Assembly (NCBI RefSeq): GCF_014076495.1
Contig: NZ_CP043575.1
Coordinates: 4,092,001 to 4,156,000, forward strand
Source: Comamonas koreensis
GTDB lineage: Bacteria > Pseudomonadota > Gammaproteobacteria > Burkholderiales > Burkholderiaceae_C
Direction of reading: 5' to 3'
DNA: 64,000 bases
Part shown: piece by piece, positions 1 through 64,000 of the stretch
Layout of the letters: the number at the start of each line of letters is the position of its first letter
How positions within the stretch are numbered: the first letter of the stretch is position 1
The notes under the pieces: model-generated
Databases searched by the model: none
What the model saw: only the letters and a program-made list of their open reading frames with translations
What the model was told of the DNA's origin: nothing
Program-made: the position numbers and the translations under genes

Positions 1-772
1 TCGAATCGGGCAGCCAGGCGTGCAGGGGGAACTGTGCCGATTTGCCCATCGCACCGATGAACAGGCAGATGCAGATCACCGTCATCAGCGACCAGGTGGA
101 GCCGGGCAGCGTCATGCCGCTCAGCTCATTGGTCTTGGCGAAGATTTCGGTGTAGTTCAAGGTGCCGGTGTAGGCAGCAATCAGGCCGATACCCAGGATG
201 AAGCCGAAGTCACCGACACGGTTGACCACGAAGGCCTTCATGTTGGCGAAGATCGCGGTTTCCTTCTTGAAGTAGAAACCGATCAGCAGGTACGACACCA
301 GGCCCACCGCTTCCCAGCCGAAGAACAGCTGCAGCAGGTTGTTGCTCATCACCAGCATCAGCATGGAGAAGGTGAACAGCGAGATGTACGAGAAGAAACG
401 GTCGTAGCCGTCGTCTTCCGCCATGTAGCCCATCGTGTAGATGTGCACCATCAGCGACACAAAGGTCACCACGCACATCATCATCGCGGTGATGGAGTCG
501 ATCATGAAACCGATCTCCATCTTCAGCGACCCGACGGTCATCCAGGTGTAGAGCGTCTGGTTGAAGGTCGCGCCTTCAAACACCACGCTCTGGAACGTCA
601 TCGCAGAGATGACGAAGGCAATGAACACACCCAGGATGGTGAGCGTGCGGCTGCCAACGCGGCCGATGCGGTTGCCGCCCAGGGCGGTACCGAAAATGCC
701 TGCCAGCAAAGATCCTGCCAGGGGCGCCAGAGGCACCGCCAACAGTGTTGAAGCAGAAAGGGTTTGACTCAT
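1..772 (-). CDS. nuoL: NADH-quinone oxidoreductase subunit L (partial, C-terminus outside window)
   Basis: Antiporter-like membrane subunit of complex I that takes part in proton pumping. Only the first ~257 codons lie in the window and the gene runs off the left edge, so it is incomplete here rather than broken. The N-terminus starts MSQTLSAST at an ATG at 772. The sequence carries several hydrophobic segments and the family signature LFFGWEAVGLVSYLLIGFY, followed by NRVGDFGF and GKSAQFPLHAWLPDS, both typical of NuoL. It lies 28 bases downstream of nuoK and is the last nuo gene visible. Identification is from family knowledge of the motifs plus gene order. Confidence 0.96.
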   Translation of the reverse strand, partial: MSQTLSASTLLAVPLAPLAGSLLAGIFGTALGGNRIGRVGSRTLTILGVFIAFVISAMTFQSVVFEGATFNQTLYTWMTVGSLKMEIGFMIDSITAMMMCVVTFVSLMVHIYTMGYMAEDDGYDRFFSYISLFTFSMLMLVMSNNLLQLFFGWEAVGLVSYLLIGFYFKKETAIFANMKAFVVNRVGDFGFILGIGLIAAYTGTLNYTEIFAKTNELSGMTLPGSTWSLMTVICICLFIGAMGKSAQFPLHAWLPDS

Positions 773-800
773 TCTTCTTAACCTTGCAAGTATTGGTGCC

Positions 801-1109
801 TCAACCCTTCAGGGAGTTGAGATCTTCCGCATCGATGGTGGACTTGTTACGGAACAGCAACACCAAGATTGCCAAACCAATTGCCGACTCTGCCGCCGCA
901 ACGGTCAGGATGAAGAACACGAAAATCTGGCCGTGCATGTCTCCCAGGTAGTGGGAGAAGGCGACAAAGTTCGTGTTCACGGCCAGCAGCATCAACTCGA
1001 TGGCCATCAGCAGCACAATCAGGTTGCGACGGTTCAAGAAGATACCGACCACGGACAGCGCGAACAGCATCGCGCCCAACGTCAGAAAATGACCCAGAGT
1101 GAGCGTCAT
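801..1109 (-). CDS. nuoK: NADH-quinone oxidoreductase subunit K
   Basis: Small integral membrane subunit of complex I, homologous to MrpC. The 102-residue product begins [16 protein letters not shown] and has three hydrophobic helices. The acidic residue in the second helix ([11 protein letters not shown]) matches the conserved Glu needed for proton translocation in the family. Its ATG overlaps the nuoJ stop codon by four bases (ATGA), which suggests translational coupling. Length is normal for NuoK. Confidence 0.97.
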
Positions 1110-1774
1110 ACCTTCTTCTCCTCGACCTCAGCGGCAGGCTGCACCACGGGGGCTGCAGGCTTGCTCGCCTGGACTTTGACCAATTGCAGGCGATCCGAAG
1201 CACGCACGCGCACTTGCAGCGATGCATCGATAGCCTTGGAATCCTTGCGATGGCGCAGGGTCAGGGCAATCGCGGCAATCATCGCCACCAGCAAGATGAC
1301 CGCAGCCACTTGCACAGGGAACAGATACTCGGTGTAGAGCATGGTGCCCAGCGCCTTGACGTTGCTGTAGGGCACGACCTTGCCGGCCGCATCCACCACA
1401 GCAGGGATGGCCTTGGGCGCGTCGATGGCACTGAAGCCGCCGATCAGCACCACGCCCATCTCGAACGCGACGATGGCAAAGATCACTGCAGCGAGCGGGA
1501 AGTTCTTCCAGAAACTCTTGCGCAGCTGGTCGATGCGGATATCCAGCATCATCACCACGAAGAGGAACAGCACCATCACGGCGCCCAGGTAGACCATCAC
1601 CAGCACGATGGCCAGGAACTCAGCCTTGAGCAGCAACCAGATACCGGCTGCCTGAGAAAACGCCAACATCAGGTGCAGCACAGCGTGCACCGGATTTGGG
1701 GCAGTAACTACTCGGAATGCCGCGTACAGCAGCACTACCGAGAACAGATAGAAAAAACCAGTTGTGACATCCAT
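1106..1774 (-). CDS. nuoJ: NADH-quinone oxidoreductase subunit J
   Basis: Membrane subunit of complex I. I place the start at ATG 1774 ([12 protein letters not shown]) rather than further upstream, because the typical NuoJ N-terminal helix begins there. The 222-residue product has five predicted membrane helices, including [17 protein letters not shown], the conserved third helix next to the NuoK channel. The C-terminal ~50 residues are charged and then Ala/Pro/Val-rich ([19 protein letters not shown]), a soluble tail that varies among relatives. It overlaps nuoK by four bases and follows nuoI by 35 bases. Confidence 0.96.
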
Positions 1775-1809
1775 GTGGGGCTCTTTTCGATCAGTCTCCA
1801 AGTGCCGCG

Positions 1810-2322
1810 TCAGCGGTACTTTGCGTCCGCAGCCTTGGCTGCAGCAATTTCAGGTTCGTAACGGTCGCCCACGGCCAGCAGCATTTCCTTGGTGAAGTAC
1901 AGGTCGCCGCGCTTTTCTCCGTGGTATTCCAGAATCTGGGTTTCCACGATGGAGTCAACGGGGCAGCTTTCTTCACAGAAGCCACAGAAAATGCACTTGG
2001 TCAGATCGATGTCGTAGCGGGTGGTGCGGCGCGAGCCGTCATCACGCACATCGGACTCGATCGTGATCGCCATCGCAGGGCAGACGGCTTCGCACAGCTT
2101 GCAGGCAATGCAACGCTCTTCGCCGTTTTCGTAGCGGCGCAGCGCGTGCAGGCCACGGAAACGGGGCGACAGCGGCGTCTTCTCTTCGGGGAACTGGACC
2201 GTGATCTTGCGCGCAAACGTGTAGCGACCGGTCAGGGCCATGCCCTTCATCAATTCCCAGAGCATGAAGCTCTTGAAGAAATCCTTCACCGAGAAAGAGC
2301 GGGGAGAAACTGCAGTAGTCAT
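1810..2322 (-). CDS. nuoI: NADH-quinone oxidoreductase subunit I (ferredoxin-type, 2x[4Fe-4S])
   Basis: Peripheral-arm subunit that carries clusters N6a and N6b and passes electrons towards NuoB. The 170-residue sequence has two complete binding motifs, [12 protein letters not shown] and [12 protein letters not shown], which is the eight-cysteine TYKY signature. The N-terminus is amphipathic ([17 protein letters not shown]), as expected for docking on NuoH. The ATG at 2322 is preceded by GGAGG at a good distance. It lies 15 bases downstream of nuoH. Confidence 0.98.
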
Positions 2323-2337
2323 GTTGTATTCCTCCGC

Positions 2338-3414
2338 TTATTTCCAGATGTTCCATGGCGACAGCAACCAGCCGCCGACAAAGACCAGGTACACCAGGGT
2401 GACGGGGATGAAAATCTTCCAGCCCAGACGCATGATCTGGTCATAGCGGAAACGTGGGAAAGTAGCGCGAATCCAGATGAACATCGACACCACCAGGAAC
2501 GTCTTGGCAGCCAGCCAGATCCAGCCCGGGATGAAGGACAGGAAATCGAATGGTGGCAGCCAGCCGCCCAGGAACATGATCACGGCCAGGATGGACACCA
2601 GCCACATGCTCGCGTACTCGGCCAGGAAGAACACGGCAAAGCCCATGCCCGAATATTCCACCATGTGACCGGCCACGATTTCCGCTTCGCCTTCGACGAC
2701 GTCAAAGGGGTGGCGGTTGGTTTCGGCCACGGCCGAGATCAGGTAGACGATGAACATCGGCAGCAGCGGCAGCCAGTTCCACGACAGGATGCTGGCACCC
2801 GACGATGCCATCCTGCCCTTGCCCTGGGCCAGCACGATCTCGGTCAGGTTCATGCTGCCGGTGACCATGATCACCACCAGGAAGCAAAAGCCCATCGCGA
2901 TTTCATAGCTCACCATCTGGGCCGATGCGCGCAGCGCGCCCAGGAAAGCGTACTTGGAGTTCGATGCCCAGCCGGCGATGATCACGCCATAGACTTCGAT
3001 CGAGGTAATCGCCATGACCAGCAGCAGGCCCACGTTCACATTGGCCAGCGCCACATCGGGACCGAAGGGGATGACCACCCAGGCTGCCAGCGCAGGCATG
3101 ATGGCCATGATCGGGCCCAGGCGGTACAGGCCCGAGCTTGCCGCCGTCGGCGTGATGATTTCCTTAGTCATCAGCTTAAGGCCGTCGGCCAGAGGCTGGA
3201 GCAGACCAAAAGGGCCGACCCGGTTGGGGCCGTAACGCACTTGCATGAAGCCCAGGAGCTTGCGCTCCCACAGGGTCAGGTAAGCCACTGCGCCCATCAA
3301 AGGCAAGACGATGCACAGGATCTTGATCAGGTTCCAGATCACGGGCCAGACCAGGGTCGCCCACCACTCTGCCGCGATCAGGGTCAGACCGCCGTTGTAG
3401 ATTGCGTCGATCAT
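2338..3414 (-). CDS. nuoH: NADH-quinone oxidoreductase subunit H
   Basis: Membrane subunit that joins the peripheral and membrane arms of complex I and forms part of the quinone site. The 358-residue product is strongly hydrophobic with about eight helices. It contains [19 protein letters not shown] and [20 protein letters not shown], the two most conserved loops of the family. Its ATG overlaps the nuoG stop by four bases. Length and motifs are standard. Confidence 0.98.
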
Positions 3415-5525
3415 GCTGCCACCACCTCCGAGGATTGGCGGGCATCCGCCGTCATTTGCAACGACGGCGCGCGACGCACGATGCCATCGAGTTGGTAGAT
3501 GCTGGCCACCACCGGCTCCTGGCCTGCAGGCGCCGACACGGCCATGTTGGTCTTGGTGCTGTTGGACAGCAGCTCGGCAGGCACCTGGCCTTGCGAGCCC
3601 GTCGCCACGGCCAGCACGTCCTGCGAGGAGTCAAAGGCCATGCCTGCGACGTCCAGCAGATTGCCCAGCACGCGCAGCACCTTCCAGCCCGGACGGGTAT
3701 CGCCCAGCGGCTTGACCACGGCGTGGAAGCTCTGCACAAGGCCTTCGGCATTCACGAACGAGCCCGAGGTTTCGGTGAACGGCGCGATCGGCAGCAGCAC
3801 ATCGGCGATGTCCATGTTGGCCTTGAACGGGCTCAGGCTCACCACCATCTCGCAGCCTTGCAGCGCCTGGCTGCCAGCGGCCGTGTCGAACGCGGGTTCG
3901 CAGTTGAGCAAGATCGCGGCCTTGATGCCACCGGCGAGCATCTCGCCAGCGTGCATGCCATGGGCCTGGGGCACGGCACCCACCCATTGCGCGCCCACGG
4001 TGTTGGCCGCTTCGGTCAGGAAGCCGACGGTAGCTCCCGTCTGCGCGCCAATCCAGTTGGCGATCGACAGCAAGGTGCTCGCTTGTGCATGGTGCGCCAC
4101 GGCATTACCCAGCAGGATGGCCTTTTGCTCGCCGTTTTGCAGCGCGCGGGCAATCTCGATGGACTCGGGCGTCACGGTACCGGCGTTGTTCGGCGCTTCC
4201 ACACCCTTGGACTGGGCGAGGGCCGCTGCCACGGAGGACAGCGCGTAGGCCCACTGCGCAGCAGGTGTGATCACCTGGTGGGCCAGCGGAATTGCCAGAT
4301 CAAAAGCCTTGGACTGGATGGCGGTCACCACCGCGCCCTTACGGGCGGCCTGGCGGATACGTTGGGCGAACAGCGGATGCTCCTTGCGCACGTTCGAGCC
4401 CACGATCAAGGCCGTGTTCAGGTCCGACAGCGAGGCGATCGAGCGGCCCAGCCAGCGCACGCCTTCTGCCTTGGCAAAATCGGCGTTGCGCAGACGGTAG
4501 TCGACGTTCTGGCTGCCCAGCGAGCGCACCAGCTCGCCGGCCAGGAACAGCTCTTCGAGCGTGCTGTGCGGGCTGACCAGCGCACCCACGGCGCTCGCGC
4601 CATGGTCGCGTTGCACGCTCTTGATGCCATTGGCCACGTATTCCAGCGCAGCTTGCCAGCTCACTTCGAGCCACTGGCCGCCTTGCTTGATCATCGGCGC
4701 GGTCAGGCGCTCTTCACCGTTGAGCGCTTCGTAGGAGAAGCGGTCGCGGTCGGCAATCCAGCATTCGTTGACGGCGTCGTTCTCGAACGGCACCACGCGC
4801 ATCACCTTGTTGTTCTTGACCTGAACGATCAAGTTGGCACCGGTGGAGTCATGGGGCGAGACCGACTTGCGGCGCGACAGCTCCCAGGTACGGGCGCTGT
4901 AGCGGAAAGGCTTGCTCGTGAGTGCACCCACGGGGCAGATGTCGATCATGTTGCCCGACAGCTCCGAGTCCACCGTATCGCCCACCACGGTGGTGATCTC
5001 GGCGTGCTCGCCGCGGTTGACCATGCCCAGCTCCATGATGCCTGCGACTTCTTGACCGAAGCGCACGCAGCGGGTGCAGTGGATGCAACGGCTCATCTCT
5101 TCCATCGAGATCAGCGGGCCCACATTCTTGTGGAAGACCACGCGCTTTTCTTCTTCGTAGCGCGAGCTGCTGGCACCATAGCCCACAGCCAAGTCCTGCA
5201 ACTGGCATTCACCGCCCTGGTCGCAGATCGGGCAATCCAGCGGGTGGTTGATGAGCAGGAACTCCATCACCGATTGCTGGGCCTTGACCGCCTTGTCCGA
5301 GGTGGTGCGCACAATCATGCCTTGCGTCACGGGCGTGGCGCAGGCAGGCATCGCCTTGGGCGCCTTCTCGACGTCCACCAGGCACATACGGCAGTTCGCC
5401 GCGATCGACAGTTTCTTGTGGTAGCAGAAGTGAGGGATGTACTTGCCCGCCGCATCGGCCGCGTGCATGACCATGCTGCCTTCCGCGACCTCGACCTTCT
5501 GACCGTCTATTTCAATTTCAACCAT
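3411..5525 (-). CDS. nuoG: NADH-quinone oxidoreductase subunit G (75 kDa-type)
   Basis: Large iron-sulfur subunit of the NADH dehydrogenase module. The N-terminal ~220 residues hold the cluster ligands: a [2Fe-2S] ferredoxin fold (HFCYHKKL...[10 protein letters not shown]...CATPV), a His-Cys3 site around [16 protein letters not shown], and the [13 protein letters not shown] / DICPVGALT four-cysteine site. The remaining ~480 residues resemble the molybdopterin-oxidoreductase fold without a cofactor, as usual for NuoG. The 704-residue length is close to mitochondrial-type subunits. It starts 14 bases after nuoF and overlaps nuoH. Confidence 0.98.
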
Positions 5526-5539
5526 ATGCTCACTCGCGA

Positions 5540-6895
5540 TCAGGAAGAAGCAGCGGTCTGCTTTTCAGCAGCGTTGATCTTTGCTTCGAATTCATGGCGG
5601 AAATGCTTGATCATTGCGCGCACCGGCATCGCTGCCGCATCGCCCAATGCGCAAATCGTGCGCCCCATGATGTTGCCGGCTACCGAGTCCAGCTTGTCCA
5701 GATCCTCGGCGCGGCCGTGGCCGTGCTGGATGCGGTCGACCATGCGCCACAGCCAGCCCGTGCCTTCGCGGCAAGGGGTGCACTGTCCGCAGGACTCGTG
5801 CTGGTAGAAGTAGGACAGGCGCAGCAGGCTCTCGACCATGTCGCGCGAGTCGTCCATCACGATGACGGCGCCCGAGCCCAGCATCGAGCCGGCCTTGGAG
5901 ATGGAGTCATAGTCCATCGTGCAGGCCATCATGATGTCCGCTGGCAGCACAGGGGCCGACGATCCGCCAGGGATCACGGCCTTGAGCTTGCGGCCGGTGC
6001 GCACACCGCCGGCGAGCTCGAGCAAGGTGGAGAACGGCGTACCCATTGGCACTTCGTAGTTGCCGGGCTTGTTCACGTCACCGCTGACCGAGAAGATCTT
6101 GGTGCCGCCGTTGTTGGGCTTGCCGCATTCCAGGTAGGCCTGGCCACCGTTGCGGATGATCCAGGGAACGGCCGCAAAGGTTTCGGTGTTGTTGATCGTC
6201 GTGGGCTTGCCATACAGACCAAAGCTGGCCGGGAATGGCGGCTTGAAGCGGGGCTGGCCCTTCTTGCCTTCGAGCGATTCGAGCAAAGCGGTTTCTTCGC
6301 CGCAGATGTAGGCGCCAAAACCATGGTGCGCATGCAGCTCGAAGCTGAAGCTGCTGCCCAGGATGTTGTCACCCAGGTAGCCTGCCGCACGCGCCTCTTC
6401 CAGCGCCGCTTCAAAGCGTTCGTAGACCTGGAAGATTTCGCCGTGGATGTAGTTGTAGCCCAGCGAGATGCCCATCGCATACGCGGCGATGGCCATGCCT
6501 TCGATCACGATGTGCGGGTTGAACATCAGGATGTCGCGGTCCTTGCAGGTGCCAGGCTCGCCCTCGTCCGAATTGCACACCAGGTGCTTTTGGCCGGGGA
6601 AGTTGCGGGGCATGAAGCTCCACTTCAGACCGGTGGGGAAGCCAGCGCCGCCGCGGCCGCGCAGGCCCGACTCTTTCATCGTGGCAATGACCTGGTCCTG
6701 GGTCAGGCCCTCGCCACCGTCCTTGCCCAGCAGCTTGCGCAGGGCCTGGTAGCCACCGCGCGCCTCGTAGTCCTTGATCGACCAGTTCGTGCCATCCAGA
6801 CCTGCATAGATCTGGGGCTCGATATGGCGGTCGTGGAAGCAGGTTTCCACGCCGGTGGCCTGGAACTGCGACAGAATTTGAGCGGCTGTCGTCAC
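5540..6895 (-). CDS. nuoF: NADH-quinone oxidoreductase subunit F (NADH/FMN-binding)
   Basis: Flavoprotein that oxidises NADH and carries FMN and cluster N3. I choose the GTG at 6895 as start ([12 protein letters not shown]): it overlaps the nuoE stop codon as GTGA and gives the usual ~450 residues, whereas a longer reading would run through nuoE. The glycine-rich NADH site [16 protein letters not shown] and the cluster motif [15 protein letters not shown] are present. The C-terminus ends in a short Ala/Ser-rich tail. Confidence 0.96.
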
Positions 6896-7383
6896 TTGGT
6901 GTCCTCCGCTGCGCGCAAGCCGGTCATCAGCTGGTCCAGCTTTTCGTTGTCCATGAAGCTGCACATGTGGCGGTCATTGACCAGCAGCACCGGTGCATCG
7001 GCGCAGGCGCCCAGGCATTCCGATTGCTCGATGGTGAACACGCCATCGGCGGTGGTATCCCCCATCTTGATGCCCAGCTTGTCTTCCAGGTGCTTGAGCG
7101 CCTCGCGGCCGCGACGCAGCTGGCAAGGCAGGTTGGTGCACACGCTCAATTTGTACTTGCCCACCGGGTGCTGGTTGTACATGTTGTAGAAGGTGGTCAC
7201 TTCATGCACGGCGATCTCGGGCATCTCCAGGTACTCGGCGATCACCGCCTCGCTCTCCTGGCTCACCCAGCCCTGCTCCTGCTGCACGATAGACAGGCAA
7301 GCCATCACGGCCGACTGCTTCTGCTCTGCCGGATACTTGGCAACTTCGCGGGCAAAGCGTGCTTTTGTTGCTTCGGTAATCAT
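6892..7383 (-). CDS. nuoE: NADH-quinone oxidoreductase subunit E (24 kDa-type)
   Basis: Thioredoxin-fold subunit with cluster N1a in the NADH dehydrogenase module. The 163-residue sequence has the ligand pairs CTNLPC and CLGAC in the expected order and spacing. Its ATG overlaps the nuoD stop (ATGA) and its stop overlaps the GTG of nuoF, so D, E and F are a coupled string. Confidence 0.97.
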
Positions 7384-8633
7384 CGGTCAACGTCTCCAAA
7401 CACGATGTCCAAGGTGCTCAACACCATCACGGCATCGGCCAGCATGTGGCCACGGCTCATTTCGTCGAGCGCCGAGAGATGCACAAATCCTGGTGGACGA
7501 ATCTTCAGGCGGTAAGGCTTGTTGGCACCGTCGCTGATCAGGTAGATGCCAAACTCGCCCTTGGGGTGCTCCACCGATGCATAAGCCTCGCCCTCGGGCA
7601 CTTTGAAGCCTTCGGTGAACAGCTTGAAGTGGTGGATCAGCTCTTCCATGTTGGACTTCATGGCTTCGCGATCGGGAGGCGCCACCTTGTGGTTGCCGGT
7701 GATGACCGGACCGGGGTTGGCACGCAGCCAGTCCACGCACTGCTTGATGATGCGGTTGGACTCGCGCATCTCGGCGATGCGCACCAGGTAGCGGTCATAG
7801 CAGTCGCCGGTCTTGCCCACCGGAATGTCGAAATCCATGCGGTCATAGACTTCGTAGGGCTGCGACTTGCGCATGTCCCAGGCCAGGCCCGAGCCGCGCA
7901 GCATCGGGCCGGTCAGGCCCAGGTTCATCGCGCGGTCGATGTCAACCACGCCGATGCCCACATTGCGCTGCTTCCAGATGCGGTTGTCCGTCAGCAGGGT
8001 TTCGTATTCGTCCACGCACTTGGGGAAGCGCGCGGTGAAGTCATCGATGAAGTCGATGAGCGAACCCTGGCGGTTGCGGTTCATCTGCTCGATGGCCTTG
8101 GCATTGCGCACCTTGCTGGCCTTGTACTGCGGCATGCTCTCTGGCAGATCGCGGTACACGCCACCCGGACGGAAGTACGCCGCGTGCATGCGCGCGCCGG
8201 AGACGGCTTCGTACATGTCCATCAGGTCTTCACGTTCGCGGAAGCTGTAGATCAGAATGGTCGAGCTGCCGCCGTCATTGCCTGAGGAGCCCAGCCACAT
8301 CAGGTGGTTCATGATGCGGGTGATCTCGGAATACATCACGCGGATATATTGCGCGCGGATCGGCACTTCCAGGCCCAGCAGCTTTTCGATAGCCAGGCAG
8401 TAGGCGTGCTCGTTGCTCATCATCGAGCAGTAATCCAGGCGGTCCATATAGGGCAGCGACTGGATGAAGGTCTTGCTCTCCGCCAGTTTCTCGGTGGCGC
8501 GGTGCAGCAGGCCGATATGCGGGTCTGCGCGTTGCACCACTTCACCATCGAGCTCCAGCACCAAACGCAGCACGCCGTGTGCTGCAGGATGCTGGGGACC
8601 GAAGTTGAGTGTGTAGTTTTTGATTTCAGCCAT
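7380..8633 (-). CDS. nuoD: NADH-quinone oxidoreductase subunit D (49 kDa-type)
   Basis: Subunit that forms the quinone pocket with NuoB. The 417-residue product begins [30 protein letters not shown], which includes the conserved GPQHPAAHG loop that reaches the quinone head group. Further family motifs are [23 protein letters not shown] and the C-terminal [16 protein letters not shown]...GDVDR. It is a separate gene, not fused to nuoC as in enterics. Confidence 0.98.
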
Positions 8634-8660
8634 GGTTCTTCATCGTGAGGTCAGAGCGCC

Positions 8661-9269
8661 TCAGTGCAGGCCTCCGTAATGGTCTTCACGAATAATGCGG
8701 GGCGTGATCTCGCGCGGCTCGATCGTCACCGGTTCGTAGATCACGCGTGCCTGCTCGGCGTCGTAGCGCATCTCCACATGGCCCGTCAGCGGGAAATCCT
8801 TGCGGAAGGGGTGACCGATAAAGCCGTAATCGGTCAGGATGCGGCGCAGGTCGTCATGGCCTTCGAAGACAATGCCGAAAAGGTCAAAAGCTTCGCGCTC
8901 GAGCCAGTTGGCCGAGGCCCACAGCTGGCTGAGGGTGTCGAGCACCGGGAAATCGTCGTCCTGGCAGAACACACGCACGCGCAGGCGCTGGTTCAGGCTG
9001 ATCGACAACAGGTGCGAGACCACGGCAAAACGTGGGCCATCGGTGCCCACGTCCTTGTATGCGGAGTAATCCACGCCGCACAGGTCCATCAGCATCTCGA
9101 ACTTGCATTCTGGCGCATCGCGCAGCAGCTGCATGGCTTGCAGGTAGTTCGAGGCCGAGACTTCCACGGTCACTTCACCCAGCGCCAGGGTCACCGAGCG
9201 CGCCTTGTCGCCCAGCACGCGGGCGATGGTCTCTTGCAGCACGCTAGGCTGTATCAGTTCTACACTCAT
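8661..9269 (-). CDS. nuoC: NADH-quinone oxidoreductase subunit C (30 kDa-type)
   Basis: Structural subunit of the peripheral arm. The start is the ATG at 9269 ([12 protein letters not shown]), preceded by AGGAG, giving 202 residues. An upstream extension in the same frame would read through nuoB and lacks similarity to the family. The signature [31 protein letters not shown], split here by eye as [12 protein letters not shown] and [20 protein letters not shown], is present. Confidence 0.96.
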
Positions 9270-9277
9270 TCCAACTC

Positions 9278-9757
9278 CTAGGCGCGCGCGATCGTGTGGG
9301 TGCGGCGGATTTTTTGCTGCAGCTGGATGATGCCGTAGATCAGCGCTTCTGCCGTGGGCGGGCAGCCTGGCACATACACATCCACCGGCACAATGCGGTC
9401 GCAACCGCGCACCACCGAGTAGCTGTAGTGGTAGTAACCACCACCGTTGGCGCACGATCCCATCGAGATCACCCAACGCGGCTCGGCCATCTGGTCGTAC
9501 ACCTTGCGCATGGCCGGAGCCATCTTGTTGCACAGGGTGCCAGCCACAATCATCAAGTCAGCCTGGCGCGGGCTGGCGCGGAAGACTTCGGCGCCAAAGC
9601 GGCCAATGTCATAACGCGCAGCGGCCGCGTGCATCATCTCGACGGCGCAGCATGCCAAACCAAACGTCATGGGCCAGATCGACCCAGTCTTGGCCCAGTT
9701 CACCACCGAGTCGTAGCTCGTGGTGACAAAGCCTTTCTCCAACACACCTTCAATCAT
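9278..9757 (-). CDS. nuoB: NADH-quinone oxidoreductase subunit B (PSST-type)
   Basis: Subunit carrying the terminal cluster N2 next to the quinone site. The ligands are visible: the tandem cysteines in [12 protein letters not shown], then [14 protein letters not shown] and [11 protein letters not shown]. Length (159 residues) is normal. It sits 22 bases after nuoA and 8 bases before nuoC. Confidence 0.98.
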
Positions 9758-9779
9758 CGTGTACCTTTTTGATTTCCGG

Positions 9780-10139
9780 TTATTCCCAGGTCAGCGCGCC
9801 CTTTTTCCATTCATAGGCGAAACCCACCACCAGAATGGCCAAGAACACGAGAACCGCGATAAAACCAGGCATTCCCACTTCATGCAGCGAAACCGCCCAT
9901 GGGAAGAGGAACGCAATTTCCAAGTCGAAGAGAATGAAAAGAATGGCGACGAGGTAGTAGCGCACATCGAATTTCATGCGCGCGTCTTCAAAGGCCTCAA
10001 AGCCGCATTCGTAAGGGGAGTTTTTCGCCGCGTTCGGGCGATTGGGTCCGAGGATGTAGCCTATGACCAGTGGGCCAAGGCCAACGCCTGCTCCCACCAG
10101 GATAAACAAAAGGACCGGGAGGTATTGTTCGAGGCTCAT
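9780..10139 (-). CDS. nuoA: NADH-quinone oxidoreductase subunit A
   Basis: Small membrane subunit with three helices, first gene of the complex I operon. The 119-residue product has the conserved segment [23 protein letters not shown] in the first loop ([11 protein letters not shown] recognised directly) and ends in a hydrophobic helix and [10 protein letters not shown]. The tRNA-Leu gene lies 73 bases upstream on the same strand, so they may share a transcript. Confidence 0.97.
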
Positions 10140-10212
10140 CTTGATGTCTACTCACCGCAGGAGCCAACCCAGGTAAGCACAAGACGCGACCCAGGCAGGC
10201 CTTTTATTGTGT

Positions 10213-10297
10213 TGGTGCCGTCGGCGAGACTCGAACTCGCACAGCTTTCGCCACTACCCCCTCAAGATAGCGTGTCTACCAATTTCACCACGACGGC
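10213..10297 (-). tRNA. tRNA-Leu(GAG)
   Basis: An 85-base gene that folds as a class II tRNA with a long variable arm. The acceptor strand GCCGTCG pairs with CGACGGC, followed by A and an encoded CCA end at 10213. The anticodon stem CTATC/GGTAG closes a TTGAGGG loop, giving anticodon GAG (reads CUY Leu). The T-arm GCGAGTTCGAGTCTCGC is intact. It lies between secG and nuoA, an order common in Comamonadaceae. Confidence 0.95.
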
Positions 10298-10373
10298 TGA
10301 TTTGACTTGCCTGGCAAGCACCGATTGCTTTTGAAACAATCTGCTCACCAGACAGACTCAGATTCTACTCTGT

Positions 10374-10392
10374 AAAAACCCTGAGTTCAGGG
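10374..10392 (-). terminator. Rho-independent terminator after secG
   Basis: On the minus strand the stem CCCTG/CAGGG with loop AACT is followed by TTTTT. It sits 20 bases past the secG stop codon. The stem is short, so strength is uncertain. Confidence 0.6.
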
Positions 10393-10412
10393 ATTCTTTT
10401 CAAATAGTTGAG

Positions 10413-10871
10413 TTATTTGCCTGCAGGCTGTGCTGGCTCAGCAGGTGCGGCCGGTGCAGCAGCGGGCGCAGCAGCGCCAGCGGCAGGCACCGAGGCATCC
10501 GCACCAGCGGAGGGAGCCGCAGGGGCTGGGGCAGGTGCAGGGGTCGACGCAGGAGGAATGGTCGCATCCACCGGAGTGCTCGACTGCGGGATCGTCGCAG
10601 CAGGGCCTTCGAGCACGCTACCGGCCGAGGTCGGGCGTGCATTGCCCAGGTAGGCCAGCGCCAAGGTCGCGGCAAAGAACACCGCCGCCAGCACACCGGT
10701 GCTGCGCGAGAGGAAGTTGGCGCTACCGGAAGCACCGAACAGGCTGCCCGCGCTGCTGCCGCTGCCAAAGGCAGCACCCGCATCGGCACCCTTGCCATGC
10801 TGCACCAGCACCAGGCCAATCATGACCAGTGCTGCCAGCATTTGAATCGTCAACAGAATCGTTACCATCAT
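10413..10871 (-). CDS. secG: Preprotein translocase subunit SecG
   Basis: Two-helix membrane subunit of SecYEG that assists protein export. The N-terminal ~75 residues match the family: a first helix (MVTILLTIQMLAALVMIGLV), the VLVQHGKGADAGAAFG motif, FGASGSANFLSR, and a second helix. The remaining ~75 residues are a Pro/Ala-rich low-complexity tail, long compared with E. coli SecG but usual in Comamonadaceae. Two adjacent ATG codons are possible starts. It follows tpiA by 44 bases on the same strand. Confidence 0.95.
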   Translation of the reverse strand: MMVTILLTIQMLAALVMIGLVLVQHGKGADAGAAFGSGSSAGSLFGASGSANFLSRSTGVLAAVFFAATLALAYLGNARPTSAGSVLEGPAATIPQSSTPVDATIPPASTPAPAPAPAAPSAGADASVPAAGAAAPAAAPAAPAEPAQPAGK

Positions 10872-10915
10872 CTACCCTTTTATCAAACTTGGTCGTCGCC
10901 AGCAGCCGCTTGCCC

Positions 10916-11656
10916 TCAAGCAGCTGCAGCAATAATTTTCAGAAAGTCCTGGGCCTTCAGCGAAGCGCCACCGATCAGCCCACCATCAATATCGGGCTGG
11001 GCGAGCAGTTGCTCGGCATTGCCCGCATTCATGCTGCCACCATACAGCACCGGCACCTTGGCAGCCTGCGTGCTGGCCGCTGCGAGTTGCGCGCGCAACA
11101 CAGCATGCACGGCTTGCGCCTGCTCGGGGCTGGCCGTCTTGCCCGTGCCAATGGCCCAGACCGGCTCATAGGCCACGACGATTTCCGTCACACAAGCACC
11201 CACCGCATGGATCACCGCCGCCAGTTGGCGCTTGACCACCGCTTCGGTCTGGCCAGCTTCGCGCTCAGCGAGCGTCTCGCCCACGCAGACAATCGGCGTG
11301 ATGCCAGCGGCCAAGGCCTTTTGCGCCTTGGTCGCCACCAGCGCATCGGTTTCGCCGTGGTACTGGCGGCGCTCGGAGTGGCCGACCAGCGCGTAGCGCA
11401 CCGCAAAGTCACGCAGCATCGGGGCCGAGACTTCACCAGTGTAGGCACCGCCATCGTGCGCCGACACATCCTGCGCGGCCAGCGCAATCGCCGAGCCTTG
11501 CAGCAAAGCCTGCACCTGGCCCACATAAACGGCAGGCACGGCCACCGCCACATCGCAGCCCGGTTGACCCAGGCCTTGCAGCAGCTCGGCCAGCAAGGCT
11601 TCATTGGCAGCCAGGCTGCCGTTCATCTTCCAGTTTCCAGCAATCAGTTTTTTCAC
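10916..11656 (-). CDS. tpiA: Triose-phosphate isomerase
   Basis: Glycolytic/gluconeogenic enzyme that interconverts dihydroxyacetone phosphate and glyceraldehyde 3-phosphate in the cytosol. The start is a GTG at 11656, read [12 protein letters not shown], which overlaps the stop of the upstream oxidoreductase as GTGA. Substrate/catalytic elements are present: Lys in GNWKMNG, the electrophilic His in VGHSERRQ, and the catalytic Glu in [11 protein letters not shown], plus the phosphate loop [10 protein letters not shown]. Length 246 residues is normal. Confidence 0.97.
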
Positions 11657-12657
11657 AATTGATCCCAGGTCAGCACGATCTTGCCGATATGTTGGTTGGA
11701 TTCCATCAGCGCATGGGCCTGGCTGGCGTGTGCGGCCGGGAATTGGCTGTGGATGATGGGACGCACCTTGCCCGCTGCCAGCAGTGGCCAGACCTTGGCC
11801 TGCAAAGCCTGGGCAATCGCCGCCTTGAAGGCCACCGGGCGCGGACGCAGGGTCGAGCCGGTGATCTGCAGACGGCGGCGCAGCACCAATCCGGCATTGA
11901 ACTCGGCCTTGATACCCCCTTGCACGGCAATGATGACCAGGCGGCCATCTTCGGCCAGCGCCTCGACCTCGCGGGCCACATAGTCGCCCGCCACCATGTC
12001 CAAAATCACATCCACACCCTTGCCAGCGGTGATGCGCGCCACTTCGGCGACAAAATCCTGGCTGCGGTAGTTGATGGCCTCGTCGGCACCCAAAGCCAGG
12101 CAAGCCTGGCATTTCTCATCGGAGCCTGCGGTCACGATCACCTTGGCACCAAAGGCCTTGGCCAGCTGGATCGCCGTCACACCAATGCCGCTGCTGCCGC
12201 CCTGGATCAACAAGGTCTCACCGGCTTGCAACGCACCCCGGTCAAACACATTGCTCCAGACCGTGAAGAAGGTCTCGGGCAGGCAAGCGGCCTCGACATC
12301 CGACAAGCCCTCGGGCACCGGCAGACACTGGGCCACGGGAGCCACGCAGTACTCGGCATAGCCACCACCGGCCACCAGCGCGCACACGCGGTCACCCAGC
12401 TTGAGACCTTGCTCGGCCATGGCCGCCGTGTCTCCCGCCACCACCACACCGGCCACTTCCAGACCCGGCAGGTCCGAAGCACCCGGGGGCGGCGCGTAAT
12501 GGCCCTTGCGCTGGACCACATCGGGGCGGTTTACACCACTGGCGACCACGCGAATGCACAACTCACCCTGCCCCGCCTGCGGCACAGGACGCTCTCCCAG
12601 CTTCAATACCTGCGGATCACCAAAGGCGGTGATCTCGACTGCACGCATCTTGTCCAC
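11653..12657 (-). CDS. NAD(P)H-quinone oxidoreductase, zinc-free MDR (PIG3-like)
   Basis: Medium-chain dehydrogenase/reductase of the quinone-oxidoreductase branch, probably reducing quinones or enones with NADPH. Residues after the start read [23 protein letters not shown]. The nucleotide-binding stretch is [31 protein letters not shown], and [21 protein letters not shown] is typical of this branch; zinc-ligand cysteines are absent. I favour the GTG at 12657 because GAGGA lies seven bases before it; an ATG nine bases later is also possible. It ends inside the tpiA start codon, so the two are coupled. Confidence 0.88.
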
Positions 12658-12702
12658 GCTTGTTTCCTCAGCCAATCACAATCGGCACACGCTTTTCAAC
12701 AG

Positions 12703-12736
12703 AAAAACGCACCCAGCGCCAGGCGCATGGGTGCGT
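12703..12736 (-). terminator. Rho-independent terminator after pnp
   Basis: Perfect 9-bp stem ACGCACCCA/TGGGTGCGT with a GC-rich inner loop; on the minus strand it is followed by TTTTT. It begins 12 bases past the pnp stop codon and separates pnp from the downstream oxidoreductase. Confidence 0.88.
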
Positions 12737-12747
12737 CACACAGCAAA

Positions 12748-15000
12748 TTATTGCTGTTGTTGTTGCTGCTGGTCAGCATCACCGTCCACGCGCGGCTCGC
12801 GTGGTTCGCGGTGCTGGCGGGGAGCGCGATCACCACGGTCGCCGCGGTCACCACGATCGCCGCGTGGTTCACGCGATTCGCGTGGCTCACGCTCGGCCAT
12901 GCCGGCTGGACGGTCCAGCAGCGCCTTCATCGACAGCTTGACACGGCCCTTTTCATCCGTCTCCAGCACCTTGACCTTGACGACCTGGCCTTCGCTCAGG
13001 TAGTCGGTCACCTTTTCCACGCGCTCGTGGGCGATCTGGCTGATGTGCAGCAGACCGTCCTTGCCGGGCAGCAGGTTCACCAGGGCACCGAATTCCAGGA
13101 TCTTGACGATCGGGCCTTCGTAGATCTTGCCGATTTCGACTTCGGCGGTGATCTCTTCGATGCGGCGCTTGGCTTCGTCCGCCTTGGCGCCATCGGTGGC
13201 GGCGATGGTGATGGTGCCATCTTCCTCGATGTTGATCTGGGTGCCGGTCTCTTCGGTCAGCGCACGGATGGTGGCGCCACCCTTGCCGATCACGTCACGG
13301 ATCTTCTCGGGGTTGATCTTCATCGTGTAGAGCTTGGGCGCGAACGACGAGACTTCGGCCTTGGCTTCGCCCATCGCTTCTTGCATCTTGCCCAGGATGT
13401 GCATGCGCGCTTCCTTGGCTTGCGCCAGCGCCACTTGCATGATTTCCTTGGTGATGCCCTGGATCTTGATGTCCATCTGCAGCGCGGTGATACCGTTGGT
13501 GGTACCGGCTACCTTGAAGTCCATGTCACCCAGATGATCTTCGTCACCCAGGATGTCGGTCAGCACGGCAAACTTGTTGTCTTCCTTGATCAGACCCATG
13601 GCGATACCGGCCACGTGGGCCTTCATCGGCACGCCGGCGTCCATCATCGACAGGCAGCCGCCGCAGACCGAAGCCATCGACGAGGAACCGTTCGATTCGG
13701 TGATCTCCGACACCACACGGATGGTGTAGGGGAACTCTTCCTTCGAAGGCAGGCAAGCGGCCAGAGCGCGCTTGGCCAGACGGCCGTGGCCGATTTCGCG
13801 GCGCTTGGTCGAGCCCATGCGGCCCACTTCGCCGGTGGCAAAGGGAGGCATGTTGTAGTGGAACAGGAAGCGGTCTTCAAACTCGCCAGCCAGCGCGTCG
13901 ATGCGCTGTGCATCACGCTCGGTGCCCAGGGTGGAGATCACCAGCGCCTGGGTTTCACCACGGGTGAACAGGGCCGAGCCGTGGGTGCGGGGCAGCACGG
14001 ACGAACGGATCTCGATAGGACGCACGGTGCGGGTGTCGCGGCCGTCGATACGGGGCTCACCGGCCAGAATCTGCGAGCGCACGATGCGCGCTTCGATGTC
14101 AAACAGCATGCCATCGACCTTGACGCCGTCAAAGGCCACGCCTTGCTCGGCAAGACCGGCCTTCACAGCAGCGTATGCCTGGCGGCAGGCCAGCGTACGG
14201 GCTTGCTTGTTGCGCAGTTGGTATGCATCGCGCAGGGCGGCATCGCCCAGCTCGCCGACCTTGGCGATCAGCGCTTCATCCTTGGCAGGCGCGGCCCAGT
14301 CCCATGCGGGCTTGCCCGCTTCGCGCACCAGCTCGTGGATGGCGTTGATCGCGACCTGGCCTTGCTCGTGGCCATAGACCACAGCACCCAGCATCACTTC
14401 TTCAGGCAGTTGTTGGGCTTCGGATTCAACCATCAGCACAGCAGCTTCGGTGCCCGCCACCACCAGATCCATCAGCGAATCCTTGCGCTGGGTCTGGCCG
14501 GGGTTGAGCACGTATTCGCCGTTGATGTAACCCACGCGGGCAGCACCGATAGGGCCGTTGAAAGGAATGCCCGAGATGGACAGTGCAGCGGAGACAGCGA
14601 TCATCGCAGCGATGTCGGCATCCACTTCAGGGTTCAGCGAGATGGTGTGGATGACCACATGCACGTCGTTGTAGAAACCTTCGGGGAACAGCGGACGGAT
14701 CGGGCGGTCGATCAGGCGGCTGGTCAGCGTCTCGAGCTCGCTGGGCTTGGCTTCGCGCTTGAAGAAGCTGCCGGGGATCTTGCCCGCAGCGTAGGTCTTC
14801 TCGATGTAGTCAACGGTCAGCGGGAAAAAGTCCTGACCGGCCTTGGCGATCTTGGAGCCCACGACCGTCGCCAGCACCACGGTGTCGTCGATGTTGACCA
14901 GCACCGCGCCGGAAGCCTGGCGGGCGATTTCACCGGTTTCCATCGTGACCGTGTGTTGGCCCCACTGGAAAGTCTTGGTGACTTTGTTGAATATGGACAT
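12748..15000 (-). CDS. pnp: Polyribonucleotide nucleotidyltransferase (PNPase)
   Basis: 3'-5' phosphorolytic exoribonuclease of the RNA degradosome. The 750-residue protein shows two RNase PH-like cores (motifs [28 protein letters not shown], recognised as [15 protein letters not shown], and the second-core [20 protein letters not shown] region), then a KH domain ([19 protein letters not shown]) and an S1 domain ([27 protein letters not shown] region). The last ~55 residues are unusual: Arg/Asp/Pro-rich with tandem RGD units and a run of seven glutamines. It is downstream of rpsO behind a terminator hairpin, the classic order. Confidence 0.97.
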
Positions 15001-15156
15001 AGATTGCTCCTGGTTAAACAGCCAAAAACCTGTCGGTTCTCGGCAGGAGCCGGCATTCAGAACACGATGCCATTCCAGGGAGGTTGAAGGCCTGGAACCC
15101 GGGGTTCAGCCCCCTTGGAATGACACAGCTTCGCTCTGTTTGCGCGGCGTTGAAGT

Positions 15157-15191
15157 AAAAAACGCCTGAGCTAGCGGACTAACTCAGGCGT
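15157..15191 (-). terminator. Terminator hairpin between rpsO and pnp
   Basis: Perfect 9-bp inverted repeat ACGCCTGAG/CTCAGGCGT with a 12-base loop; on the minus strand it is followed by TTTTTT. It sits 19 bases after the rpsO stop. In E. coli a similar hairpin lets part of the transcripts read into pnp; the same is likely here but is inference. Confidence 0.88.
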
Positions 15192-15209
15192 CTCCATCTC
15201 ACCCTGGGC

Positions 15210-15476
15210 TTACTTACGCAGGCCCAGCTTAGCGATCAGTGCAGTGTAACGGTCAGCGTCCTTGGACTTGAGGTAGTCCAACAGCTTACGACGACGGCTC
15301 ACCATGCGCAGCAGGCCGCGACGACCGTGGTGGTCCTTGGCGTGCGTCTTGAAGTGAGGGGTCAGTTCGTTGATGCGGGCGGTCAGCAGAGCCACTTGGA
15401 CTTCTGGGCTGCCCGTATCGGTAGCGGAACGTGCGTTGGCCTTTACAACTTCGGCCTTGATAGATGCGGCGATCAT
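15210..15476 (-). CDS. rpsO: 30S ribosomal protein S15
   Basis: Small-subunit protein that binds 16S rRNA helices 20-22. The 88-residue product has the conserved [36 protein letters not shown] region ([15 protein letters not shown] and [11 protein letters not shown] recognised) and ends [12 protein letters not shown]. Length is exactly typical. Transcription probably starts at the upstream TATAAT on the minus strand. Confidence 0.98.
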
Positions 15477-15580
15477 GTGTTTTCCTTATAAGGAACACCG
15501 GCTTGCGCTGGCATTCTGGTTACTTGCGCCGCAGCCGGAAAAGCTTGCGACGTGCGTCTTGCACCATGCAAAACCCTGCA

Positions 15581-15586
15581 ATTATA
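15581..15586 (-). promoter_or_regulatory. Putative -10 box of the rpsO promoter
   Basis: The minus strand carries a perfect TATAAT 105 bases before the rpsO ATG, preceded by TTGGG. I see no clear -35 hexamer at 16-18 bases, so the assignment rests on the -10 match and position only. Confidence 0.45.
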
Positions 15587-15608
15587 CCCAATAACTAGTT
15601 TTCAGTTT

Positions 15609-15938
15609 TCAGGCCCAAAACCGCACCAAAGCCGATGCCGCCGCGCCCAGCACCACCACCAGCAAAAACGGCGCGCGCAGCGCCAGCGCGATGATGGCCA
15701 CGGCCATCGCCGCCAGGCGCGCATCGAGCACCAGTTGCTGGCCGCTGACAAGGGTGTTCATGGCGGTCAGCGCCGCCAGCAGCGCAATCGTCAGCGCACC
15801 AGCCACCCGGGCCATGCGCGGGTGGCGCAGCCAGTGCGCGGGCACGCCGTAGCCCAGCAGCTTGGTGCCATAGGTCACGGCGCTGGCCAGCAGCAACCAG
15901 ATCCACCAGTGGTTGCCCACGTCTGCCATCGCGTTCAT
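15609..15938 (-). CDS. azlD: AzlD-family branched-chain amino-acid export subunit
   Basis: Small membrane partner of AzlC. The 109-residue product (start ATG 15938, MNAMADVGNHWWIW) has four hydrophobic segments and the family feature AVTYGTKLLGYGVP near the N-terminus. Its ATG overlaps the azlC stop as ATGA. In the family the pair exports branched-chain amino acids or analogues such as azaleucine; the true substrate here is not known. Confidence 0.85.
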   Translation of the reverse strand: MNAMADVGNHWWIWLLLASAVTYGTKLLGYGVPAHWLRHPRMARVAGALTIALLAALTAMNTLVSGQQLVLDARLAAMAVAIIALALRAPFLLVVVLGAAASALVRFWA

Positions 15939-16657
15939 CGTGCGGCCTCCTGCGCGCTCGCGCCCTGCCCGGCCGGGCCGCTGCTGCGCGAGCCGTAACC
16001 CCAGGCGCCCCCCACCACCGCCGCAATCAAGATAGGCACGCCCGGCGCCACCCAGGGCACCGCCAGCATCGCAATGCTGGCAGCGACCACCGCCAGCGCG
16101 ATGGGCTCCTTGTGCGTCAGGCGCGGCCACAGCAGGCCCATAAAGGCGGCCACCGCTGCGCCGTCCAGGCCCCAGCGCCCGGGGTCGCCCAGGGCATTGC
16201 CCAGCAAGGCGCCCGCAGCGGTGAACAGGTTCCACAGCAGGTAGACGCCCAGGCCTGCAGTCCAAAAGCCCCGTTTTTGCTCGTCCTTGTCCGCCTGCCC
16301 CAGCGCGGTGGCGGCCGATTCATCAATCGTCAGCTGCGCCGACAGCAGGCGTGCCAGGCCGCGCGGGCCGAGCAAGGCGGCCATCTGCATGCCGTAGACC
16401 GCATTGCGCACGCCCAGCAGGCTGGCTGCGCCCAGGGCCGCCGCACCGGCACCGCCACCGGCGACCACGCCGACAAACGCAAACTGCGAGCCGCCGGTAA
16501 ACATCAGCAAGCTCAAGGCGCAGGTCTGCCAGACCGTCAGGCCTGCTGCCACGCCCAGCGCGCCAAAAGAGATGCCGTACAAACCGGTGGCAATGCTGAT
16601 CGACACGCCCATGCGCACGGCGGGCGAGGACCAGAGCCCTGAACTGTTAGAAGCCAT
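15935..16657 (-). CDS. azlC: AzlC-family branched-chain amino-acid exporter
   Basis: Main subunit of an AzlCD/YgaZH-type exporter. The 240-residue protein starts at ATG 16657 (MASNSSGLWSSPAVRMG). It has an N-terminal helix with GISFGALGVAAGLTVWQTCALSLLMFTGGSQFA (GGSQFAFVGV is the family hallmark) and six to seven further membrane segments. An Asp-rich loop (LTIDESAATAL) follows. Overlap with azlD indicates one operon. Confidence 0.88.
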   Translation of the reverse strand: MASNSSGLWSSPAVRMGVSISIATGLYGISFGALGVAAGLTVWQTCALSLLMFTGGSQFAFVGVVAGGGAGAAALGAASLLGVRNAVYGMQMAALLGPRGLARLLSAQLTIDESAATALGQADKDEQKRGFWTAGLGVYLLWNLFTAAGALLGNALGDPGRWGLDGAAVAAFMGLLWPRLTHKEPIALAVVAASIAMLAVPWVAPGVPILIAAVVGGAWGYGSRSSGPAGQGASAQEAAR

Positions 16658-16735
16658 GGGCGGCGATTGTAGAGGGTGTTGCACCTGGGCGCAGGCCGCT
16701 GCATGTCTTTGGGGCGCCAGGGGCTGCTTGGGCGC

Positions 16736-16771
16736 AAAAAAGCCCGCAGGACCAGGGGCCTTGCGGGCTTT
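16736..16771 (-). terminator. Rho-independent terminator of the amidohydrolase-MFS-GAF operon
   Basis: Stem GCCCGCA/TGCGGGC, extended by GG/CC, followed on the minus strand by TTTTTT. It lies 20 bases after the GAF gene and is the clear 3' end of that operon. Confidence 0.88.
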
Positions 16772-16791
16772 GGTGACACCAAGCCAGACGC

Positions 16792-17328
16792 TCAGACGCT
16801 TTGCAGACTGGCGCTGTCAATGCCGCGCGCAGCTTCCCGCGCGGTCTCGCGGGCCGAGGCCAGCGCCGGCACGCAGACACCGGCCACCAGGTGGATCAGC
16901 GCCTCGGGCACGGCGTTGTAGGCGCCGCGCGGGCCCAGGATATTGATGGAGCCCAGCACCTCCCCGCCATACCAGACGGGAATATTCAGCACCGCATGCA
17001 GGCCTCGGGCGACCAGGTCCTCGGCTTCGGAGAATACGGTGCGGATGTCGGCCTCATCCCGCCCGATATAGGGCAGGCCCTGGTCCAGCACCCGGCCCGA
17101 CCAGGGGCCCTTGCCGGTGGCCTTGAAGCCGCCCAGCGGGCTGATGTCCTCGTTGGACGAGTAGATGCGGCGCATCAGCTTTTCCTGCTGCAGGTAGACC
17201 AGGCCGGTCAGCAGGCCATAGCCAAACAGCTGCTGGCAGGCCTCGGCAATCGCGGCCCAGTGGCGCTCGGCATCGCTGCTTTGACCCAGGGTGTGGGCCA
17301 GGCGGCCCAGGACATGGGTGGTGCTCAT
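16792..17328 (-). CDS. GAF domain protein
   Basis: A 178-residue soluble protein made almost entirely of one GAF domain (residues ~15-160; GYGLLTGLVYLQQEKLMRRIYSS, GPWSGRVLDQGLPYIG, VLNIPVWYGGEVLGSINILG are the usual strands and helices). No output domain is attached. Its ATG overlaps the stop of the MFS gene (ATGA), so it belongs to the amidohydrolase-transporter operon and may sense or bind the same compound. The role is inferred from position only. Confidence 0.8.
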   Translation of the reverse strand: MSTTHVLGRLAHTLGQSSDAERHWAAIAEACQQLFGYGLLTGLVYLQQEKLMRRIYSSNEDISPLGGFKATGKGPWSGRVLDQGLPYIGRDEADIRTVFSEAEDLVARGLHAVLNIPVWYGGEVLGSINILGPRGAYNAVPEALIHLVAGVCVPALASARETAREAARGIDSASLQSV

Positions 17329-18683
17329 TGCTGAATCCCTTCCAGGGACACGCCATGCGTGTTCTTGCCGAACAGCAAGATGCCCATGCCGCCGACAAAC
17401 AGCACGCCCGTCATCAGCGCAAACACGCCGCCAAAGCCCAGCACCGGGTAGGCCGCTCCCACGATGGTGGGTGAGGCGATCGAGCCGATACGCGCCAGCG
17501 CCGAGGCCGTTCCCATGCCGGTGGCACGGATCGAGGTCGGGTAGATTTCCGAGGTGTAGGTGTACTGGCCGGCAATCACGCCATTCATGCCAAAGGACAG
17601 CAGCATGCTCAGCAGGATGATCTCCTGGTCCGCACCGGCAAAGGCCAGGCCCAGCGCGGCCAGGCAGGACACCAGCATATAGGCCAGGATGGTGTACTTG
17701 CGGCCGATCTTGTCGTTCAGGTAGGCGGCCGAGTAGTAGCCGGGGATCTGCGCCAGATAGATCAGGATGGTGAAGGAGAAGCTCTTGGTCACCGCAAAGC
17801 CGCGCGCCACCAACAGGCTCGGAATCCAGACCAGGAAGGCGTAGTAGCAGAACATCACCGTGATCCAGAACACCCAGACCACCAAGGTGGTTTGCAGGTA
17901 CTGGGGCTTGACCAAGGTAGCCAGCTTGGCCCAGGCGCCTTGCACGGCGGAATCGGCAGCCTTGGCAGCCAGGCTCATCTTCACCGGCTCGGGCAGCGGC
18001 TTGCCACTGCTGCGCTTGACCTGCTCTTCAATGGCGGTACAGATGCGGCTGGCCTCGTCATGGCGGCCCATCTCTTCGAGCCAGCGGGGCGACTCGAACA
18101 GCGCGCGGCGCATCCACAGCAGGAACACCACCGGCACCGAGGCGATGACCATGATCCAGCGCCAGCCGTCGTCGCTCATCGGCACGATGAAATACCCCAG
18201 CAGCGCCGACATCACAAAACCAAAGGAAAAAAAGCCCGCCAGCGCACCGGTGAAGCGGCCCCGGTAGCGGCTGCTGACAAACTCGGCCAGGTAAGGCGCG
18301 ACGATCGCCCCCTCCGCGCCCATGCCCACACCGGCAATCATGCGCAGGATGTAGAACTCATGGAAGTTGGTGGCAAAGGCATTGATGAAGGTGGCCACGC
18401 AAAACAGCACCAGCGCCCACATCATCACGACCTTGCGGCCAAAGCGGTCGCCCAGCATGCCCGACAGCAGCGCGCCCACCAGGAAGCCGACATAGGTGCT
18501 GCTGGCAATCCAGCCTGTCTGAATGCCGGTCAAACCCCATTGTTCGCGCAGCGAAGGCAGGATGAAGGCGATGATGCCCGCATCCAGCGCCTCAAAGGCC
18601 AAGCCCAGGCCGCCAATGATGAGCAAGGTGAAATGGAAGCGGCTGAAAGGCAGCCGCTCCAGACGTTCGGAAGCGTTATACAT
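17325..18683 (-). CDS. MFS transporter, sugar-porter/aromatic-acid-type symporter
   Basis: Twelve-helix inner-membrane importer. The start ATG at 18683 (MYNASERLERLPFSRFH) follows a GCGAG stretch; a TTG 18 bases upstream is an alternative. Family motifs are present in loop 2-3 (GMLGDRFGRKVVMMW), in helix 4-5 (RMIAGVGMGAEGAIVAPYLAEF) and the matching loop 8-9 (YLNDKIGRKYTILAY). These resemble the NiaP/organic-acid group of porters. It lies between an amidohydrolase and a GAF gene, so it probably brings in the amidohydrolase substrate. Confidence 0.85.
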   Translation of the reverse strand: MYNASERLERLPFSRFHFTLLIIGGLGLAFEALDAGIIAFILPSLREQWGLTGIQTGWIASSTYVGFLVGALLSGMLGDRFGRKVVMMWALVLFCVATFINAFATNFHEFYILRMIAGVGMGAEGAIVAPYLAEFVSSRYRGRFTGALAGFFSFGFVMSALLGYFIVPMSDDGWRWIMVIASVPVVFLLWMRRALFESPRWLEEMGRHDEASRICTAIEEQVKRSSGKPLPEPVKMSLAAKAADSAVQGAWAKLATLVKPQYLQTTLVVWVFWITVMFCYYAFLVWIPSLLVARGFAVTKSFSFTILIYLAQIPGYYSAAYLNDKIGRKYTILAYMLVSCLAALGLAFAGADQEIILLSMLLSFGMNGVIAGQYTYTSEIYPTSIRATGMGTASALARIGSIASPTIVGAAYPVLGFGGVFALMTGVLFVGGMGILLFGKNTHGVSLEGIQQ

Positions 18684-18707
18684 ATAGTTGTTCTCGCTCA
18701 AAGCCCA

Positions 18708-19940
18708 TCAGCAGGCGTTCTTGTGGATGAAGCCGTCGCGCATGATCAGCTTGATCGCCGCGTCATGCTGGGTCAGCACCGAGACATCTTCCAGCGGGTT
18801 GCCGTCGACCAGCAGCAAGTCCGCATAGGCACTCTCCACCACTTCGCCCAGCAGGCCTTCGTGGTTCAGGATCTCGGCGCCGATCAGGGTGGCTTGTTGC
18901 ACCACCTTGGCGTGGCCCAGCACCTTGGCGCGCAGCACCAGCTCGTCCGATTGCATGTAGTGCGTCTCGCCCAGCAAGTCGCTGCCAAAACCCATCTTCA
19001 CGCCCGCGGCGTCCAGCACTTCCAGCGCCTTGAGGCCGTTGGTGCGCACCTTGGCAATCTTTTGCACCGATTCGTCGGGCAGACCGTACTTGGCGCCGTC
19101 GTTGGCCAGGCCTTCGTAGGTGATCAGGGTCGGCACCATGTAGGCACCCTTTTCCTGCATCAGCTTGGCGGTGGGTGCATCGACCAGATTGCCGTGCTCG
19201 ATGGTGCGTACCCCGCACTCGATGGCACGGGTAATGGCCTGGGGCGTATACGCATGGGCCATCACATAGGTGTTCGCATTGTGGGCCTCTTCCACAATGG
19301 CGGTCAGCTCCGAGACCGAAAAGCCCAGATTGTTGATCGGATCGTTGGGCGAGGCCACGCCGCCCGAGGCCATCACCTTGATCTGGGTGGCGCCCTTCAG
19401 AATCTCTTCGCGCACCGCCAGGCGGCAGGCATCGACGCCATCGACCACCTTGCCGATATTGCCGATCTTGTAGGCGCAGGAGCAGGGGTCGAGCGTGTCA
19501 TTGCGCGCCCGGAAATCGCCATGGCCGCCAGTTTGCGACAGCGCCTTGCCAGCGCAGAACAAGCGCGGGCCAGCCACCTGGCGCGTACGCACCCCTTCGG
19601 CCAGCGCCCAGTCGGCACCGCCGGCATCGCGCACCGAGGTAAAGCCCCGGTCGATCATGCCCTTCATGATGGGCAGCGCGCGCAGCAGCGCCAGCGCATT
19701 GGGCAGATTGGCAACCGCACCCAGGTTGAAGCCCGAGGCCATCACGTGCACATGGCAGTCGATCAGGCCGGGCATCAAGGTCATCCCCTTGGCATCGATG
19801 ACGGTGGCGTCCGCCACCTCGAAGTCTTCGGCACTGATCTTTTCGATCAGACCGTTGCGCACCAAAATGGTATGAGTAGAAGTCAATACGAGATTCCGGG
19901 TGTCCAGAATCTTGGCATTGCGGATCAGGGTGGATTGCAT
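18708..19940 (-). CDS. Metal-dependent amidohydrolase (imidazolonepropionase/prolidase-like)
   Basis: Probable cytosolic hydrolase of an amide or peptide-like bond. The 410-residue sequence has the TIM-barrel metal signature GLIDCHVHV after a short beta-sandwich start, a carbamylated-lysine candidate in QIKVMASGGV, metal-ligand histidines in VMAHAYTP and TIEHGNLVD, and the last Asp in GFGSDLLGETH. The closest family I recognise is the Xaa-Pro-dipeptidase/ochratoxinase group of amidohydrolases; no signal peptide is seen. It is the first gene of a three-gene operon and divergent from a LysR gene that probably controls it. The substrate is unknown. Confidence 0.85.
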   Translation of the reverse strand: MQSTLIRNAKILDTRNLVLTSTHTILVRNGLIEKISAEDFEVADATVIDAKGMTLMPGLIDCHVHVMASGFNLGAVANLPNALALLRALPIMKGMIDRGFTSVRDAGGADWALAEGVRTRQVAGPRLFCAGKALSQTGGHGDFRARNDTLDPCSCAYKIGNIGKVVDGVDACRLAVREEILKGATQIKVMASGGVASPNDPINNLGFSVSELTAIVEEAHNANTYVMAHAYTPQAITRAIECGVRTIEHGNLVDAPTAKLMQEKGAYMVPTLITYEGLANDGAKYGLPDESVQKIAKVRTNGLKALEVLDAAGVKMGFGSDLLGETHYMQSDELVLRAKVLGHAKVVQQATLIGAEILNHEGLLGEVVESAYADLLLVDGNPLEDVSVLTQHDAAIKLIMRDGFIHKNAC

Positions 19941-20000
19941 AATCGGTTGTGGCGTTCACAGCGCCATGGTTGCCTCTAATGCCCCGAACTCTAGCCAAGC

Positions 20001-20033
20001 TGCAACAATATGTGGCAATGACATGACGTCATG
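20001..20033. promoter_or_regulatory. Putative LysR operator between amidohydrolase and its regulator
   Basis: The 137-base divergent intergenic region holds TGCAACAATATGTGGCA, which fits the LysR T-N11-A dyad (TGC...GCA), and next to it a perfect 12-bp palindrome CATGACGTCATG at 20022-20033. Both are plausible operator elements; binding is inference. Confidence 0.4.
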
Positions 20034-20077
20034 CATCTGCCAATTCTTCCTACCATCATGAGTGGAGCTCATACCCC

Positions 20078-20983
20078 ATGCGCCGACGCTGCCCCACGAT
20101 TTCAGAGCTGAATGCCTTTTTGCTGTCGGCGCAGCACCTGTCGTTTTCCAAGGCCGCCAAGGAGCTGTTTGTCACGCAAAGCGCCATCAGCCGCCACATC
20201 GCGGGCCTGGAGGCCTACCTGGGCCACCCCTTGTTCATGCGCCGCAGCCATGGCTTGGCGCTGACCCATATCGGCGAGAACTACCTCAAACTCGTGCGCC
20301 CGGCGATGGAGTCGCTCGAACGCGCCACCACCCAGGTCATCTCCACCGCGCAGAACGCCCACCTGCTCAGCCTGTCGGTCGCGCCCACCTTTGCCGCCAA
20401 CTGGCTGTTTCCCCGGCTGGAGAGCTTTCGCGCCAGCAATCCGCACATCGCCATCCACTTTGTGCGCTACAGCACCACCGACAGCGCCGAGACCGGCGAT
20501 GGCTTCGATGCCTCCATCCAATACGGCTACGGCGACTGGCCGATTGCCGATGCCCAGTACCTGATCGGGCGCGAGACCAGCATCGTGTGTTCGCCCAGTT
20601 ACCTGCAGCAGCACCCGATTGCGCACTTCAACGACCTCAAGCAGTGCAGCCTGCTGCAGCATATCGAGCTGCCCACCTCCTGGGACGACTGGTTCACCGC
20701 CTATGCCGGCCCCTATGAAGGCGCACGCATCGGCCCGGGCTTCAACCTCTTTACCCTCATCATCCAGGCCGCTATTGGCGGCTTGGGCGTGGCGCTGGTG
20801 CCCAGTTGCCTGCTGCAGGAGTCGCTGGCATCGCACAAGCTGGTAGAGCCCTTTGGCCAGCGCTTTGAAAGCCCGCTGGGCTACTACCTCTGTGCCCCCA
20901 CCTGGCGCAGCGACATGGAAAGCTACCAGCGCTTTGGCGAATGGTTGCAGCAGGAATGCCGCCACCCTCCTACAGCCACTTGA
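20078..20983 (+). CDS. LysR-family regulator (GcvA-like)
   Basis: Transcription factor with an N-terminal winged helix (residues ~8-66, LNAFLLSAQHLSFSKAAKELFVTQSAISRHIAGLE) and a periplasmic-binding-like effector domain. The effector half has the SIQYGYGDWPIADAQYL pattern of the GcvA/AmpR subgroup. It is divergent from the amidohydrolase operon with 137 bases between the starts, the standard arrangement for a LysR activator and its target. The effector is unknown. Confidence 0.88.
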   Translation: MRRRCPTISELNAFLLSAQHLSFSKAAKELFVTQSAISRHIAGLEAYLGHPLFMRRSHGLALTHIGENYLKLVRPAMESLERATTQVISTAQNAHLLSLSVAPTFAANWLFPRLESFRASNPHIAIHFVRYSTTDSAETGDGFDASIQYGYGDWPIADAQYLIGRETSIVCSPSYLQQHPIAHFNDLKQCSLLQHIELPTSWDDWFTAYAGPYEGARIGPGFNLFTLIIQAAIGGLGVALVPSCLLQESLASHKLVEPFGQRFESPLGYYLCAPTWRSDMESYQRFGEWLQQECRHPPTAT

Positions 20984-21052
20984 TCTGCAGCGGCAACCTG
21001 GCCGCCTCCTTTGCTTCTATGCTGGACATCAGCCCTGAGCGAAGGAGTTCCT

Positions 21053-21448
21053 GTGAAGACCCACCATTCCCCTTTCAACAAAATTGCCCGCTCGGTTGCC
21101 AAGTTCAGCGGCCACCCCGTCTGCTTTGTCGGTGCCCTGGCGGTCATCGTGCTCTGGGCCCTCAGCGGCCCATTCTTTGGTTTCAACGACACCTGGCAGC
21201 TGGTGATCAACACCGGCACCACCATCGTTACCTTCCTGATGGTGTTCCTGATCCAGTCCACCCAGAACAGCGATACTGAGGCCATGCAGATCAAGCTAGA
21301 TGAGCTCATTCGCGCGATCGAGCCCGCCCGCAACCGCATGCTTTCACTGGAAGAGCTGGACGAAGACGAGCTGGATGCGCTGCGCAAGGAGTTCGACATT
21401 CTGGCCGACAAGGCCCGCCAGGCCGAGGACGGCAACACCACCCGCTGA
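21053..21448 (+). CDS. Low-affinity iron permease family membrane protein
   Basis: A 131-residue protein beginning at GTG 21053 (MKTHHSPFNKIARSVAKFSGHP), which has AAGGAG five bases upstream. Two membrane helices (FVGALAVIVLWALSGPFFGF and LVINTGTTIVTFLMVFLIQ) are followed by STQNSDTEAMQIKLDELIRA, the family signature, and an acidic C-terminal helix. The bacterial members are named after yeast Fet4 but their iron transport is not well established. A longer frame start upstream has no ribosome site. Confidence 0.85.
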   Translation: MKTHHSPFNKIARSVAKFSGHPVCFVGALAVIVLWALSGPFFGFNDTWQLVINTGTTIVTFLMVFLIQSTQNSDTEAMQIKLDELIRAIEPARNRMLSLEELDEDELDALRKEFDILADKARQAEDGNTTR

Positions 21449-21493
21449 GCACCCACCCAGCCTGCCCAACCACGTGCAGATACCCGCGTGGTG

Positions 21494-21643
21494 TCAGCGC
21501 TTGTGCTTGTTCTTGGCCCCACCCTGGCGCGCCTTGAAGCGCGGGTTGGACTTGCAGATCACATAGATGCGGCCACGGCGCTTGACCACCTGGCAATCAC
21601 GGTGGCGCTTCTTGGCTTCTTTGAGCGAGGACAGGACTTGCAT
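21494..21643 (-). CDS. ykgO: Zinc-independent ribosomal protein L36 paralogue
   Basis: A 49-residue basic protein starting [20 protein letters not shown] and ending [12 protein letters not shown]. It matches the bL36B (YkgO/RpmJ2) type: the CxxC...C/H zinc ribbon of ordinary L36 is not retained, with only two isolated cysteines (positions 17 and 30), and there is the usual C-terminal extension. In other bacteria such paralogues replace zinc-binding L36 when zinc is short, under Zur control. A GGAG lies upstream of the ATG, and a palindromic Fur/Zur-like box lies 34 bases before the start. Confidence 0.9.
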
Positions 21644-21676
21644 GGCAGAGCTTCTCCAAAACAGCAACAGAGCAAA

Positions 21677-21702
21677 AATGATAATAAATTATCATTATCA
21701 TT
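21677..21702 (-). promoter_or_regulatory. Fur/Zur-like palindromic box upstream of the L36 paralogue
   Basis: The plus strand reads AATGATAATAAATTATCATT at 21677-21696, a perfect 9-bp dyad with a 2-base centre, and continues with another ATCATT. GATAAT/ATTATC units are the building blocks of Fur-family sites. The position, just before a gene that is Zur-controlled in other bacteria, supports metal control; whether the protein is Fur or Zur cannot be told from sequence. Confidence 0.72.
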
Positions 21703-21754
21703 TCAACCCCATTCCGTGGGATCGATGTAAAGCGCTGCATCCGCAAGCCTTCGC

Positions 21755-22813
21755 TCAGGATTCGCCGACGCTCCCCGTCACCGGCAACACAATGCCGGAG
21801 ATATAGCTGGAGCAGGCCTGGGAGGCCAAAAACACATAGGCGGGCGCCAGCTCCTCGGGCTGGGCGGGCCGGCCCATCTGCGTGTCAGCGCCAAACTTGC
21901 GCAGGTCCTCTGGGTTTTTGTCGGCCGGGTTCAGCGGTGTCCACACCGGGCCCGGGGCCACCGCATTCACCCGTATGCCCCGCTCCATCAGGTTCTGCGC
22001 CAGCGCTTTAGTAAACGCATGGATGGCGCCCTTGGTCGCAGAGTAGTCCAGCAGCTGCTTGCTGCCGCGCAGGCCGGTAACGGAGCCGGTGTTCACAATC
22101 GCATCGCCCCGCTGCAGGTACGGAATGGCGGCCTTGACCATGTGGAAGTAGCCAAAGATATTGGTGCGAAAGGTCTCGTCGAGGCGCTCGGTGTTCAGGT
22201 CCTCAATGTCGGCCGCATGCTGCTGGAACGCAGCATTGTTGACCAGCACATTGAGCGCGCCAAATTTTTTCAGCACCTGCTTGACGGCCTTGTCGCAAAA
22301 CTGCGGGTCCTGCACATTGCCGGAGATTGCCAGGCTCTGCTGGCCCTCGTCCTCGATCAGGCGGCAGGTTTCTTTCGCATCATCGTGCTCATTGAGGTAG
22401 AGGATCGCCACATTCGCGCCCTCGCGGGCAAACAGCACGGCCACCGCCCGGCCAATGCCCGAGTCGCCGCCGGTGATGACCGCCGTCTTGCCCTCGAGCT
22501 TGCCGCTGCCCCGGTAGTTGTCTGCCAGGTAGAGCGGTTGCAGATCGAGCGCTTTCTCATGCCCGGGCTTGGCCAGCTTTTTGCCAGGCATCGGCGGTGT
22601 GGGTACCTCGTGGCCGGGGCCGGGTGCGGTCTTTTTACGGGTTTTATCGTCCTTGCTGCTCTTGGCTTTTTTGGACGCCTTGGCCCGAGCGTCATTTTGG
22701 CTTTGCGCATGCTGGATGCGCTGCTGTGCAGCCACCACTTCCTCGACCGAGCGCTTTTCTGCCGCAGGCTTCTTGCTGGCGCTCTTTTTGGACTTGCTGG
22801 TGGATGGGCTCAT
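21755..22813 (-). CDS. Short-chain dehydrogenase with Lys-rich N-terminal extension (general-stress type)
   Basis: Classical SDR oxidoreductase of the GSP39/YhdF-like group. Start ATG 22813 (MSPSTSKSKKSASKK) is preceded by AAGGAG. The core has the cofactor site TGGDSGIGRAVAVLFAREGA, NNAAF, and catalytic Ser...Tyr-x-x-x-Lys in NTGSVTGLRG...LDYSATKGAIHAF. The first ~95 residues are an added Lys/Ala/Ser-rich segment followed by PGHEVPTPPMPGKKLAKPGH, not part of the catalytic fold. Substrate is unknown; relatives are annotated as glucose/ribitol dehydrogenase-like stress proteins. Confidence 0.87.
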   Translation of the reverse strand: MSPSTSKSKKSASKKPAAEKRSVEEVVAAQQRIQHAQSQNDARAKASKKAKSSKDDKTRKKTAPGPGHEVPTPPMPGKKLAKPGHEKALDLQPLYLADNYRGSGKLEGKTAVITGGDSGIGRAVAVLFAREGANVAILYLNEHDDAKETCRLIEDEGQQSLAISGNVQDPQFCDKAVKQVLKKFGALNVLVNNAAFQQHAADIEDLNTERLDETFRTNIFGYFHMVKAAIPYLQRGDAIVNTGSVTGLRGSKQLLDYSATKGAIHAFTKALAQNLMERGIRVNAVAPGPVWTPLNPADKNPEDLRKFGADTQMGRPAQPEELAPAYVFLASQACSSYISGIVLPVTGSVGES

Positions 22814-22982
22814 GCTGAAACTCCTTGGATCTTGAACTCTAAAAGAATGAAACGACATACCGCAGCGGCACACCGCTGCTACATCAATCTCGACCGCCCT
22901 ACATGCGCTTACCCGCTGACAAGCTTGTCCGACATACGGCCGTCGCAGCGCGCAGTACAAACAAGGCAGAAAGGAGGCCGCC

Positions 22983-23132
22983 ATGCCAACCCCTACTACG
23001 CCCCCTCAACCGCCGGTGGCGCCACCGCCGCCGGATCTGCCCAAGCCCGAGCCCATTGATCCGCCGGACAGCACCTTGCCGATCGAGGAACCTGGGCATG
23101 AACCACCGGTGAAAGATCCGGAACCCGTCTAA
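22983..23132 (+). CDS. Small proline-rich protein
   Basis: A 49-residue product, about 40% proline, starting MPTPTTPPQPPVAPPPPDLP and ending HEPPVKDPEPV. AAGGAGG lies at an ideal distance before the ATG and a strong terminator follows, so it is very likely expressed. It has no signal peptide or known domain and is divergent from the dehydrogenase gene. I do not recognise a function. Confidence 0.65.
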   Translation: MPTPTTPPQPPVAPPPPDLPKPEPIDPPDSTLPIEEPGHEPPVKDPEPV

Positions 23133-23145
23133 ACGGGCAACGCAA

Positions 23146-23180
23146 CAGGCCAGTACACCACCCGGTGGCTGGCCTGTTTT
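23146..23180 (+). terminator. Rho-independent terminator after the proline-rich gene
   Basis: Perfect 8-bp stem CAGGCCAG/CTGGCCTG, with an inner CCACC/GGTGG pairing, followed by TTTT. It starts 13 bases after the stop codon and also separates the convergent gene at 23187. Confidence 0.87.
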
Positions 23181-23186
23181 ACATCC

Positions 23187-23507
23187 TCAGTTTTTCTTGG
23201 CAGCGGCATTGCGCTTGCGGGTAGCCGCCGCCTTTTTGGCCGATGCGGAGCGCGCTTCGGGGCTGCGGCTGGCTGCGGCTTTTCTGGCCGCTGCCGAGCG
23301 CGCGGCTGCGAGCTGCGACCCCGGCCCTGTGGCCTTGCCCCGGCCCGATCCGGAGCGCTTGCCGCCGCCGGTAGCCTTGTTCACCGTGGCCCAGGCGCGT
23401 GCAGCGGCTTCGTCTTCCGACACGCCTTTTTTCTCGTAGCTTTTCTCGATATGGCGGGCCATGCGTTTTTGCTTATCGGTATAAGCGGATTTATCTCCTT
23501 GGGGCAT
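23187..23507 (-). CDS. Small basic protein, 'plasmid stabilization'/DUF7218-like
   Basis: A 106-residue protein starting MPQGDKSAYTDKQKRMARHI at the ATG 23507, seven bases after AAGGAG (a GTG just before it is possible). The N-terminal half (YTDKQKRMARHIEKSYEKKGVSEDEAAARAWATVNK) matches a small family often labelled plasmid stabilization protein. The C-terminal half is Lys/Ala/Arg-rich with SRSPEARSASAKKAAATRKR, similar to histone H1-like tails, so nucleic-acid binding is possible. That role is inference. Confidence 0.75.
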   Translation of the reverse strand: MPQGDKSAYTDKQKRMARHIEKSYEKKGVSEDEAAARAWATVNKATGGGKRSGSGRGKATGPGSQLAAARSAAARKAAASRSPEARSASAKKAAATRKRNAAAKKN

Positions 23508-23561
23508 CACAAATCTCCTTGGGTGCTGCGTTGAGGCGGGGTGGCTCAGGGTGGATGGGGG

Positions 23562-23690
23562 TTACTGCGATGGATCACCATCGGCAGGCGGGCCTCCACC
23601 ACCGGGCTGGGGCTTCTTGGGGGTGGTGGGGACTGGCTTTTGCGCTTGTGGTGTAGCCAGCGCAAGGTTTGCAGGGGGCAGATGGCGCAT
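23562..23690 (-). CDS. Small Pro/Gly-rich hypothetical protein
   Basis: A 42-residue reading frame, MRHLPPANLALATPQAQKPV to ADGDPSQ, with GGAG seven bases before its ATG. It is rich in Pro, Gly and Ala and has no recognised domain. It lies 55 bases upstream of the small basic protein on the same strand, so the two could be one transcript. Support is the ribosome site and the neighbourhood of similar small proteins; no homology is claimed. Confidence 0.45.
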   Translation of the reverse strand: MRHLPPANLALATPQAQKPVPTTPKKPQPGGGGPPADGDPSQ

Positions 23691-23908
23691 GGGGGTTCTC
23701 CGAGGGCTGAGTCAATGCTTTCAGCCTAGCCCTGGCGCAAGGCGCTGCCTGTCAGAAAAACGCTTTGCTGCCGCTTGTTCCGCTTTACACAGGGCGTAAC
23801 GGCGATGCGCGTACCTTTGCGCGCTCCCCAGGCCTACACAGCGCAGCCATAGCGCTTGCAACACTGGGCTTTTGCATGCGCTGTCTATGCCGCAGCAGGA
23901 GAACGACC

Positions 23909-24148
23909 ATGCCCCAGCCCTACGACCCCAGCCAATCGCATACCCAGCCCCCTATCCCGGGCCAGCCCCAGCCGGCGCCTGGTGAGCCGGGCACGTATGA
24001 GCCCAGCCCTTTGCATCCCTACCCGGGCAACCCGCAGCATCCCTACCCAAGCGAGCCGGTGCACCCCTACCCAGGCAACCCCGAGCACCCCTACCCCGGC
24101 ACGCAGCCAGAGCCAGCGCCCGATACGACGACGAGCCAGTCAATGTGA
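23909..24148 (+). CDS. HPYPG-repeat small protein
   Basis: A 79-residue product starting MPQPYDPSQSHTQPPIPGQP; AGGAG lies nine bases before the ATG. Residues ~35-65 are four near-tandem units of about nine residues built on HPYPGNP (HPYPGNPQ, HPYPSEPV, HPYPGNPE, HPYPGTQP). The remainder is Pro/Gln/Thr-rich. There is no signal peptide or membrane segment. Function unknown; it resembles other low-complexity small proteins in this cluster. Confidence 0.6.
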   Translation: MPQPYDPSQSHTQPPIPGQPQPAPGEPGTYEPSPLHPYPGNPQHPYPSEPVHPYPGNPEHPYPGTQPEPAPDTTTSQSM

Positions 24149-24177
24149 GTGAATGCAGCGCTTGAGCGCCTGCGGTC

Positions 24178-24858
24178 TTATTTCTGCGTTGCCTGCAGGA
24201 GATCCAGCCGGCGCTGCACCTGCTCGGCAAGCGCCGTATCGCCCAGCTCCCGCGCTAGGCGCTGCTGGTTGATCAGCCAGGCCATCACGGCACGGCGCCA
24301 GCCCTGGGCCGAAGCGGTGTCCACCGCCTGGGTGACGACCGCCATCGGCACCGGCCCGCGCGCCGCCAACACCCCGGCAGCGACCAGGCGCGAGAGCGGG
24401 TCCTCTATCGCCGCCAGCGCAGCGGCTGCCTGCGCAGGCGCCAGCGGCGCCACCGCCTGCTGGGCCTTGGGCAGCAGCGCCACATCCCCGGCAGCCAGCT
24501 GGCCCTGCAGATAGCGCGCATAGGCCTGTTCGGCATCGGCGGCATCCTGGGCCACGGCCTCAAAGCCTGTGCAAGGGGCGGCATCCAAGGCAGCCACCTG
24601 CGCAGCGCAGCGCGCCAGCTCCAGCCGGGCCAGCAGATCGGGCCGTGCGGTGCGGCTTACCTCATCGCGTGCACGCCGCCATTCGGCATCGGCCACCCGG
24701 CTGTTGCCCGACAGGTAGGCATCGGTCGCGCGCTCGGCAGCGCCTTGTTCGTTGATCGCCCAGTCGGGCGCCTTCTTGCCGCTGGCGCAGCCGCCCAGCA
24801 CAGCGGCAGCCAGCAGTGCGGCGGCCAGGCGGGTGGTGATGGCAATCATGGCGCTCAT
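24178..24858 (-). CDS. Lipoprotein partnered with MCE protein
   Basis: A 226-residue exported lipoprotein. Start ATG 24858 (MSAMIAITTRLAAALLAAAVLGGCASG) gives a standard signal with lipobox LGGC. The mature part is predominantly helical and Ala-rich, with no domain I recognise; it does not look like the usual ABC-type auxiliary lipoprotein. The ATG overlaps the MCE gene stop by four bases, so the two are co-translated. A role in lipid transfer at the outer membrane is inferred from that link. Confidence 0.75.
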   Translation of the reverse strand: MSAMIAITTRLAAALLAAAVLGGCASGKKAPDWAINEQGAAERATDAYLSGNSRVADAEWRRARDEVSRTARPDLLARLELARCAAQVAALDAAPCTGFEAVAQDAADAEQAYARYLQGQLAAGDVALLPKAQQAVAPLAPAQAAAALAAIEDPLSRLVAAGVLAARGPVPMAVVTQAVDTASAQGWRRAVMAWLINQQRLARELGDTALAEQVQRRLDLLQATQK

Positions 24859-25898
24859 GGCAGTCGCACCTCGGCATCCTTTTTGGCAAACGGCCATTTG
24901 CGGTTCAGCTCGGTCAGCATGCCTTCCACCTTGCGCAAGTTGGCTTCCACATCGGCACGCAAATCACCCAGCTGGTGGGTGGCATCCTTTGCATTGGCGC
25001 CCACGGCCTGGGCCTCCACCAGCACCGCATCCACCTTCTTCAGGCTGCCGCGCACATCGCCCAGCACGGCATTGAGCTGCTGCACCGTGGCGCGCACTTC
25101 GGGCATCACGCCATCGGCCCCAAACACCTGCTTGTCGGCATTCTTGGCCAGGCCGTCCAGCCGCGCCAGCAGCTGGTTGGTGCGGTCCAGGGTCTGCGAT
25201 ATCTTGCGCGCCTCGGCGTCGCCGCCCATGACCACGCCCAGCGCGCCGCTGGGGCCGTTGAGCTTGGTGCTCAGGTCACGCAGCTGCTCCAGGGTGCCGC
25301 CCAAGGCCGAGCCAGCGGAGGTCATCATGTTCAGGTTCTCCAGCAGCTGGCGGGCATTGCTCATCAGCTGGGGTAGCTCGGCCGTCGCATCGCCCGACAG
25401 CACCGCGCGCACAGCGCCGTCCTCCAGCTGCGGGTCGTCCAGAATGCCCGAGTAGGCCTTGATCGTCGTGCCGCCCACCAGGCCCTTGACCAAGGTGAAC
25501 ACGCTGCTGCTACGCAGCCAGTGTGCATCTTTCTCGGGCACATCCACATGGATGCGCACCGTGCCATCGGGCGCCAGCTCGATCTTGCTGACCTTGCCGA
25601 TCGCAAAGCCGGAGAAGGTCATGTCCAGCCCAATGGAGACGCCTTCGGAGTCATCGGCCGTCAGGATCAGCGACTGCTTGGGCTCAAACACGCCGCGCGC
25701 ATACATCAGGTAGAAGGCCGAGCCCAGGATCAGCAGCAAGGTAAACAGCAGCAATGCCCCGGCCTTGCGCTCCAGGTGCGGCACCGGCGCCAGGCCGTCT
25801 ACCGCCACACCATCGACCACGGCCATACGCCGCGCAGAGGCGGCAGAAGACGGCGGCGCGGGGCGGTCGGCAGAGTCGTGGGGTTCTGGTATTTGCAT
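24855..25898 (-). CDS. MCE/MlaD-family lipid-transport protein
   Basis: Inner-membrane anchored periplasmic protein of 347 residues, start ATG 25898 (MQIPEPHDSADRP). A cytosolic N-terminus of ~55 residues precedes one helix (GALLLFTLLLILGSAFYLMYA), then an MlaD domain (FEPKQSLILTADDSEGVSIGLDMTFSGFAIGKVSKIEL region) and a long helical C-terminal part with regular hydrophobic spacing, like PqiB/YebT-type tunnels. Family members carry phospholipids between membranes. Unusually, no MlaE-type permease or MlaF-type ATPase is next to it: the upstream neighbour is the divergent imuA gene. Confidence 0.88.
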   Translation of the reverse strand: MQIPEPHDSADRPAPPSSAASARRMAVVDGVAVDGLAPVPHLERKAGALLLFTLLLILGSAFYLMYARGVFEPKQSLILTADDSEGVSIGLDMTFSGFAIGKVSKIELAPDGTVRIHVDVPEKDAHWLRSSSVFTLVKGLVGGTTIKAYSGILDDPQLEDGAVRAVLSGDATAELPQLMSNARQLLENLNMMTSAGSALGGTLEQLRDLSTKLNGPSGALGVVMGGDAEARKISQTLDRTNQLLARLDGLAKNADKQVFGADGVMPEVRATVQQLNAVLGDVRGSLKKVDAVLVEAQAVGANAKDATHQLGDLRADVEANLRKVEGMLTELNRKWPFAKKDAEVRLP

Positions 25899-26042
25899 GT
25901 ACCGCGATCTTACCCGGCTGGCTGCCCGCTTCAAAACAAAGCTGCAATGGGTTGTTTTGAAAGGCAGACACTCACTTTCCAGCCCAGTCGCCCGCTGCTT
26001 GCCCGTCGCTTGTTACACATCGCAGCCGCGCAAGCTCTTATA

Positions 26043-26058
26043 CTGTACATATATACAG
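26043..26058 (+). promoter_or_regulatory. LexA (SOS) box before imuA
   Basis: CTGTACATATATACAG is an exact match to CTG-N10-CAG with CTGT/ACAG arms and an AT-rich centre. It lies 10 bases upstream of the imuA ATG, where LexA binding would block transcription. This is the standard control of imuA-imuB-dnaE2 cassettes. Confidence 0.93.
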
Positions 26059-26067
26059 TTATTTGCC

Positions 26068-26883
26068 ATGCCTAAACTCGATGCCCTGTCCCTGCCGCCC
26101 ACGGTGGCCGCCCAGCTCTGGCGCGGCGACCACCTGGTGCGCGCGCCGATGGCGGGCATCCCCACTGGGTGGGATGCGCTGGATGCCGAGCTGCCTGGCA
26201 AAGGCTGGCCCAGCCAGGGCCTGACGGAGGTGCTGCAGCCCCAGGCGGGCACCTTGGAATGGCGCCTGACCGGCATGGCCCTGCAGCAGTGCCCAGCGCA
26301 CAAACCTGTCATCGCACTGGGCCCGCCGCTGCCGCCCCATGCCAGCGGGCTGGCGCAAAGCGGCCTGGCGCCTGGGCAGCTGGTCTGGATCCACGGCAGC
26401 CGCCCGCAAGACCAGCTCTGGGCGCTGGAGCAGCTGCTCCGGGCCAATGCCGCAGCCGCCCTGCTGGCCTGGCTGCCCCAGGTGCAGCCCGAGCAGATAC
26501 GCCGCCTGCAGATCAGCGCCCAGCAGTTTGAAGGCCTGGTGTTTGTGTTCCGGCCCGAGAGCAGCCGGCACCAGGCCTCGGCGGCGCCACTGCGCCTCTT
26601 GGTGCGCAGCAGCCAGCCCTGGTCGCTGCAGCTGGAGCTGCTCAAACGCCGGGGCCCTGTGCACGAGGGCACGCTGGAGCTGCCCGCCGTGCCGCCCAGC
26701 CTGCAAGCCGTGCTGCCCGCGCGCCTGTGGCCCGGCACCGTGCCGCAGCCAGCCACCCTTCCTTCCACCAACTCGACCCGAGCCATCCTCTTGCCAGACC
26801 ATGACAGCGATCTGGGCCGCCCTGCTGCCCCAACTCCCCCACCCCGCCGCCAGCGCGCGCCCCAGTCCAGCCTGCAGCACTGA
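26068..26883 (+). CDS. imuA: ImuA, SOS mutagenesis accessory protein (RecA-like)
   Basis: Accessory factor of the mutasome. The 271-residue product starts at ATG 26068 (MPKLDALSLPPTVAAQLWRGD), directly after the LexA box. WRGDHLV, IPTGWDALDAELPGKGWPSQGLTEVL and the later LELLKRRGP segment are characteristic of the ImuA/SulA-like family; the RecA-type ATP site is degenerate. It overlaps imuB by 83 bases in another frame. It is thought to recruit ImuB and DnaE2 to damaged DNA. Confidence 0.9.
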   Translation: MPKLDALSLPPTVAAQLWRGDHLVRAPMAGIPTGWDALDAELPGKGWPSQGLTEVLQPQAGTLEWRLTGMALQQCPAHKPVIALGPPLPPHASGLAQSGLAPGQLVWIHGSRPQDQLWALEQLLRANAAAALLAWLPQVQPEQIRRLQISAQQFEGLVFVFRPESSRHQASAAPLRLLVRSSQPWSLQLELLKRRGPVHEGTLELPAVPPSLQAVLPARLWPGTVPQPATLPSTNSTRAILLPDHDSDLGRPAAPTPPPRRQRAPQSSLQH

Positions 26884-28333
26884 GGCCACCCCAGCCGCGC
26901 CCGCCACGCCCACGGCCCAGATGCAAGGCCTGGCACTGTGGGCGCAGCAGTTCACGCCGCGCCTGGCCTGCGTGCCCTCGGACAGTGTGTTTGGCGATGC
27001 CCTGGTGCTGGAGCTCTCGGCCAGCGAACGCCTGTTTGGCGGCCGCCAGCAACTGGCCCGGCGCCTGTTGCGCGAGAGCCGGCAGCTGGGCGTGCAGGCC
27101 ATCAGCTGGGCCCCCACCAGCCTGGCGGCCATTGCGCTGGCGCGCTGCGGCATCCGCCACGGCATGGGCCAGCCGCTGCCCCAGATGCTGGCGCCCCTGC
27201 CCTTGCAGGCCATCGATGCAGTGGCCCGCCATGCCGAGCTGCTGAGCCAGCTGGGCTGCCAGAGCCTGGGCGCCGTGCATGCGCTGCCCCGGGGCGCGCT
27301 GGCCCGGCGCATGGATACGGACATCCTGAAAGCCCTTGACCAGGCCCATGGCCTGCTGCCCGACCGCTACCCCTGGATCCAGTTGCCCGCCCGCTTTGAT
27401 GCCCGGCTGGAGCTGCCCATGCGCATCGACCAGGCAGATGCGCTGATGCACGGCGCGCGCCAGCTGCTGCTGCAGCTGTGCGGCTGGCTGGCGGCGCAGC
27501 GGGCGGGCGTACGCAGCTTTCGGCTGTGCTGGTGCCATGATGCGATGCGCTCCCGCCATGTAGGCGATGGCGGTGAGCTGACCATCCACACCGCCAGCAC
27601 CACGCGCGATCTGCAGCACCTGTGCCGCCTGCTGCAAGAGCACCTGGCCCATGTGCAGCTGCAAGCCCCTGTCGGCGAGCTGCGCCTGCATGCCGATGCC
27701 CCCGAAGCGTTGCAAGAGCGCAGTGCCAGCCTGCTGCCCGACAAAACCGCCGATGGCGAAAGCCTGGAGCAGGTGCTCGAACGCATCACCGCCCGCCTGG
27801 GCGAAGACCAGGTGCAGCGCCCGCTGCTGCGGCCCGACCACCGCCCCGAGTGGCAGGTGCAGTGGCTGCCCGCGCAGCCAGCCGGCAAGGCCAAGGCCGC
27901 CCCGCCCGCTGCACAGCCCCATTCACGGCTGCATGCACCGCTGCATGTGCCGCCCCTTGCGCAGCCCAGCTTCTTGCTGCCCACCCCCCTGCAACTGCTG
28001 CAGGACAGCCAGAGCCGGCCGCTCTACCACGGCCCCTTGCAGCTGCTGCTGGGCCCGCAGCGCATCGAAGGCGGCTGGTGGCACCGCAGCCCTGGTTTTT
28101 TGCCGGCGGCCGACTCGGATGGCGACACCCACATCGATGAGGCGGCCCCCGGCAGCGATCACAGCGATCACCGCAAAGATCCGCCCCAACCCGCCCCCAT
28201 CACCCAAACCGCCCACACCGCGCTGCGTGATTACTGGGTCGCCCACAGCCCGCATGCCGGCTTGCTGTGGATCTTCCACACCCGCTTGTCCGCCAACAGC
28301 GGCGCCTGGTTTCTGCATGGCCGCTTTGCCTGA
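26801..28333 (+). CDS. imuB: ImuB, Y-family polymerase-like mutasome protein
   Basis: Non-catalytic Y-family homologue that links DnaE2 to the beta clamp. I place the start at ATG 26801 (MTAIWAALLPQLPHP), which gives the IWxxLLPQL N-terminus of the family; anything upstream in frame is imuA antisense to its own frame and meaningless. The palm-domain acidic residues of active Y-polymerases are not visible (VLELSASERLFGG replaces the SxDE motif). A linker and an ImuB-C domain (QDSQSRPLYHGPLQLLLGPQRIEGGWW) follow; RDYWVAHSPHAGLLWIF is the usual end. Length 510 residues. Confidence 0.92.
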   Translation: MTAIWAALLPQLPHPAASARPSPACSTEATPAAPATPTAQMQGLALWAQQFTPRLACVPSDSVFGDALVLELSASERLFGGRQQLARRLLRESRQLGVQAISWAPTSLAAIALARCGIRHGMGQPLPQMLAPLPLQAIDAVARHAELLSQLGCQSLGAVHALPRGALARRMDTDILKALDQAHGLLPDRYPWIQLPARFDARLELPMRIDQADALMHGARQLLLQLCGWLAAQRAGVRSFRLCWCHDAMRSRHVGDGGELTIHTASTTRDLQHLCRLLQEHLAHVQLQAPVGELRLHADAPEALQERSASLLPDKTADGESLEQVLERITARLGEDQVQRPLLRPDHRPEWQVQWLPAQPAGKAKAAPPAAQPHSRLHAPLHVPPLAQPSFLLPTPLQLLQDSQSRPLYHGPLQLLLGPQRIEGGWWHRSPGFLPAADSDGDTHIDEAAPGSDHSDHRKDPPQPAPITQTAHTALRDYWVAHSPHAGLLWIFHTRLSANSGAWFLHGRFA

Positions 28334-28357
28334 GCAGCGCCGCACCCGTCTAGAGCC

Positions 28358-31300
28358 ATGGCCACGCGTCCCAAACTCTCCATCCCCCACTACGCCGAGC
28401 TGTGGTGCCTGAGCAATTTCAGCTTTCTGCGCGGCGCCAGCCACCCGCATGAGCTGGTCGACCGCGCCCATACCCAAGGCTACCGCGCGCTGGCCCTGAC
28501 CGATGAATGCTCGCTCGCCGGCATCGTGCGCGCCCATGTCGCAGCGCGTGACTGCGGGCTGCCGCTGATCGTGGGCGCGCAGTTTGAGGTGCAGCCCAGC
28601 GATGCGGCCGCGCCCGCCTTCACCCTGGTGGCACTGGCCTGCAACCTGCATGGCTATGGCAACCTCTGCGCCCTCATCACCCAACTGCGGCGCAAATCGC
28701 CCAAGGGCAGCTATGCGCTGGCGCAATCGGCCATCCACCCACGCGCGCTGCAAGACTGCCTGCTGCTGCTGGCCCCCAGCCGCCAGGCCAGCCCGGCGCA
28801 AACCCAGGCCCAGGCCGCCTGGCTGCAGCAGCACTTTGCCGGCCGCTGCTGGCTGGCCGTGCAGCTCGATCGCAGCCTGGGCGACGAGGCCTGGCTGGCG
28901 CAGATGCGCGCGGCGGGCAGCAGCAGTGGCGTACCGCTGGTGGCCGCTGGCAATGTGCACATGCATGTGCGCTCGCGCAAGCCCATGCAGGATGTGCTGA
29001 CCGCCATCCGCCTGCGCCGCCCGCTGACCGACTGCGGCTACGCGCTGCAGCCCAATGCCGAGCAGCACCTGCGCAGCCGGCTGCGGCTGGCGCAGATGTA
29101 CCCGCCCGATCTGCTAGGCGCCACCCTGGACATTGCCGCGCGTTGCCAGTTCTCGCTGACCGAGCTGCGCTACCAGTACCCCGACGAGGTGGTGCCGCCC
29201 CAGCTCACACCAGCGGCCTATCTGCGCCAGCTCAGCTACGAAGGGGCGGCCCGCCGCTGGCCGCAAGGCACGCCGCCGCAGGTGCAGGCCACCTTGGAAA
29301 AAGAGCTGGCCCTTATCTCCGAGCTGCAGTACGAGCACTACTTTTTGACCGTCTACGACATCGTGCGCTTTGCCCGCAGCAAGGACATCCTCTGCCAGGG
29401 CCGGGGCTCGGCCGCCAACTCGGCGGTCTGCTTTTGCCTGGGCATCACCGAGGTCGATCCGGACAAGACCCGGGTGCTGTTCGAGCGCTTTATCAGCAAG
29501 GAGCGCAACGAGCCGCCCGATATCGATGTCGACTTTGAGCATGCCCGGCGCGAAGAGGTCATCCAGTACCTGTACAAGAAATACGGCCTGCACCGCGCAG
29601 GCCTCACTGCCGTCGTCATCCGCTACCGGCGCAAATCCGCGATCCGCGATGTGGCCAAGGCGCTGGGCTTTGCGCCGCCCAGCATCGATCTGCTGGCACG
29701 TGACCATTCGCGCTGGGACGACGAGTTGCTGCGGGCCGAAGCGCTGGCCCAGTGCGGCCTGCAGGCGGGTGACCTGGCCGTGCGCCAGCTGCAGGAGCTG
29801 GTCGAGACCCTGCGCGATTTTCCGCGCCACCTGTCCCAGCATGTGGGCGGCTTTGTGCTCACCCGGGGCCCGCTCTCGCGCATCGTGCCGATCGAGCGCG
29901 CCAGCATGGAGAACCGCACCGTCATCCAGTGGGACAAGGACGACCTCGATGCCGTCGGCCTGCTCAAGGTCGATGTGCTGGCGCTGGGCATGCTCACCGC
30001 GCTGCAAAAAATGCTGCGCCTGGTGGGCGCACGCCAGGGCCGCAGCTTTGCGCTGGGTGATATCCCGCACGACGACAAACCCACCTACGACATGATCTGC
30101 GCGGCCGACACGATCGGCGTCTTCCAGATCGAAAGCCGCGCCCAGATGAGCATGTTGCCGCGCCTGCGGCCCAGGGAGTTCTACGACCTGGTGATCGAGG
30201 TCGCGCTGGTGCGGCCCGGCCCCATCCAGGGCGGCATGGTCCACCCCTATCTGCGCCGCCGCCAGGGGCTGGAAGAAATCCAGTACGAAAGCGAGCTGTT
30301 GCGCCCGGCGCTGGAGCGCACCCTGGGCGTGCCCATCTTCCAGGAGCAGGTGATGCAGATCGCCATCGATGCGGCCGGCTTCAGCGCCGGCGAGGCCGAC
30401 CAGCTGCGCCGCTCGATGGCGGCCTGGCGCCGCACCGGCAACCTGCAAAAGTACTACGACAAGATCATCAACGGCATGACCGGCAATGGCTACTCGCAGG
30501 CCTTTGCCGAGTCGATCTTTCAACAGATCCAGGGCTTTTCGGAATACGGTTTTCCGGAGAGCCATGCCGCCAGCTTTGCGATCCTGGTGTACTTCAGTGC
30601 CTGGATCAAATGCCACTACCCGGCTGAGTTTTTAGTAGCCATGATCAACAGCCAACCGCTGGGCTTTTACAGCAACAGCCAGCTGATCCAGGATGCCCAG
30701 CGCCATGGCGTGCAGGTGCTGCCCGTCGATGTGATGCACAGCGGCATGGATTGCACTACCGAAGCGGCCAGCGGCCCCCACCCCGCCGTGCGCCTGGGCC
30801 TGCGCCTGGTCAAGCAGCTGCAGCAGACACAAGTCGAGCGCCTGCTGCAGGCCCGCAGCGCCGCCCCCTTCGACAGCGCCCAGGACCTGGCCCGCCGCGC
30901 CCAGCTGGACGCCCCGGCGATGAAGTACCTGGCCGCCGCCGATGCCCTGGCCAGCCTTGAAGGCCACCGCCGCAACCAGCTCTGGCACGCCTCCGCACCG
31001 CTGCACCACAGCCGCCTGCTGCGCGCAGCCCCCATCGACGAGGAAGAGCTGCAACTGCCCGCCGCCAGTGAGCAGGAAGACATCCACTGGGACTATGCCG
31101 CGCTGGGCCTGAGCCTGCGCCGCCACCCCATGGCCTTGCTGCGCGAACGCCTGCAGCGCCACCGCTTCCAAACCCAGGCCGAGCTGCGCGAAGCGCGCGA
31201 CGGCAGCTGGGTGCGCGCCTGCGGCATCGTCACCCTGCGACAGCAACCACCCACTGCCAAGGGCGTCGTCTTTATCACCCTGGAGGACGAAACCGGCAAC

Positions 31301-31486
31301 CTGCAAGTCATCTGCTGGCCCCATCTGCGCAGCGCCCAGCGCGATGCCCTGCTGCACGCCCAGTTCCTGGCCGTGCAAGGCCGCTGGCAGCGCAGCGGCG
31401 AGGTCGGCAACCTGATCGCGCACCAGTTGCGGGATGTCTCGGACTGGTATGACAGCCTGCGGATTCGGAGCCGGGATTTTCGGTGA
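28358..31486 (+). CDS. dnaE2: Error-prone DNA polymerase III alpha subunit DnaE2
   Basis: C-family polymerase for translesion synthesis, third gene of the SOS cassette. The 1042-residue protein starts MATRPKLSIPHYAELWCLSN. It has an N-terminal PHP domain (NFSFLRGASHPHELV, ALTDECSLAG), the polymerase core with PPDIDVDFEHARREEV holding the catalytic aspartates, the GRGSAANSAVCFCLGIT motif, the HVGGFVLTRGPL motif, a fingers region around FPESHAASFAILVYFSAWIKCHYPAEF, and an OB-fold near the C-terminus (VVFITLEDETGNLQVICWP). It starts 25 bases after imuB. Confidence 0.95.
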   Translation: MATRPKLSIPHYAELWCLSNFSFLRGASHPHELVDRAHTQGYRALALTDECSLAGIVRAHVAARDCGLPLIVGAQFEVQPSDAAAPAFTLVALACNLHGYGNLCALITQLRRKSPKGSYALAQSAIHPRALQDCLLLLAPSRQASPAQTQAQAAWLQQHFAGRCWLAVQLDRSLGDEAWLAQMRAAGSSSGVPLVAAGNVHMHVRSRKPMQDVLTAIRLRRPLTDCGYALQPNAEQHLRSRLRLAQMYPPDLLGATLDIAARCQFSLTELRYQYPDEVVPPQLTPAAYLRQLSYEGAARRWPQGTPPQVQATLEKELALISELQYEHYFLTVYDIVRFARSKDILCQGRGSAANSAVCFCLGITEVDPDKTRVLFERFISKERNEPPDIDVDFEHARREEVIQYLYKKYGLHRAGLTAVVIRYRRKSAIRDVAKALGFAPPSIDLLARDHSRWDDELLRAEALAQCGLQAGDLAVRQLQELVETLRDFPRHLSQHVGGFVLTRGPLSRIVPIERASMENRTVIQWDKDDLDAVGLLKVDVLALGMLTALQKMLRLVGARQGRSFALGDIPHDDKPTYDMICAADTIGVFQIESRAQMSMLPRLRPREFYDLVIEVALVRPGPIQGGMVHPYLRRRQGLEEIQYESELLRPALERTLGVPIFQEQVMQIAIDAAGFSAGEADQLRRSMAAWRRTGNLQKYYDKIINGMTGNGYSQAFAESIFQQIQGFSEYGFPESHAASFAILVYFSAWIKCHYPAEFLVAMINSQPLGFYSNSQLIQDAQRHGVQVLPVDVMHSGMDCTTEAASGPHPAVRLGLRLVKQLQQTQVERLLQARSAAPFDSAQDLARRAQLDAPAMKYLAAADALASLEGHRRNQLWHASAPLHHSRLLRAAPIDEEELQLPAASEQEDIHWDYAALGLSLRRHPMALLRERLQRHRFQTQAELREARDGSWVRACGIVTLRQQPPTAKGVVFITLEDETGNLQVICWPHLRSAQRDALLHAQFLAVQGRWQRSGEVGNLIAHQLRDVSDWYDSLRIRSRDFR

Positions 31487-31715
31487 GGGGGACTGGCCCT
31501 GACCAAGGGCAGTCCAAAGATAGGCTGATTTCGTCAACCTAACCAGGGGCAGTCCAACCAACAGCACAAGAGTGTCTAGCAAAGCCTGGGCGATTCACGG
31601 ATTGGTAGCACCACGTCAATCCATGCCGAGCGATATCAGGTGCCGATGCGGCTGCAGCGGATGAAGTGAACACGGGCGCTCGTCATCGCAGAACTCCGCT
31701 GCTGCCCGCTTGGCA

Positions 31716-32120
31716 TCAGCGGCCCAAGGCCGTCTCATGCAGGTACTGCCAGCGCACGGCCCCATCGGCGCAATCAACAATCGCCGTGGCCCAGCGCGCC
31801 ATGGCTGTACCGTTCAGATGGTGGGTCTCCTGGTAGCGCAGCGCCACGCTGCTAGCGGCTTGCCAGACGGTGGCCACCTCCCTGATCTCAATGCGCAGCC
31901 CGGGCCGACCAGCAGCGGCCTGCTGGAACATGGCAGCCACCTGCGGCAGCTGCACCACGGCACCTGCGGTGGTCACCATGCTGAAGCCTTCCGCAAATAC
32001 GGGCATCAGCTGGTCAATGGCAGCCCGCGCCATGCCCGGCGCGCCGGCAAAAATGGTTTGGATCAGTTCGTGCACGTCGTAGACACTGCGCTCGGCAGCC
32101 TGGGTGTAGGGATTATTCAT
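31716..32120 (-). CDS. NTF2-like/SnoaL-like small protein
   Basis: A 134-residue soluble protein (start ATG 32120, MNNPYTQAAERSVYDVHELI). The pattern of an N-terminal helix pair followed by GFSMVTTAGAVVQLPQVAAMF and a run of beta strands with ALRYQETHHLNG and WQYLHE fits the NTF2-like fold (DUF4440/SnoaL type). It overlaps the 3' end of the MFS gene by eight bases. No catalytic residues can be assigned, and function is unknown. The 229 bases between dnaE2 and this gene contain only a short repeated GGGCAGTCCAA and no convincing gene. Confidence 0.65.
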   Translation of the reverse strand: MNNPYTQAAERSVYDVHELIQTIFAGAPGMARAAIDQLMPVFAEGFSMVTTAGAVVQLPQVAAMFQQAAAGRPGLRIEIREVATVWQAASSVALRYQETHHLNGTAMARWATAIVDCADGAVRWQYLHETALGR

Positions 32121-33468
32121 GGTGGGTTTTTTCTGCAGGCAAGCTGCGTAGTGGAAGAAGGGGAAGCAATCCCAGCAAGGCGGCGATCGCAAATGTGAGG
32201 TGATAGGCCTGGGGCGCAGACCAGCGCTGGGCAAGCAGATTGAAAAGCATCAGCAGCAGCGCCGCGCCCACGCTGAAGGCCATTTGGCGGTTGATGTTCC
32301 ACAGCACACTGGCCTTGTGGGTTTGGGCGCCGTCAAAATCCATCAGCGCCGTGGTCTGCGCGGTGTTGGCGCCCATCCCGCCGCCTGTGCCCATCAGCGC
32401 ATAGGCCAGGATGAGGATCGGCAGATCCTGTGTGGAATCCACCGCCGCCAGCGCCGCAATGCCCAGGCTGTGCAGCAGCATCGAAAGCACAAACAGCCGC
32501 CCAGCCCCCACCCGGTTGTACAGGCGCCCGCACAGCACCATGGCCACCAGCGCCCCTGCGGCATACACCACCATGAAGCGCCCCGTCTGCGCCGCTCCCA
32601 TATGGAGCAGGTCTTGCAGATAAAAGATATTGAGCAGGTTCACGCCGGTAAAAATGCCGGGGATGGCGTAGTACACCCAGATCGACAGCGCGAGCCGCGG
32701 GCTTTGGAGCAAACGCACATCCACAATGGCATCGGCCACGTTGCGGGAATGGCTGGCATAAAGGCGGGCCAACAGCAGCGCAGCCCCCAAACAAGCCAAT
32801 GCCACCACGCCCGCTTGGCCCGCACCGTAGAGCGACATGCCGAGCAAGGCACTGGCCAGCGCGGCGCTGATCAGCAGCAGGCCGAGCAGGTCGGGCCGCG
32901 TCTGCGCTGGCCTGGGCTCCTCGCGCAGCCACAGCCATGACAACGCAGCGGCCGCCAGGGCCAGCGGAATATTGGCGTGGAACACCCAGCGCCAGGAGGC
33001 CTGATCCACGATCCAGCCGCCCAGGCTGGGAGACAGCGCGGGCGCCAGCAGGGCCACTGCCATGACCAGGGTCGAGATGCGGGCCCGCTCGGCGCCTTGG
33101 AAACGGTTGAAGGTCATCGCCTGGCCCACAGGGATCAGCAAGCCCCCAGCCATGCCTTGCACAAAGCGCCAGCCCACCATCTGGCCAAAACTGCTGGCCT
33201 CGCCGCATGCCCAGACAGCCCCCGCAACCACCAGCATCGATGCTGCCAGCATGCGCCGAGCGCCCCAGCGGCTGGCCAGCCAGGGACTGAGCGGAATGAC
33301 AAGGGTCAGCCCGAGGATGTAGGCATTCGCGACCCAGGCGCTGGCCGCGCTGCCGATCTGGAACGCGGCGGCCATGCGTGGCAAGGCCACGGCGGGCATG
33401 AAGATGTTGATGCAGTCAATAAAAAATCCCAGCAAGAACACGGTGGCAATGCGGTAGCGGTACGTCAT
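32113..33468 (-). CDS. MFS multidrug efflux transporter (DHA2/EmrB-type)
   Basis: Inner-membrane drug/proton antiporter of 451 residues. Start ATG 33468 (MTYRYRIATVFLLGFFIDCIN). The protein has 12-14 hydrophobic segments, the loop 2-3 region SPWLASRWGARRMLAA, and the antiporter motif C-like stretch APALSPSLGGWIVDQASWRWVF in helix 5, typical of DHA2 pumps. It is divergent from a LysR gene 89 bases away, which likely controls it. Substrate unknown. Confidence 0.87.
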   Translation of the reverse strand: MTYRYRIATVFLLGFFIDCINIFMPAVALPRMAAAFQIGSAASAWVANAYILGLTLVIPLSPWLASRWGARRMLAASMLVVAGAVWACGEASSFGQMVGWRFVQGMAGGLLIPVGQAMTFNRFQGAERARISTLVMAVALLAPALSPSLGGWIVDQASWRWVFHANIPLALAAAALSWLWLREEPRPAQTRPDLLGLLLISAALASALLGMSLYGAGQAGVVALACLGAALLLARLYASHSRNVADAIVDVRLLQSPRLALSIWVYYAIPGIFTGVNLLNIFYLQDLLHMGAAQTGRFMVVYAAGALVAMVLCGRLYNRVGAGRLFVLSMLLHSLGIAALAAVDSTQDLPILILAYALMGTGGGMGANTAQTTALMDFDGAQTHKASVLWNINRQMAFSVGAALLLMLFNLLAQRWSAPQAYHLTFAIAALLGLLPLLPLRSLPAEKTHHE

Positions 33469-33557
33469 CTTGGATCCCTTTGGCCCAGGATGGTAGGCAG
33501 GGCTGCGCGGCCCGTCGATACCGCTATGCTTGAAACTTTGTTTGGCCAGATTGAACA

Positions 33558-34472
33558 ATGAACCGCATCGCTCTCTCCACCCAGCTGCACCGCGTGCAGA
33601 CCTTTCTGGCCGTTGTCGAGCTGGGCTCGTACACCAAGGCGGCCGATTACCTGTCCATCAGCAAGGCCATGGCCAGCCTGCATGTCAAAGCCCTGGAAGA
33701 GGCCCTGGCCGTCACGCTGCTGCTGCGCAGCACACGCAGCATTGCGCTGACCGAAGCGGGCCAGAACTTCTACGATGAGTTCAAGGAGCTGGTCGTCCAG
33801 CTGGAGAGCAAGTTTGACATGGCCATGCAGGGCCGCAAGCGCATCTCGGGCACCTTGCGCCTGAGCACCACGGGCGAATATGGCGAGCGCTACATCCTGC
33901 CGCTGGTGGCCAGGTTCGTGCAGCAGTACCCGGCCATCTCCATCCGCTACGACACCAACTCCTCGCTGAGCGACCTGATTGCAGAAAAGCTCGACCTGGT
34001 GGTGCGCCTGGGCAGCCTGGCCGATTCGGATTTCAAGAGCCGCAAACTGGACGATTACGACATCGTGCTCGTCGCCTCGCCTGCGTTGCTCAAAAGGCAT
34101 CCGGTGCGGCAGCCCGCTGATCTGGCCCCGCTCCCCTGGATTGCCAACAGCAATCTTCACAGCCCCACGCACTGGATCCTGCGCGGCCCCCAGGACAAGG
34201 AGACCGAGGTCAAAGGCAGCGCCGCCCACCATGCCAACACCTCCGCCGCTATCCGCCTGATGGCGCTGTCATCGCTGGGCATCGCGGTGCTGCCGGCCTG
34301 GCTGGTCGAGCAGGACCTGCACAGCGGCGCATTGCAGCAGCTGCTGCCCGGCTACAGCCTGCCACGCCAGTCGATCAGCGCTGTTTTTCCCAACAGCCCC
34401 CACCTGCCGCACAAGACCCGCGCCTTTATCGACTTTCTCAGCAAGCACCTGGGGCAACGGCGCACAGGCTAG
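33558..34472 (+). CDS. LysR-family regulator (divergent from MFS pump)
   Basis: 304 residues. Winged-helix N-terminus (VQTFLAVVELGSYTKAADYLSISKAMASLHVKALE) and effector domain with ISGTLRLSTTGEYGERYILPLVARF and LDLVVRLGSLADSDFKSRKL, as in the AaeR/CrgA-type subgroup. It lies back to back with the MFS efflux gene, so control of that gene is the simplest reading. Confidence 0.88.
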   Translation: MNRIALSTQLHRVQTFLAVVELGSYTKAADYLSISKAMASLHVKALEEALAVTLLLRSTRSIALTEAGQNFYDEFKELVVQLESKFDMAMQGRKRISGTLRLSTTGEYGERYILPLVARFVQQYPAISIRYDTNSSLSDLIAEKLDLVVRLGSLADSDFKSRKLDDYDIVLVASPALLKRHPVRQPADLAPLPWIANSNLHSPTHWILRGPQDKETEVKGSAAHHANTSAAIRLMALSSLGIAVLPAWLVEQDLHSGALQQLLPGYSLPRQSISAVFPNSPHLPHKTRAFIDFLSKHLGQRRTG

Positions 34473-34528
34473 GCCAGGCTTAACTTCACATTGCGGCCTC
34501 AACTGGGATCAGTGCGTTAGTCAGCATG

Positions 34529-34554
34529 AAAAAAACCCTCCGAAGAGGGCTTGG
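34529..34554 (-). terminator. Rho-independent terminator after the IPTL-CTERM-like gene
   Basis: On the minus strand CCCTC-TTCG-GAGGG, a stable UUCG tetraloop hairpin, is followed by seven T. It starts a few bases past the stop codon. Confidence 0.92.
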
Positions 34555-34557
34555 CCA

Positions 34558-35874
34558 CTAGGCAGTGTGGCGCTTTCTGCTGAAGAACCCGGCCAGGCCC
34601 AGCGTCAGCATCGACAGCAAGCCGATGCCCCAACCAGCCAGCCCGGGTACAGGCGTTGGCGCAGCCGGCTCGGGTGGCGTGACCTTGGCAGGAATGTGCA
34701 AGGTCACGGTGACAGGATCGGTCGTACAGGCAGGCGTAGGGGCCGACGTATCACAGACCCTGTACTGGAAAGTCACATCGCCAAAGTACACGCCGTCGGG
34801 TGTGTAGAGAATCAGCTCGGGGTGGATGGGATCGGGGATGCTCAGCGCGCCATACTGCGGCGCGCTCAACAACTGAACCGATGCCTTGTTGATGGCGCTG
34901 CCGCCGCCTTCCACATAGTCGTTGGCGGTGACATCGGGAATCGCAAAGGCATCCGAGATATTGGGCAAGCTGTGCTCATCATCAACGCCCTTGACCACCT
35001 CGGCGGCTGGAACCTGTGAGGCAGTTACCAGAATATTGTCAAAGGCCGCATAAGACTGGTCAGTCTCCAGCTCCCAGACCACGCCCAGGCGCTGGGTTGA
35101 ACTGTTAAAGCCCATGTTCGCCATATCCAAGGCATAGTGCATCGCATGCCAGTCAAACGACAGGCCATCCGGCGAAGCGCTGGAGAAAGAAAACACCTCT
35201 GTGCGCACAGGGCTGGCAGGCACCGCATTGATATTCACCGAAGACTCCGCAGCCGCGTTATCCACCAAGACAAAGCTGTCACCAGCTTCAAGCCGGTAGA
35301 AACGGAATTTGACGCTGTAGTCTTTGTTCGGTCTGTTGATCCACAGCTTGTTGTAGAAGTCGCCAGGGTTGGCGGGGTTGGCGCCATCGAGCTGCACGGC
35401 AAGCCCAGACCAATCCATCGATAGATCCATGAACTGCTGGCCTTGTGTCGGAAAAACCAGGCCCACCGCCTCTCGGTGCCGATAGTCACCGGACTGACGA
35501 ACAATACCACCCGTGAATCGGTTCAAAGGGCGCGAATCATCGGCATAGCCGGTGCCTTGCCAAGCCGGCGAGTGGCTGGCATTGGCGGTAGGATTGTTGA
35601 CCGCCTTGGTACACAGGCGATCGGCCGTTTTGACTTGAACGAACGAAAAGCCGTTGGCCGGATCGCTGTAATTTTGAGAGAAAGTCCCGTAGTTGTTACT
35701 CCCCGCCGGGGTGCCACCGCCATCTTTGCAAATCTCTGCCGCGTACTGCGCTGCGTTGGGCGTTTCAAAATCGTTCTGGTACACCGTGATCAGCCCCTGG
35801 GCAAAGAGGCTGGAGGTGGCCAGCAACATGGCCGAGGAAACAACGATGTTCCGGGCGTTTCGCTGACGAGTCAT
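34558..35874 (-). CDS. Exported protein with Ig-like domain and IPTL-CTERM-like sorting tail
   Basis: A 438-residue secreted protein; AAGGAAG lies before the ATG at 35874. An N-terminal signal peptide (NIVVSSAMLLATSSLFAQG) is followed by ~270 residues of beta-rich sequence opening LITVYQNDFETPN, then a cadherin/Ig-like repeat near residues 300-395 (VTANDYVEGGG, GVYFGDVTFQYRVCD). The C-terminus has PGLAGWGIGLLSMLTLGLAG followed by FFSRKRHTA, the Pro-x-Leu-x-x-Trp-Gly / helix / Arg-rich layout of IPTL-CTERM tails. Such tails mark cell-surface proteins in Burkholderiales. Function of the body is unknown. Confidence 0.78.
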   Translation of the reverse strand: MTRQRNARNIVVSSAMLLATSSLFAQGLITVYQNDFETPNAAQYAAEICKDGGGTPAGSNNYGTFSQNYSDPANGFSFVQVKTADRLCTKAVNNPTANASHSPAWQGTGYADDSRPLNRFTGGIVRQSGDYRHREAVGLVFPTQGQQFMDLSMDWSGLAVQLDGANPANPGDFYNKLWINRPNKDYSVKFRFYRLEAGDSFVLVDNAAAESSVNINAVPASPVRTEVFSFSSASPDGLSFDWHAMHYALDMANMGFNSSTQRLGVVWELETDQSYAAFDNILVTASQVPAAEVVKGVDDEHSLPNISDAFAIPDVTANDYVEGGGSAINKASVQLLSAPQYGALSIPDPIHPELILYTPDGVYFGDVTFQYRVCDTSAPTPACTTDPVTVTLHIPAKVTPPEPAAPTPVPGLAGWGIGLLSMLTLGLAGFFSRKRHTA

Positions 35875-36173
35875 AACACTTCCTTGGCAATCATGTTAGG
35901 CACCATCAATACATTTGATCGTGCTGATAAAGCAAAAGATGAAGTCTATTTAGCAAAGCTTGGGGAAACACATGATGAAGGTCAAATAACGTGAATCAAT
36001 GACCGTTTCATCCGGTTTGTCGCGGTCTGTGGCGCAGACCTCATACACCGGCCAGTGTAAATGTATTTATTTGTTTCCAATCCACTGGTCTATATGTATC
36101 CCGTGGCTGCCATTGATGTATCGGCAGACCTCTGCGCGTCGCCAGCATTGAGCAAGGGCCGCCTTGCCCCCAG
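35875..36173. other. Intergenic region without a supported gene
   Basis: About 300 bases between two minus-strand genes, lower in GC than the surroundings. It contains one short plus-strand frame (35894-35995, 33 codons) with no ribosome site, which I do not call a gene. It should hold the promoter of the IPTL-CTERM-like gene, but no clear -35/-10 pair is visible. Confidence 0.5.
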
Positions 36174-36211
36174 AAAAATGCACCACCAGCCTTTGCAGAC
36201 CGGTGGTGCAT
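36174..36211 (-). terminator. Rho-independent terminator after the TonB siderophore receptor
   Basis: Perfect 10-bp stem ATGCACCACC/GGTGGTGCAT with a 14-base loop; on the minus strand it runs into TTTTT. It starts about 20 bases past the receptor stop codon. Confidence 0.92.
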
Positions 36212-36230
36212 GCGTTGACTACAGCGGCGC

Positions 36231-38657
36231 TTAGAACTTGTAGTTCAGGCTCACGTTGACCGTGCGCGGCTCGCCCCAGGTGTAGGTGCTGTACCAGCTG
36301 AAGATGGTGTAGTACTTCTTGTCGAATAGGTTCTTGATGTTGAGCGAGGCGGACAGCTGCTTGTTGAAGTCGTAGCGGGCCATGGCATCCCAGACCCAGT
36401 AGTTCTGCACGGTGTGCACGGCATTGCCACCGGTCGGCACGTTGATGCTGCCCCAGGTCTTGTCCTGCCAGCGCGCGCCACCACCCAGGGTCAAACCGCT
36501 CAGGCTGCCAGCGAGCTTGTAGCTGGTGTAGAGGTTGAACTGGTTGGACGGCGTGAGGGTGGAGACACGCTCGCCATCCTTGCGCGCAATGCTGTGCGAG
36601 TAACCGGCCTGGATCTGCCAGGCGGGCGTGATCTGGCCGGACACCTCCGCTTCCCAGCCCCGGGTCTTGACGCCCTGGATTGCACGGTACGCGGGGTTGC
36701 CGCTGGGGGTGATGCCGCCACTCTCCACGGCATAGTTGTCCTGCAAGGTCTGGAAGACAGCAGCGCTGGCATTGAGCCGGCCGCCAAAGAACGAGGCCTT
36801 GGCGCCGAGCTCATAGTTCTTGCCCTCGAGCGGATCCAAGGTGCGGCCCTGCTCGGTCTGGTCGGACTGCGGCTTGAAGATGCCGCTGTAGCTGGCATAG
36901 ACCGAGTAGTTCTGGTTCAGGTCATACACGGCGCCCAGGTAGGGCGTAAAGACATTCTTTTCCTTTTGCTCCTGCACCCGGTTTCTGTAGTTGGACAGGC
37001 GCCCGCCGGTGATGAGCTTCAATTCATCGCGCAGGTTCCAGCGGGCGGTCGTGTAGAGGCCGTTCTCATAGGTGCTCTCGTCATCGCTGTAGTCAGGCGC
37101 GCTGTTCCACACCGGGGCAGGCACCTTACCATTCCACTGGTAGTAGTTGTCCACCACGCCGTCAAAGCCGCTGTTGTCGTTGTAGTAGCCATCGTTTTTC
37201 CAACGGCGCTTGGCCAGGCTGCCGCCCACCACCAGCTCATGGCTGCGCCCCAGCAGCGAGAAGGGGCCGCTGGCATACAGGTCGGCCGCATCGCTGGTGG
37301 TGCGGCCTATGTACTGGCCCTTCCACATGCGCACGCCGGCACCGGTCACTGGATCGGGGTTGCCACCGGCTGCGGCGCCCAGGTTGGCGTTGTAGCCGTT
37401 GATCTGGTGGTTGAGTTGCAGCTTGGTGACCCAGCCATTGTCTAAGTAGTGCTCCAAGGTAGCAAAGGCGGTGCGGGTGTACTGGTCCCAGTGGCTCCAG
37501 TCGGCGCCGTTGTTGAACGAGCGCGGCATGGCGTTGAAATGGCCGCTCGCATCGAGCAAAGGGATACCGCCCCAGGTCGATGCCGTGGGTTTGTTGTCCT
37601 GGCGGTCGGCGCCCACCGTCAGCAGGGTTTGGGGCGTCAGGTCCACCTCGACAATGCCGTAGAGCACGCCCGTCTTGCGCTCGTAGCGATCGAGCTGCGA
37701 GTGCTTGTCCTGGTAGGTGGCAACGCCGCGCGCGCGGATGCTGCCGCTGTCGTTGAGCGCGCCGCTGACGTCCAGCTCCCCCCGGTAGTTCTGGTAGCTG
37801 CCGGCGCTGATGCTGGCATGGCCACTGAACTCCTTGGTCGGCTTCTTGCGCACCAGGTTGATGGTGGCGCCCGGATCGCCACTGCCAGTCAGCAGCCCGG
37901 TGGCACCCTTGAGCACTTCCACCCGGTCGTAGATCGCCATATCGGTCAGCGTATTGCCCGCGGAATAGGCCGAGTTGCGCGACATCGGAATGCCGTCGTA
38001 CTGGAAGTTCTGGATTGCAAAGCCGCGCGCGTAGTACTCGGTGCGCTCGCTGTCGTAGGTCACGATGCTCACGCCCGGCGTGTGGTTGATGACATCGTCA
38101 ATCGAGTGGAGCTGGAAGTCATCCATCACCTGGCGCGTCACCACGCTGACGGACTGCGGCGTCTCACGCGGCGTCAGCACCAGGCGGGTCGCCGTCGCCA
38201 CAGCGCCCGGCGTGTAAGAGCCCGAGTCCTCGGTGATCTCACCGAGCTGGTTGCTGCGCACCGTCACCTCCGACAGCGTGACTTCGCCTCCCGCTGCAGA
38301 TGGAGAGGCAGCCGATGCTGCGGCAGCGGGCGCAGGCGCGGCTGCCTGCACCATCAACACGCCCCCTTCCACCCGGCCCTGCAGGCCCGATCCCTGCAGC
38401 AAGGCCTGCAAAGCCTGCGACACATCCTGCGCACCATGCAGGGCGGGCGCTTGGCGGCCCTGCGCTGCGGCTGGTGCGGCGGTAAAGCCCAGGTTCGCCT
38501 GGCGGGCAAATTGGGCCAGCGCGCTAGCGAGCGGCTGCGCCGGAATATCGAAGCTGGCGGTTTGTGCCATCGTCGCCTGCATGTGCAGGGCCAGGCCCAG
38601 GCAGACCGCCGCATGCGCCAGCACGGTGCGGCGCGGCTTGAAAGTGAATGAAGACAT
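36231..38657 (-). CDS. TonB-dependent siderophore receptor with STN signalling domain (FhuE/FpvA-like)
   Basis: Outer-membrane receptor of 808 residues, start ATG 38657 (MSSFTFKPRRTVLAHA). A signal peptide ends near MQATMAQT. Residues ~33-105 are a secretin/TonB N-terminal domain (FDIPAQPLASALAQFARQAN), used for signalling to an anti-sigma factor. The plug follows (TPRETPQSVSVVTRQVMDDF, VEVLKGATGLLTGSGDPGATINLVRK), then a 22-strand barrel ending in VNVSLNYKF. The plug motifs resemble ferric-hydroxamate/pyoverdine receptors. No FecI/FecR pair is adjacent. Confidence 0.92.
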   Translation of the reverse strand: MSSFTFKPRRTVLAHAAVCLGLALHMQATMAQTASFDIPAQPLASALAQFARQANLGFTAAPAAAQGRQAPALHGAQDVSQALQALLQGSGLQGRVEGGVLMVQAAAPAPAAAASAASPSAAGGEVTLSEVTVRSNQLGEITEDSGSYTPGAVATATRLVLTPRETPQSVSVVTRQVMDDFQLHSIDDVINHTPGVSIVTYDSERTEYYARGFAIQNFQYDGIPMSRNSAYSAGNTLTDMAIYDRVEVLKGATGLLTGSGDPGATINLVRKKPTKEFSGHASISAGSYQNYRGELDVSGALNDSGSIRARGVATYQDKHSQLDRYERKTGVLYGIVEVDLTPQTLLTVGADRQDNKPTASTWGGIPLLDASGHFNAMPRSFNNGADWSHWDQYTRTAFATLEHYLDNGWVTKLQLNHQINGYNANLGAAAGGNPDPVTGAGVRMWKGQYIGRTTSDAADLYASGPFSLLGRSHELVVGGSLAKRRWKNDGYYNDNSGFDGVVDNYYQWNGKVPAPVWNSAPDYSDDESTYENGLYTTARWNLRDELKLITGGRLSNYRNRVQEQKEKNVFTPYLGAVYDLNQNYSVYASYSGIFKPQSDQTEQGRTLDPLEGKNYELGAKASFFGGRLNASAAVFQTLQDNYAVESGGITPSGNPAYRAIQGVKTRGWEAEVSGQITPAWQIQAGYSHSIARKDGERVSTLTPSNQFNLYTSYKLAGSLSGLTLGGGARWQDKTWGSINVPTGGNAVHTVQNYWVWDAMARYDFNKQLSASLNIKNLFDKKYYTIFSWYSTYTWGEPRTVNVSLNYKF

Positions 38658-38894
38658 GAAAGAGTGCTCTCGTCCGATAAAAAAGCTATGACGGGACGAG
38701 ACAGCGCTGCAAAGCGCGTGCGAAGCTTGGAGTGCAGGCTGCCAAAGCGCACAGCACACTGGGCGCTGCCACCGTCAGATGGATTCCTGCGTGGATGGCG
38801 TGGGCTGTACACCGCCTGAAATCCGCGAATGCCTGGCAGCGCCGCCCCAGTAAACGCGGGCACAGCTGCTGGCCAAAACGGCCCCATGATACTT

Positions 38895-38922
38895 ATTCAA
38901 ATACGAATCAGTATCATACTCA
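38895..38922 (-). promoter_or_regulatory. Weak Fur-box-like site upstream of the siderophore receptor
   Basis: The minus strand reads ATGATACTGATTCGTATTTG about 250 bases before the receptor ATG, an imperfect 7-1-7 type dyad within an AT-rich patch. It matches the Fur consensus only partly. The whole 38658-39057 gap (400 bases) holds no gene I can support. Confidence 0.3.
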
Positions 38923-39057
38923 ATATTAATAAGTGGCGTTTTGGCAACAGTTTTGTGAAATAACGAGCGTGGGGGTGCTGGCCAACGGCCAGTGGGGTCG
39001 CCAGCCTCCGTGCGCGCGCCGTCGCAGGCGCGGTCAGCGCTGCCATAATGGCCCGCC

Positions 39058-39423
39058 ATGACCATCGCGCTCACCACCCTTCTCATCTACGCCAAAGACA
39101 TGCAGCGCACGGCGCAGTTCTATGTGAGGCACTTTGGTTACACCTCCGACTGCGATGTGGTCGATGGCCTGATTGCGCTCCAACCCCTGCATGGCGGCGC
39201 GGAGATCCTGGTCCACCAGGCCACCAAGAGCCTGAAATTTGGCTCTGCGGTGCTCAAGCTCTCGTACAGCGTGGCCGATGTCGACCAGTTTGTGGCCAAG
39301 GCCGCCGCAAAGGGGCTGGATTTTGGCCCGGTGCACCAGGCCAATGGCTACGCCTTTGCCAATACCAAGGATCCGGACGGCAACGCGATCAGCGTGTCAA
39401 GCCGCCAATACCGGGCGGGATAG
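39058..39423 (+). CDS. VOC-family (glyoxalase/bleomycin-resistance-like) protein
   Basis: A 121-residue single-domain protein beginning MTIALTTLLIYAKDMQRTAQFY. It has the beta-alpha-beta-beta-beta modules of the vicinal oxygen chelate fold and ends FANTKDPDGNAISVSSRQ, where DPDGN is the typical last loop. Likely metal site residues are not certain. Function unknown; convergent with the MFS gene 13 bases away. Confidence 0.82.
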   Translation: MTIALTTLLIYAKDMQRTAQFYVRHFGYTSDCDVVDGLIALQPLHGGAEILVHQATKSLKFGSAVLKLSYSVADVDQFVAKAAAKGLDFGPVHQANGYAFANTKDPDGNAISVSSRQYRAG

Positions 39424-39436
39424 GCACTACGCAAGC

Positions 39437-40645
39437 TCAACCCTTCAAGACCTTGAGACCATACGAGGCTTGAGCGACCCAGTTCATCACCCCAGCAATG
39501 GCGGTAAGCGCTATACCGACGAATGCCAGGCCATGCCATCCATCTACATGGGCGCTGTAGCCACCCAGTGCAGCGCCGGCGGCACCACCTAGAAAATAGG
39601 ACACCATGAAAATCGTATTGGTCCTGTTCCTGGCCTCGGGATGTGTCGCAAAGATTCTGGATTGATTGGCCACCAATCCGGCTCGATTTCCCACATCCAT
39701 CAACGCCATGCCAACCACCAACCAGACCAGACTCAAGCCGCAGAGGGCCACAAAGACATAGGCCAATGCGATAAGGCTGCAGCCATAAATAATGGTTCTT
39801 TCGGCGCCGAACCTGTCCACCAGCATGCCAATTTTCTTGGAAGCAAACAAACCCACCAAGCCGACAAATCCAAACGCACCAATGGCTGCAGGATTGAAAT
39901 GGTAAGGCGGCTGAGAAAGCATGCTGGCCAATGAGGCCCAGAGGGCACTGAATGCGGCAAACATCAAAAAACCCGAGGCAGATGCCAGACGGATAAGGGG
40001 TTCTTCTCGCAGCATGGTGACCATGGATTTCAACAGTCCTGCGTAAGACACCGATGCTTGGGGATGTAACACCGGCAGCGTGCGCCACACCATGAAAAGC
40101 ATCACACCATTGAGCGCCGCAGCGACTGCAAAAATGGCATGCCAGCCAAACTCTGCGCCTCCATAGCCGCTCAGCATTCTGGCCAACAACAGCCCTGCTG
40201 AGAGTCCACCCAACAGCGAACCAATCACCTTTCCCTGCGCTGCCGGCGCAGACGCGCTCACCATCGTCGGTATGATGATTTGCGCGGTGATCGCGGTCAT
40301 GCCGACCACGGCGCAGCCGATCAGCAACCAGGTAAAGCTGGGGGCAAAAGCGCAGGCCAGCAGTGCAAGCGCATTGACGCTGATGGTTCTTGCGGCCAAG
40401 GTGCGCGGCTCGATCCGATCCGCCAGAGGGACAAACAGCAGCAGGCCCAGCGCATAACCGAGTTGCGTGATGGTGGCTATCCAGCTTCCGTTGCCGAGTG
40501 AAACGCCAAAAGTACCCGCCATTTGTGGCAGCAGCGGCTGGTGGTAGTAGATGGCAGATACTGCAAATGCACAGCACCAGGTCATTGCAAGCAGCTGGTA
40601 ACGATGCATGCATGCGTCAACCTTTTGCAGAATGGTTTTTGGCAT
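39437..40645 (-). CDS. MFS transporter (12-helix, YnfM/inner-membrane transport type)
   Basis: A 402-residue membrane protein, start ATG 40645 with GGGGAG upstream. It begins MPKTILQKVDACMHRYQLLA and has 12 hydrophobic segments with YYHQPLLPQMAGTFGVS in helix 1 and GYALGLLLFVPLADRIEPRT in loop 2-3, typical of this drug/metabolite group. It lies 15 bases after the stop of the interrupted oxidoreductase, so the pair was probably one operon before the IS inserted; expression may now depend on the IS or an internal promoter. GC is lower than in the flanks. Confidence 0.85.
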   Translation of the reverse strand: MPKTILQKVDACMHRYQLLAMTWCCAFAVSAIYYHQPLLPQMAGTFGVSLGNGSWIATITQLGYALGLLLFVPLADRIEPRTLAARTISVNALALLACAFAPSFTWLLIGCAVVGMTAITAQIIIPTMVSASAPAAQGKVIGSLLGGLSAGLLLARMLSGYGGAEFGWHAIFAVAAALNGVMLFMVWRTLPVLHPQASVSYAGLLKSMVTMLREEPLIRLASASGFLMFAAFSALWASLASMLSQPPYHFNPAAIGAFGFVGLVGLFASKKIGMLVDRFGAERTIIYGCSLIALAYVFVALCGLSLVWLVVGMALMDVGNRAGLVANQSRIFATHPEARNRTNTIFMVSYFLGGAAGAALGGYSAHVDGWHGLAFVGIALTAIAGVMNWVAQASYGLKVLKG

Positions 40646-40817
40646 GATGGCTCCCCTCTTCTACTCTTGAGCCAGCCGGTCATTTCCCAGCGCTGCCGTT
40701 GACAGGATTATTTTTCCGACTGCCTGACCGGATTCCAATCGGCGATGGGCCGCTTCTGTATCTTCAAGTGCATAGACACTGTCAACAACGGGATGCAGCC
40801 TTCCGTCGTCGAACAGC

Positions 40818-40823
40818 GCTAGC
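40818..40823. repeat. Target-site duplication, left copy
   Basis: GCTAGC, directly flanking the left end of the IS; identical to 41864-41869. It fits the NCTAGN target known for Bordetella IS481. Confidence 0.95.
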
Positions 40824-41766
40824 TGTGAACTGTCAAGAGGTTGTTTGCAGATTTGAGCCTGGCCATCGGGGTAATTCGACCAATGCCGCTGTGAGGCCTG
40901 TGCCAGTTGTAGTAATGCTGCCAGCGATGTAAGGCTTGTGTTCGCTCAGCTGAATTCTGGTATGTCCAACCATAGGCCCACTCGCGCAGCGCCGATTGGA
41001 TGAATCGCTCGGCCTTGCCGTTGGTCTGTGGCCGGTACGGCCTGGTGAACTTGTGCTGCACGCCCAAGGCGTTGCAGGCCGCAGCGAACTCCCTTGAGCG
41101 GAATGCCGCACCGTTGTCGGTCAGCAGGCGTTTGATGCTCACTCCAAGCCCCGCGTAGTACGCCACGGCGTTGCGCAGAAAGGCGACGGCTTGCGGCGTT
41201 TTCTCGTCCGGATGCATAGCGGTAAAGGCAATGCGTGCGTGGTCGTCAATGGCCACGAACAGTGTCTCCCATCCCGCACCATCGACCGAATCGCGCCGAT
41301 TGCCTGTGACGCGGTGGCTGGGCCGAACGATGCGCCCGAGCTTCTTGGTATCGATGTGCAGCATGTCTCCAGGCGCATCGTGCTCATAGCGAACCACGGG
41401 CTCGGACGGCTGCAGATCGCTGAGTCGAGACAGGCCCGCACGGGCCAATACCCGGCTCACGGTGGACGCCGAGACGCCTGCGTAGCTGGCAATGCGCGAC
41501 TGCAGCATGCGGCGTTTGCGTAGCTCAACAATGAGTAAGGCCTTGGACTCGCAGATGGCTTTGGGAGAGCAAATGGGCCTGGAGGAAGCATCGGCCAGGG
41601 CTGCTTCGCCGCCCCAGAGGTAGCGGCCCAGCCACTTGCGAGCGGTCTGTGCGGTGACGCCTTGAAGGGCTCCGGCCTGAGAGGCATCCAGGCCTTGCAA
41701 GGTCATCTGTTTGACCATCTCCAGTCTCCGGGCAAAGGTAAGTCGGGCATGCTTATGAGTGTTCAT
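40819..41766 (-). CDS. IS481-family transposase
   Basis: DDE transposase of 315 residues starting MNTHKHARLTFARRLEMVKQ. The N-terminus has helix-turn-helix segments (GLDASQAGALQGVTAQTARKW and SRIASYAGVSASTVSRVLA). The catalytic core shows Asp in MLHIDTKKLGR, Asp in RLLTDNGAAFRS and Glu in TNGKAERFIQSALREW. The end reads NNLLTVHS, where the last codon (AGC) and the TAG stop are completed by the target-site duplication. The gene looks intact. Confidence 0.96.
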   Translation of the reverse strand: MNTHKHARLTFARRLEMVKQMTLQGLDASQAGALQGVTAQTARKWLGRYLWGGEAALADASSRPICSPKAICESKALLIVELRKRRMLQSRIASYAGVSASTVSRVLARAGLSRLSDLQPSEPVVRYEHDAPGDMLHIDTKKLGRIVRPSHRVTGNRRDSVDGAGWETLFVAIDDHARIAFTAMHPDEKTPQAVAFLRNAVAYYAGLGVSIKRLLTDNGAAFRSREFAAACNALGVQHKFTRPYRPQTNGKAERFIQSALREWAYGWTYQNSAERTQALHRWQHYYNWHRPHSGIGRITPMARLKSANNLLTVHS

Positions 41767-41863
41767 CCGGTTGGCTGTCCTGAGTGGGTTGGGTGTTTGG
41801 CGACTTCCAGTCTCTCAAATCCAACCCGGATGAACACCGGATACAACCTATTGAACCTTCACA
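40824..41863 (-). mobile_element. IS481-family insertion sequence, 1040 bp, intact
   Basis: Bounded by terminal inverted repeats starting TGTGAA: the left end TGTGAACTGTCAAGAGGTTG and the right end TGTGAAGGTTCAATAGGTTG (read inwards) agree at 17 of the first 21 positions. One transposase gene fills the element. It is flanked by GCTAGC on both sides and interrupts a quinone-oxidoreductase gene. Size and structure match Bordetella IS481/IS1002. Confidence 0.96.
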
Positions 41864-41869
41864 GCTAGC
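41864..41869. repeat. Target-site duplication, right copy
   Basis: GCTAGC next to the right terminal repeat (TTCACA), the partner of 40818-40823. Confidence 0.95.
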
Positions 41870-42840
41870 CACCGTTCTGAAAAGCGTTCCACCATGGCGC
41901 ACTTCTCCTCCAGCGAGCGGCTTTTCATCACCGTCCCCATGATGGAGAGACGCCGGTAGAGAACACGGTCCAATGGCAACTCCCCTCCGCTGCCGCCCCC
42001 GAGAATGCCCACCTGGATCATTCGCCCGCCTTCGGCCAGCGAATGGATGTTGGCGGCCAGATACGGCGCACCAATAAAGTCCACAACCAGGTTGACGCCT
42101 TGGCCATCGGTATCGGCGTCGATCACTTGCTGGAAGCTCTCGGCGCGGTAGTCGATGACCCGATCTGCACCCCAGGCCAACACGCGCTGCAGCTTCTCAG
42201 CGGAAGTGCTGGCAAAGATGCGAGCACCAGCGCGGTGGGCGAGTTGCACGGCAGCAGAGCCAACCCCTCCAGCGGCGGCATGCACCAGGACGGACTGATC
42301 CGCTTCGAGACGGCCCAAGTGAAATAGCGCTTCATGGGCAGTGACAAAGACCTCGGGAATCGCTGCTGCTCGCACATCGTCCATTCCGCGCGGAATTGGC
42401 ATAGCCATCCTGTGGTCCATGCGGGCGAATTCGGCGTAGGCCCCTCCACCAACGATCCCCATCACCCGATCACCTATTTGATAACCCGAAACGGATGCAC
42501 CAAGGTCAACCACCTCGCCTGCGACCTCCAGCCCCATCAGCTCGGAGTCGCCAAAGTTGGCCCGGCCATAGCGGCCCATGCGCTGCAAGGCATCGGCCCG
42601 GTTGACGCCAGCAGCACCGACTCGCACCAACAGGTCATGGGGCCGTACCTCTGGAATCGGCAATTCCTCGATCTTGAGCGTCTCAGGACCACCAAAGACA
42701 TTCTGAACAACGGCTTTCATCAACTTGCGACTCCTTCTTCGAGCGAAATCAGCTCAACTACAATGGATTCGATGGTACGGGGCCAGACCCCGCTTGATAA
42801 CTGGCCAGAATTCGTTAACGGTTTTGCGGGAAATGCAAAT

Positions 42841-43752
42841 ATGGGCGCTGAGCGCATCGCCGAGTTTTTGGAAGTGTTTGTCCACGTTACCCGTGAAGGC
42901 AGCTTCTCCGCAGCAGCTCGGCGCATGGGGGTCGCCCCCTCGTCGATCACGCGCAGCATTGACACGCTAGAAGCGCGTCTTGGAACGCCTGTTTTCAGGC
43001 GCTCTACCCGGCTCATCACCTTGACCGAGGCTGGTGCTGCGCTGCTTGTCAGAGCCAAGCGCGTGCTGGACGAGTTGGCAGATGCGCAACAGGAAATTGC
43101 GGCCCTGAGTGGTGGAGCCCATGGTGTTTTGCGCGTGGCCTGCTTTCCCACCTTCGGCAAGCGGTACGTGATTCCTGTGGTGGCCTTGCTGGCCAAAACC
43201 CACCCTCAATTGCGCGTGGAGCTGGATTTGACAGAGCGGCTTGCAGATCCTGTGGCTGAGCGCCTGGATGCGGTGATAAGGATAGGCAAACTTCCGGACA
43301 GTTCTCTGGTCGCCACCAAGATCGCCACGCAAATCCGTACGCTGTGTGCCAGCCCTTTGTACATCTCCGCAGTGGGCGCTCCAAAATCTCTGGACGATTT
43401 ACCAAGCTACCAGCTCATCGATAAACTGCATGGCGCAGATTTGCTGGGCTGGTCTGACTTTCTCGGACATGGCGTTTTGCCAGACCAGGCCGTTTTTCGT
43501 TGTGATGATTTTGAAGCCATGCGCTTGGCTGCGCTGGCGGGCGTGGGCATTGCGCTGTTACCCGATTGGGTAGTAGGCAACGACATTGCCACGGGGCATC
43601 TGCTGAAATTGACTGCCGGCCCCAGCGACAGCACCTGCTTGCATTCCGACATCCATCTGCTGCGCGCGCCAGTGGAGCCCAGTGCCAAACTGCGCGTGTT
43701 CACCGAGCAGTTAAAGCGCTTTATCGGCGAGCCCCATCGTTGGGCGGTGTGA
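42841..43752 (+). CDS. LysR-family regulator (divergent from interrupted oxidoreductase)
   Basis: 303 residues from ATG 42841 (MGAERIAEFLEVFVHVTREG); an upstream in-frame ATG at about 42765 is possible but adds sequence unlike the family. Winged helix SFSAAARRMGVAPSSITRSIDTLE and effector domain with GVLRVACFPTFGKRYVIPVV and LDAVIRIGKLPDSSLV are intact. It is divergent from the interrupted oxidoreductase, its likely former target together with the MFS gene. GC appears lower than in the flanks. Confidence 0.87.
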   Translation: MGAERIAEFLEVFVHVTREGSFSAAARRMGVAPSSITRSIDTLEARLGTPVFRRSTRLITLTEAGAALLVRAKRVLDELADAQQEIAALSGGAHGVLRVACFPTFGKRYVIPVVALLAKTHPQLRVELDLTERLADPVAERLDAVIRIGKLPDSSLVATKIATQIRTLCASPLYISAVGAPKSLDDLPSYQLIDKLHGADLLGWSDFLGHGVLPDQAVFRCDDFEAMRLAALAGVGIALLPDWVVGNDIATGHLLKLTAGPSDSTCLHSDIHLLRAPVEPSAKLRVFTEQLKRFIGEPHRWAV

Positions 43753-43803
43753 GCTGAACAGCCTGCGCGGCCCGCCAGATGGCGGACCTCGTCAAGCACC
43801 GCC

Positions 43804-44886
43804 TTACTGCAGTCCCAAGAACTTGAACGGCTCCGAAGGCTGGAACGATGCCGTGGCATCGCCAGCAAACGCATGGTTCTGGTTCGGGCCCAGATCGAGC
43901 TTCATCACCTTGCCGGTGGCGCGGCTGAAGTTCAGCGCCTTCAGGTCCACCCAAAAGGTATTGGGCGTCAGGGCCGATTCAAAGAAATAGAGCTTGCGTT
44001 TGTGGTCGAACACCGTGCGCCAGCGCGTCGAGGAAATATTGGGCTGGTCCGGGGTCGTGATGCCATAGGGCACGGAGACATTGCGGATCACGCTGAACAC
44101 ACTGGCCAGGGCCTTGTTGGGCTCCTGGGCCTGCGGCACGGCGTTCACATAGAACGACGCACGGGCAAAGCGGTCGGCCGCCCGGTTGGTGCCCGGCAGC
44201 ATGACGGTGCCGCCAATCTGCTTCCAGTAGCTGTTGAGCGCCAGCTGCTCGTCAAAGGTGGGCGAGTTGGTCATCACCTGGTAGCTGCGGCTGTGGTGGA
44301 TGACCTGGCGGCCGCCGATGTACTCGACAATGGCGCTGTCGCCACTGGCGTCCGACATGGACAGGTGCAAGGTGGTGAGCCGGTCCTCGCCGGGCACATT
44401 GTCCGAGACGATGGTGAAGGGCTGCTGCTCCAGCGCCTGGACAGCCTCGGCCACGGTCGCAAAGTTGTCGAGCACATACTGGGCCCAGGCGGCAATCGTC
44501 AGGCCCGGTTTGCTCTTGTCATCGAACGCCGGGTACTGCGACTCAGCCAGCCACAGCAGGTTGGCGCTCAGCCCCGCTTCGTTGACGCCGTCAGTCGTGG
44601 AGACGTCGTAGCCCGAGGTCACCAGGCTGCCGTAGCGTGAGGTCCAGCGCAGCGAGTTGGGCCCTGCCTGGCCGGTTCGCTCCATGCCGCGCGGCAAGAC
44701 CCAGAGGTTGCTGGTGATGTCGTTTTTCCAGTCCATCGAGCGGGCGGTGATCACCTGGTCATGCGCGCCCAGATAGACCACCCGCGTGCAGGCGATGGCG
44801 CTGCTGATGGTGCTGAGGCCCAGCACGCCCGCCAACAATGCCGTGCCCAGCTTGCGCGCAGGCAGCAGGTTCTTCTTGTTCGTCAT
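43804..44886 (-). CDS. Linear amide C-N hydrolase, choloylglycine-hydrolase family (exported)
   Basis: Ntn-type amidase of 360 residues (start ATG 44886, after GGGAG). A signal peptide ends at SSAIA, leaving Cys33 (CTRVVYLG) as the new N-terminus and nucleophile, as in bile-salt hydrolase and penicillin V acylase. Further family residues are Arg and Asp in ITARSMDW and the Asn/Asp in GVNEAGLSANLLWL. Location would be the periplasm. Substrate may be a bile salt, an N-acyl amino acid or a homoserine lactone; the sequence does not decide. Confidence 0.9.
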   Translation of the reverse strand: MTNKKNLLPARKLGTALLAGVLGLSTISSAIACTRVVYLGAHDQVITARSMDWKNDITSNLWVLPRGMERTGQAGPNSLRWTSRYGSLVTSGYDVSTTDGVNEAGLSANLLWLAESQYPAFDDKSKPGLTIAAWAQYVLDNFATVAEAVQALEQQPFTIVSDNVPGEDRLTTLHLSMSDASGDSAIVEYIGGRQVIHHSRSYQVMTNSPTFDEQLALNSYWKQIGGTVMLPGTNRAADRFARASFYVNAVPQAQEPNKALASVFSVIRNVSVPYGITTPDQPNISSTRWRTVFDHKRKLYFFESALTPNTFWVDLKALNFSRATGKVMKLDLGPNQNHAFAGDATASFQPSEPFKFLGLQ

Positions 44887-44978
44887 TGGTCTCTCCCTCC
44901 CATGGTGTGATGGGCGCTGTCAGACAAGGCAGCGGGCCGCGCCTACCGCACCAGGCAGCTGCGACCCGGCTCCTGCAT

Positions 44979-45377
44979 TTACTGGGCGCTGGCCTTCCAG
45001 GTTCCATTGGGCTGCTTGCAGAACCAGAACTGCCACTCCTCCTTAAGCTTGCCGTTGGGGCGGCTGGCTTCCACATTCAGCAGGCGGCAGGTATCGGCCT
45101 TCTGGGTCTGGCTGGTTTGCAGCGGGGTCAGCGCCATTTGCACCTGGCGGTGGCGCGGGCCATGGCTGCTGGTCCACTGCGTGGTGCTCTTGTCAGCGGC
45201 ATTGTTCAGCACATCGCCCACAGCCTTGCGCAGCGCGGGCACATCCTTGGCCGGCACGCTGGCGGTGATGGTCTGGTTGAGAAACGACAGGGGCGCGGCA
45301 GACGCGGCCAAGGCCAGGCTACCCAGGACGGTGGCCAGCACCAGGGCGGGCAGTTGGCGTGCAGCAGGCTTTTTCAT
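44979..45377 (-). CDS. Small exported protein (surface-antigen-like C-terminus)
   Basis: A 132-residue protein starting MKKPAARQLPALVLATVLGS with a cleavable signal ending ALAASAAP; GAGGA lies upstream. The C-terminal part (TCRLLNVEASRPNGKLKEEW, FWFCKQPNGTWKAS) resembles the paired-Cys end of 17-kDa surface-antigen-like proteins, but similarity is too weak for a firm name. It is on the same strand as the choloylglycine-hydrolase gene, 92 bases upstream, so they may be co-transcribed. Confidence 0.65.
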   Translation of the reverse strand: MKKPAARQLPALVLATVLGSLALAASAAPLSFLNQTITASVPAKDVPALRKAVGDVLNNAADKSTTQWTSSHGPRHRQVQMALTPLQTSQTQKADTCRLLNVEASRPNGKLKEEWQFWFCKQPNGTWKASAQ

Positions 45378-45576
45378 GGTGTCATATCCTCTCATTGAAT
45401 TTTTCGGTGCGATCAGCAGCGAAGCTTCAGGCCTGCCATGCGGGCTGGCCCTGCGCGCTTCATCTGGACTCGCGTTATCAGCGTGTTGATCATATTCCAT
45501 ATAGTCCGATCCACCCACCCTATGAAAATGACGATGACGTTCAGCAACGCCACCCAGCCCCCAGCAGGACCCCGCC

Positions 45577-46536
45577 ATGCCCCGCGAAAACATCAATGAC
45601 TTGTTGGCCTTTGTCGCGGTCGCGCGGGAAGGCAGCTTCACCAAGGCCGCTGCGCAACTGGGCGTATCGCAGTCGGCGCTCAGCCACACCATCCGGGGCC
45701 TGGAGGCCCGCATGGGCGTGCGCCTGCTCAGCCGCACCACGCGCAGCGTCTCGCCCACCGAGGCGGGCGCCTACCTGCTGGCCCGCATCGGCCCGGGCTT
45801 TGACGAGATTGAATCGGGCGTCGCCGCGCTCAGCGATTTTCGGGACACGCCGCGCGGCCATGTCCGCATCACCACGGCCGAGCATGCGGCCAACACCGTG
45901 CTCTGGCCCAAGCTCGCGCCGGTGATGCAGCGCTACCCGGATGTGTCCATCGAGATCAATGTCGACTATGGACTGGGCGATATCGTCGCGCAGCGTTTTG
46001 ACATGGGCATACGCCTGGGTGACCAGGTCGCCAAGGACATGATTGCGGTGCGCATCGGGCCCGACTGGCGCATGGCGATTGTCGCAACGCCCGACTACCT
46101 GCAGCGCATGCCCGCGCCCCAGACGCCGCAGGACCTGGCCGCCCACCAGTGCATCACGATGCGCCTGCCCACCCATGGTGGGCTGATGGCCTGGGAGCTG
46201 GAAAAAGACGGCGCTGCCGTGCAGGTGCGCGTGCAAGGCCAATGGGTGTTCAACGGCAGCCGAGCCATGCTGCGCGCCGCACTGGCCGGTTACGGCCTGA
46301 CCTATGTGCCCGAAGACATGGCCGCGCCCCATATCGCGCAAGGCGAGCTGCTGCGGGTGCTGGACGACTGGTGCCAGCCCTTCAGCGGCTACCACCTCTA
46401 CTACCCGCACCGGCGCGGCATGTCGCCCGCGATGCGCGTGGTGGTGGATGCATTGCGGCACAGCGAGGTGGCCAACGTAGCCGATCTGCCCGCAGTGTTA
46501 CGAACTAAGCACATGCAAGAAATTCAACGCAAATGA
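45577..46536 (+). CDS. LysR-family regulator
   Basis: 319 residues from ATG 45577 (MPRENINDLLAFVAVAREGS). Winged helix SFTKAAAQLGVSQSALSHTIRGLE and the PigR/DmlR-type effector half (FRDTPRGHVRITTAEHAANTVLW, FDMGIRLGDQVAKDMIAVRI) are present. The extra ~15 residues at the C-terminus (PAVLRTKHMQEIQRK) are not conserved. It is divergent from the small exported protein, 199 bases apart; the Fur box of the next gene overlaps its stop codon. Confidence 0.87.
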   Translation: MPRENINDLLAFVAVAREGSFTKAAAQLGVSQSALSHTIRGLEARMGVRLLSRTTRSVSPTEAGAYLLARIGPGFDEIESGVAALSDFRDTPRGHVRITTAEHAANTVLWPKLAPVMQRYPDVSIEINVDYGLGDIVAQRFDMGIRLGDQVAKDMIAVRIGPDWRMAIVATPDYLQRMPAPQTPQDLAAHQCITMRLPTHGGLMAWELEKDGAAVQVRVQGQWVFNGSRAMLRAALAGYGLTYVPEDMAAPHIAQGELLRVLDDWCQPFSGYHLYYPHRRGMSPAMRVVVDALRHSEVANVADLPAVLRTKHMQEIQRK

Positions 46537-46547
46537 TAATCATTTTT
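46529..46547 (+). promoter_or_regulatory. Fur box upstream of the heme-type TonB receptor
   Basis: The core AAATGATAATCATTT at 46531-46545 agrees with the 19-bp Fur consensus at 15 of 19 positions when the window 46529-46547 is compared. It lies ~175 bases before the receptor ATG and overlaps the stop codon of the upstream LysR gene. Iron-dependent repression of the three downstream genes is the likely effect. Confidence 0.82.
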
Positions 46548-46721
46548 ATGTAGAATGGCGTTTTACAGGCGCCAGCAATAACAACACCATGCCACCAGGG
46601 CCTCCTGCACCACCCCTTATAGGGGTTCCGCAGCAGACCCCTCAGCCTGCATCATCCGCATGCAGCCCAGGTCAGTAGCCAGCAGTCTTTTCTTCCCCCT
46701 TGCTTTAACTGGCTGGACCCT

Positions 46722-49094
46722 ATGGCTTCTCGCACCTCTTCCCAGGCGCAGCGTATCTCTGCGCGCGCCACTTCCACTCTCCAACCCCGTTACCTGGCCG
46801 CCGCTGTCGCCGCGCTGGTGTCTGCCGGTGCGCTTGCGCAGCAGGCTGCCCCGGATCAGCCAATGCAACTGGTGCAACTGGCGCAAGCAGAATCGACGAT
46901 GCCGCAAGTCACGGTGCAGGCCAAGGCCGAAAAGGCCCCCGGTACGGTGACCGTGATCTCCGGCGAGGAGCTGGAAAAAGCCAACAGCATGGCGGACATC
47001 TCGCGCTACCAGCCCCTGGTGTCGGCCCCCGGCACGGCATCGGGTACCAGCCGCAACCGCAGCAGCTTTGACCGCTCGGGCACCACGGGCTACAACATTC
47101 GCGGTATCGAAGGCAACCGCATCGGCATGGATGTGGATGGCATTGAAATGCCCGACGCCAGCACCCGCCCCTATGTGAGCCGCGCCGGCAACAACACCTT
47201 TGGCATTGGCCGCGACTTTATCGACCCCGAGATGTTCTCCTCGGTCGGCATCCAGTCGGGCACCACCACGGCCCGGCGCGCAGCGGGCGGCATTGGCGGC
47301 GCCGTCAGCTTCAAGACCAAGTCGGCCAGCGACTTCTTGCGCAATGGCAACACCAGCTATTTCGGCGGCAAGCTCGGCTTTGACTCGGCCGACCATTCCT
47401 GGAACGAAAGCATCACTGCAGCGGGCAAATCGGGCAGCCTCGATGGCCTGATCGCCTTCTCGCGCCGCGATGGCAAGGAGACGCAGAACAACAGCGCCCT
47501 GGGCATCAAGGCATCGCCGGAAGACTGGCATTCCAACGCGCTGCTGATGAAGGGCGGCCTGCAGATCGATGCCGAGAACCGCCTGGAGCTGTCTGCCGAC
47601 CTGTACCGACGCAGCAACCAGAACCAGTTCTATGGCTGGAGCAGCGACAACAGCGCCATCACACAAAACAATATGCAGGACAGCGACACCAGCCGCAACA
47701 CGCTGCAGCTGTCGCACCTGTGGACGCCCAGCAGCGCCTTTGTCGATCAGCTGGACACGCGCCTGTTCTTCCAGAACACCGATACCGAAGACGTGACCGA
47801 CACCACCACCTTGGCGAGCGGCGCCGTTACGCGCAACCTGTCGCAAAACAAGACCAAGGCCTGGGGCCTCTCGACCACCGGCGACAAGCGCATCGACCGC
47901 CACCGCATCAGCTTTGGCTTCAACGCGCAGACGCAGAGCCAGGAGCGCCCCTGGAACGTGCCTGGCTACATGAAGCCACAGCCCGACACCGACACCCTGC
48001 GCCTGGGCGCCTTCATCCAGGATGACATCGGTTTTGACGTGGGCGGCAAGCGCCTGGGCGTGATCCCGGCGCTGCGCGTGGACCGGGTCAAGGTCGAACC
48101 CAAGCACCTGGGCGATTTTGCCGAAGGCGCTTTGACCGAAGACGCGGCCTCCAAGCTGTACAGCAACCTCAGCAGCACCATCTGGAGCCCGAGTATGGGT
48201 CTGACCTATGAACTGACGCCCAAGTTCATGGCCTACGGCCAGTACAAGCGCAGTGGCCGTGCACCTACGGCCGGTGAAGTGTTCGGCTCCTGGAACATGG
48301 ACCAGAACTACGCGGGCTCCGCCCAGTACGCGCTGATCGGCAACAGCAACCTCAAGCAAGAGACCAGCAACGCCTTTGAGCTGGGCGTCAAGGGATCGCC
48401 CGCCGACGGCGTGCTGTTCAATGCCTCGACCTTCTACACGCGCTACAAGGACTTCATCGGCTACACCCGCTACACCCGCGCCAGCGCGCCGGACAAGTTC
48501 AGCAATGTGCCGGCCCACATCGGCACCATCTACCAGGCCGAGAACCGCGACGAGGCAACGATCTATGGCCTGGAGATGAGCGCCCGCCTGGACCATGGCC
48601 AATGGGCACCCGCCGTCAAGGGCCTGTACTCGACCTGGGCGCTGGGCCTAGCCCATGGCACCTCCAAATCCAACTACGCGGGTGACAAGGATGTGCCGCT
48701 GGATACCGTCCAGCCACGCAAGGCCGTCATCGGCGTGGGCTATGACGCGCCCATGCGCGCCTGGGGCGTCAACATGACCGGCACCTTTGTCGCCGGCAAG
48801 CAGGCCCAGGCCACCAACCGCGAAAGCTATACCAATGCCGGCACCGACATTGCCGACTCCAGCATCGCGCAGTTCCGCGTGCCCGGCTATGCGCTGTTCG
48901 ATCTGTCGGGCTACTGGCAGATCAACAAGAACGCCCGCCTCAATGTCGGCATCTACAACCTGACGGACAAGCGCTACTGGGATTACGCCAGCAGCCGCAG
49001 CCTGCAGCCCTCCGTCGCCAAGGACCAGCGCGACATCCAGCTGCTGACCAACCCGGGACGCACCTACGCCGTGTCGTTGAACGTCAATTTCTAA
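46722..49094 (+). CDS. TonB-dependent heme/hemoglobin-type receptor
   Basis: Outer-membrane receptor of 790 residues, start ATG 46722 (MASRTSSQAQRISARATST) with a long signal peptide ending near ALAQQA. The plug begins MPQVTVQAKAEKAPGTVTVI and includes GTTGYNIRGIEGNRIGMDVDG. The barrel has RAPTAGEVFGSW followed by GNSNLKQETSNAFELGVKG, which matches the FRAP...NPNL region of heme receptors. It ends TYAVSLNVNF with a terminal Phe. Ligand assignment as heme is likely but not certain. It heads a unit with an EF-hand lipoprotein and a DUF4198 protein. Confidence 0.9.
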   Translation: MASRTSSQAQRISARATSTLQPRYLAAAVAALVSAGALAQQAAPDQPMQLVQLAQAESTMPQVTVQAKAEKAPGTVTVISGEELEKANSMADISRYQPLVSAPGTASGTSRNRSSFDRSGTTGYNIRGIEGNRIGMDVDGIEMPDASTRPYVSRAGNNTFGIGRDFIDPEMFSSVGIQSGTTTARRAAGGIGGAVSFKTKSASDFLRNGNTSYFGGKLGFDSADHSWNESITAAGKSGSLDGLIAFSRRDGKETQNNSALGIKASPEDWHSNALLMKGGLQIDAENRLELSADLYRRSNQNQFYGWSSDNSAITQNNMQDSDTSRNTLQLSHLWTPSSAFVDQLDTRLFFQNTDTEDVTDTTTLASGAVTRNLSQNKTKAWGLSTTGDKRIDRHRISFGFNAQTQSQERPWNVPGYMKPQPDTDTLRLGAFIQDDIGFDVGGKRLGVIPALRVDRVKVEPKHLGDFAEGALTEDAASKLYSNLSSTIWSPSMGLTYELTPKFMAYGQYKRSGRAPTAGEVFGSWNMDQNYAGSAQYALIGNSNLKQETSNAFELGVKGSPADGVLFNASTFYTRYKDFIGYTRYTRASAPDKFSNVPAHIGTIYQAENRDEATIYGLEMSARLDHGQWAPAVKGLYSTWALGLAHGTSKSNYAGDKDVPLDTVQPRKAVIGVGYDAPMRAWGVNMTGTFVAGKQAQATNRESYTNAGTDIADSSIAQFRVPGYALFDLSGYWQINKNARLNVGIYNLTDKRYWDYASSRSLQPSVAKDQRDIQLLTNPGRTYAVSLNVNF

Positions 49095-49124
49095 GCTTTT
49101 CTCCCACCACGAAAGGACCCCAGC

Positions 49125-49649
49125 ATGAACCGCTTTTCCGCCGCCATGACCGCAGTCGCCGCCGCCGCGCTGCTCAGCGCCTGCGCCAGCAACAACGGCA
49201 ACAACAGCAAGACCGCAGCGCCCGCCGCTGCCGCCAAGACCGAAGCCAAGGGCCCGGTCACGCCCGTGGGCGGCCACGGCCACAATGCCTTCATGGGCGG
49301 CTATGACGCCAACCGCGACGGCGTCGTCACCCGGGACGAATACGACACCCTGCGCAAACAGCGCTTCGTCGCCGCCGACACCAACAAGGATGGCTGGCTG
49401 AGCGAGGACGAATACGTGGCCGAGTTTGAAGGCCGCCTCAAGGCCCAATATGCCGCCGCAGGCAAGAAGCCCGATCAGCAGTACGAAGGCAGCATCAAGC
49501 AGGCCCATGTGCGCTTCCACATCCTCGATACCAACAAGGATGGCAAGCTGAGCATCGAAGAGGAAATCGATATCGCCAACAAGACCTTCAAGAACGCCGA
49601 CCGCAATGGCGACGGCGTGGTCAACGCAGCCGACATGGCAGGCCAGTAA
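49125..49649 (+). CDS. EF-hand lipoprotein
   Basis: A 174-residue lipoprotein; AAAGGA lies upstream of the ATG at 49125. The signal ends in the lipobox LLSAC with Cys20. Four EF-hand loops can be read: DANRDGVVTRDE (61-72), DTNKDGWLSEDE (85-96), DTNKDGKLSIEE (135-146) and DRNGDGVVNAAD (159-170), the last ending in Asp rather than Glu. It starts 31 bases after the receptor. Ca2+ binding is expected from the family; a link to metal or heme uptake is inferred from the operon. Confidence 0.88.
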   Translation: MNRFSAAMTAVAAAALLSACASNNGNNSKTAAPAAAAKTEAKGPVTPVGGHGHNAFMGGYDANRDGVVTRDEYDTLRKQRFVAADTNKDGWLSEDEYVAEFEGRLKAQYAAAGKKPDQQYEGSIKQAHVRFHILDTNKDGKLSIEEEIDIANKTFKNADRNGDGVVNAADMAGQ

Positions 49650-49652
49650 GCC

Positions 49653-50444
49653 ATGCAAGCGCGCCACCTGTTTGCTGCGCTTGCCGCGACGTTCAGCCTG
49701 AACGCCGCCCAGGCCCACATGCCCTTTCTGATGCCCAGCGTGTTTGATGTGCAGCCCAAGTCCACCCTCAGTGTGGATGCGGGCTTTGCAGAAAAACTGT
49801 TCCTGTCCGAGGTCCAATTTGGCCCCACGCCGTTCAGTATCACCACGCCCTCGGGCACCACGTTGCCCTTTGGCGAGGTGCACCAGTTCAAGTCCCGCAC
49901 AGTGGCGGAGCAACAACTGCCCGACGAAAAAGGCAGCTACCGCCTCTCTACCGGCCCGCGCCTGGGTGCGATCTTTCGCAGTTGGGAAGTGAATGGCAAA
50001 ACCATCGTCGTGCGCGACCCCAAGGCCGTCATGCCCGAAGGTGGCGTAATGAAGGTGCACTACCAGTCACTGTCGGTTTCCGAGGCCTACGTCACCGCCG
50101 GTGCGCCCACCCCCATCAAGCCCCACGGCAAAGGGCTGGAGATCGTGCCCAGCACGCACCCCAGCGACGTGTTCGCCGCAGAGAAATTCAACTTTGCGGT
50201 GCACTTTGATGGCAAGCCGCTGGCAGACCAGAAGGTCAGCATCTACCGCTCACCGATGGACCTGCAAGGCCAGAACAGCGTAGATGAGCTCAGCACCGAC
50301 GCGCAAGGCGACATCAGCTGGACCCCGAGCAAGCCAGGCATCTACATGGCCCTGGTGCGCCACCGTGCCCCTGCCCCTGAAGGCGCTGCCGCGCCGACCT
50401 ATGGCTACAACTACACGCTGACCTTCCGGGTGCTGGCGCAGTAG
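49653..50444 (+). CDS. DUF4198 periplasmic protein
   Basis: A 263-residue exported protein, MQARHLFAALAATFSLNAAQAHMPFLMPS, with a signal peptide cleaved after AQA so that the mature chain starts with His. HMPFLMPSVF and later VHFDGKPLADQKVSIYRSP, STDAQGDISWTPSKPGIYMALVRH match the DUF4198 family, often linked with nickel/cobalt or TonB-dependent metal uptake. It starts four bases after the EF-hand gene. Its role in metal binding is inferred. Confidence 0.85.
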   Translation: MQARHLFAALAATFSLNAAQAHMPFLMPSVFDVQPKSTLSVDAGFAEKLFLSEVQFGPTPFSITTPSGTTLPFGEVHQFKSRTVAEQQLPDEKGSYRLSTGPRLGAIFRSWEVNGKTIVVRDPKAVMPEGGVMKVHYQSLSVSEAYVTAGAPTPIKPHGKGLEIVPSTHPSDVFAAEKFNFAVHFDGKPLADQKVSIYRSPMDLQGQNSVDELSTDAQGDISWTPSKPGIYMALVRHRAPAPEGAAAPTYGYNYTLTFRVLAQ

Positions 50445-50530
50445 TCTTGGTTCAGGGCTGTGGAAGTCGCAGGGCTTGCTCCATCCCGGGCAAGCTCCCC
50501 GCTGGCCCACGGCCCGCCTTGCATCGCCCA

Positions 50531-51451
50531 TCACCAGCTGGCATCCGCCCTCCCCGGCGGGCGCTGGGGCGCAAACACCTCGACCAGATGGTCCACCAGC
50601 GCTTTTGTCTTGGCCGGCAGATGGGCGCCACCCTGGAACTGCAGATAGATATCGGCCGGTGGCAGCCGCCACTGCGGCAACACCTGCTGGAGCTGGCCCG
50701 CGCGCACGAGCGGGCCGACCTCCCACTCCGAGCGCATCAAGATGCCGTGCCCGGCCATCGCCCAGGCCGTGGCCGACTCTCCATCGTTGGCACTCAGCGG
50801 CCCCCTCACCTTCACGGTTTCTGTCTGCGCGCCATTGCGCAGATGCCAGGTGCCAAACGCCTCGTCGCCCTCGCGGATAAAGAGGCAGGCATGGCGCGTC
50901 AGCTCCTGCGGTGACAATGGCGCGCCCATTGCTTGCAGATAGCGCGGTGAGGCACAGAGCACACGGCGGTTGCGTGCCAGCACCCTGGCCGTCCAGCGGG
51001 AATCCGGCATATCGCCCATGCGGATGACCAAGTCGAAACGGTCCTCCAGGAGGTCGGCAGGCCGGTCGCTCAGCTGCAGCTGCACCTCGACCTGCGGAAA
51101 GCGGCGTGCAAAGGCCCCCAGCGCCGGCGCAATATGCCGCCGGCCAAAGCCGAAGGTGGCGTTGACCCGCAACAGGCCCTGCGGCACAGCGGCTGCCCCA
51201 CCAATGGCGCGCTCCAGCGAACCCAACTCGGAGAGCAGACGCGCACCTTCGACAAGGTAGCGCTCACCCTCAGGCGTCAGGCTCATGCGGCGGGTGGTTC
51301 TTTGCATCAGCCGGGCGCCCAGCCGGGCTTCGAGCGCTGCAAGGCGCTTGCTGACGGCGGGACCTGTGACACCCAGCTGCTGGGCCGCGCTGCGCATGCT
51401 GCCCTCTTTGCTGAGCAGCGCAAAAAAGGCGATGTCAGAAAATCCATCCAT
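50531..51451 (-). CDS. LysR-family regulator (divergent from leuCD-like operon)
   Basis: 306 residues from ATG 51451 (MDGFSDIAFFALLSKEGSM), six bases after GGAG; an upstream TTG is less likely. Winged helix SMRSAAQQLGVTGPAVSKRLAALE and effector half FDLVIRMGDMPDSRWTARVL are intact. It is divergent from the leuC-like gene with 97 bases between starts, so it very likely regulates that operon. Confidence 0.88.
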   Translation of the reverse strand: MDGFSDIAFFALLSKEGSMRSAAQQLGVTGPAVSKRLAALEARLGARLMQRTTRRMSLTPEGERYLVEGARLLSELGSLERAIGGAAAVPQGLLRVNATFGFGRRHIAPALGAFARRFPQVEVQLQLSDRPADLLEDRFDLVIRMGDMPDSRWTARVLARNRRVLCASPRYLQAMGAPLSPQELTRHACLFIREGDEAFGTWHLRNGAQTETVKVRGPLSANDGESATAWAMAGHGILMRSEWEVGPLVRAGQLQQVLPQWRLPPADIYLQFQGGAHLPAKTKALVDHLVEVFAPQRPPGRADASW

Positions 51452-51548
51452 TCGTAACTCCAACGACCGAAAGTCTTTCTCTGCCGCGCATTGTATATTT
51501 CCACTTCACCTGTGAGACTAGAGTTAACTAACGAAATAGATCACCCCC

Positions 51549-52964
51549 ATGCACCGCACTCTTTACCGCAAGCTGGTCGACACCCATACCGTCGCCCAGC
51601 TCGACGCGCACAACGTCTTGCTGTTCTGCGACCTGCACTTGATGAACGAGTACACCAGCCCCCAGGCCTTTGCTGGCCTGGACGCGCAAGGGCGCAATGT
51701 GCTGATGCCCGGCCAGAACATGGCCGTCGTCAGCCACGTGATTCCGACCGAGCCGGGCGCCATCCGGGTCATCCGCGATGCCGCACCCGCGCTGCAGGCC
51801 AGCAAACTGCGCAAGAACTGTGAGCAGCACGGCATCCCCTTGTTCGACACCCAGGATGCGCTGCAAGGCATCGAGCATGTGGTGGCGCCTGAGCACGGCA
51901 TGGTCCGGCCGGGGATGGTGGTCATTTGCGGCGATTCGCACACGACCACCTACGGTGCGCTGGGCGCGCTGGGCTTTGGCATCGGCACCTCGGAGGTCGA
52001 GCATGTGCTGGCCACGCAGACCTTGGTGTACCGGCTCGCCAAGGACATGCGCATCCAGGTCGATGGCGTGCTGCCGCTGGGCACCAGCGCCAAGGACCTG
52101 ATCCTGATGGTCATCGGCCATATCGGCGCCCAGGGTGCCCGAGGCCATGTCATCGAGTTCTGCGGCACGGCATTTGACGCCATGTCGATCGAAGCCCGCT
52201 TTACCGTGTGCAACATGGCCGTCGAGGCAGGCGCCCGTGGCGCCTTGATTGCGCCCGACCAGAAGGCCGCAGACTATGTGCTTGCGCGCTCCGCAGACCT
52301 GAACGGCCCCCTCCGGCAGGCCGCCCTGCAGCACTGGGCCAGCTTGCGCAGCGATGAAGGCGCGGCGTTCGATGTGGAGCACCGTTTTGACGCCAGCGAT
52401 GTACCCCCGCATGTGACCTGGGGCACCAGCCCGGACCAGGTCGCGCCCATTGGTGGCGCGGTGCCCGACCCGGCGATGCAGCCCCCTGGGCCAATGCGCC
52501 GCAGTACCGAGCAGGCGCTGCGCTACACCGGGCTCGCCGCAGGCACACCGCTGGAGGGCATCGCCATCCAGCATGTCTTTATCGGCTCCTGCACCAATGC
52601 CCGCATTGAAGACCTGCGGGCCGTGGCCGAGGTGGTGCGTGGGCGCCAGGTCGCCCAAGGGGTCCGCGCCATGGTGGTGCCGGGCTCCGGCGCGGTCAAG
52701 CGGCTGGCAGAAGCAGAAGGCATTGCCAGCCTGTTGCTGGAGGCTGGCTTTGAATGGCGGGAGCCGGGCTGCTCCATGTGCCTGGCGATGAACGGGGACA
52801 TCCTGGCAGACGGTGTGCGCTGTGCCTCCACCACCAACCGCAATTTCGAGGGGCGCCAGGGACGCGGTGCCATCACCCACCTGATGAGCCCTGCGATGGC
52901 AGCCGCCGCTGCCATCACCGGCACCATTACTGACGTTCGCCGCCTGGAGACCCGCCATGCGTGA
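51549..52964 (+). CDS. 3-isopropylmalate dehydratase-like large subunit (aconitase family)
   Basis: Hydro-lyase subunit carrying a [4Fe-4S] cluster. The 471 residues start MHRTLYRKLVDTHTVAQLDA. Cluster ligands are Cys348 (GSCTNARIEDL) and Cys408/Cys411 (EPGCSMCLAMN); GDSHTTTYGALGALGFGIGTSEVEHVLATQ is typical of LeuC. It is not beside leuB or leuA but in an operon with a LeuD-like subunit and a dehalogenase-like hydrolase under a LysR regulator. It may therefore be a catabolic paralogue acting on a substituted malate rather than leucine biosynthesis. Confidence 0.9.
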   Translation: MHRTLYRKLVDTHTVAQLDAHNVLLFCDLHLMNEYTSPQAFAGLDAQGRNVLMPGQNMAVVSHVIPTEPGAIRVIRDAAPALQASKLRKNCEQHGIPLFDTQDALQGIEHVVAPEHGMVRPGMVVICGDSHTTTYGALGALGFGIGTSEVEHVLATQTLVYRLAKDMRIQVDGVLPLGTSAKDLILMVIGHIGAQGARGHVIEFCGTAFDAMSIEARFTVCNMAVEAGARGALIAPDQKAADYVLARSADLNGPLRQAALQHWASLRSDEGAAFDVEHRFDASDVPPHVTWGTSPDQVAPIGGAVPDPAMQPPGPMRRSTEQALRYTGLAAGTPLEGIAIQHVFIGSCTNARIEDLRAVAEVVRGRQVAQGVRAMVVPGSGAVKRLAEAEGIASLLLEAGFEWREPGCSMCLAMNGDILADGVRCASTTNRNFEGRQGRGAITHLMSPAMAAAAAITGTITDVRRLETRHA

Positions 52965-53640
52965 GCAACATATCCTGAGCGGCAAGATGGCCGCCTTGGC
53001 CATCGAGAACCTGGACACCGACCAGATCATGCCCAAGCAGTTTCTGCACGGCATCGACAAGGCCGGGCTGGACAAGGGCCTGCTGTACGACCTGCGCTTT
53101 GATGCCGCAGGCCACCGGCGCCCAGGCTTTGTGCTGAACCAGCACGAGCGCGCCGATGTCGAGGTGCTGGTGGCTGGCGCCAATTTTGGCTGCGGCTCCA
53201 GCCGAGAGCACGCCGTCTGGGGGCTGCAGCAGTACGGCATCCAGGCCATCATCGCGCCCAGCTTCGGAGAAATCTTCTACTCCAATGCGATGAACAACCA
53301 GCTGCTGCTGGTCATGCTGCCTGAGGCAGACATCGCCCAGCTCATGGCCGATGCAGGCAGCCTGGAGACCTCACAGGTCCATATCGACCTGCAGACCCTC
53401 CGGGTCAAGAGCCCGAGCGTGGACGCGCGTTTTAGCCTGTCGGAGCGCCACCACCGCATGCAGCTCGAACGCAGAGACCTCATCGGCATGTCGCTGATGT
53501 ACCAGGCGGAGATCACGCATTTTGCGCAACGCCACTGGGCGGCCTATCCTTGGCTCCAAGATGTGGCCCTACGCACCCGCCAGCAACTGGGCGCTACGCC
53601 ACGCGCACAGCCACCGGCCAGCCTTGGAGGAAAAGCCTGA
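52957..53640 (+). CDS. 3-isopropylmalate dehydratase-like small subunit
   Basis: Partner of the LeuC-like protein, 227 residues starting MREQHILSGKMAALAIENLD. NLDTDQIMPKQFL and the swivelling-domain hallmark NFGCGSSREHAVWGL are present. It overlaps the large subunit by eight bases, and GGAG lies ahead of its ATG. The C-terminal ~20 residues (LGATPRAQPPASLGGKA) are a tail not usual in LeuD. Confidence 0.9.
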   Translation: MREQHILSGKMAALAIENLDTDQIMPKQFLHGIDKAGLDKGLLYDLRFDAAGHRRPGFVLNQHERADVEVLVAGANFGCGSSREHAVWGLQQYGIQAIIAPSFGEIFYSNAMNNQLLLVMLPEADIAQLMADAGSLETSQVHIDLQTLRVKSPSVDARFSLSERHHRMQLERRDLIGMSLMYQAEITHFAQRHWAAYPWLQDVALRTRQQLGATPRAQPPASLGGKA

Positions 53641-54518
53641 TGTTCGAGCGTTTTGACACCCGCGATGTGCCCGTCAACGGCACCGTGATTCGTTGCCGCG
53701 TAGCAGGCACCGGCCCAGCCCTGTTGCTGCTGCATGGCCATCCGCAGAGCCATGTGATGTGGCACCGCGTGGCGCCGGCGCTGGCCGAAACATTCACCGT
53801 CGTCTGCGCCGACCTGCGCGGCTATGGCGACTCAGCCCGCCCCGGGGCCAGCCCGCACAATGCGGCGTACAGCAAGCGCACGATGGCCCAGGACATGGCC
53901 GATATGATGACCCGCCTGGGCTTTGCGCAGTTTCGCCTTGCCGCCCATGACCGGGGCGCCCGCGTGGCCCACCGGCTGCTGCTGGACCACCCGGGCCGGG
54001 TGACGCGCGCCATGCTGCTCGATATTTCACCGACCCTGGCCATGTACGAGCAAACCACAGAAGCCTTCGCCAAGGCCTACTGGCACTGGTTCTTCCTCAT
54101 CCAGCCAGCACCGCTGCCAGAGCGGCTGATTGACGCCGACCCCGCCGCCTATATCCGCGATGTCATGGGGCGCCGCCACGCCGGCCTGGCTGCCTTCGCG
54201 CCCGAGGCGCTGCAAGAGTACCTGCGCTGCATCGCCATCCCAGGCACCGCCACCGCCATCTGCGAGGACTACCGCGCATCCGCCGGCATCGACCTGGAGC
54301 ACGATCGGGCAGACCGTGCCAACTGCCACCAAGTGACGGCCCCGCTGCGCGTGCTATGGGGTGCGGAAGGCGCCGTGGGGCGCTGCTTTCCGGTGTTGGA
54401 CCTGTGGCGCGAAGCCGCCACTGAAGTCAGCGGCAAAGCGCTCGACTGCGGCCACTACATTGCTGAAGAGCAGCCAGCACAGTTGCTGGAGGAGATGCGG
54501 GAATTCTTTGCTATCTGA
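53640..54518 (+). CDS. Alpha/beta hydrolase, fluoroacetate/haloacetate dehalogenase-like
   Basis: 292 residues starting MFERFDTRDVPVNGTVIRCR; its ATG overlaps the leuD-like stop as TGATG after GGAGG. All residues that define fluoroacetate dehalogenase are present in order: nucleophile Asp104 with Arg105 and Arg108 (HDRGAR), Asp128 (LLDISP), halide ligands His149-Trp150 (WHWFF) and Tyr211 (EDYRA), and catalytic His272 (GHYIAEE). LHGHPQSHVMWHRVAP and IQPAPLPE are also shared. The tryptophan corresponding to Trp185 of the Rhodopseudomonas enzyme is not seen (RRHAG here), which could change the substrate range. Confidence 0.88.
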   Translation: MFERFDTRDVPVNGTVIRCRVAGTGPALLLLHGHPQSHVMWHRVAPALAETFTVVCADLRGYGDSARPGASPHNAAYSKRTMAQDMADMMTRLGFAQFRLAAHDRGARVAHRLLLDHPGRVTRAMLLDISPTLAMYEQTTEAFAKAYWHWFFLIQPAPLPERLIDADPAAYIRDVMGRRHAGLAAFAPEALQEYLRCIAIPGTATAICEDYRASAGIDLEHDRADRANCHQVTAPLRVLWGAEGAVGRCFPVLDLWREAATEVSGKALDCGHYIAEEQPAQLLEEMREFFAI

Positions 54519-54546
54519 TGGGCAGGATGGCGGTGGTCGTTGCGAG

Positions 54547-54575
54547 GCCCGCTGCGGGTATCAGCGGGCTTTCTT
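54547..54575 (+). terminator. Rho-independent terminator of the leuCD-like/dehalogenase operon
   Basis: Perfect 8-bp stem GCCCGCTG/CAGCGGGC, loop CGGGTAT, followed by TTTCTT. It begins 28 bases after the hydrolase stop codon. Confidence 0.88.
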
Positions 54576-54649
54576 GGGTTTGGCGAGAACGTTGTTTCAG
54601 GCAGCGGTGCAACCAATAGCCTCACCAACAAGCGTCGCGTGGCAGACGT

Positions 54650-55273
54650 TTAAGAAAGATCCAGCCCAGCCTCTCTGAGCCGAGCACGCAGATCATCAAT
54701 TCCCACAAAGTGGATGGCATTGAGCCCCACACGCCTGGCCGCTTCCACATTACGCAGGCTGTCATCAATGAAGAGGGTGGATCTGGGGCTCAAACCGAAT
54801 CGTTGGATGGTGAGCTCAAAAATCTCGGCTTGAGGCTTTACAAGTCGCTCGTGACCCGAGACAACGATGCCCTCGAACCAGTTGAGAAAGTCAAACCGCG
54901 CTTGCGCGATAGGAAAGGTCTCGGTAGACCAGTTGGTCAGTGCCAGCAAGCGCAGATGCCGTTGCCCGAGCTCCCTCAAAATGTCCACCACATCGTTGTT
55001 CGCACCAGGCATCATTTCCTCCCATCGATCGTAGTAGGCACGAATGTTCGCCTCCTGGGACGGATGCCTTTCAATAGCTTCTGCAATGGCATCACTCCAT
55101 GGCCTGCCTTGGTCCTGACGTTCGTTCCAATCAGGACTGCACACTTCTGCCAAGAACGCTTCCATACCTGCAACGTCCAGGCCAAAAATCTTTCGGTACA
55201 AGTGTCTCGGGTCCCATTGGATCAGCACATTGCCGAGGTCAAAAATGACGGTATCTATCAGCGGTCCGTTCAT
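54650..55273 (-). CDS. HAD-superfamily hydrolase (YihX-like)
   Basis: A 207-residue phosphatase-like protein from ATG 55273 (MNGPLIDTVIFDLGNVLIQW). HAD motif I is FDLGNV (Asp but the second Asp replaced by Gly, as in several YihX-like or dehalogenase-type members), motif II LALTNWS, motif III Lys in LVKPQAEIF, and motif IV FIDDSLRNVEAA. GC is lower than in the neighbours. Substrate is unknown. Confidence 0.85.
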   Translation of the reverse strand: MNGPLIDTVIFDLGNVLIQWDPRHLYRKIFGLDVAGMEAFLAEVCSPDWNERQDQGRPWSDAIAEAIERHPSQEANIRAYYDRWEEMMPGANNDVVDILRELGQRHLRLLALTNWSTETFPIAQARFDFLNWFEGIVVSGHERLVKPQAEIFELTIQRFGLSPRSTLFIDDSLRNVEAARRVGLNAIHFVGIDDLRARLREAGLDLS

Positions 55274-55542
55274 GCAATCGCTCAAAGTAGTAGAACCGCT
55301 GCACCTTACACCAAACGATGGATGTTGTTGCCGCTTGCGTAGGGCTTGCTAGCTGCTGCTCAACGCTTTGCAGCTCAACAGATGACTGGGCTTGATCACA
55401 ACTCACCCTCGTAGAGGCCCCATTCATGAGCCCCGCTCATGGCGGCATGCGCCCCAAAGGGCTCAATCAAAAGTCGTTCCACCTCTAGCATGCAAGCCAT
55501 GGACCACCCAGCCGCGCCAGCGGCCCTTCCCTGGAGTTGACT
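55274..55542. other. Intergenic region without a supported gene
   Basis: About 270 bases between divergent units. I see no RNA gene, no repeat and no clear promoter; it presumably carries start signals for both the HAD gene and the cupin operon. Confidence 0.5.
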
Positions 55543-55629
55543 ATGCACACTGACAGCAACACAGGCACGCACGTGCCCACCCGAATCCCTGACATCCGCC
55601 AGCACTGTGCGCCACAGGAGGCCGCATGA
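55543..55629 (+). CDS. Possible 28-residue upstream peptide
   Basis: Frame MHTDSNTGTHVPTRIPDIRQ to HCAPQEAA with GGAG six bases before its ATG; its TGA overlaps the cupin ATG (ATGA). The layout suggests a coupled small gene or leader, but the sequence has no known relative that I recognise and could be chance. Confidence 0.3.
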   Translation: MHTDSNTGTHVPTRIPDIRQHCAPQEAA

Positions 55630-56093
55630 GCAAACACCTGATCGCAGCAGGCGCCTCCATGCTGATCAGCAGCAGCATCGCCCAAGCCCAGGGCATCCAC
55701 ATCAGCCCCGCCGGCACACCGGCCACGATGATCGGCGCGGCGCAGAACTTCAGCGGCCATGTGGCCGTTGACATCAAGGCCGCGGGCGACAGCGCGCAGC
55801 ATGGCAGCGTGGGCATGGTCGACTTTGCGCCGGGGGCCCGCACGGCCTGGCACACCCACCCTGTCGGGCAGCTGCTGGTGGTGACCGATGGAAAAGGCTG
55901 GATACAGCAGGACGGCCAGCCCCGGCAAAACATCCAGGCCGGTGATGTCGTCTGGATCGATGCCGATGTGCGCCACTGGCATGGGGCCGCCACCACCACC
56001 GGCATGCGCCATATGGCGGTGACCTATCTCAAGAACGGCAAGAACGCCGACTGGAAGGAGCTTGTCAGCGATGCGCAATACAACCCCCGCTAA
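55626..56093 (+). CDS. Exported cupin protein (hydroxynitrile-lyase/quercetinase-like fold)
   Basis: 155 residues, GGAGG before the ATG, with an N-terminal signal ending SSIAQAQG. The cupin metal motif is WHTHPVGQ (His76, His78, Gln82) with the last ligand in RHWHGA (His117 or His119). The segment GARTAWHTHPVGQLLVVTDG through AGDVVWID and HWHGAATTTGM closely resembles the manganese cupin of Granulicella hydroxynitrile lyase, where Gln also replaces the usual Glu. Native function of that group is unclear. It overlaps the next gene by 23 bases. Confidence 0.85.
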   Translation: MSKHLIAAGASMLISSSIAQAQGIHISPAGTPATMIGAAQNFSGHVAVDIKAAGDSAQHGSVGMVDFAPGARTAWHTHPVGQLLVVTDGKGWIQQDGQPRQNIQAGDVVWIDADVRHWHGAATTTGMRHMAVTYLKNGKNADWKELVSDAQYNPR

Positions 56094-56877
56094 ACACCTG
56101 CAGCAGCAGCTGTGCGCCACCGGGTTGGTGGTGATGGCCGGTGACTCATCAGCACAGAGCACGGCCACCCGCCCGGCGGCCGCGAGCGCACAGGCCTGCG
56201 CTGCCAACGGCCAAAGCCCATCGCCCTCGCAGGTGCTAAGCGCCCAGCAGCAGGCCATCTTGCCTATCGCAGCGTTTGCGGCCGCAGGCGACATGGAGCG
56301 GCTGACCTCCAGCCTGCAGGCGGGGTTGGAAGCCGGCCTGACTATCAGCGATATCCGCGAAGTGCTGGTGCAGCTCTATGCCTATGCCGGCTTTCCGCGC
56401 AGCCTCAATGCGCTGAGCGCGTTCATGCAGCTGCTGCAGCAGCGCGAAAAAAGCGGCATTGTCGATGCACCCGGCTGCCCACCCAGCCGCGCCATTGCGC
56501 AAGGCGATGCGCTGCGCGCTGCCGGCCGCGCCAACCAGACCCAGTTGGCGGGTGCGCCCGTGCAAGGGCCCTTGTTTGACTTTGCGCCTGCGATGGGTGA
56601 GTACCTGCAGTCGCACCTGTTTGGCGCCATCTTTGAGCGCGACAACCTCGACTGGCACAGCCGCGAGCTGGCCACCGTCGGCATGCTGTCGGCACTGCCG
56701 GGAGCTGAATCACAGCTGCAATCGCATATGCGCATCAGCCTGAACGCCGGGCTGAGCGCCGCCCAGCTGCAGCAGGCGGTGCAGCTGCTGGACAGCCGCG
56801 TGGGCGGCGCCCATGGCCAGCGCGCCCGCACGGCACTGGCCAACACCTTGGCGGCGTTGGCTGGCCAGACGCGTTAA
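56071..56877 (+). CDS. Carboxymuconolactone-decarboxylase-family protein (two CMD domains)
   Basis: 268 residues from ATG 56071, 10 bases after GGAAGGAG; an immediate upstream TTG is unlikely. The first CMD-like repeat is AAFAAAGDMERLTSSLQAGLEAGLTISDIREVL and the second LDWHSRELATVGMLSALPGAESQLQSHMRISLNAGL, both recognised by the LxxxxxxGLTxxxIxEV pattern. The peroxidatic CxxC of AhpD is absent. The N-terminus (QLCATGLVVMAGDSSAQS) may be a weak signal peptide. Cupin plus CMD pairs are common in proteobacteria and of unknown substrate. Confidence 0.8.
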   Translation: MRNTTPAKHLQQQLCATGLVVMAGDSSAQSTATRPAAASAQACAANGQSPSPSQVLSAQQQAILPIAAFAAAGDMERLTSSLQAGLEAGLTISDIREVLVQLYAYAGFPRSLNALSAFMQLLQQREKSGIVDAPGCPPSRAIAQGDALRAAGRANQTQLAGAPVQGPLFDFAPAMGEYLQSHLFGAIFERDNLDWHSRELATVGMLSALPGAESQLQSHMRISLNAGLSAAQLQQAVQLLDSRVGGAHGQRARTALANTLAALAGQTR

Positions 56878-56881
56878 AGCG

Positions 56882-58285
56882 CTAGCCCTTGCTGGCCTCG
56901 CCCTGCACCTGGCCCCAGCCACCGCCCAGCGCCTTGTACAAGGCCACGCTGGCGCGCAAGCGCTCCTGGTGCAGCTGCACCGCCAGGTCCTGCGCCTGGT
57001 AGAGCGAGCGCTGCGTGTCGAGCAGCACCAGCTGGGTCTCGGCCCCCGCGCGGTAGCGGGCCTCGGCCAGCGCCAGCGCTCTGCGGGCCTGGCGCAGTTC
57101 TTCCTCCTGCGCCAGCGCCTGCTGCTGCACACCGGCCACGGCGTTCAACGCGGTCTGTACATCGCTGAAGGCCTGGACGATGCTCTGGCGGTAGGCCAGC
57201 AGCAGCTCCTCGCGCTGGGCCATCACCAGGTCGCGGTTGGCGGCCAGGCGGCCGGCATCAAAGATGGGGGCAGCCAGGCCTGCGGCCAGCGCGTACAGCG
57301 GGTTGTCCAGCACACGCTGCAGCTGCCGGCCTTGCGCACCCAGCTCGGCCGTCAAGGTCAGGCGGGGCAGCATGGCGGCGCGTGCGGCTTCCAGGTCCGC
57401 ATCGGCCGCCTGCAAACGGGCCTCGGCACGGGCAATGTCGGGCCGGCGGGTGACCAGCGCGATAGGCTGGCCCTGGTCGATGCGGGGCACCTGCAAGGCC
57501 AGCACACTGCTTTGGCTGACAGCAGGGCCTTGCGCCTGGCCTAGCAGCAAGGCCAGGCTGCGCTGGGCATCGTCCTGCTGCTGGTCCAGCGCCGCCAGCG
57601 CCCGGCGCTGCGCCGCCACCAGGCCGCGCTGCTGCGCCAGCTCCAGCGATGTGGCCGCGCCAAAACTGGCCTTGGATTCAACCAGCGCCAGCAGGCGCTC
57701 GGCGATTTGCAGATTGCGCTGGGCAATCTCACCGCGCTCACGCAGGCCCACGTTCAGCAGCCAGGCATCTGCCACTGCGGCGGTGACCGACAGGCGCACC
57801 GTGTCATGGTCAAAGCTGCTGGCGCGCAGCGCAGCGCCTGCCGCATCACGCTGCGACTGCAATCGGCCCCAGAGGTCCAGCTCATAGCTGGCGGCCAGGC
57901 CGACCGACAGGTTGCGGCCCGTCGTCTCGGCGTGGCCCCCCAGCCGGCCCTGGTGCCCAGCCAGGGCAGAGGCATTGACCGTAGGCAACAGCTCAGCCCC
58001 TGCATAGCGGGCGCTGGCCTGCGCCTGCTGCACCCTGGCCATGGCGGCGGCCACATCCAGGCTGCGCTGCTGCGCATCGGCCACCAGCGCATCGAGCTCC
58101 GCGCTGCCAAAGCTGCGCCACCAGCCCTGGCTGACGGCATCGCCTTGGGCTGCATCACTGCGCTGCCACTGGGCCGGCACATCCAAGGCTTGCAACTGCG
58201 CCTGCTGCACCTGCGTGGGCGCCGACACACAGCCGGCCAGCACCAGGGCCGCTGCCAGCGCGCTGGCGATTGGGAAGATCTGCAT
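56882..58285 (-). CDS. Outer-membrane efflux lipoprotein, NodT/TolC type
   Basis: 467 residues from ATG 58285 after AGGAG. The signal ends in a lipobox LVLAGC. Two repeated outer-membrane-factor domains follow (WWRSFGSAELDALVADAQQRSLDV; SVGLAASYELDLWGRL; then LVTRRPDIARAEARLQAADADL and VALYKALGGGW), the NodT-family signature. It is two bases downstream of macB, so it is the outer-membrane channel of that pump. Confidence 0.93.
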   Translation of the reverse strand: MQIFPIASALAAALVLAGCVSAPTQVQQAQLQALDVPAQWQRSDAAQGDAVSQGWWRSFGSAELDALVADAQQRSLDVAAAMARVQQAQASARYAGAELLPTVNASALAGHQGRLGGHAETTGRNLSVGLAASYELDLWGRLQSQRDAAGAALRASSFDHDTVRLSVTAAVADAWLLNVGLRERGEIAQRNLQIAERLLALVESKASFGAATSLELAQQRGLVAAQRRALAALDQQQDDAQRSLALLLGQAQGPAVSQSSVLALQVPRIDQGQPIALVTRRPDIARAEARLQAADADLEAARAAMLPRLTLTAELGAQGRQLQRVLDNPLYALAAGLAAPIFDAGRLAANRDLVMAQREELLLAYRQSIVQAFSDVQTALNAVAGVQQQALAQEEELRQARRALALAEARYRAGAETQLVLLDTQRSLYQAQDLAVQLHQERLRASVALYKALGGGWGQVQGEASKG

Positions 58286-58287
58286 AC

Positions 58288-60333
58288 TCACTCTCCTGCC
58301 AGGGCCCGTACCGGGTCCAGGCGCGCAGCCGTCTTGGCCGGCATATAACCAAACACCAGACCGGTGACCACCGCGCAGGCAAAGGCACCGGCCATGGCCC
58401 GGATGGAAAACACCACCGGCACACCGGCCAGCACCAGCACCGCGCCTACCAGCGCGCCCACCACCAGGCCCACGGTGCCACCGCACAAGGTCACCAGGCT
58501 GGCCTCGGTCAAGAACTGGCGCAGGATATCGCTCTGCCGCGCGCCCACCGCCATGCGGATACCGATCTCCCGCGTTCGCTCGCGCACCGTCATCAGCATC
58601 ACATTCATCACGCCAATGCCGCCCACCACCAGCGACACGGCAGCAATCAGCCCCAGCATCACCGCCATGCTCTGGCGCGTGGCCGCCTCGGCCTGGATGC
58701 GAGCGGCGGCATTGCCAATGCCAAAGTCCTCGCGGCCGCCATGGCGCGCCAATAGCACGCGGTGCATGGCCGCCTCGGCCTCGTTGACCACGTCAGACGA
58801 CATCGCCTCCACCACCACATAGTCCGGCTGGGTCTGCGCCTGGTAGACGCGTGCCCGGCCCGATTGGTAGGGGATAAAAACCATGTCGTCGTAATTCTGC
58901 GCACCCGAATCGGCACCACGCTCGCTCATCACGCCAATCACCTCAAAGGCCGAGGTGCCGATGATCAGCTGCCGCCCCAGCGGATTGGGCGTGTCGGGGA
59001 AGAAATGCTGGTGCGCCTTGTGGCCCAGCACTACCAGCGGCGCCAGATCGCGGTCCTCGGTGTCCGTGTAGTAGCGGCCCAGCTTGGGCTTCCAGTGGTG
59101 CACCAGCGGCATCTCTTGGCTGGAGGCAAACACATAGACCTGCTTGTCGGCATTGCCATAGCGCACGGTGATGGGGTCGCCAATCACCGGCATCACGCGC
59201 CGTATCTCGGGCAGCTCGCGCACAGCGGCCAGGTCTTCTTCGGTGATCTGGCCGGCCGGCCCGCCGGTCGCTGGCGGCTTGCTGCCCATGTAGAGAATCG
59301 CCGTGCCCATGGTGCCCATCTGCTCGACCACCTTGCGCCGCGCGCCCTCGCCAATGGCCAGCATCACGATCACCGAGACCACGCCGATCACAATGCCCAG
59401 CAGGGTCAGGCTGGTGCGCACGCGGTTCATGCGCATGCCGCGCCAGGCCGAACGCGCGGCCTCCAGCAGCTCGGCGACCAGCGGCGCGGCCGAGGCACTG
59501 CCGCCCTGGGGCACCGGCGCCAGCTGCATGCGGGTGCTGTCGCTGGCAACTGTGCTTGACGTGGTGCTTGTGTCGGCGCTTGCGGCAGCGCCGGCAGCGG
59601 CAGGCGCTGCCTCGGCCTGGCTGGCACTGTCACCCACGATACGCCCATCGCTGATCTCGATGACGCGCTGCGCCTGCGCCGCCACATCGCGGTCGTGCGT
59701 GATCAGGATGATGGTGTGGCCGGCAGCGGCCAGCTCACGCAGCAGCGCCATCACCTCGGCACCGCTGTGCGAATCGAGCGCACCGGTGGGCTCGTCGGCC
59801 AGGATGATATGGCCGCCATTCATCAGCGCCCGCGCAATCGACACGCGCTGCTGCTGCCCGCCCGAGAGCTGGTTGGGCCGGTTGCCCAGGCGCTCGCCCA
59901 GGCCCAGGCGCTGCAGCAGCGCCTGCGCGCGCTGCACCCGCTCCCCCTTGGACAGGCCAGAGTAAATGGCCGGCATCTCCACGTTCTCACTGGCGCTTTC
60001 GCTGGCAATCAGGTGGTAGCCCTGGAAGACAAAGCCAAAGGCCTCGCGCCGCAGCCAGGCCAGCGCGTCCGAGTCGAACTGCGCCACATCCTGGCCCTGG
60101 AAGTGGTAGCTGCCGCCGCTGGGCCGGTCCAGGCAGCCCAGGATGTTCATCAACGTGGACTTGCCCGAGCCCGAGCTGCCCACGATGGCGACAAACTCGC
60201 CCGCGTCAATGTCCAGGTCGATGCCATGCAGCACCGTCACCAGCGGCTGGCCGCTGGCGGGGTCGCCATAGTGTTTGCGAATGGCGCGCAGTGCGATCAA
60301 TGGCTGGCTTGGTTCAGCCGCGTCGCTCACCAT
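58288..60333 (-). CDS. macB: MacB-type ABC transporter, fused ATPase/permease
   Basis: 681 residues from ATG 60333 (MVSDAAEPSQPLIALRAIRK). ATPase domain: Walker A GSSGSGKST, signature LSGGQQQR, Walker B HIILADEPTGALD. A ~70-residue Ala/Ser-rich linker leads to the membrane part: first helix (TLLGIVIGVVSVIVMLAIGEG), a large periplasmic domain, and three helices near the C-terminus with NVMLMTVRERTREIGIRMAVGAR. The start overlaps the macA end. In the family it exports macrolides, lipopeptides or toxins by periplasmic mechanotransmission; the substrate here is unknown. Confidence 0.93.
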   Translation of the reverse strand: MVSDAAEPSQPLIALRAIRKHYGDPASGQPLVTVLHGIDLDIDAGEFVAIVGSSGSGKSTLMNILGCLDRPSGGSYHFQGQDVAQFDSDALAWLRREAFGFVFQGYHLIASESASENVEMPAIYSGLSKGERVQRAQALLQRLGLGERLGNRPNQLSGGQQQRVSIARALMNGGHIILADEPTGALDSHSGAEVMALLRELAAAGHTIILITHDRDVAAQAQRVIEISDGRIVGDSASQAEAAPAAAGAAASADTSTTSSTVASDSTRMQLAPVPQGGSASAAPLVAELLEAARSAWRGMRMNRVRTSLTLLGIVIGVVSVIVMLAIGEGARRKVVEQMGTMGTAILYMGSKPPATGGPAGQITEEDLAAVRELPEIRRVMPVIGDPITVRYGNADKQVYVFASSQEMPLVHHWKPKLGRYYTDTEDRDLAPLVVLGHKAHQHFFPDTPNPLGRQLIIGTSAFEVIGVMSERGADSGAQNYDDMVFIPYQSGRARVYQAQTQPDYVVVEAMSSDVVNEAEAAMHRVLLARHGGREDFGIGNAAARIQAEAATRQSMAVMLGLIAAVSLVVGGIGVMNVMLMTVRERTREIGIRMAVGARQSDILRQFLTEASLVTLCGGTVGLVVGALVGAVLVLAGVPVVFSIRAMAGAFACAVVTGLVFGYMPAKTAARLDPVRALAGE

Positions 60334-61505
60334 TGCAGCCACCTGGGGCCACGCTCGAGCGGGGTCTCGCCGACGACGACCTTCTCACCTTCGGCCAGCC
60401 CGTCGAGCACCTCCACCTGGTGGCGGCTGCGTATGCCCAGCTTCACGCTGCGGGTCTGGGGCTGGCCATCGGCACCCAGCACCCGGGCCACATGGGCGCC
60501 TTCGTGGGCCTTGTCTTCTTCCACCGCCGTCAGCGCCACCGCCAGCGCCTGGCTGGCACTGGCGCTGACAAACACCACCTGCGCCGTCATCTGCGGCATC
60601 AGCTCGGCGTCGTCGTTGTCCACATCAAACAGCACGGTATAGGCCACGGCCTTGGTTGCTGGCGCCGGCGTTTGCGCATTGCCGGCGGGCTGAGCCTGGT
60701 TGGCCGCAGGCGCGGGCAGCACCTGGCGCACCTGGCCCTTCCAGCGCCGGGGCTTGGTCTGACCGGCTCCGCCCAAGGTGGTGAAGTAGACCGGCATGCC
60801 CTCTTTGACGCGGCGCACATCGGCCTCGGACACCTCGGTCCAGACCGTCATCGCCGACAGATCGGCAATGCGCAGGATATTGGGCGTCTGGTAGGTGGCG
60901 TTCAGCGTCTGGCCCTCGCGCGCCTCGACCGACACCACGGTGCCCGCCATCGGTGCATAGATGCGGGTGTAACCCAGGCGCGCCTCGTCGGCCTTGAGCG
61001 ATGCCAGGGTCTGGCTGATCTGGGCCTTCAAATGGTCCATGCGCGCCACGGCCATCGCCAGGTTGGCTTGCGCGGTCTGCAGGTCTTCCTCGCGCGTGGC
61101 CTCGTGCGCGCTCAGCTGCTGCTGGCGCTGCAGCTGCTGGCCCGCCAGCCGGTGCTGGGCCTGCTGCTCGGCCAGCTGGGCACGCAAGCCCGCCAGGGAT
61201 GCACGGCCCGCATCCACGGTGGCCCGCTGCACGCTGGGGTCAATCTCCACCAGCAGATCGCCCTTGGCCACCTCGGCACCGGGCTGCACGCGCAGCTTCA
61301 GGATCTGGCCCGAGACCTGGGCGCCGACATCCACATAGCTGCGCGGCTGCAAGGTGCCAATCGCGGTCACCGTGGCCTCGATATCCTGGCGCGCCACCGG
61401 CTCGCTCTGGTAGGCCATGGCCGGGCGGCCCGACCACCACAGCAGCGCGCCTGCCACCACCGCCGCCACAGCAACCGCTGCCACTCCCACACGCGAGGCC
61501 TTCAT
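60327..61505 (-). CDS. macA: MacA-type membrane-fusion protein
   Basis: 392 residues from ATG 61505 after GGGAG. One N-terminal helix (VGVAAVAVAAVVAGALLWW), biotinyl-lipoyl halves (VGAQVSGQILKLRVQPGAEV and IYAPMAGTVVSVEAREGQTL), a coiled-coil hairpin of ~100 residues rich in Gln/Ala/Leu between them, and a beta-barrel end. It overlaps macB by seven bases, so macA-macB-nodT is one operon. Confidence 0.93.
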   Translation of the reverse strand: MKASRVGVAAVAVAAVVAGALLWWSGRPAMAYQSEPVARQDIEATVTAIGTLQPRSYVDVGAQVSGQILKLRVQPGAEVAKGDLLVEIDPSVQRATVDAGRASLAGLRAQLAEQQAQHRLAGQQLQRQQQLSAHEATREEDLQTAQANLAMAVARMDHLKAQISQTLASLKADEARLGYTRIYAPMAGTVVSVEAREGQTLNATYQTPNILRIADLSAMTVWTEVSEADVRRVKEGMPVYFTTLGGAGQTKPRRWKGQVRQVLPAPAANQAQPAGNAQTPAPATKAVAYTVLFDVDNDDAELMPQMTAQVVFVSASASQALAVALTAVEEDKAHEGAHVARVLGADGQPQTRSVKLGIRSRHQVEVLDGLAEGEKVVVGETPLERGPRWLQW

Positions 61506-61585
61506 GAGATGTCTCCCTCAGCCACGCCCAGCCACTTCTTCTGCATAACCGCCATTGCTTCCCCCACCTATTTCTCAGCAGACCC

Positions 61586-61930
61586 TCAGGCCCACCACCA
61601 ACCCCACAAGGCCAGCGGCGCCAGCGCAACCGCTGCACGCGCTGCCCAGCGCGGCGCAGCCGCAATCCACAACACGGCGACCAGTGACCCGACCGATATC
61701 CAACCCAGCCAGGCCACCACCCCCACGGTGGCGCCCCAGCCGCCCACACTGGGCAGCGCGGCGGCCGCCAGCAGCAAGCTGCCCAGCAGTCGCAGCAGCT
61801 GGCCGCGCCGCCGTGGTATTTCTCGCTCGCCCGTCAACTGCTCATGGTGGCGCTCCATCGCAAAGGCCAGGGCCGTCATGCCGGCAAAGGCCAGCGCCAG
61901 TGCATACGCCGATGCTTGCCAACTGCTCAT
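61586..61930 (-). CDS. DUF3325 membrane protein
   Basis: 114 residues from ATG 61930 (MSSWQASAYALALAFAGMTA). Three to four hydrophobic segments with FAMERHHEQL between the first two, the DUF3325 pattern. Its ATG overlaps the PepSY gene stop as ATGA. The family goes with PepSY iron-related reductases; its role is unknown. Confidence 0.82.
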   Translation of the reverse strand: MSSWQASAYALALAFAGMTALAFAMERHHEQLTGEREIPRRRGQLLRLLGSLLLAAAALPSVGGWGATVGVVAWLGWISVGSLVAVLWIAAAPRWAARAAVALAPLALWGWWWA

Positions 61931-63627
61931 GCGCCCACCTGTACGTTGTTGGCGGCGGAAGACGCCGCATTGCCCGCGACCAGCGCCCGGCGCCGCCACA
62001 GCACACGGCAGGCCCAGACGGCGGCCAGGCCAAAGGCCCAGGCGACCAGTTCCACGCCGGCGCTTTCCCAGTCGCCGCGCAGCAGCTGGGCGGGCCAGTG
62101 GTCACCCACGGTCACGGCGTTGAGCACCGGCAGCAGCAGGCACAGCGCAGCCAGCAGCGCCATCTGTTCCAGCCAGGCCTTGGCCGGCGCGCGCAGCAGG
62201 CCATGCAGCAGCGCGGCCAACCACAGGCCAAAGAACACGCCCAGCTCCCACTGCGCGCGCTGCGGCAGCTCCAGCGGCAGCAAACGGTTGGCCCAGAGGT
62301 AGCCGATACAGGCGACGCCCAGGCCGGCAACGGCCGCCACATTCAGCCCCTCGATCAGGCGGTAGACAGCAGCCGTTGCGCTGCCAAACTCGCCCATGTG
62401 CTTGCTGCGGCGCTTGACGACAAACAGGATGGCGCCGGTGGCCATCATCGCGGTGCCCGCCAGGCCGCAGACAAAGTACAGCCACTTCATCGGCCAGCCA
62501 CCAAACTTGACCATGTGCAGCCCGCCCATCACCGATTGCGCGAGCGACGCGCCGCCGCCCTCGGCCTGGCCGGGCATGCGCAGCTGCAGCAGCTCGCCGC
62601 TGGCGGCCGAGAACATGGCCATGCCGGTGTTGGGGCTCAGGCGCTTGTCGGCGTTGGCATCGCTGTTCCAGCCATAGATGCCCACGCGCGCCGCCGCATC
62701 GCCGGGGTGGTTGACCACCACGGCGCGCACGGGCTGGCCTATCAGCGCCTGGCCACGTGCGGCAAAGCTCTCCAGATCGGGCACCGCCATGGCTTCGCCC
62801 GAGCGCGGCGGCTTGCCCGGCTCGCCCAGCTCGGCCGCAAAGGTCTGGACGGCGCCGGGCGCGGTACCGTACTGGCTCCAGATGCCAGCGGGCATAAAGG
62901 TCAGGGCCGATATTGCAATGCCGGTGTAGGCAATCATCAGCTGAAACGGCAGGGTCAATACCGCCACGGCATTGTGCGCATCGAGCCAGCTGCGCTGGCC
63001 CTTGCGGCCGCGGAAGGTGAAGAAGTCCTGAAAAATCCGCTTGTGCGTGACCACGCCACTGATGAGCGCCACCAGCATCGCCATGCCGGCCACACCCACC
63101 ACCCACAGCCCGGCCTGGCCGGCATGCAGCTCGTAGTGGAAATGCACAAAATGCTCGCCGCCCATCGTGGCCCGCATCGCGCCATGGTGGTGCTCGTCCA
63201 AAGGCTCGCCCGTGCGGGTGTCCAGCTCGGCATCGGCGTATTGGCGCTGCTGGTCAAACCAGTACACCTTCAGCTCGCCGCCGCCCTTGGCATCAGTCGG
63301 CCAGATCTCCCACATCTCGGCGCCTTGGTGGTGCTTTTCCATAAAGGCCGCGCCCCAGGCCAGGCGCTGGCCCCGGCTGGAGGCCAGGCCGGCGGCCTCG
63401 GCAGCCGCCTGCTCGGCCTCATGCGCCGCTTCTTCGGCATGGTGCTCGGGCATCATCCAGTGGCCAATCGCTTCCTGGAACACCGCCAGGGTGCCGGTCA
63501 GAAACACCGCATACAGCAGCCAGGAGAACCACAGCCCGCACCAGGTGTGCAGCCAGGCCTGCGCCTGGCGAAACCCGCCCCGCCCTGCGCCGCTGCCCGG
63601 CCGCCTGTCAATCACGGTCTTGCCCAT
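61927..63627 (-). CDS. PepSY-associated membrane protein (iron-uptake reductase-like)
   Basis: 566 residues from ATG 63627 (MGKTVIDRRPGSGAGRGGFR). Four principal PepSY_TM-type helices: WLHTWCGLWFSWLLYAVFLTG with a conserved His; a periplasmic loop; VALISGVVTHKRIFQDFFTFR; LDAHNAVAVLTLPFQLMIAYTG; and GLHMVKFGG followed by further helices. The conserved histidines suggest heme binding as in PiuB/FoxB-type siderophore reductases. A His/Glu/Ala-rich stretch (HHAEEAAHEAEQAAAEAA) lies in the first loop. It is between DUF3649 and DUF3325 genes. Confidence 0.85.
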   Translation of the reverse strand: MGKTVIDRRPGSGAGRGGFRQAQAWLHTWCGLWFSWLLYAVFLTGTLAVFQEAIGHWMMPEHHAEEAAHEAEQAAAEAAGLASSRGQRLAWGAAFMEKHHQGAEMWEIWPTDAKGGGELKVYWFDQQRQYADAELDTRTGEPLDEHHHGAMRATMGGEHFVHFHYELHAGQAGLWVVGVAGMAMLVALISGVVTHKRIFQDFFTFRGRKGQRSWLDAHNAVAVLTLPFQLMIAYTGIAISALTFMPAGIWSQYGTAPGAVQTFAAELGEPGKPPRSGEAMAVPDLESFAARGQALIGQPVRAVVVNHPGDAAARVGIYGWNSDANADKRLSPNTGMAMFSAASGELLQLRMPGQAEGGGASLAQSVMGGLHMVKFGGWPMKWLYFVCGLAGTAMMATGAILFVVKRRSKHMGEFGSATAAVYRLIEGLNVAAVAGLGVACIGYLWANRLLPLELPQRAQWELGVFFGLWLAALLHGLLRAPAKAWLEQMALLAALCLLLPVLNAVTVGDHWPAQLLRGDWESAGVELVAWAFGLAAVWACRVLWRRRALVAGNAASSAANNVQVGA

Positions 63628-63628
63628 G

Positions 63629-63934
63629 TCAGCGCCCCAACACCAAAGCGCCCGCTGCCAGCAGCAGCGCGGGCAGTGCAATCCCCAGCCAGACCTTGCC
63701 CGGCGAGACCGGCGAGAACGCCCACACTGCCGCCAGCGCATGCAGCGCAAAGCTCCACTGCATGCCAGCCAGTACGGCCTCGGCGCGGGCAGCGGGCAGC
63801 ACAGCCGCTAAAAAGACGGCCAAGGCGCTCGCCAATGCATAGCCGCCAAAGAAGGCGGCCAGCAAGCGGCTCAGGACGGACAGGCCCGGGTGGGCGCTGG
63901 GTGCGTTAGGAAGGGGGTACATGGATAAGGGCAT
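63629..63934 (-). CDS. DUF3649 membrane protein
   Basis: 101 residues; ATG at 63934 is chosen, with an in-frame ATG at 63922 as an alternative, and neither has a strong ribosome site. Three hydrophobic segments (FFGGYALASALAVFLAAVLP, MQWSFALHALAAVWAFSP, GIALPALLLAAGALVLG). It lies one base before the PepSY gene and is the first gene of the DUF3649-PepSY-DUF3325 unit in this window; upstream control lies partly outside. Confidence 0.8.
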   Translation of the reverse strand: MPLSMYPLPNAPSAHPGLSVLSRLLAAFFGGYALASALAVFLAAVLPAARAEAVLAGMQWSFALHALAAVWAFSPVSPGKVWLGIALPALLLAAGALVLGR

Positions 63935-64000
63935 CGTGGTGGTGGGATAAGAAACAGCTGCGCTTGGTGCGCCAGCGAAGCGCCAAAGCTTCTCCTCTTA

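Follow-up and report, generated by a model that had tools for sequence, protein, structure and literature searches.

Fluoroacetate dehalogenases (FAcDs; EC 3.8.1.3), represented by RPA1163, Burkholderia FA1, Delftia D4B (9c9f) and Daro3835 (8sdc), share their fold, catalytic residues, arginine pair and His-Trp-Tyr pocket with a hydrolase encoded in the 64,000-nucleotide stretch of Comamonas koreensis DNA analyzed here (hereafter, the window). Unlike those enzymes, the window hydrolase belongs to an operon with a second LeuCD-type protein pair, termed LeuCD2. Isopropylmalate isomerase, LeuCD (EC 4.2.1.33), is likewise a two-subunit Fe-S hydro-lyase whose cluster cysteines and SSREH motif are kept in LeuCD2, but LeuCD2 falls in the PRK12466 subfamily, has no leuB alongside and has a conserved partner hydrolase. 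Tartrate dehydrogenase/D-malate dehydrogenase (TTC, TtuC, DmlA) is a different enzyme from LeuCD2 that nevertheless fills its place beside the same hydrolase family, lying 85 kb from the operon in the window genome. A chemical parallel is offered by the cis-epoxysuccinate hydrolase CESH[L], which, in the excerpted text of its description, is related to 2-haloacid dehalogenases, hydrolyzes epoxysuccinate through an Asp ester and uses polar residues for two carboxylates (PMC10869282); however, it is a HAD-family protein with a Rossmann-fold core and is unrelated to the window alpha/beta hydrolase. Cif and Cif-like epoxide hydrolase chains are distant in sequence, reaching about 66-100 bits, vs. 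402 for 9c9f. A literature search returned no account of the LeuCD2-hydrolase pairing, and PMC8244358, in the portion consulted, is not concerned with it.

The complete unit (window positions 50531-54572) is confirmed as a real arrangement of a divergent LysR gene, leuC2, leuD2 and an FAcD-family hydrolase gene, and the original prediction of a LysR-controlled operon joining a LeuCD-like hydro-lyase with an FAcD-like enzyme stands. The LysR-type regulator P0004 (50531..51463, minus strand) has a TTG start in the list of open reading frames, with the first in-frame ATG at 51451; its best NCBIfam model is TtdR, the activator of L-tartrate utilization, at 231.7 bits and thus under the cut-off of 398. 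The divergent intergenic region between LysR and leuC2 (51464..51548) would, by its position, be expected to contain the regulator site and promoter, and a promoter search that included it gave no match to a sigma-70-type consensus. On the plus strand follow leuC2 (51549..52964), coding for the large subunit of a second, divergent LeuC-type Fe-S hydro-lyase of the PRK12466/NF009116 subfamily, and leuD2 (52957..53640), coding for the small subunit and overlapping leuC2 by 8 nt. LeuD2 keeps GSSREH, while FLHGI replaces FLKSI and AVWG replaces APWA. The hydrolase gene (53640..54518, plus strand) had been predicted to overlap the LeuD-like gene, and indeed its ATG and the leuD2 stop have one base in common (TGATG); a listed reading frame from a TTG at 53550 is a mechanical extension of the 53640 start. 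The unit closes with a hairpin at 54544..54572 (plus strand; 11 pairs, 7 of them G-C). This is likely a terminator and is the longest of five terminator-like sites in the scan, a number little above the chance expectation from shuffles (2.4 +/- 1.3).

LeuC2 scores 745.5 bits with NF009116 against 638.1 with PRK05478, a difference of 107 bits, and it scores as LeuC by NCBIfam far above every aconitase model. The expected Fe-S cluster cysteines are kept at 348, 408 and 411. Both subunits pass the leucine-pathway cut-offs (609 vs. 560.25 bits for TIGR00170 leuC; 167.2 vs. 116.25 for TIGR00171 leuD), which would favor reading LeuCD2 as a redundant isopropylmalate isomerase to which an unrelated hydrolase happens to be joined. 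Against this, a canonical leuC, leuD and leuB lie together elsewhere in the genome (G000 C1:1811497-1814921), so that leuCD2 is neither the sole copy nor beside other leucine genes, as had been predicted of its location. LeuC2 is 52% identical to the canonical LeuC of its own genome; as a group, LeuC2 proteins show 35 near-fixed differences from canonical LeuC, and LeuD2 differs from canonical LeuD at 17 near-fixed columns, two of them gaps. In the LeuC tree, one branch with support of 100 parts the 39 LeuC2 rows from 8/30 canonical rows, and LeuC2 does not group with the canonical LeuC that the same bacteria carry. Moreover, no LeuB/TTC-like gene was marked in 23 leuC2 loci examined elsewhere in the family. 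The redundant-isomerase reading is accordingly regarded as extremely improbable. A role in leucine synthesis was itself rejected on the canonical cluster elsewhere and the separate clade.

The hydrolase possesses the FAcD fold and the full FAcD signature of an Asp nucleophile, a His/Asp pair, two arginines and a His-Trp-Tyr halide pocket; all eight residues foreseen (Asp104, Arg105, Arg108, Asp128, His149, Trp150, Tyr211, His272) are present under the original numbering, with Asp104-Asp128-His272 as the catalytic set. Its closest solved structure is 9c9f, a named fluoroacetate dehalogenase (61% identity; rmsd 0.8 over 292 residues) that has the same Arg179, His34 and Tyr273. In contrast, RPA1163, Alr0039 and Daro3835 have Trp, Phe/Tyr and Phe at these positions, so the aromatic residue at 34 and the Trp at the RPA1163 Trp185 position are absent from the window hydrolase. 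That pair of residues does not strictly define FAcDs, as 9c9f shares the Arg and His yet carries the name. Residue 179, equivalent to pocket Trp185, is typically Arg in the clade: 37/38 LeuC2-linked, 61/61 TTC-linked and 19/22 other rows have it, as against 0/20 FAcD relatives that are further removed in sequence but come from the same bacterial family, where it is Trp in 16/20 (our choice from 55 matches of 43-55% identity). His34 is found in 121/121 clade rows and 1/20 distant relatives. These counts, like the hydrolase tree, include some same-contig genes twice (e.g., L018, L045, L149), and one gene is counted on both sides, as L158 among LeuC2-linked rows (the sole Gln179) and as L208 among distant relatives (the sole His34). 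Excerpts of PMC12955510 describe the Trp185 position as a pocket residue at which smaller substitutes admit bulkier alpha-fluoroacids, and PDB titles include Trp185 mutants. In Klebsiella, Pantoea and Methylobacterium, the LeuCD-linked homologues carry Trp instead of the fluoride-pocket His. Relatives L196 and L197, which have no such partner, share that Trp as well as His34, and His34 alone is therefore no marker of the module. From sequence, Arg179, His34 and Tyr273 look as if suited to a second carboxylate.

The pairing of leuCD2 with the hydrolase is a conserved module that recurs in other bacteria. The hydrolase lies next to leuC2 in 20 of the 23 family loci, in two gene orders; among the exceptions, two have no hydrolase in the stretch examined and one has it about 3 kb away. 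A P0004-type LysR (57-65% identity) stands beside the operon in 21 of these loci and a TctC/Bug receptor occurs in 16. The pairing is also found in five of eight annotated plasmid or secondary-replicon regions of our choosing (Klebsiella twice, Methylobacterium, Pantoea and Paraburkholderia), and an SDF dicarboxylate symporter and a 2-hydroxycarboxylate transporter are further module partners in some lineages. Viewed from the hydrolase, the best 80 of 128 loci comprise 45 beside TTC, 15 beside leuC2, 20 beside neither and none beside both, with at least three of the 20 partnerless loci lying where the sequence ends less than 300 bases downstream. An example TTC partner scores 547.8 bits with TIGR02089 against a cut-off of 470.4, and glycerate-2-kinase-like MOFRL genes lie near the TTC-hydrolase pair in both Pigmentiphaga loci. 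All partner counts come from separate locus sets that overlap in places; a further set consists of 20 loci that we selected among 61 genomes in which a match occurred. The TTC partnership lay beyond the view of the original prediction.

These neighborhoods bear on whether the operon protects from fluoroacetate, the second option of the original prediction. In the form considered here, the hydrolase would remove fluoroacetate and LeuCD2 would be a fluorocitrate-tolerant hydro-lyase. All FAcD residues are present, the nearest structure is a named FAcD with the same three pocket residues, and the Delftia D4B enzyme, to our knowledge the only studied member of the clade, is reported to act on fluoroacetate. 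The D4B enzyme (9c9f) is probably the DeHa4 of PMC12184663, excerpts of which place its fluoroacetate Km about 10 times below 59.8 mM and hence below the 86.8 mM of RPA1163. An Arg in the pocket thus leaves fluoroacetate binding unimpaired, and because of this lower Km we rate the fluoroacetate reading slightly higher, and those that invoke epoxysuccinate slightly lower, than we otherwise would. Nonetheless, the module's di- and hydroxycarboxylate transporters, TTC as an alternative partner, the replacement of the pocket Trp by Arg, the loss of the fluoride-pocket His to Trp in other homologues linked to LeuCD, and the scoring of LeuC2 as LeuC far above any aconitase model all argue against protection from fluoroacetate, which we judge to be very unlikely. 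The first option, that a dicarboxylate bearing a halogen or another substituent is broken down, is the one favored here, and the original interpretation is partly supported.

The Comamonas hydrolases nest in a mainly TTC-linked group (64 rows, SH-aLRT 97) and therefore joined LeuCD2 independently, while Comamonas LeuC2 nests among the LeuC2 of other hydrolase operons. A single clade of LeuC2-linked hydrolases was rejected by the AU test (p-AU 0.0026), which left out seven long rows (L158, L095, L048, L059, L085 and the references 3r3u and 8sdc). Since a TTC-type hydrolase can serve LeuCD2, LeuCD2 and TTC probably meet one and the same compound. Then again, at least two genomes (G044 and G130) each have both a TTC-linked and a LeuC2-linked hydrolase, and for that reason the two systems possibly have different substrates.

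The genes, their conservation, the alternative partners, the independent recruitment and the pocket substitutions are shown by sequence comparison. From them we tentatively propose that the operon, under LysR control, serves to degrade a C4 dicarboxylate that is taken up by the cell and has a leaving group adjacent to a carboxylate; 2,3-epoxysuccinate would be the likeliest such acid, though this full proposal falls somewhat short of an even chance. That the hydrolase acts on a dicarboxylate we infer with reasonable confidence; epoxysuccinate in particular is a more doubtful assignment than the module as a whole. Following FAcD chemistry, Asp104 would attack the alpha carbon while Arg105/Arg108 grip one carboxylate and Arg179, His34 and Tyr273 the second; His149/Trp150/Tyr211 would stabilize the leaving group, and His272-Asp128 would hydrolyze the ester intermediate. 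Trans-2,3-epoxysuccinate, a fungal acid, would thereby become meso-tartrate, with His149/Tyr211 as the putative epoxide-opening pair. We infer also the direction and products of LeuCD2, which would dehydrate tartrate to enol-oxaloacetate for entry into the TCA cycle; where TTC is the partner, as in many relatives, it would stand in the place of LeuCD2 and lead to D-glycerate. By our own stereochemical reasoning, (2R,3S)-3-isopropylmalate with a hydroxyl for its isopropyl group is meso-tartrate, which would suit LeuB-type and LeuCD-type enzymes alike. We know of no epoxysuccinate activity in the hydrolase clade and of no sequence for trans-epoxysuccinate hydrolase (EC 3.3.2.4), on which a literature search likewise found no paper. 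Accumulation of trans-epoxysuccinate by fungi is described in the excerpted part of PMC8230503.

The main rival replaces the epoxide with a halide: D-malate, made by the hydrolase from an acid of the 2-chloro- or 2-bromosuccinate type, would be oxidized to pyruvate by TTC, and LeuCD2 would be a maleate hydratase feeding the same D-malate pool. FAcD chemistry displaces an alpha halide and the halide-pocket residues are kept; two-Trp halide sites exist, and the Trp-Trp pocket of Klebsiella, Pantoea and Methylobacterium resembles them; Trp in the position of the proposed ring-opening His suits a halide better than an epoxide. TTC, present in the window genome 85 kb away, also uses D-malate, and D-malate dehydrogenases fall within its family. 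A maleate hydratase making D-malate has been described, the LeuCD-like HbzIJ, and LeuCD2 may possibly carry out a similar type of reaction on C4 acids. However, LeuCD2 and TTC interchange and co-occur in none of the best 80 of 128 loci, which fits alternative consumers better than a second producer. In addition, dehydration of D-malate to maleate would be a poor next step, and halosuccinates seem rarer as natural acids than epoxysuccinate. The halosuccinate reading thus strikes us as possible but rather unlikely. A second variant, in which a branched epoxy- or halo-dicarboxylate would yield a 3-alkylmalate that LeuCD2 isomerizes to a 2-alkylmalate of the citramalate type, cleaved after CoA activation, has the attraction that such isomerization is LeuCD chemistry. 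In the Polynucleobacter-type loci L087, L089 and L091, moreover, the hydrolase-leuC2-leuD2 run includes genes for a CaiB-type CoA-transferase and for a protein like HMG-CoA lyase, pointing to a 2-alkylmalate in those loci; for L087, the best models give 269 bits vs. a cut-off of 750 for the former and 310.1 vs. 246 for the latter. Yet genes of these two kinds were marked neither in the window family's 23 leuC2 loci nor near the TTC-linked hydrolases examined, and for the window operon we hold this variant to be improbable.

Enzymes of this clade have been studied for cleavage of the C-F bond, while their neighborhoods and pocket changes suggest a dicarboxylate as natural substrate. Extended to its limit, the epoxysuccinate proposal would make many Burkholderiales "fluoroacetate" or "haloacetate dehalogenases," the D4B clade included, dicarboxylate epoxide hydrolases and would assign to them the trans-epoxysuccinate hydrolase activity (EC 3.3.2.4) whose gene is missing. 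Their meso-tartrate would pass either to tartrate dehydrogenase or to LeuCD-family proteins forming a new tartrate-dehydratase branch, with fluoroacetate activity as a side reaction; we consider this extension speculative and on balance unlikely. If the natural substrate is indeed a dicarboxylate, this would explain the origin of the defluorinating activity, possibly supply a sequence for the orphan epoxysuccinate hydrolase and add a new reaction to the LeuCD family. It would also counsel caution against naming second leuCD copies leucine genes, or such hydrolases fluoroacetate resistance. The gene for the D4B enzyme itself has a LysR gene alongside and neither leuCD nor TTC. Among 13 partnerless hydrolase loci, no common partner was seen in the neighbors listed; L048 has a MmgE/PrpD-TctC-CaiB run, and L029 has a neighbor that, named by eye, is dihydroxyacid-dehydratase-like.

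In the complete 5.2-Mb genome of Comamonas koreensis, a reverse-strand LysR gene (50531-51463) lies beside a forward-strand operon of leuC2 (51549-52964), leuD2 (52957-53640) and a hydrolase gene of the fluoroacetate dehalogenase (FAcD) family (53640-54518), the successive genes overlapping by 8 bases and 1 base, with a hairpin (54544-54572) 3' of the last. The original prediction had left open whether a second leuCD lies with leuB elsewhere; one does, a canonical leuC with adjoining leuD and leuB (TIGR00169, 479 bits) at C1:1811497-1814921 of the same genome. The canonical LeuC matches PRK05478 better than PRK12466 by 75 bits, and LeuC from five other loci (L191, L193, L194, L195, L198) matches PRK12466 better by 99-130 bits. 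Compared with 30 canonical sequences, LeuC2 differs near-invariantly at 35 alignment columns and LeuD2 at 17, of which two are gaps; examples are Tyr135 of LeuC2 for the canonical His and Gly32 of LeuD2 for Ser (FLHGI versus FLKSI); GSSREH and the cluster cysteines are unchanged. Upstream of the LysR gene, 46722-50444 holds one run that by eye comprises a TonB-dependent receptor, an EF-hand protein and a small secreted protein, all three kept in locus L030 and none seen in L033.

The pairing of leuCD2 with the hydrolase is a real module. Among 250 genomes of the family, 24 (our own included) encode a protein matching LeuC2 at E <= 1e-190, and in 20 of the 23 other loci the hydrolase adjoins leuC2 or leuD2; the predicted association with LysR likewise held, the same type of regulator flanking the operon at 21 of the 23 loci. 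A TctC/Bug receptor gene is present in 16 of 23, and two gene orders occur, (TctC)-hydrolase-leuC2-leuD2 and (TctC)-leuC2-leuD2-hydrolase. Two loci (L145, L151) had no hydrolase within the stretch examined, and in L158 a 51% relative lies about 3 kb off with a LysR gene in between. The enzyme families involved are already known; no paper on their pairing was found in the literature searched. Three Polynucleobacter-type loci (L087 6899-14868, L089, L091) carry same-strand genes 3' of the module, by eye cupin-like and lipase-like, then a CaiB-type CoA-transferase and an HMG-CoA-lyase-like gene, with a TctC-type protein in L087 and L089.

Of eight annotated regions from plasmids or secondary replicons, selected by us, five contain the set: two Klebsiella pneumoniae records (MFS-leuC-leuD-FAA hydrolase-hydrolase-LysR; in L192 the hydrolase is unannotated and matched as two pieces), Pantoea dispersa (leuC-leuD-hydrolase-LysR), Methylobacterium radiotolerans (LysR/leuC-leuD-hydrolase) and Paraburkholderia (LysR/hydrolase-leuC-leuD-dicarboxylate symporter, of the SDF family). 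The hydrolase is missing from the Bradyrhizobium region, where leuC-leuD is accompanied by a 2-hydroxycarboxylate transporter and TctC; in Rhizobium and Acetobacter it is present but leuCD is not. Both Klebsiella operons (L191 1-13410; L192 1-14856) are flanked by IS elements on plasmids from milk and bovine sources, that of L192 near copper-resistance genes, and 61 of 114 plasmid records matching the Pantoea hydrolase version are Klebsiella. A divergent gene annotated as malate dehydrogenase (quinone) adjoins the Pantoea operon (L194 3978-5624).

Among the best 80 of 128 hydrolase loci, the neighbour is a tartrate/D-malate dehydrogenase (TTC) in 45, leuC2 in 15 and neither in 20; in a set of our choosing (20 of 61 genomes with a match) the counts are 3, 7 and 10. 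Because the two never occur together beside one hydrolase (0/80, 0/20), LeuCD2 and TTC look like alternative partners. The single TTC neighbour tested is a TIGR02089 tartrate dehydrogenase (547.8 bits, cut-off 470.4). At least two genomes (G044, G130) each have both a TTC-linked and a LeuC2-linked hydrolase, which counts against simple equivalence. An MOFRL/DUF4147 protein of the glycerate-2-kinase family, matched by the models below their cut-offs, was seen in 2 of 250 loci, some too short to show one; both are Pigmentiphaga TTC-hydrolase loci with the gene 2-5 kb downstream, in keeping with tartrate decarboxylation to glycerate. The C. koreensis genome has its own TTC gene (C1:4056995-4058059; L137 6999-8066; TIGR02089, 517.6 bits, cut-off 470.4), 85 kb from the operon and with no FAcD-type hydrolase within the 16 kb fetched around it. 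In L048 (7001-11600), the genes after a hydrolase relative encode an MmgE/PrpD protein (Pfam), possibly another hydro-lyase replacing LeuCD2, then a TctC-type protein and a CoA-transferase of the CaiB type.

Within its own genome the hydrolase's next match has 28% identity, and its nearest named relatives among those best 80 of 128 are Comamonas, including C. koreensis (91-93%, four loci). In a tree of 125 rows (116 different) built by a quick method, the five Comamonas hydrolases cluster with 57 TTC-linked rows and 2 partnerless ones (64 rows in all, support 97). The Delftia D4B enzyme belongs to another group, of 53 rows (support 95), whose remaining members are 32 further LeuC2-linked, 19 partnerless and one TTC-linked row. 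A single clade of LeuC2-linked hydrolases was rejected (p-AU 0.0026; 36 rows versus 82, without seven long rows: L158, L095, L048, L059, L085 and references 3r3u and 8sdc). The Comamonas LeuC2 proteins fall inside other LeuC2, so the LeuCD2 operon of Comamonas has independently recruited a TTC-type hydrolase, either as an addition or in place of an older one.

We propose that the substrate would be an imported C4 dicarboxylate bearing, beside a carboxylate, an epoxide or a halide, that it would be hydrolysed, and that the resulting 2-hydroxy-dicarboxylate would pass to LeuCD2 or TTC. One compound productively usable by both would be meso-tartrate, by our reasoning the hydroxyl analogue of (2R,3S)-3-isopropylmalate and the product of either trans-epoxysuccinate enantiomer; its dehydration would yield oxaloacetate, and TTC decarboxylates it to glycerate. 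Published studies describe trans-epoxysuccinate as a fungal product (PMC8230503), derive epoxysuccinate hydrolases from among relatives of 2-haloacid dehalogenases (PMC10869282) and place FAcD close to His-Tyr epoxide hydrolases (PMC8244358). Klebsiella-type homologues, with their two-Trp pocket, favour the main rival, hydrolysis of halosuccinate to D-malate. Fluoroacetate as substrate has low odds, kept alive by the activity of the D4B enzyme (structure 9c9f); a fluoroacetate dehalogenase is among the enzymes reported from the D4B genome (PMC8567785). Structure 9c9f is presumably the DeHa4 of PMC12184663, which gives a fluoroacetate Km about a tenth of 59.8 mM for DeHa4 versus 86.8 mM for the reference FAcD RPA1163. 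In one genome with a stretch identical to 9c9f, the gene adjoins a LysR like that of our operon (55%), without a leuCD or TTC neighbour. The D4B-identical fluoroacetate dehalogenase gene in L231 (2682-9512) is accompanied by TctC-type genes and an amidohydrolase scoring below cut-off for the 4-sulfomuconolactone-hydrolase family, surroundings that hint at a dicarboxylate or lactone setting.
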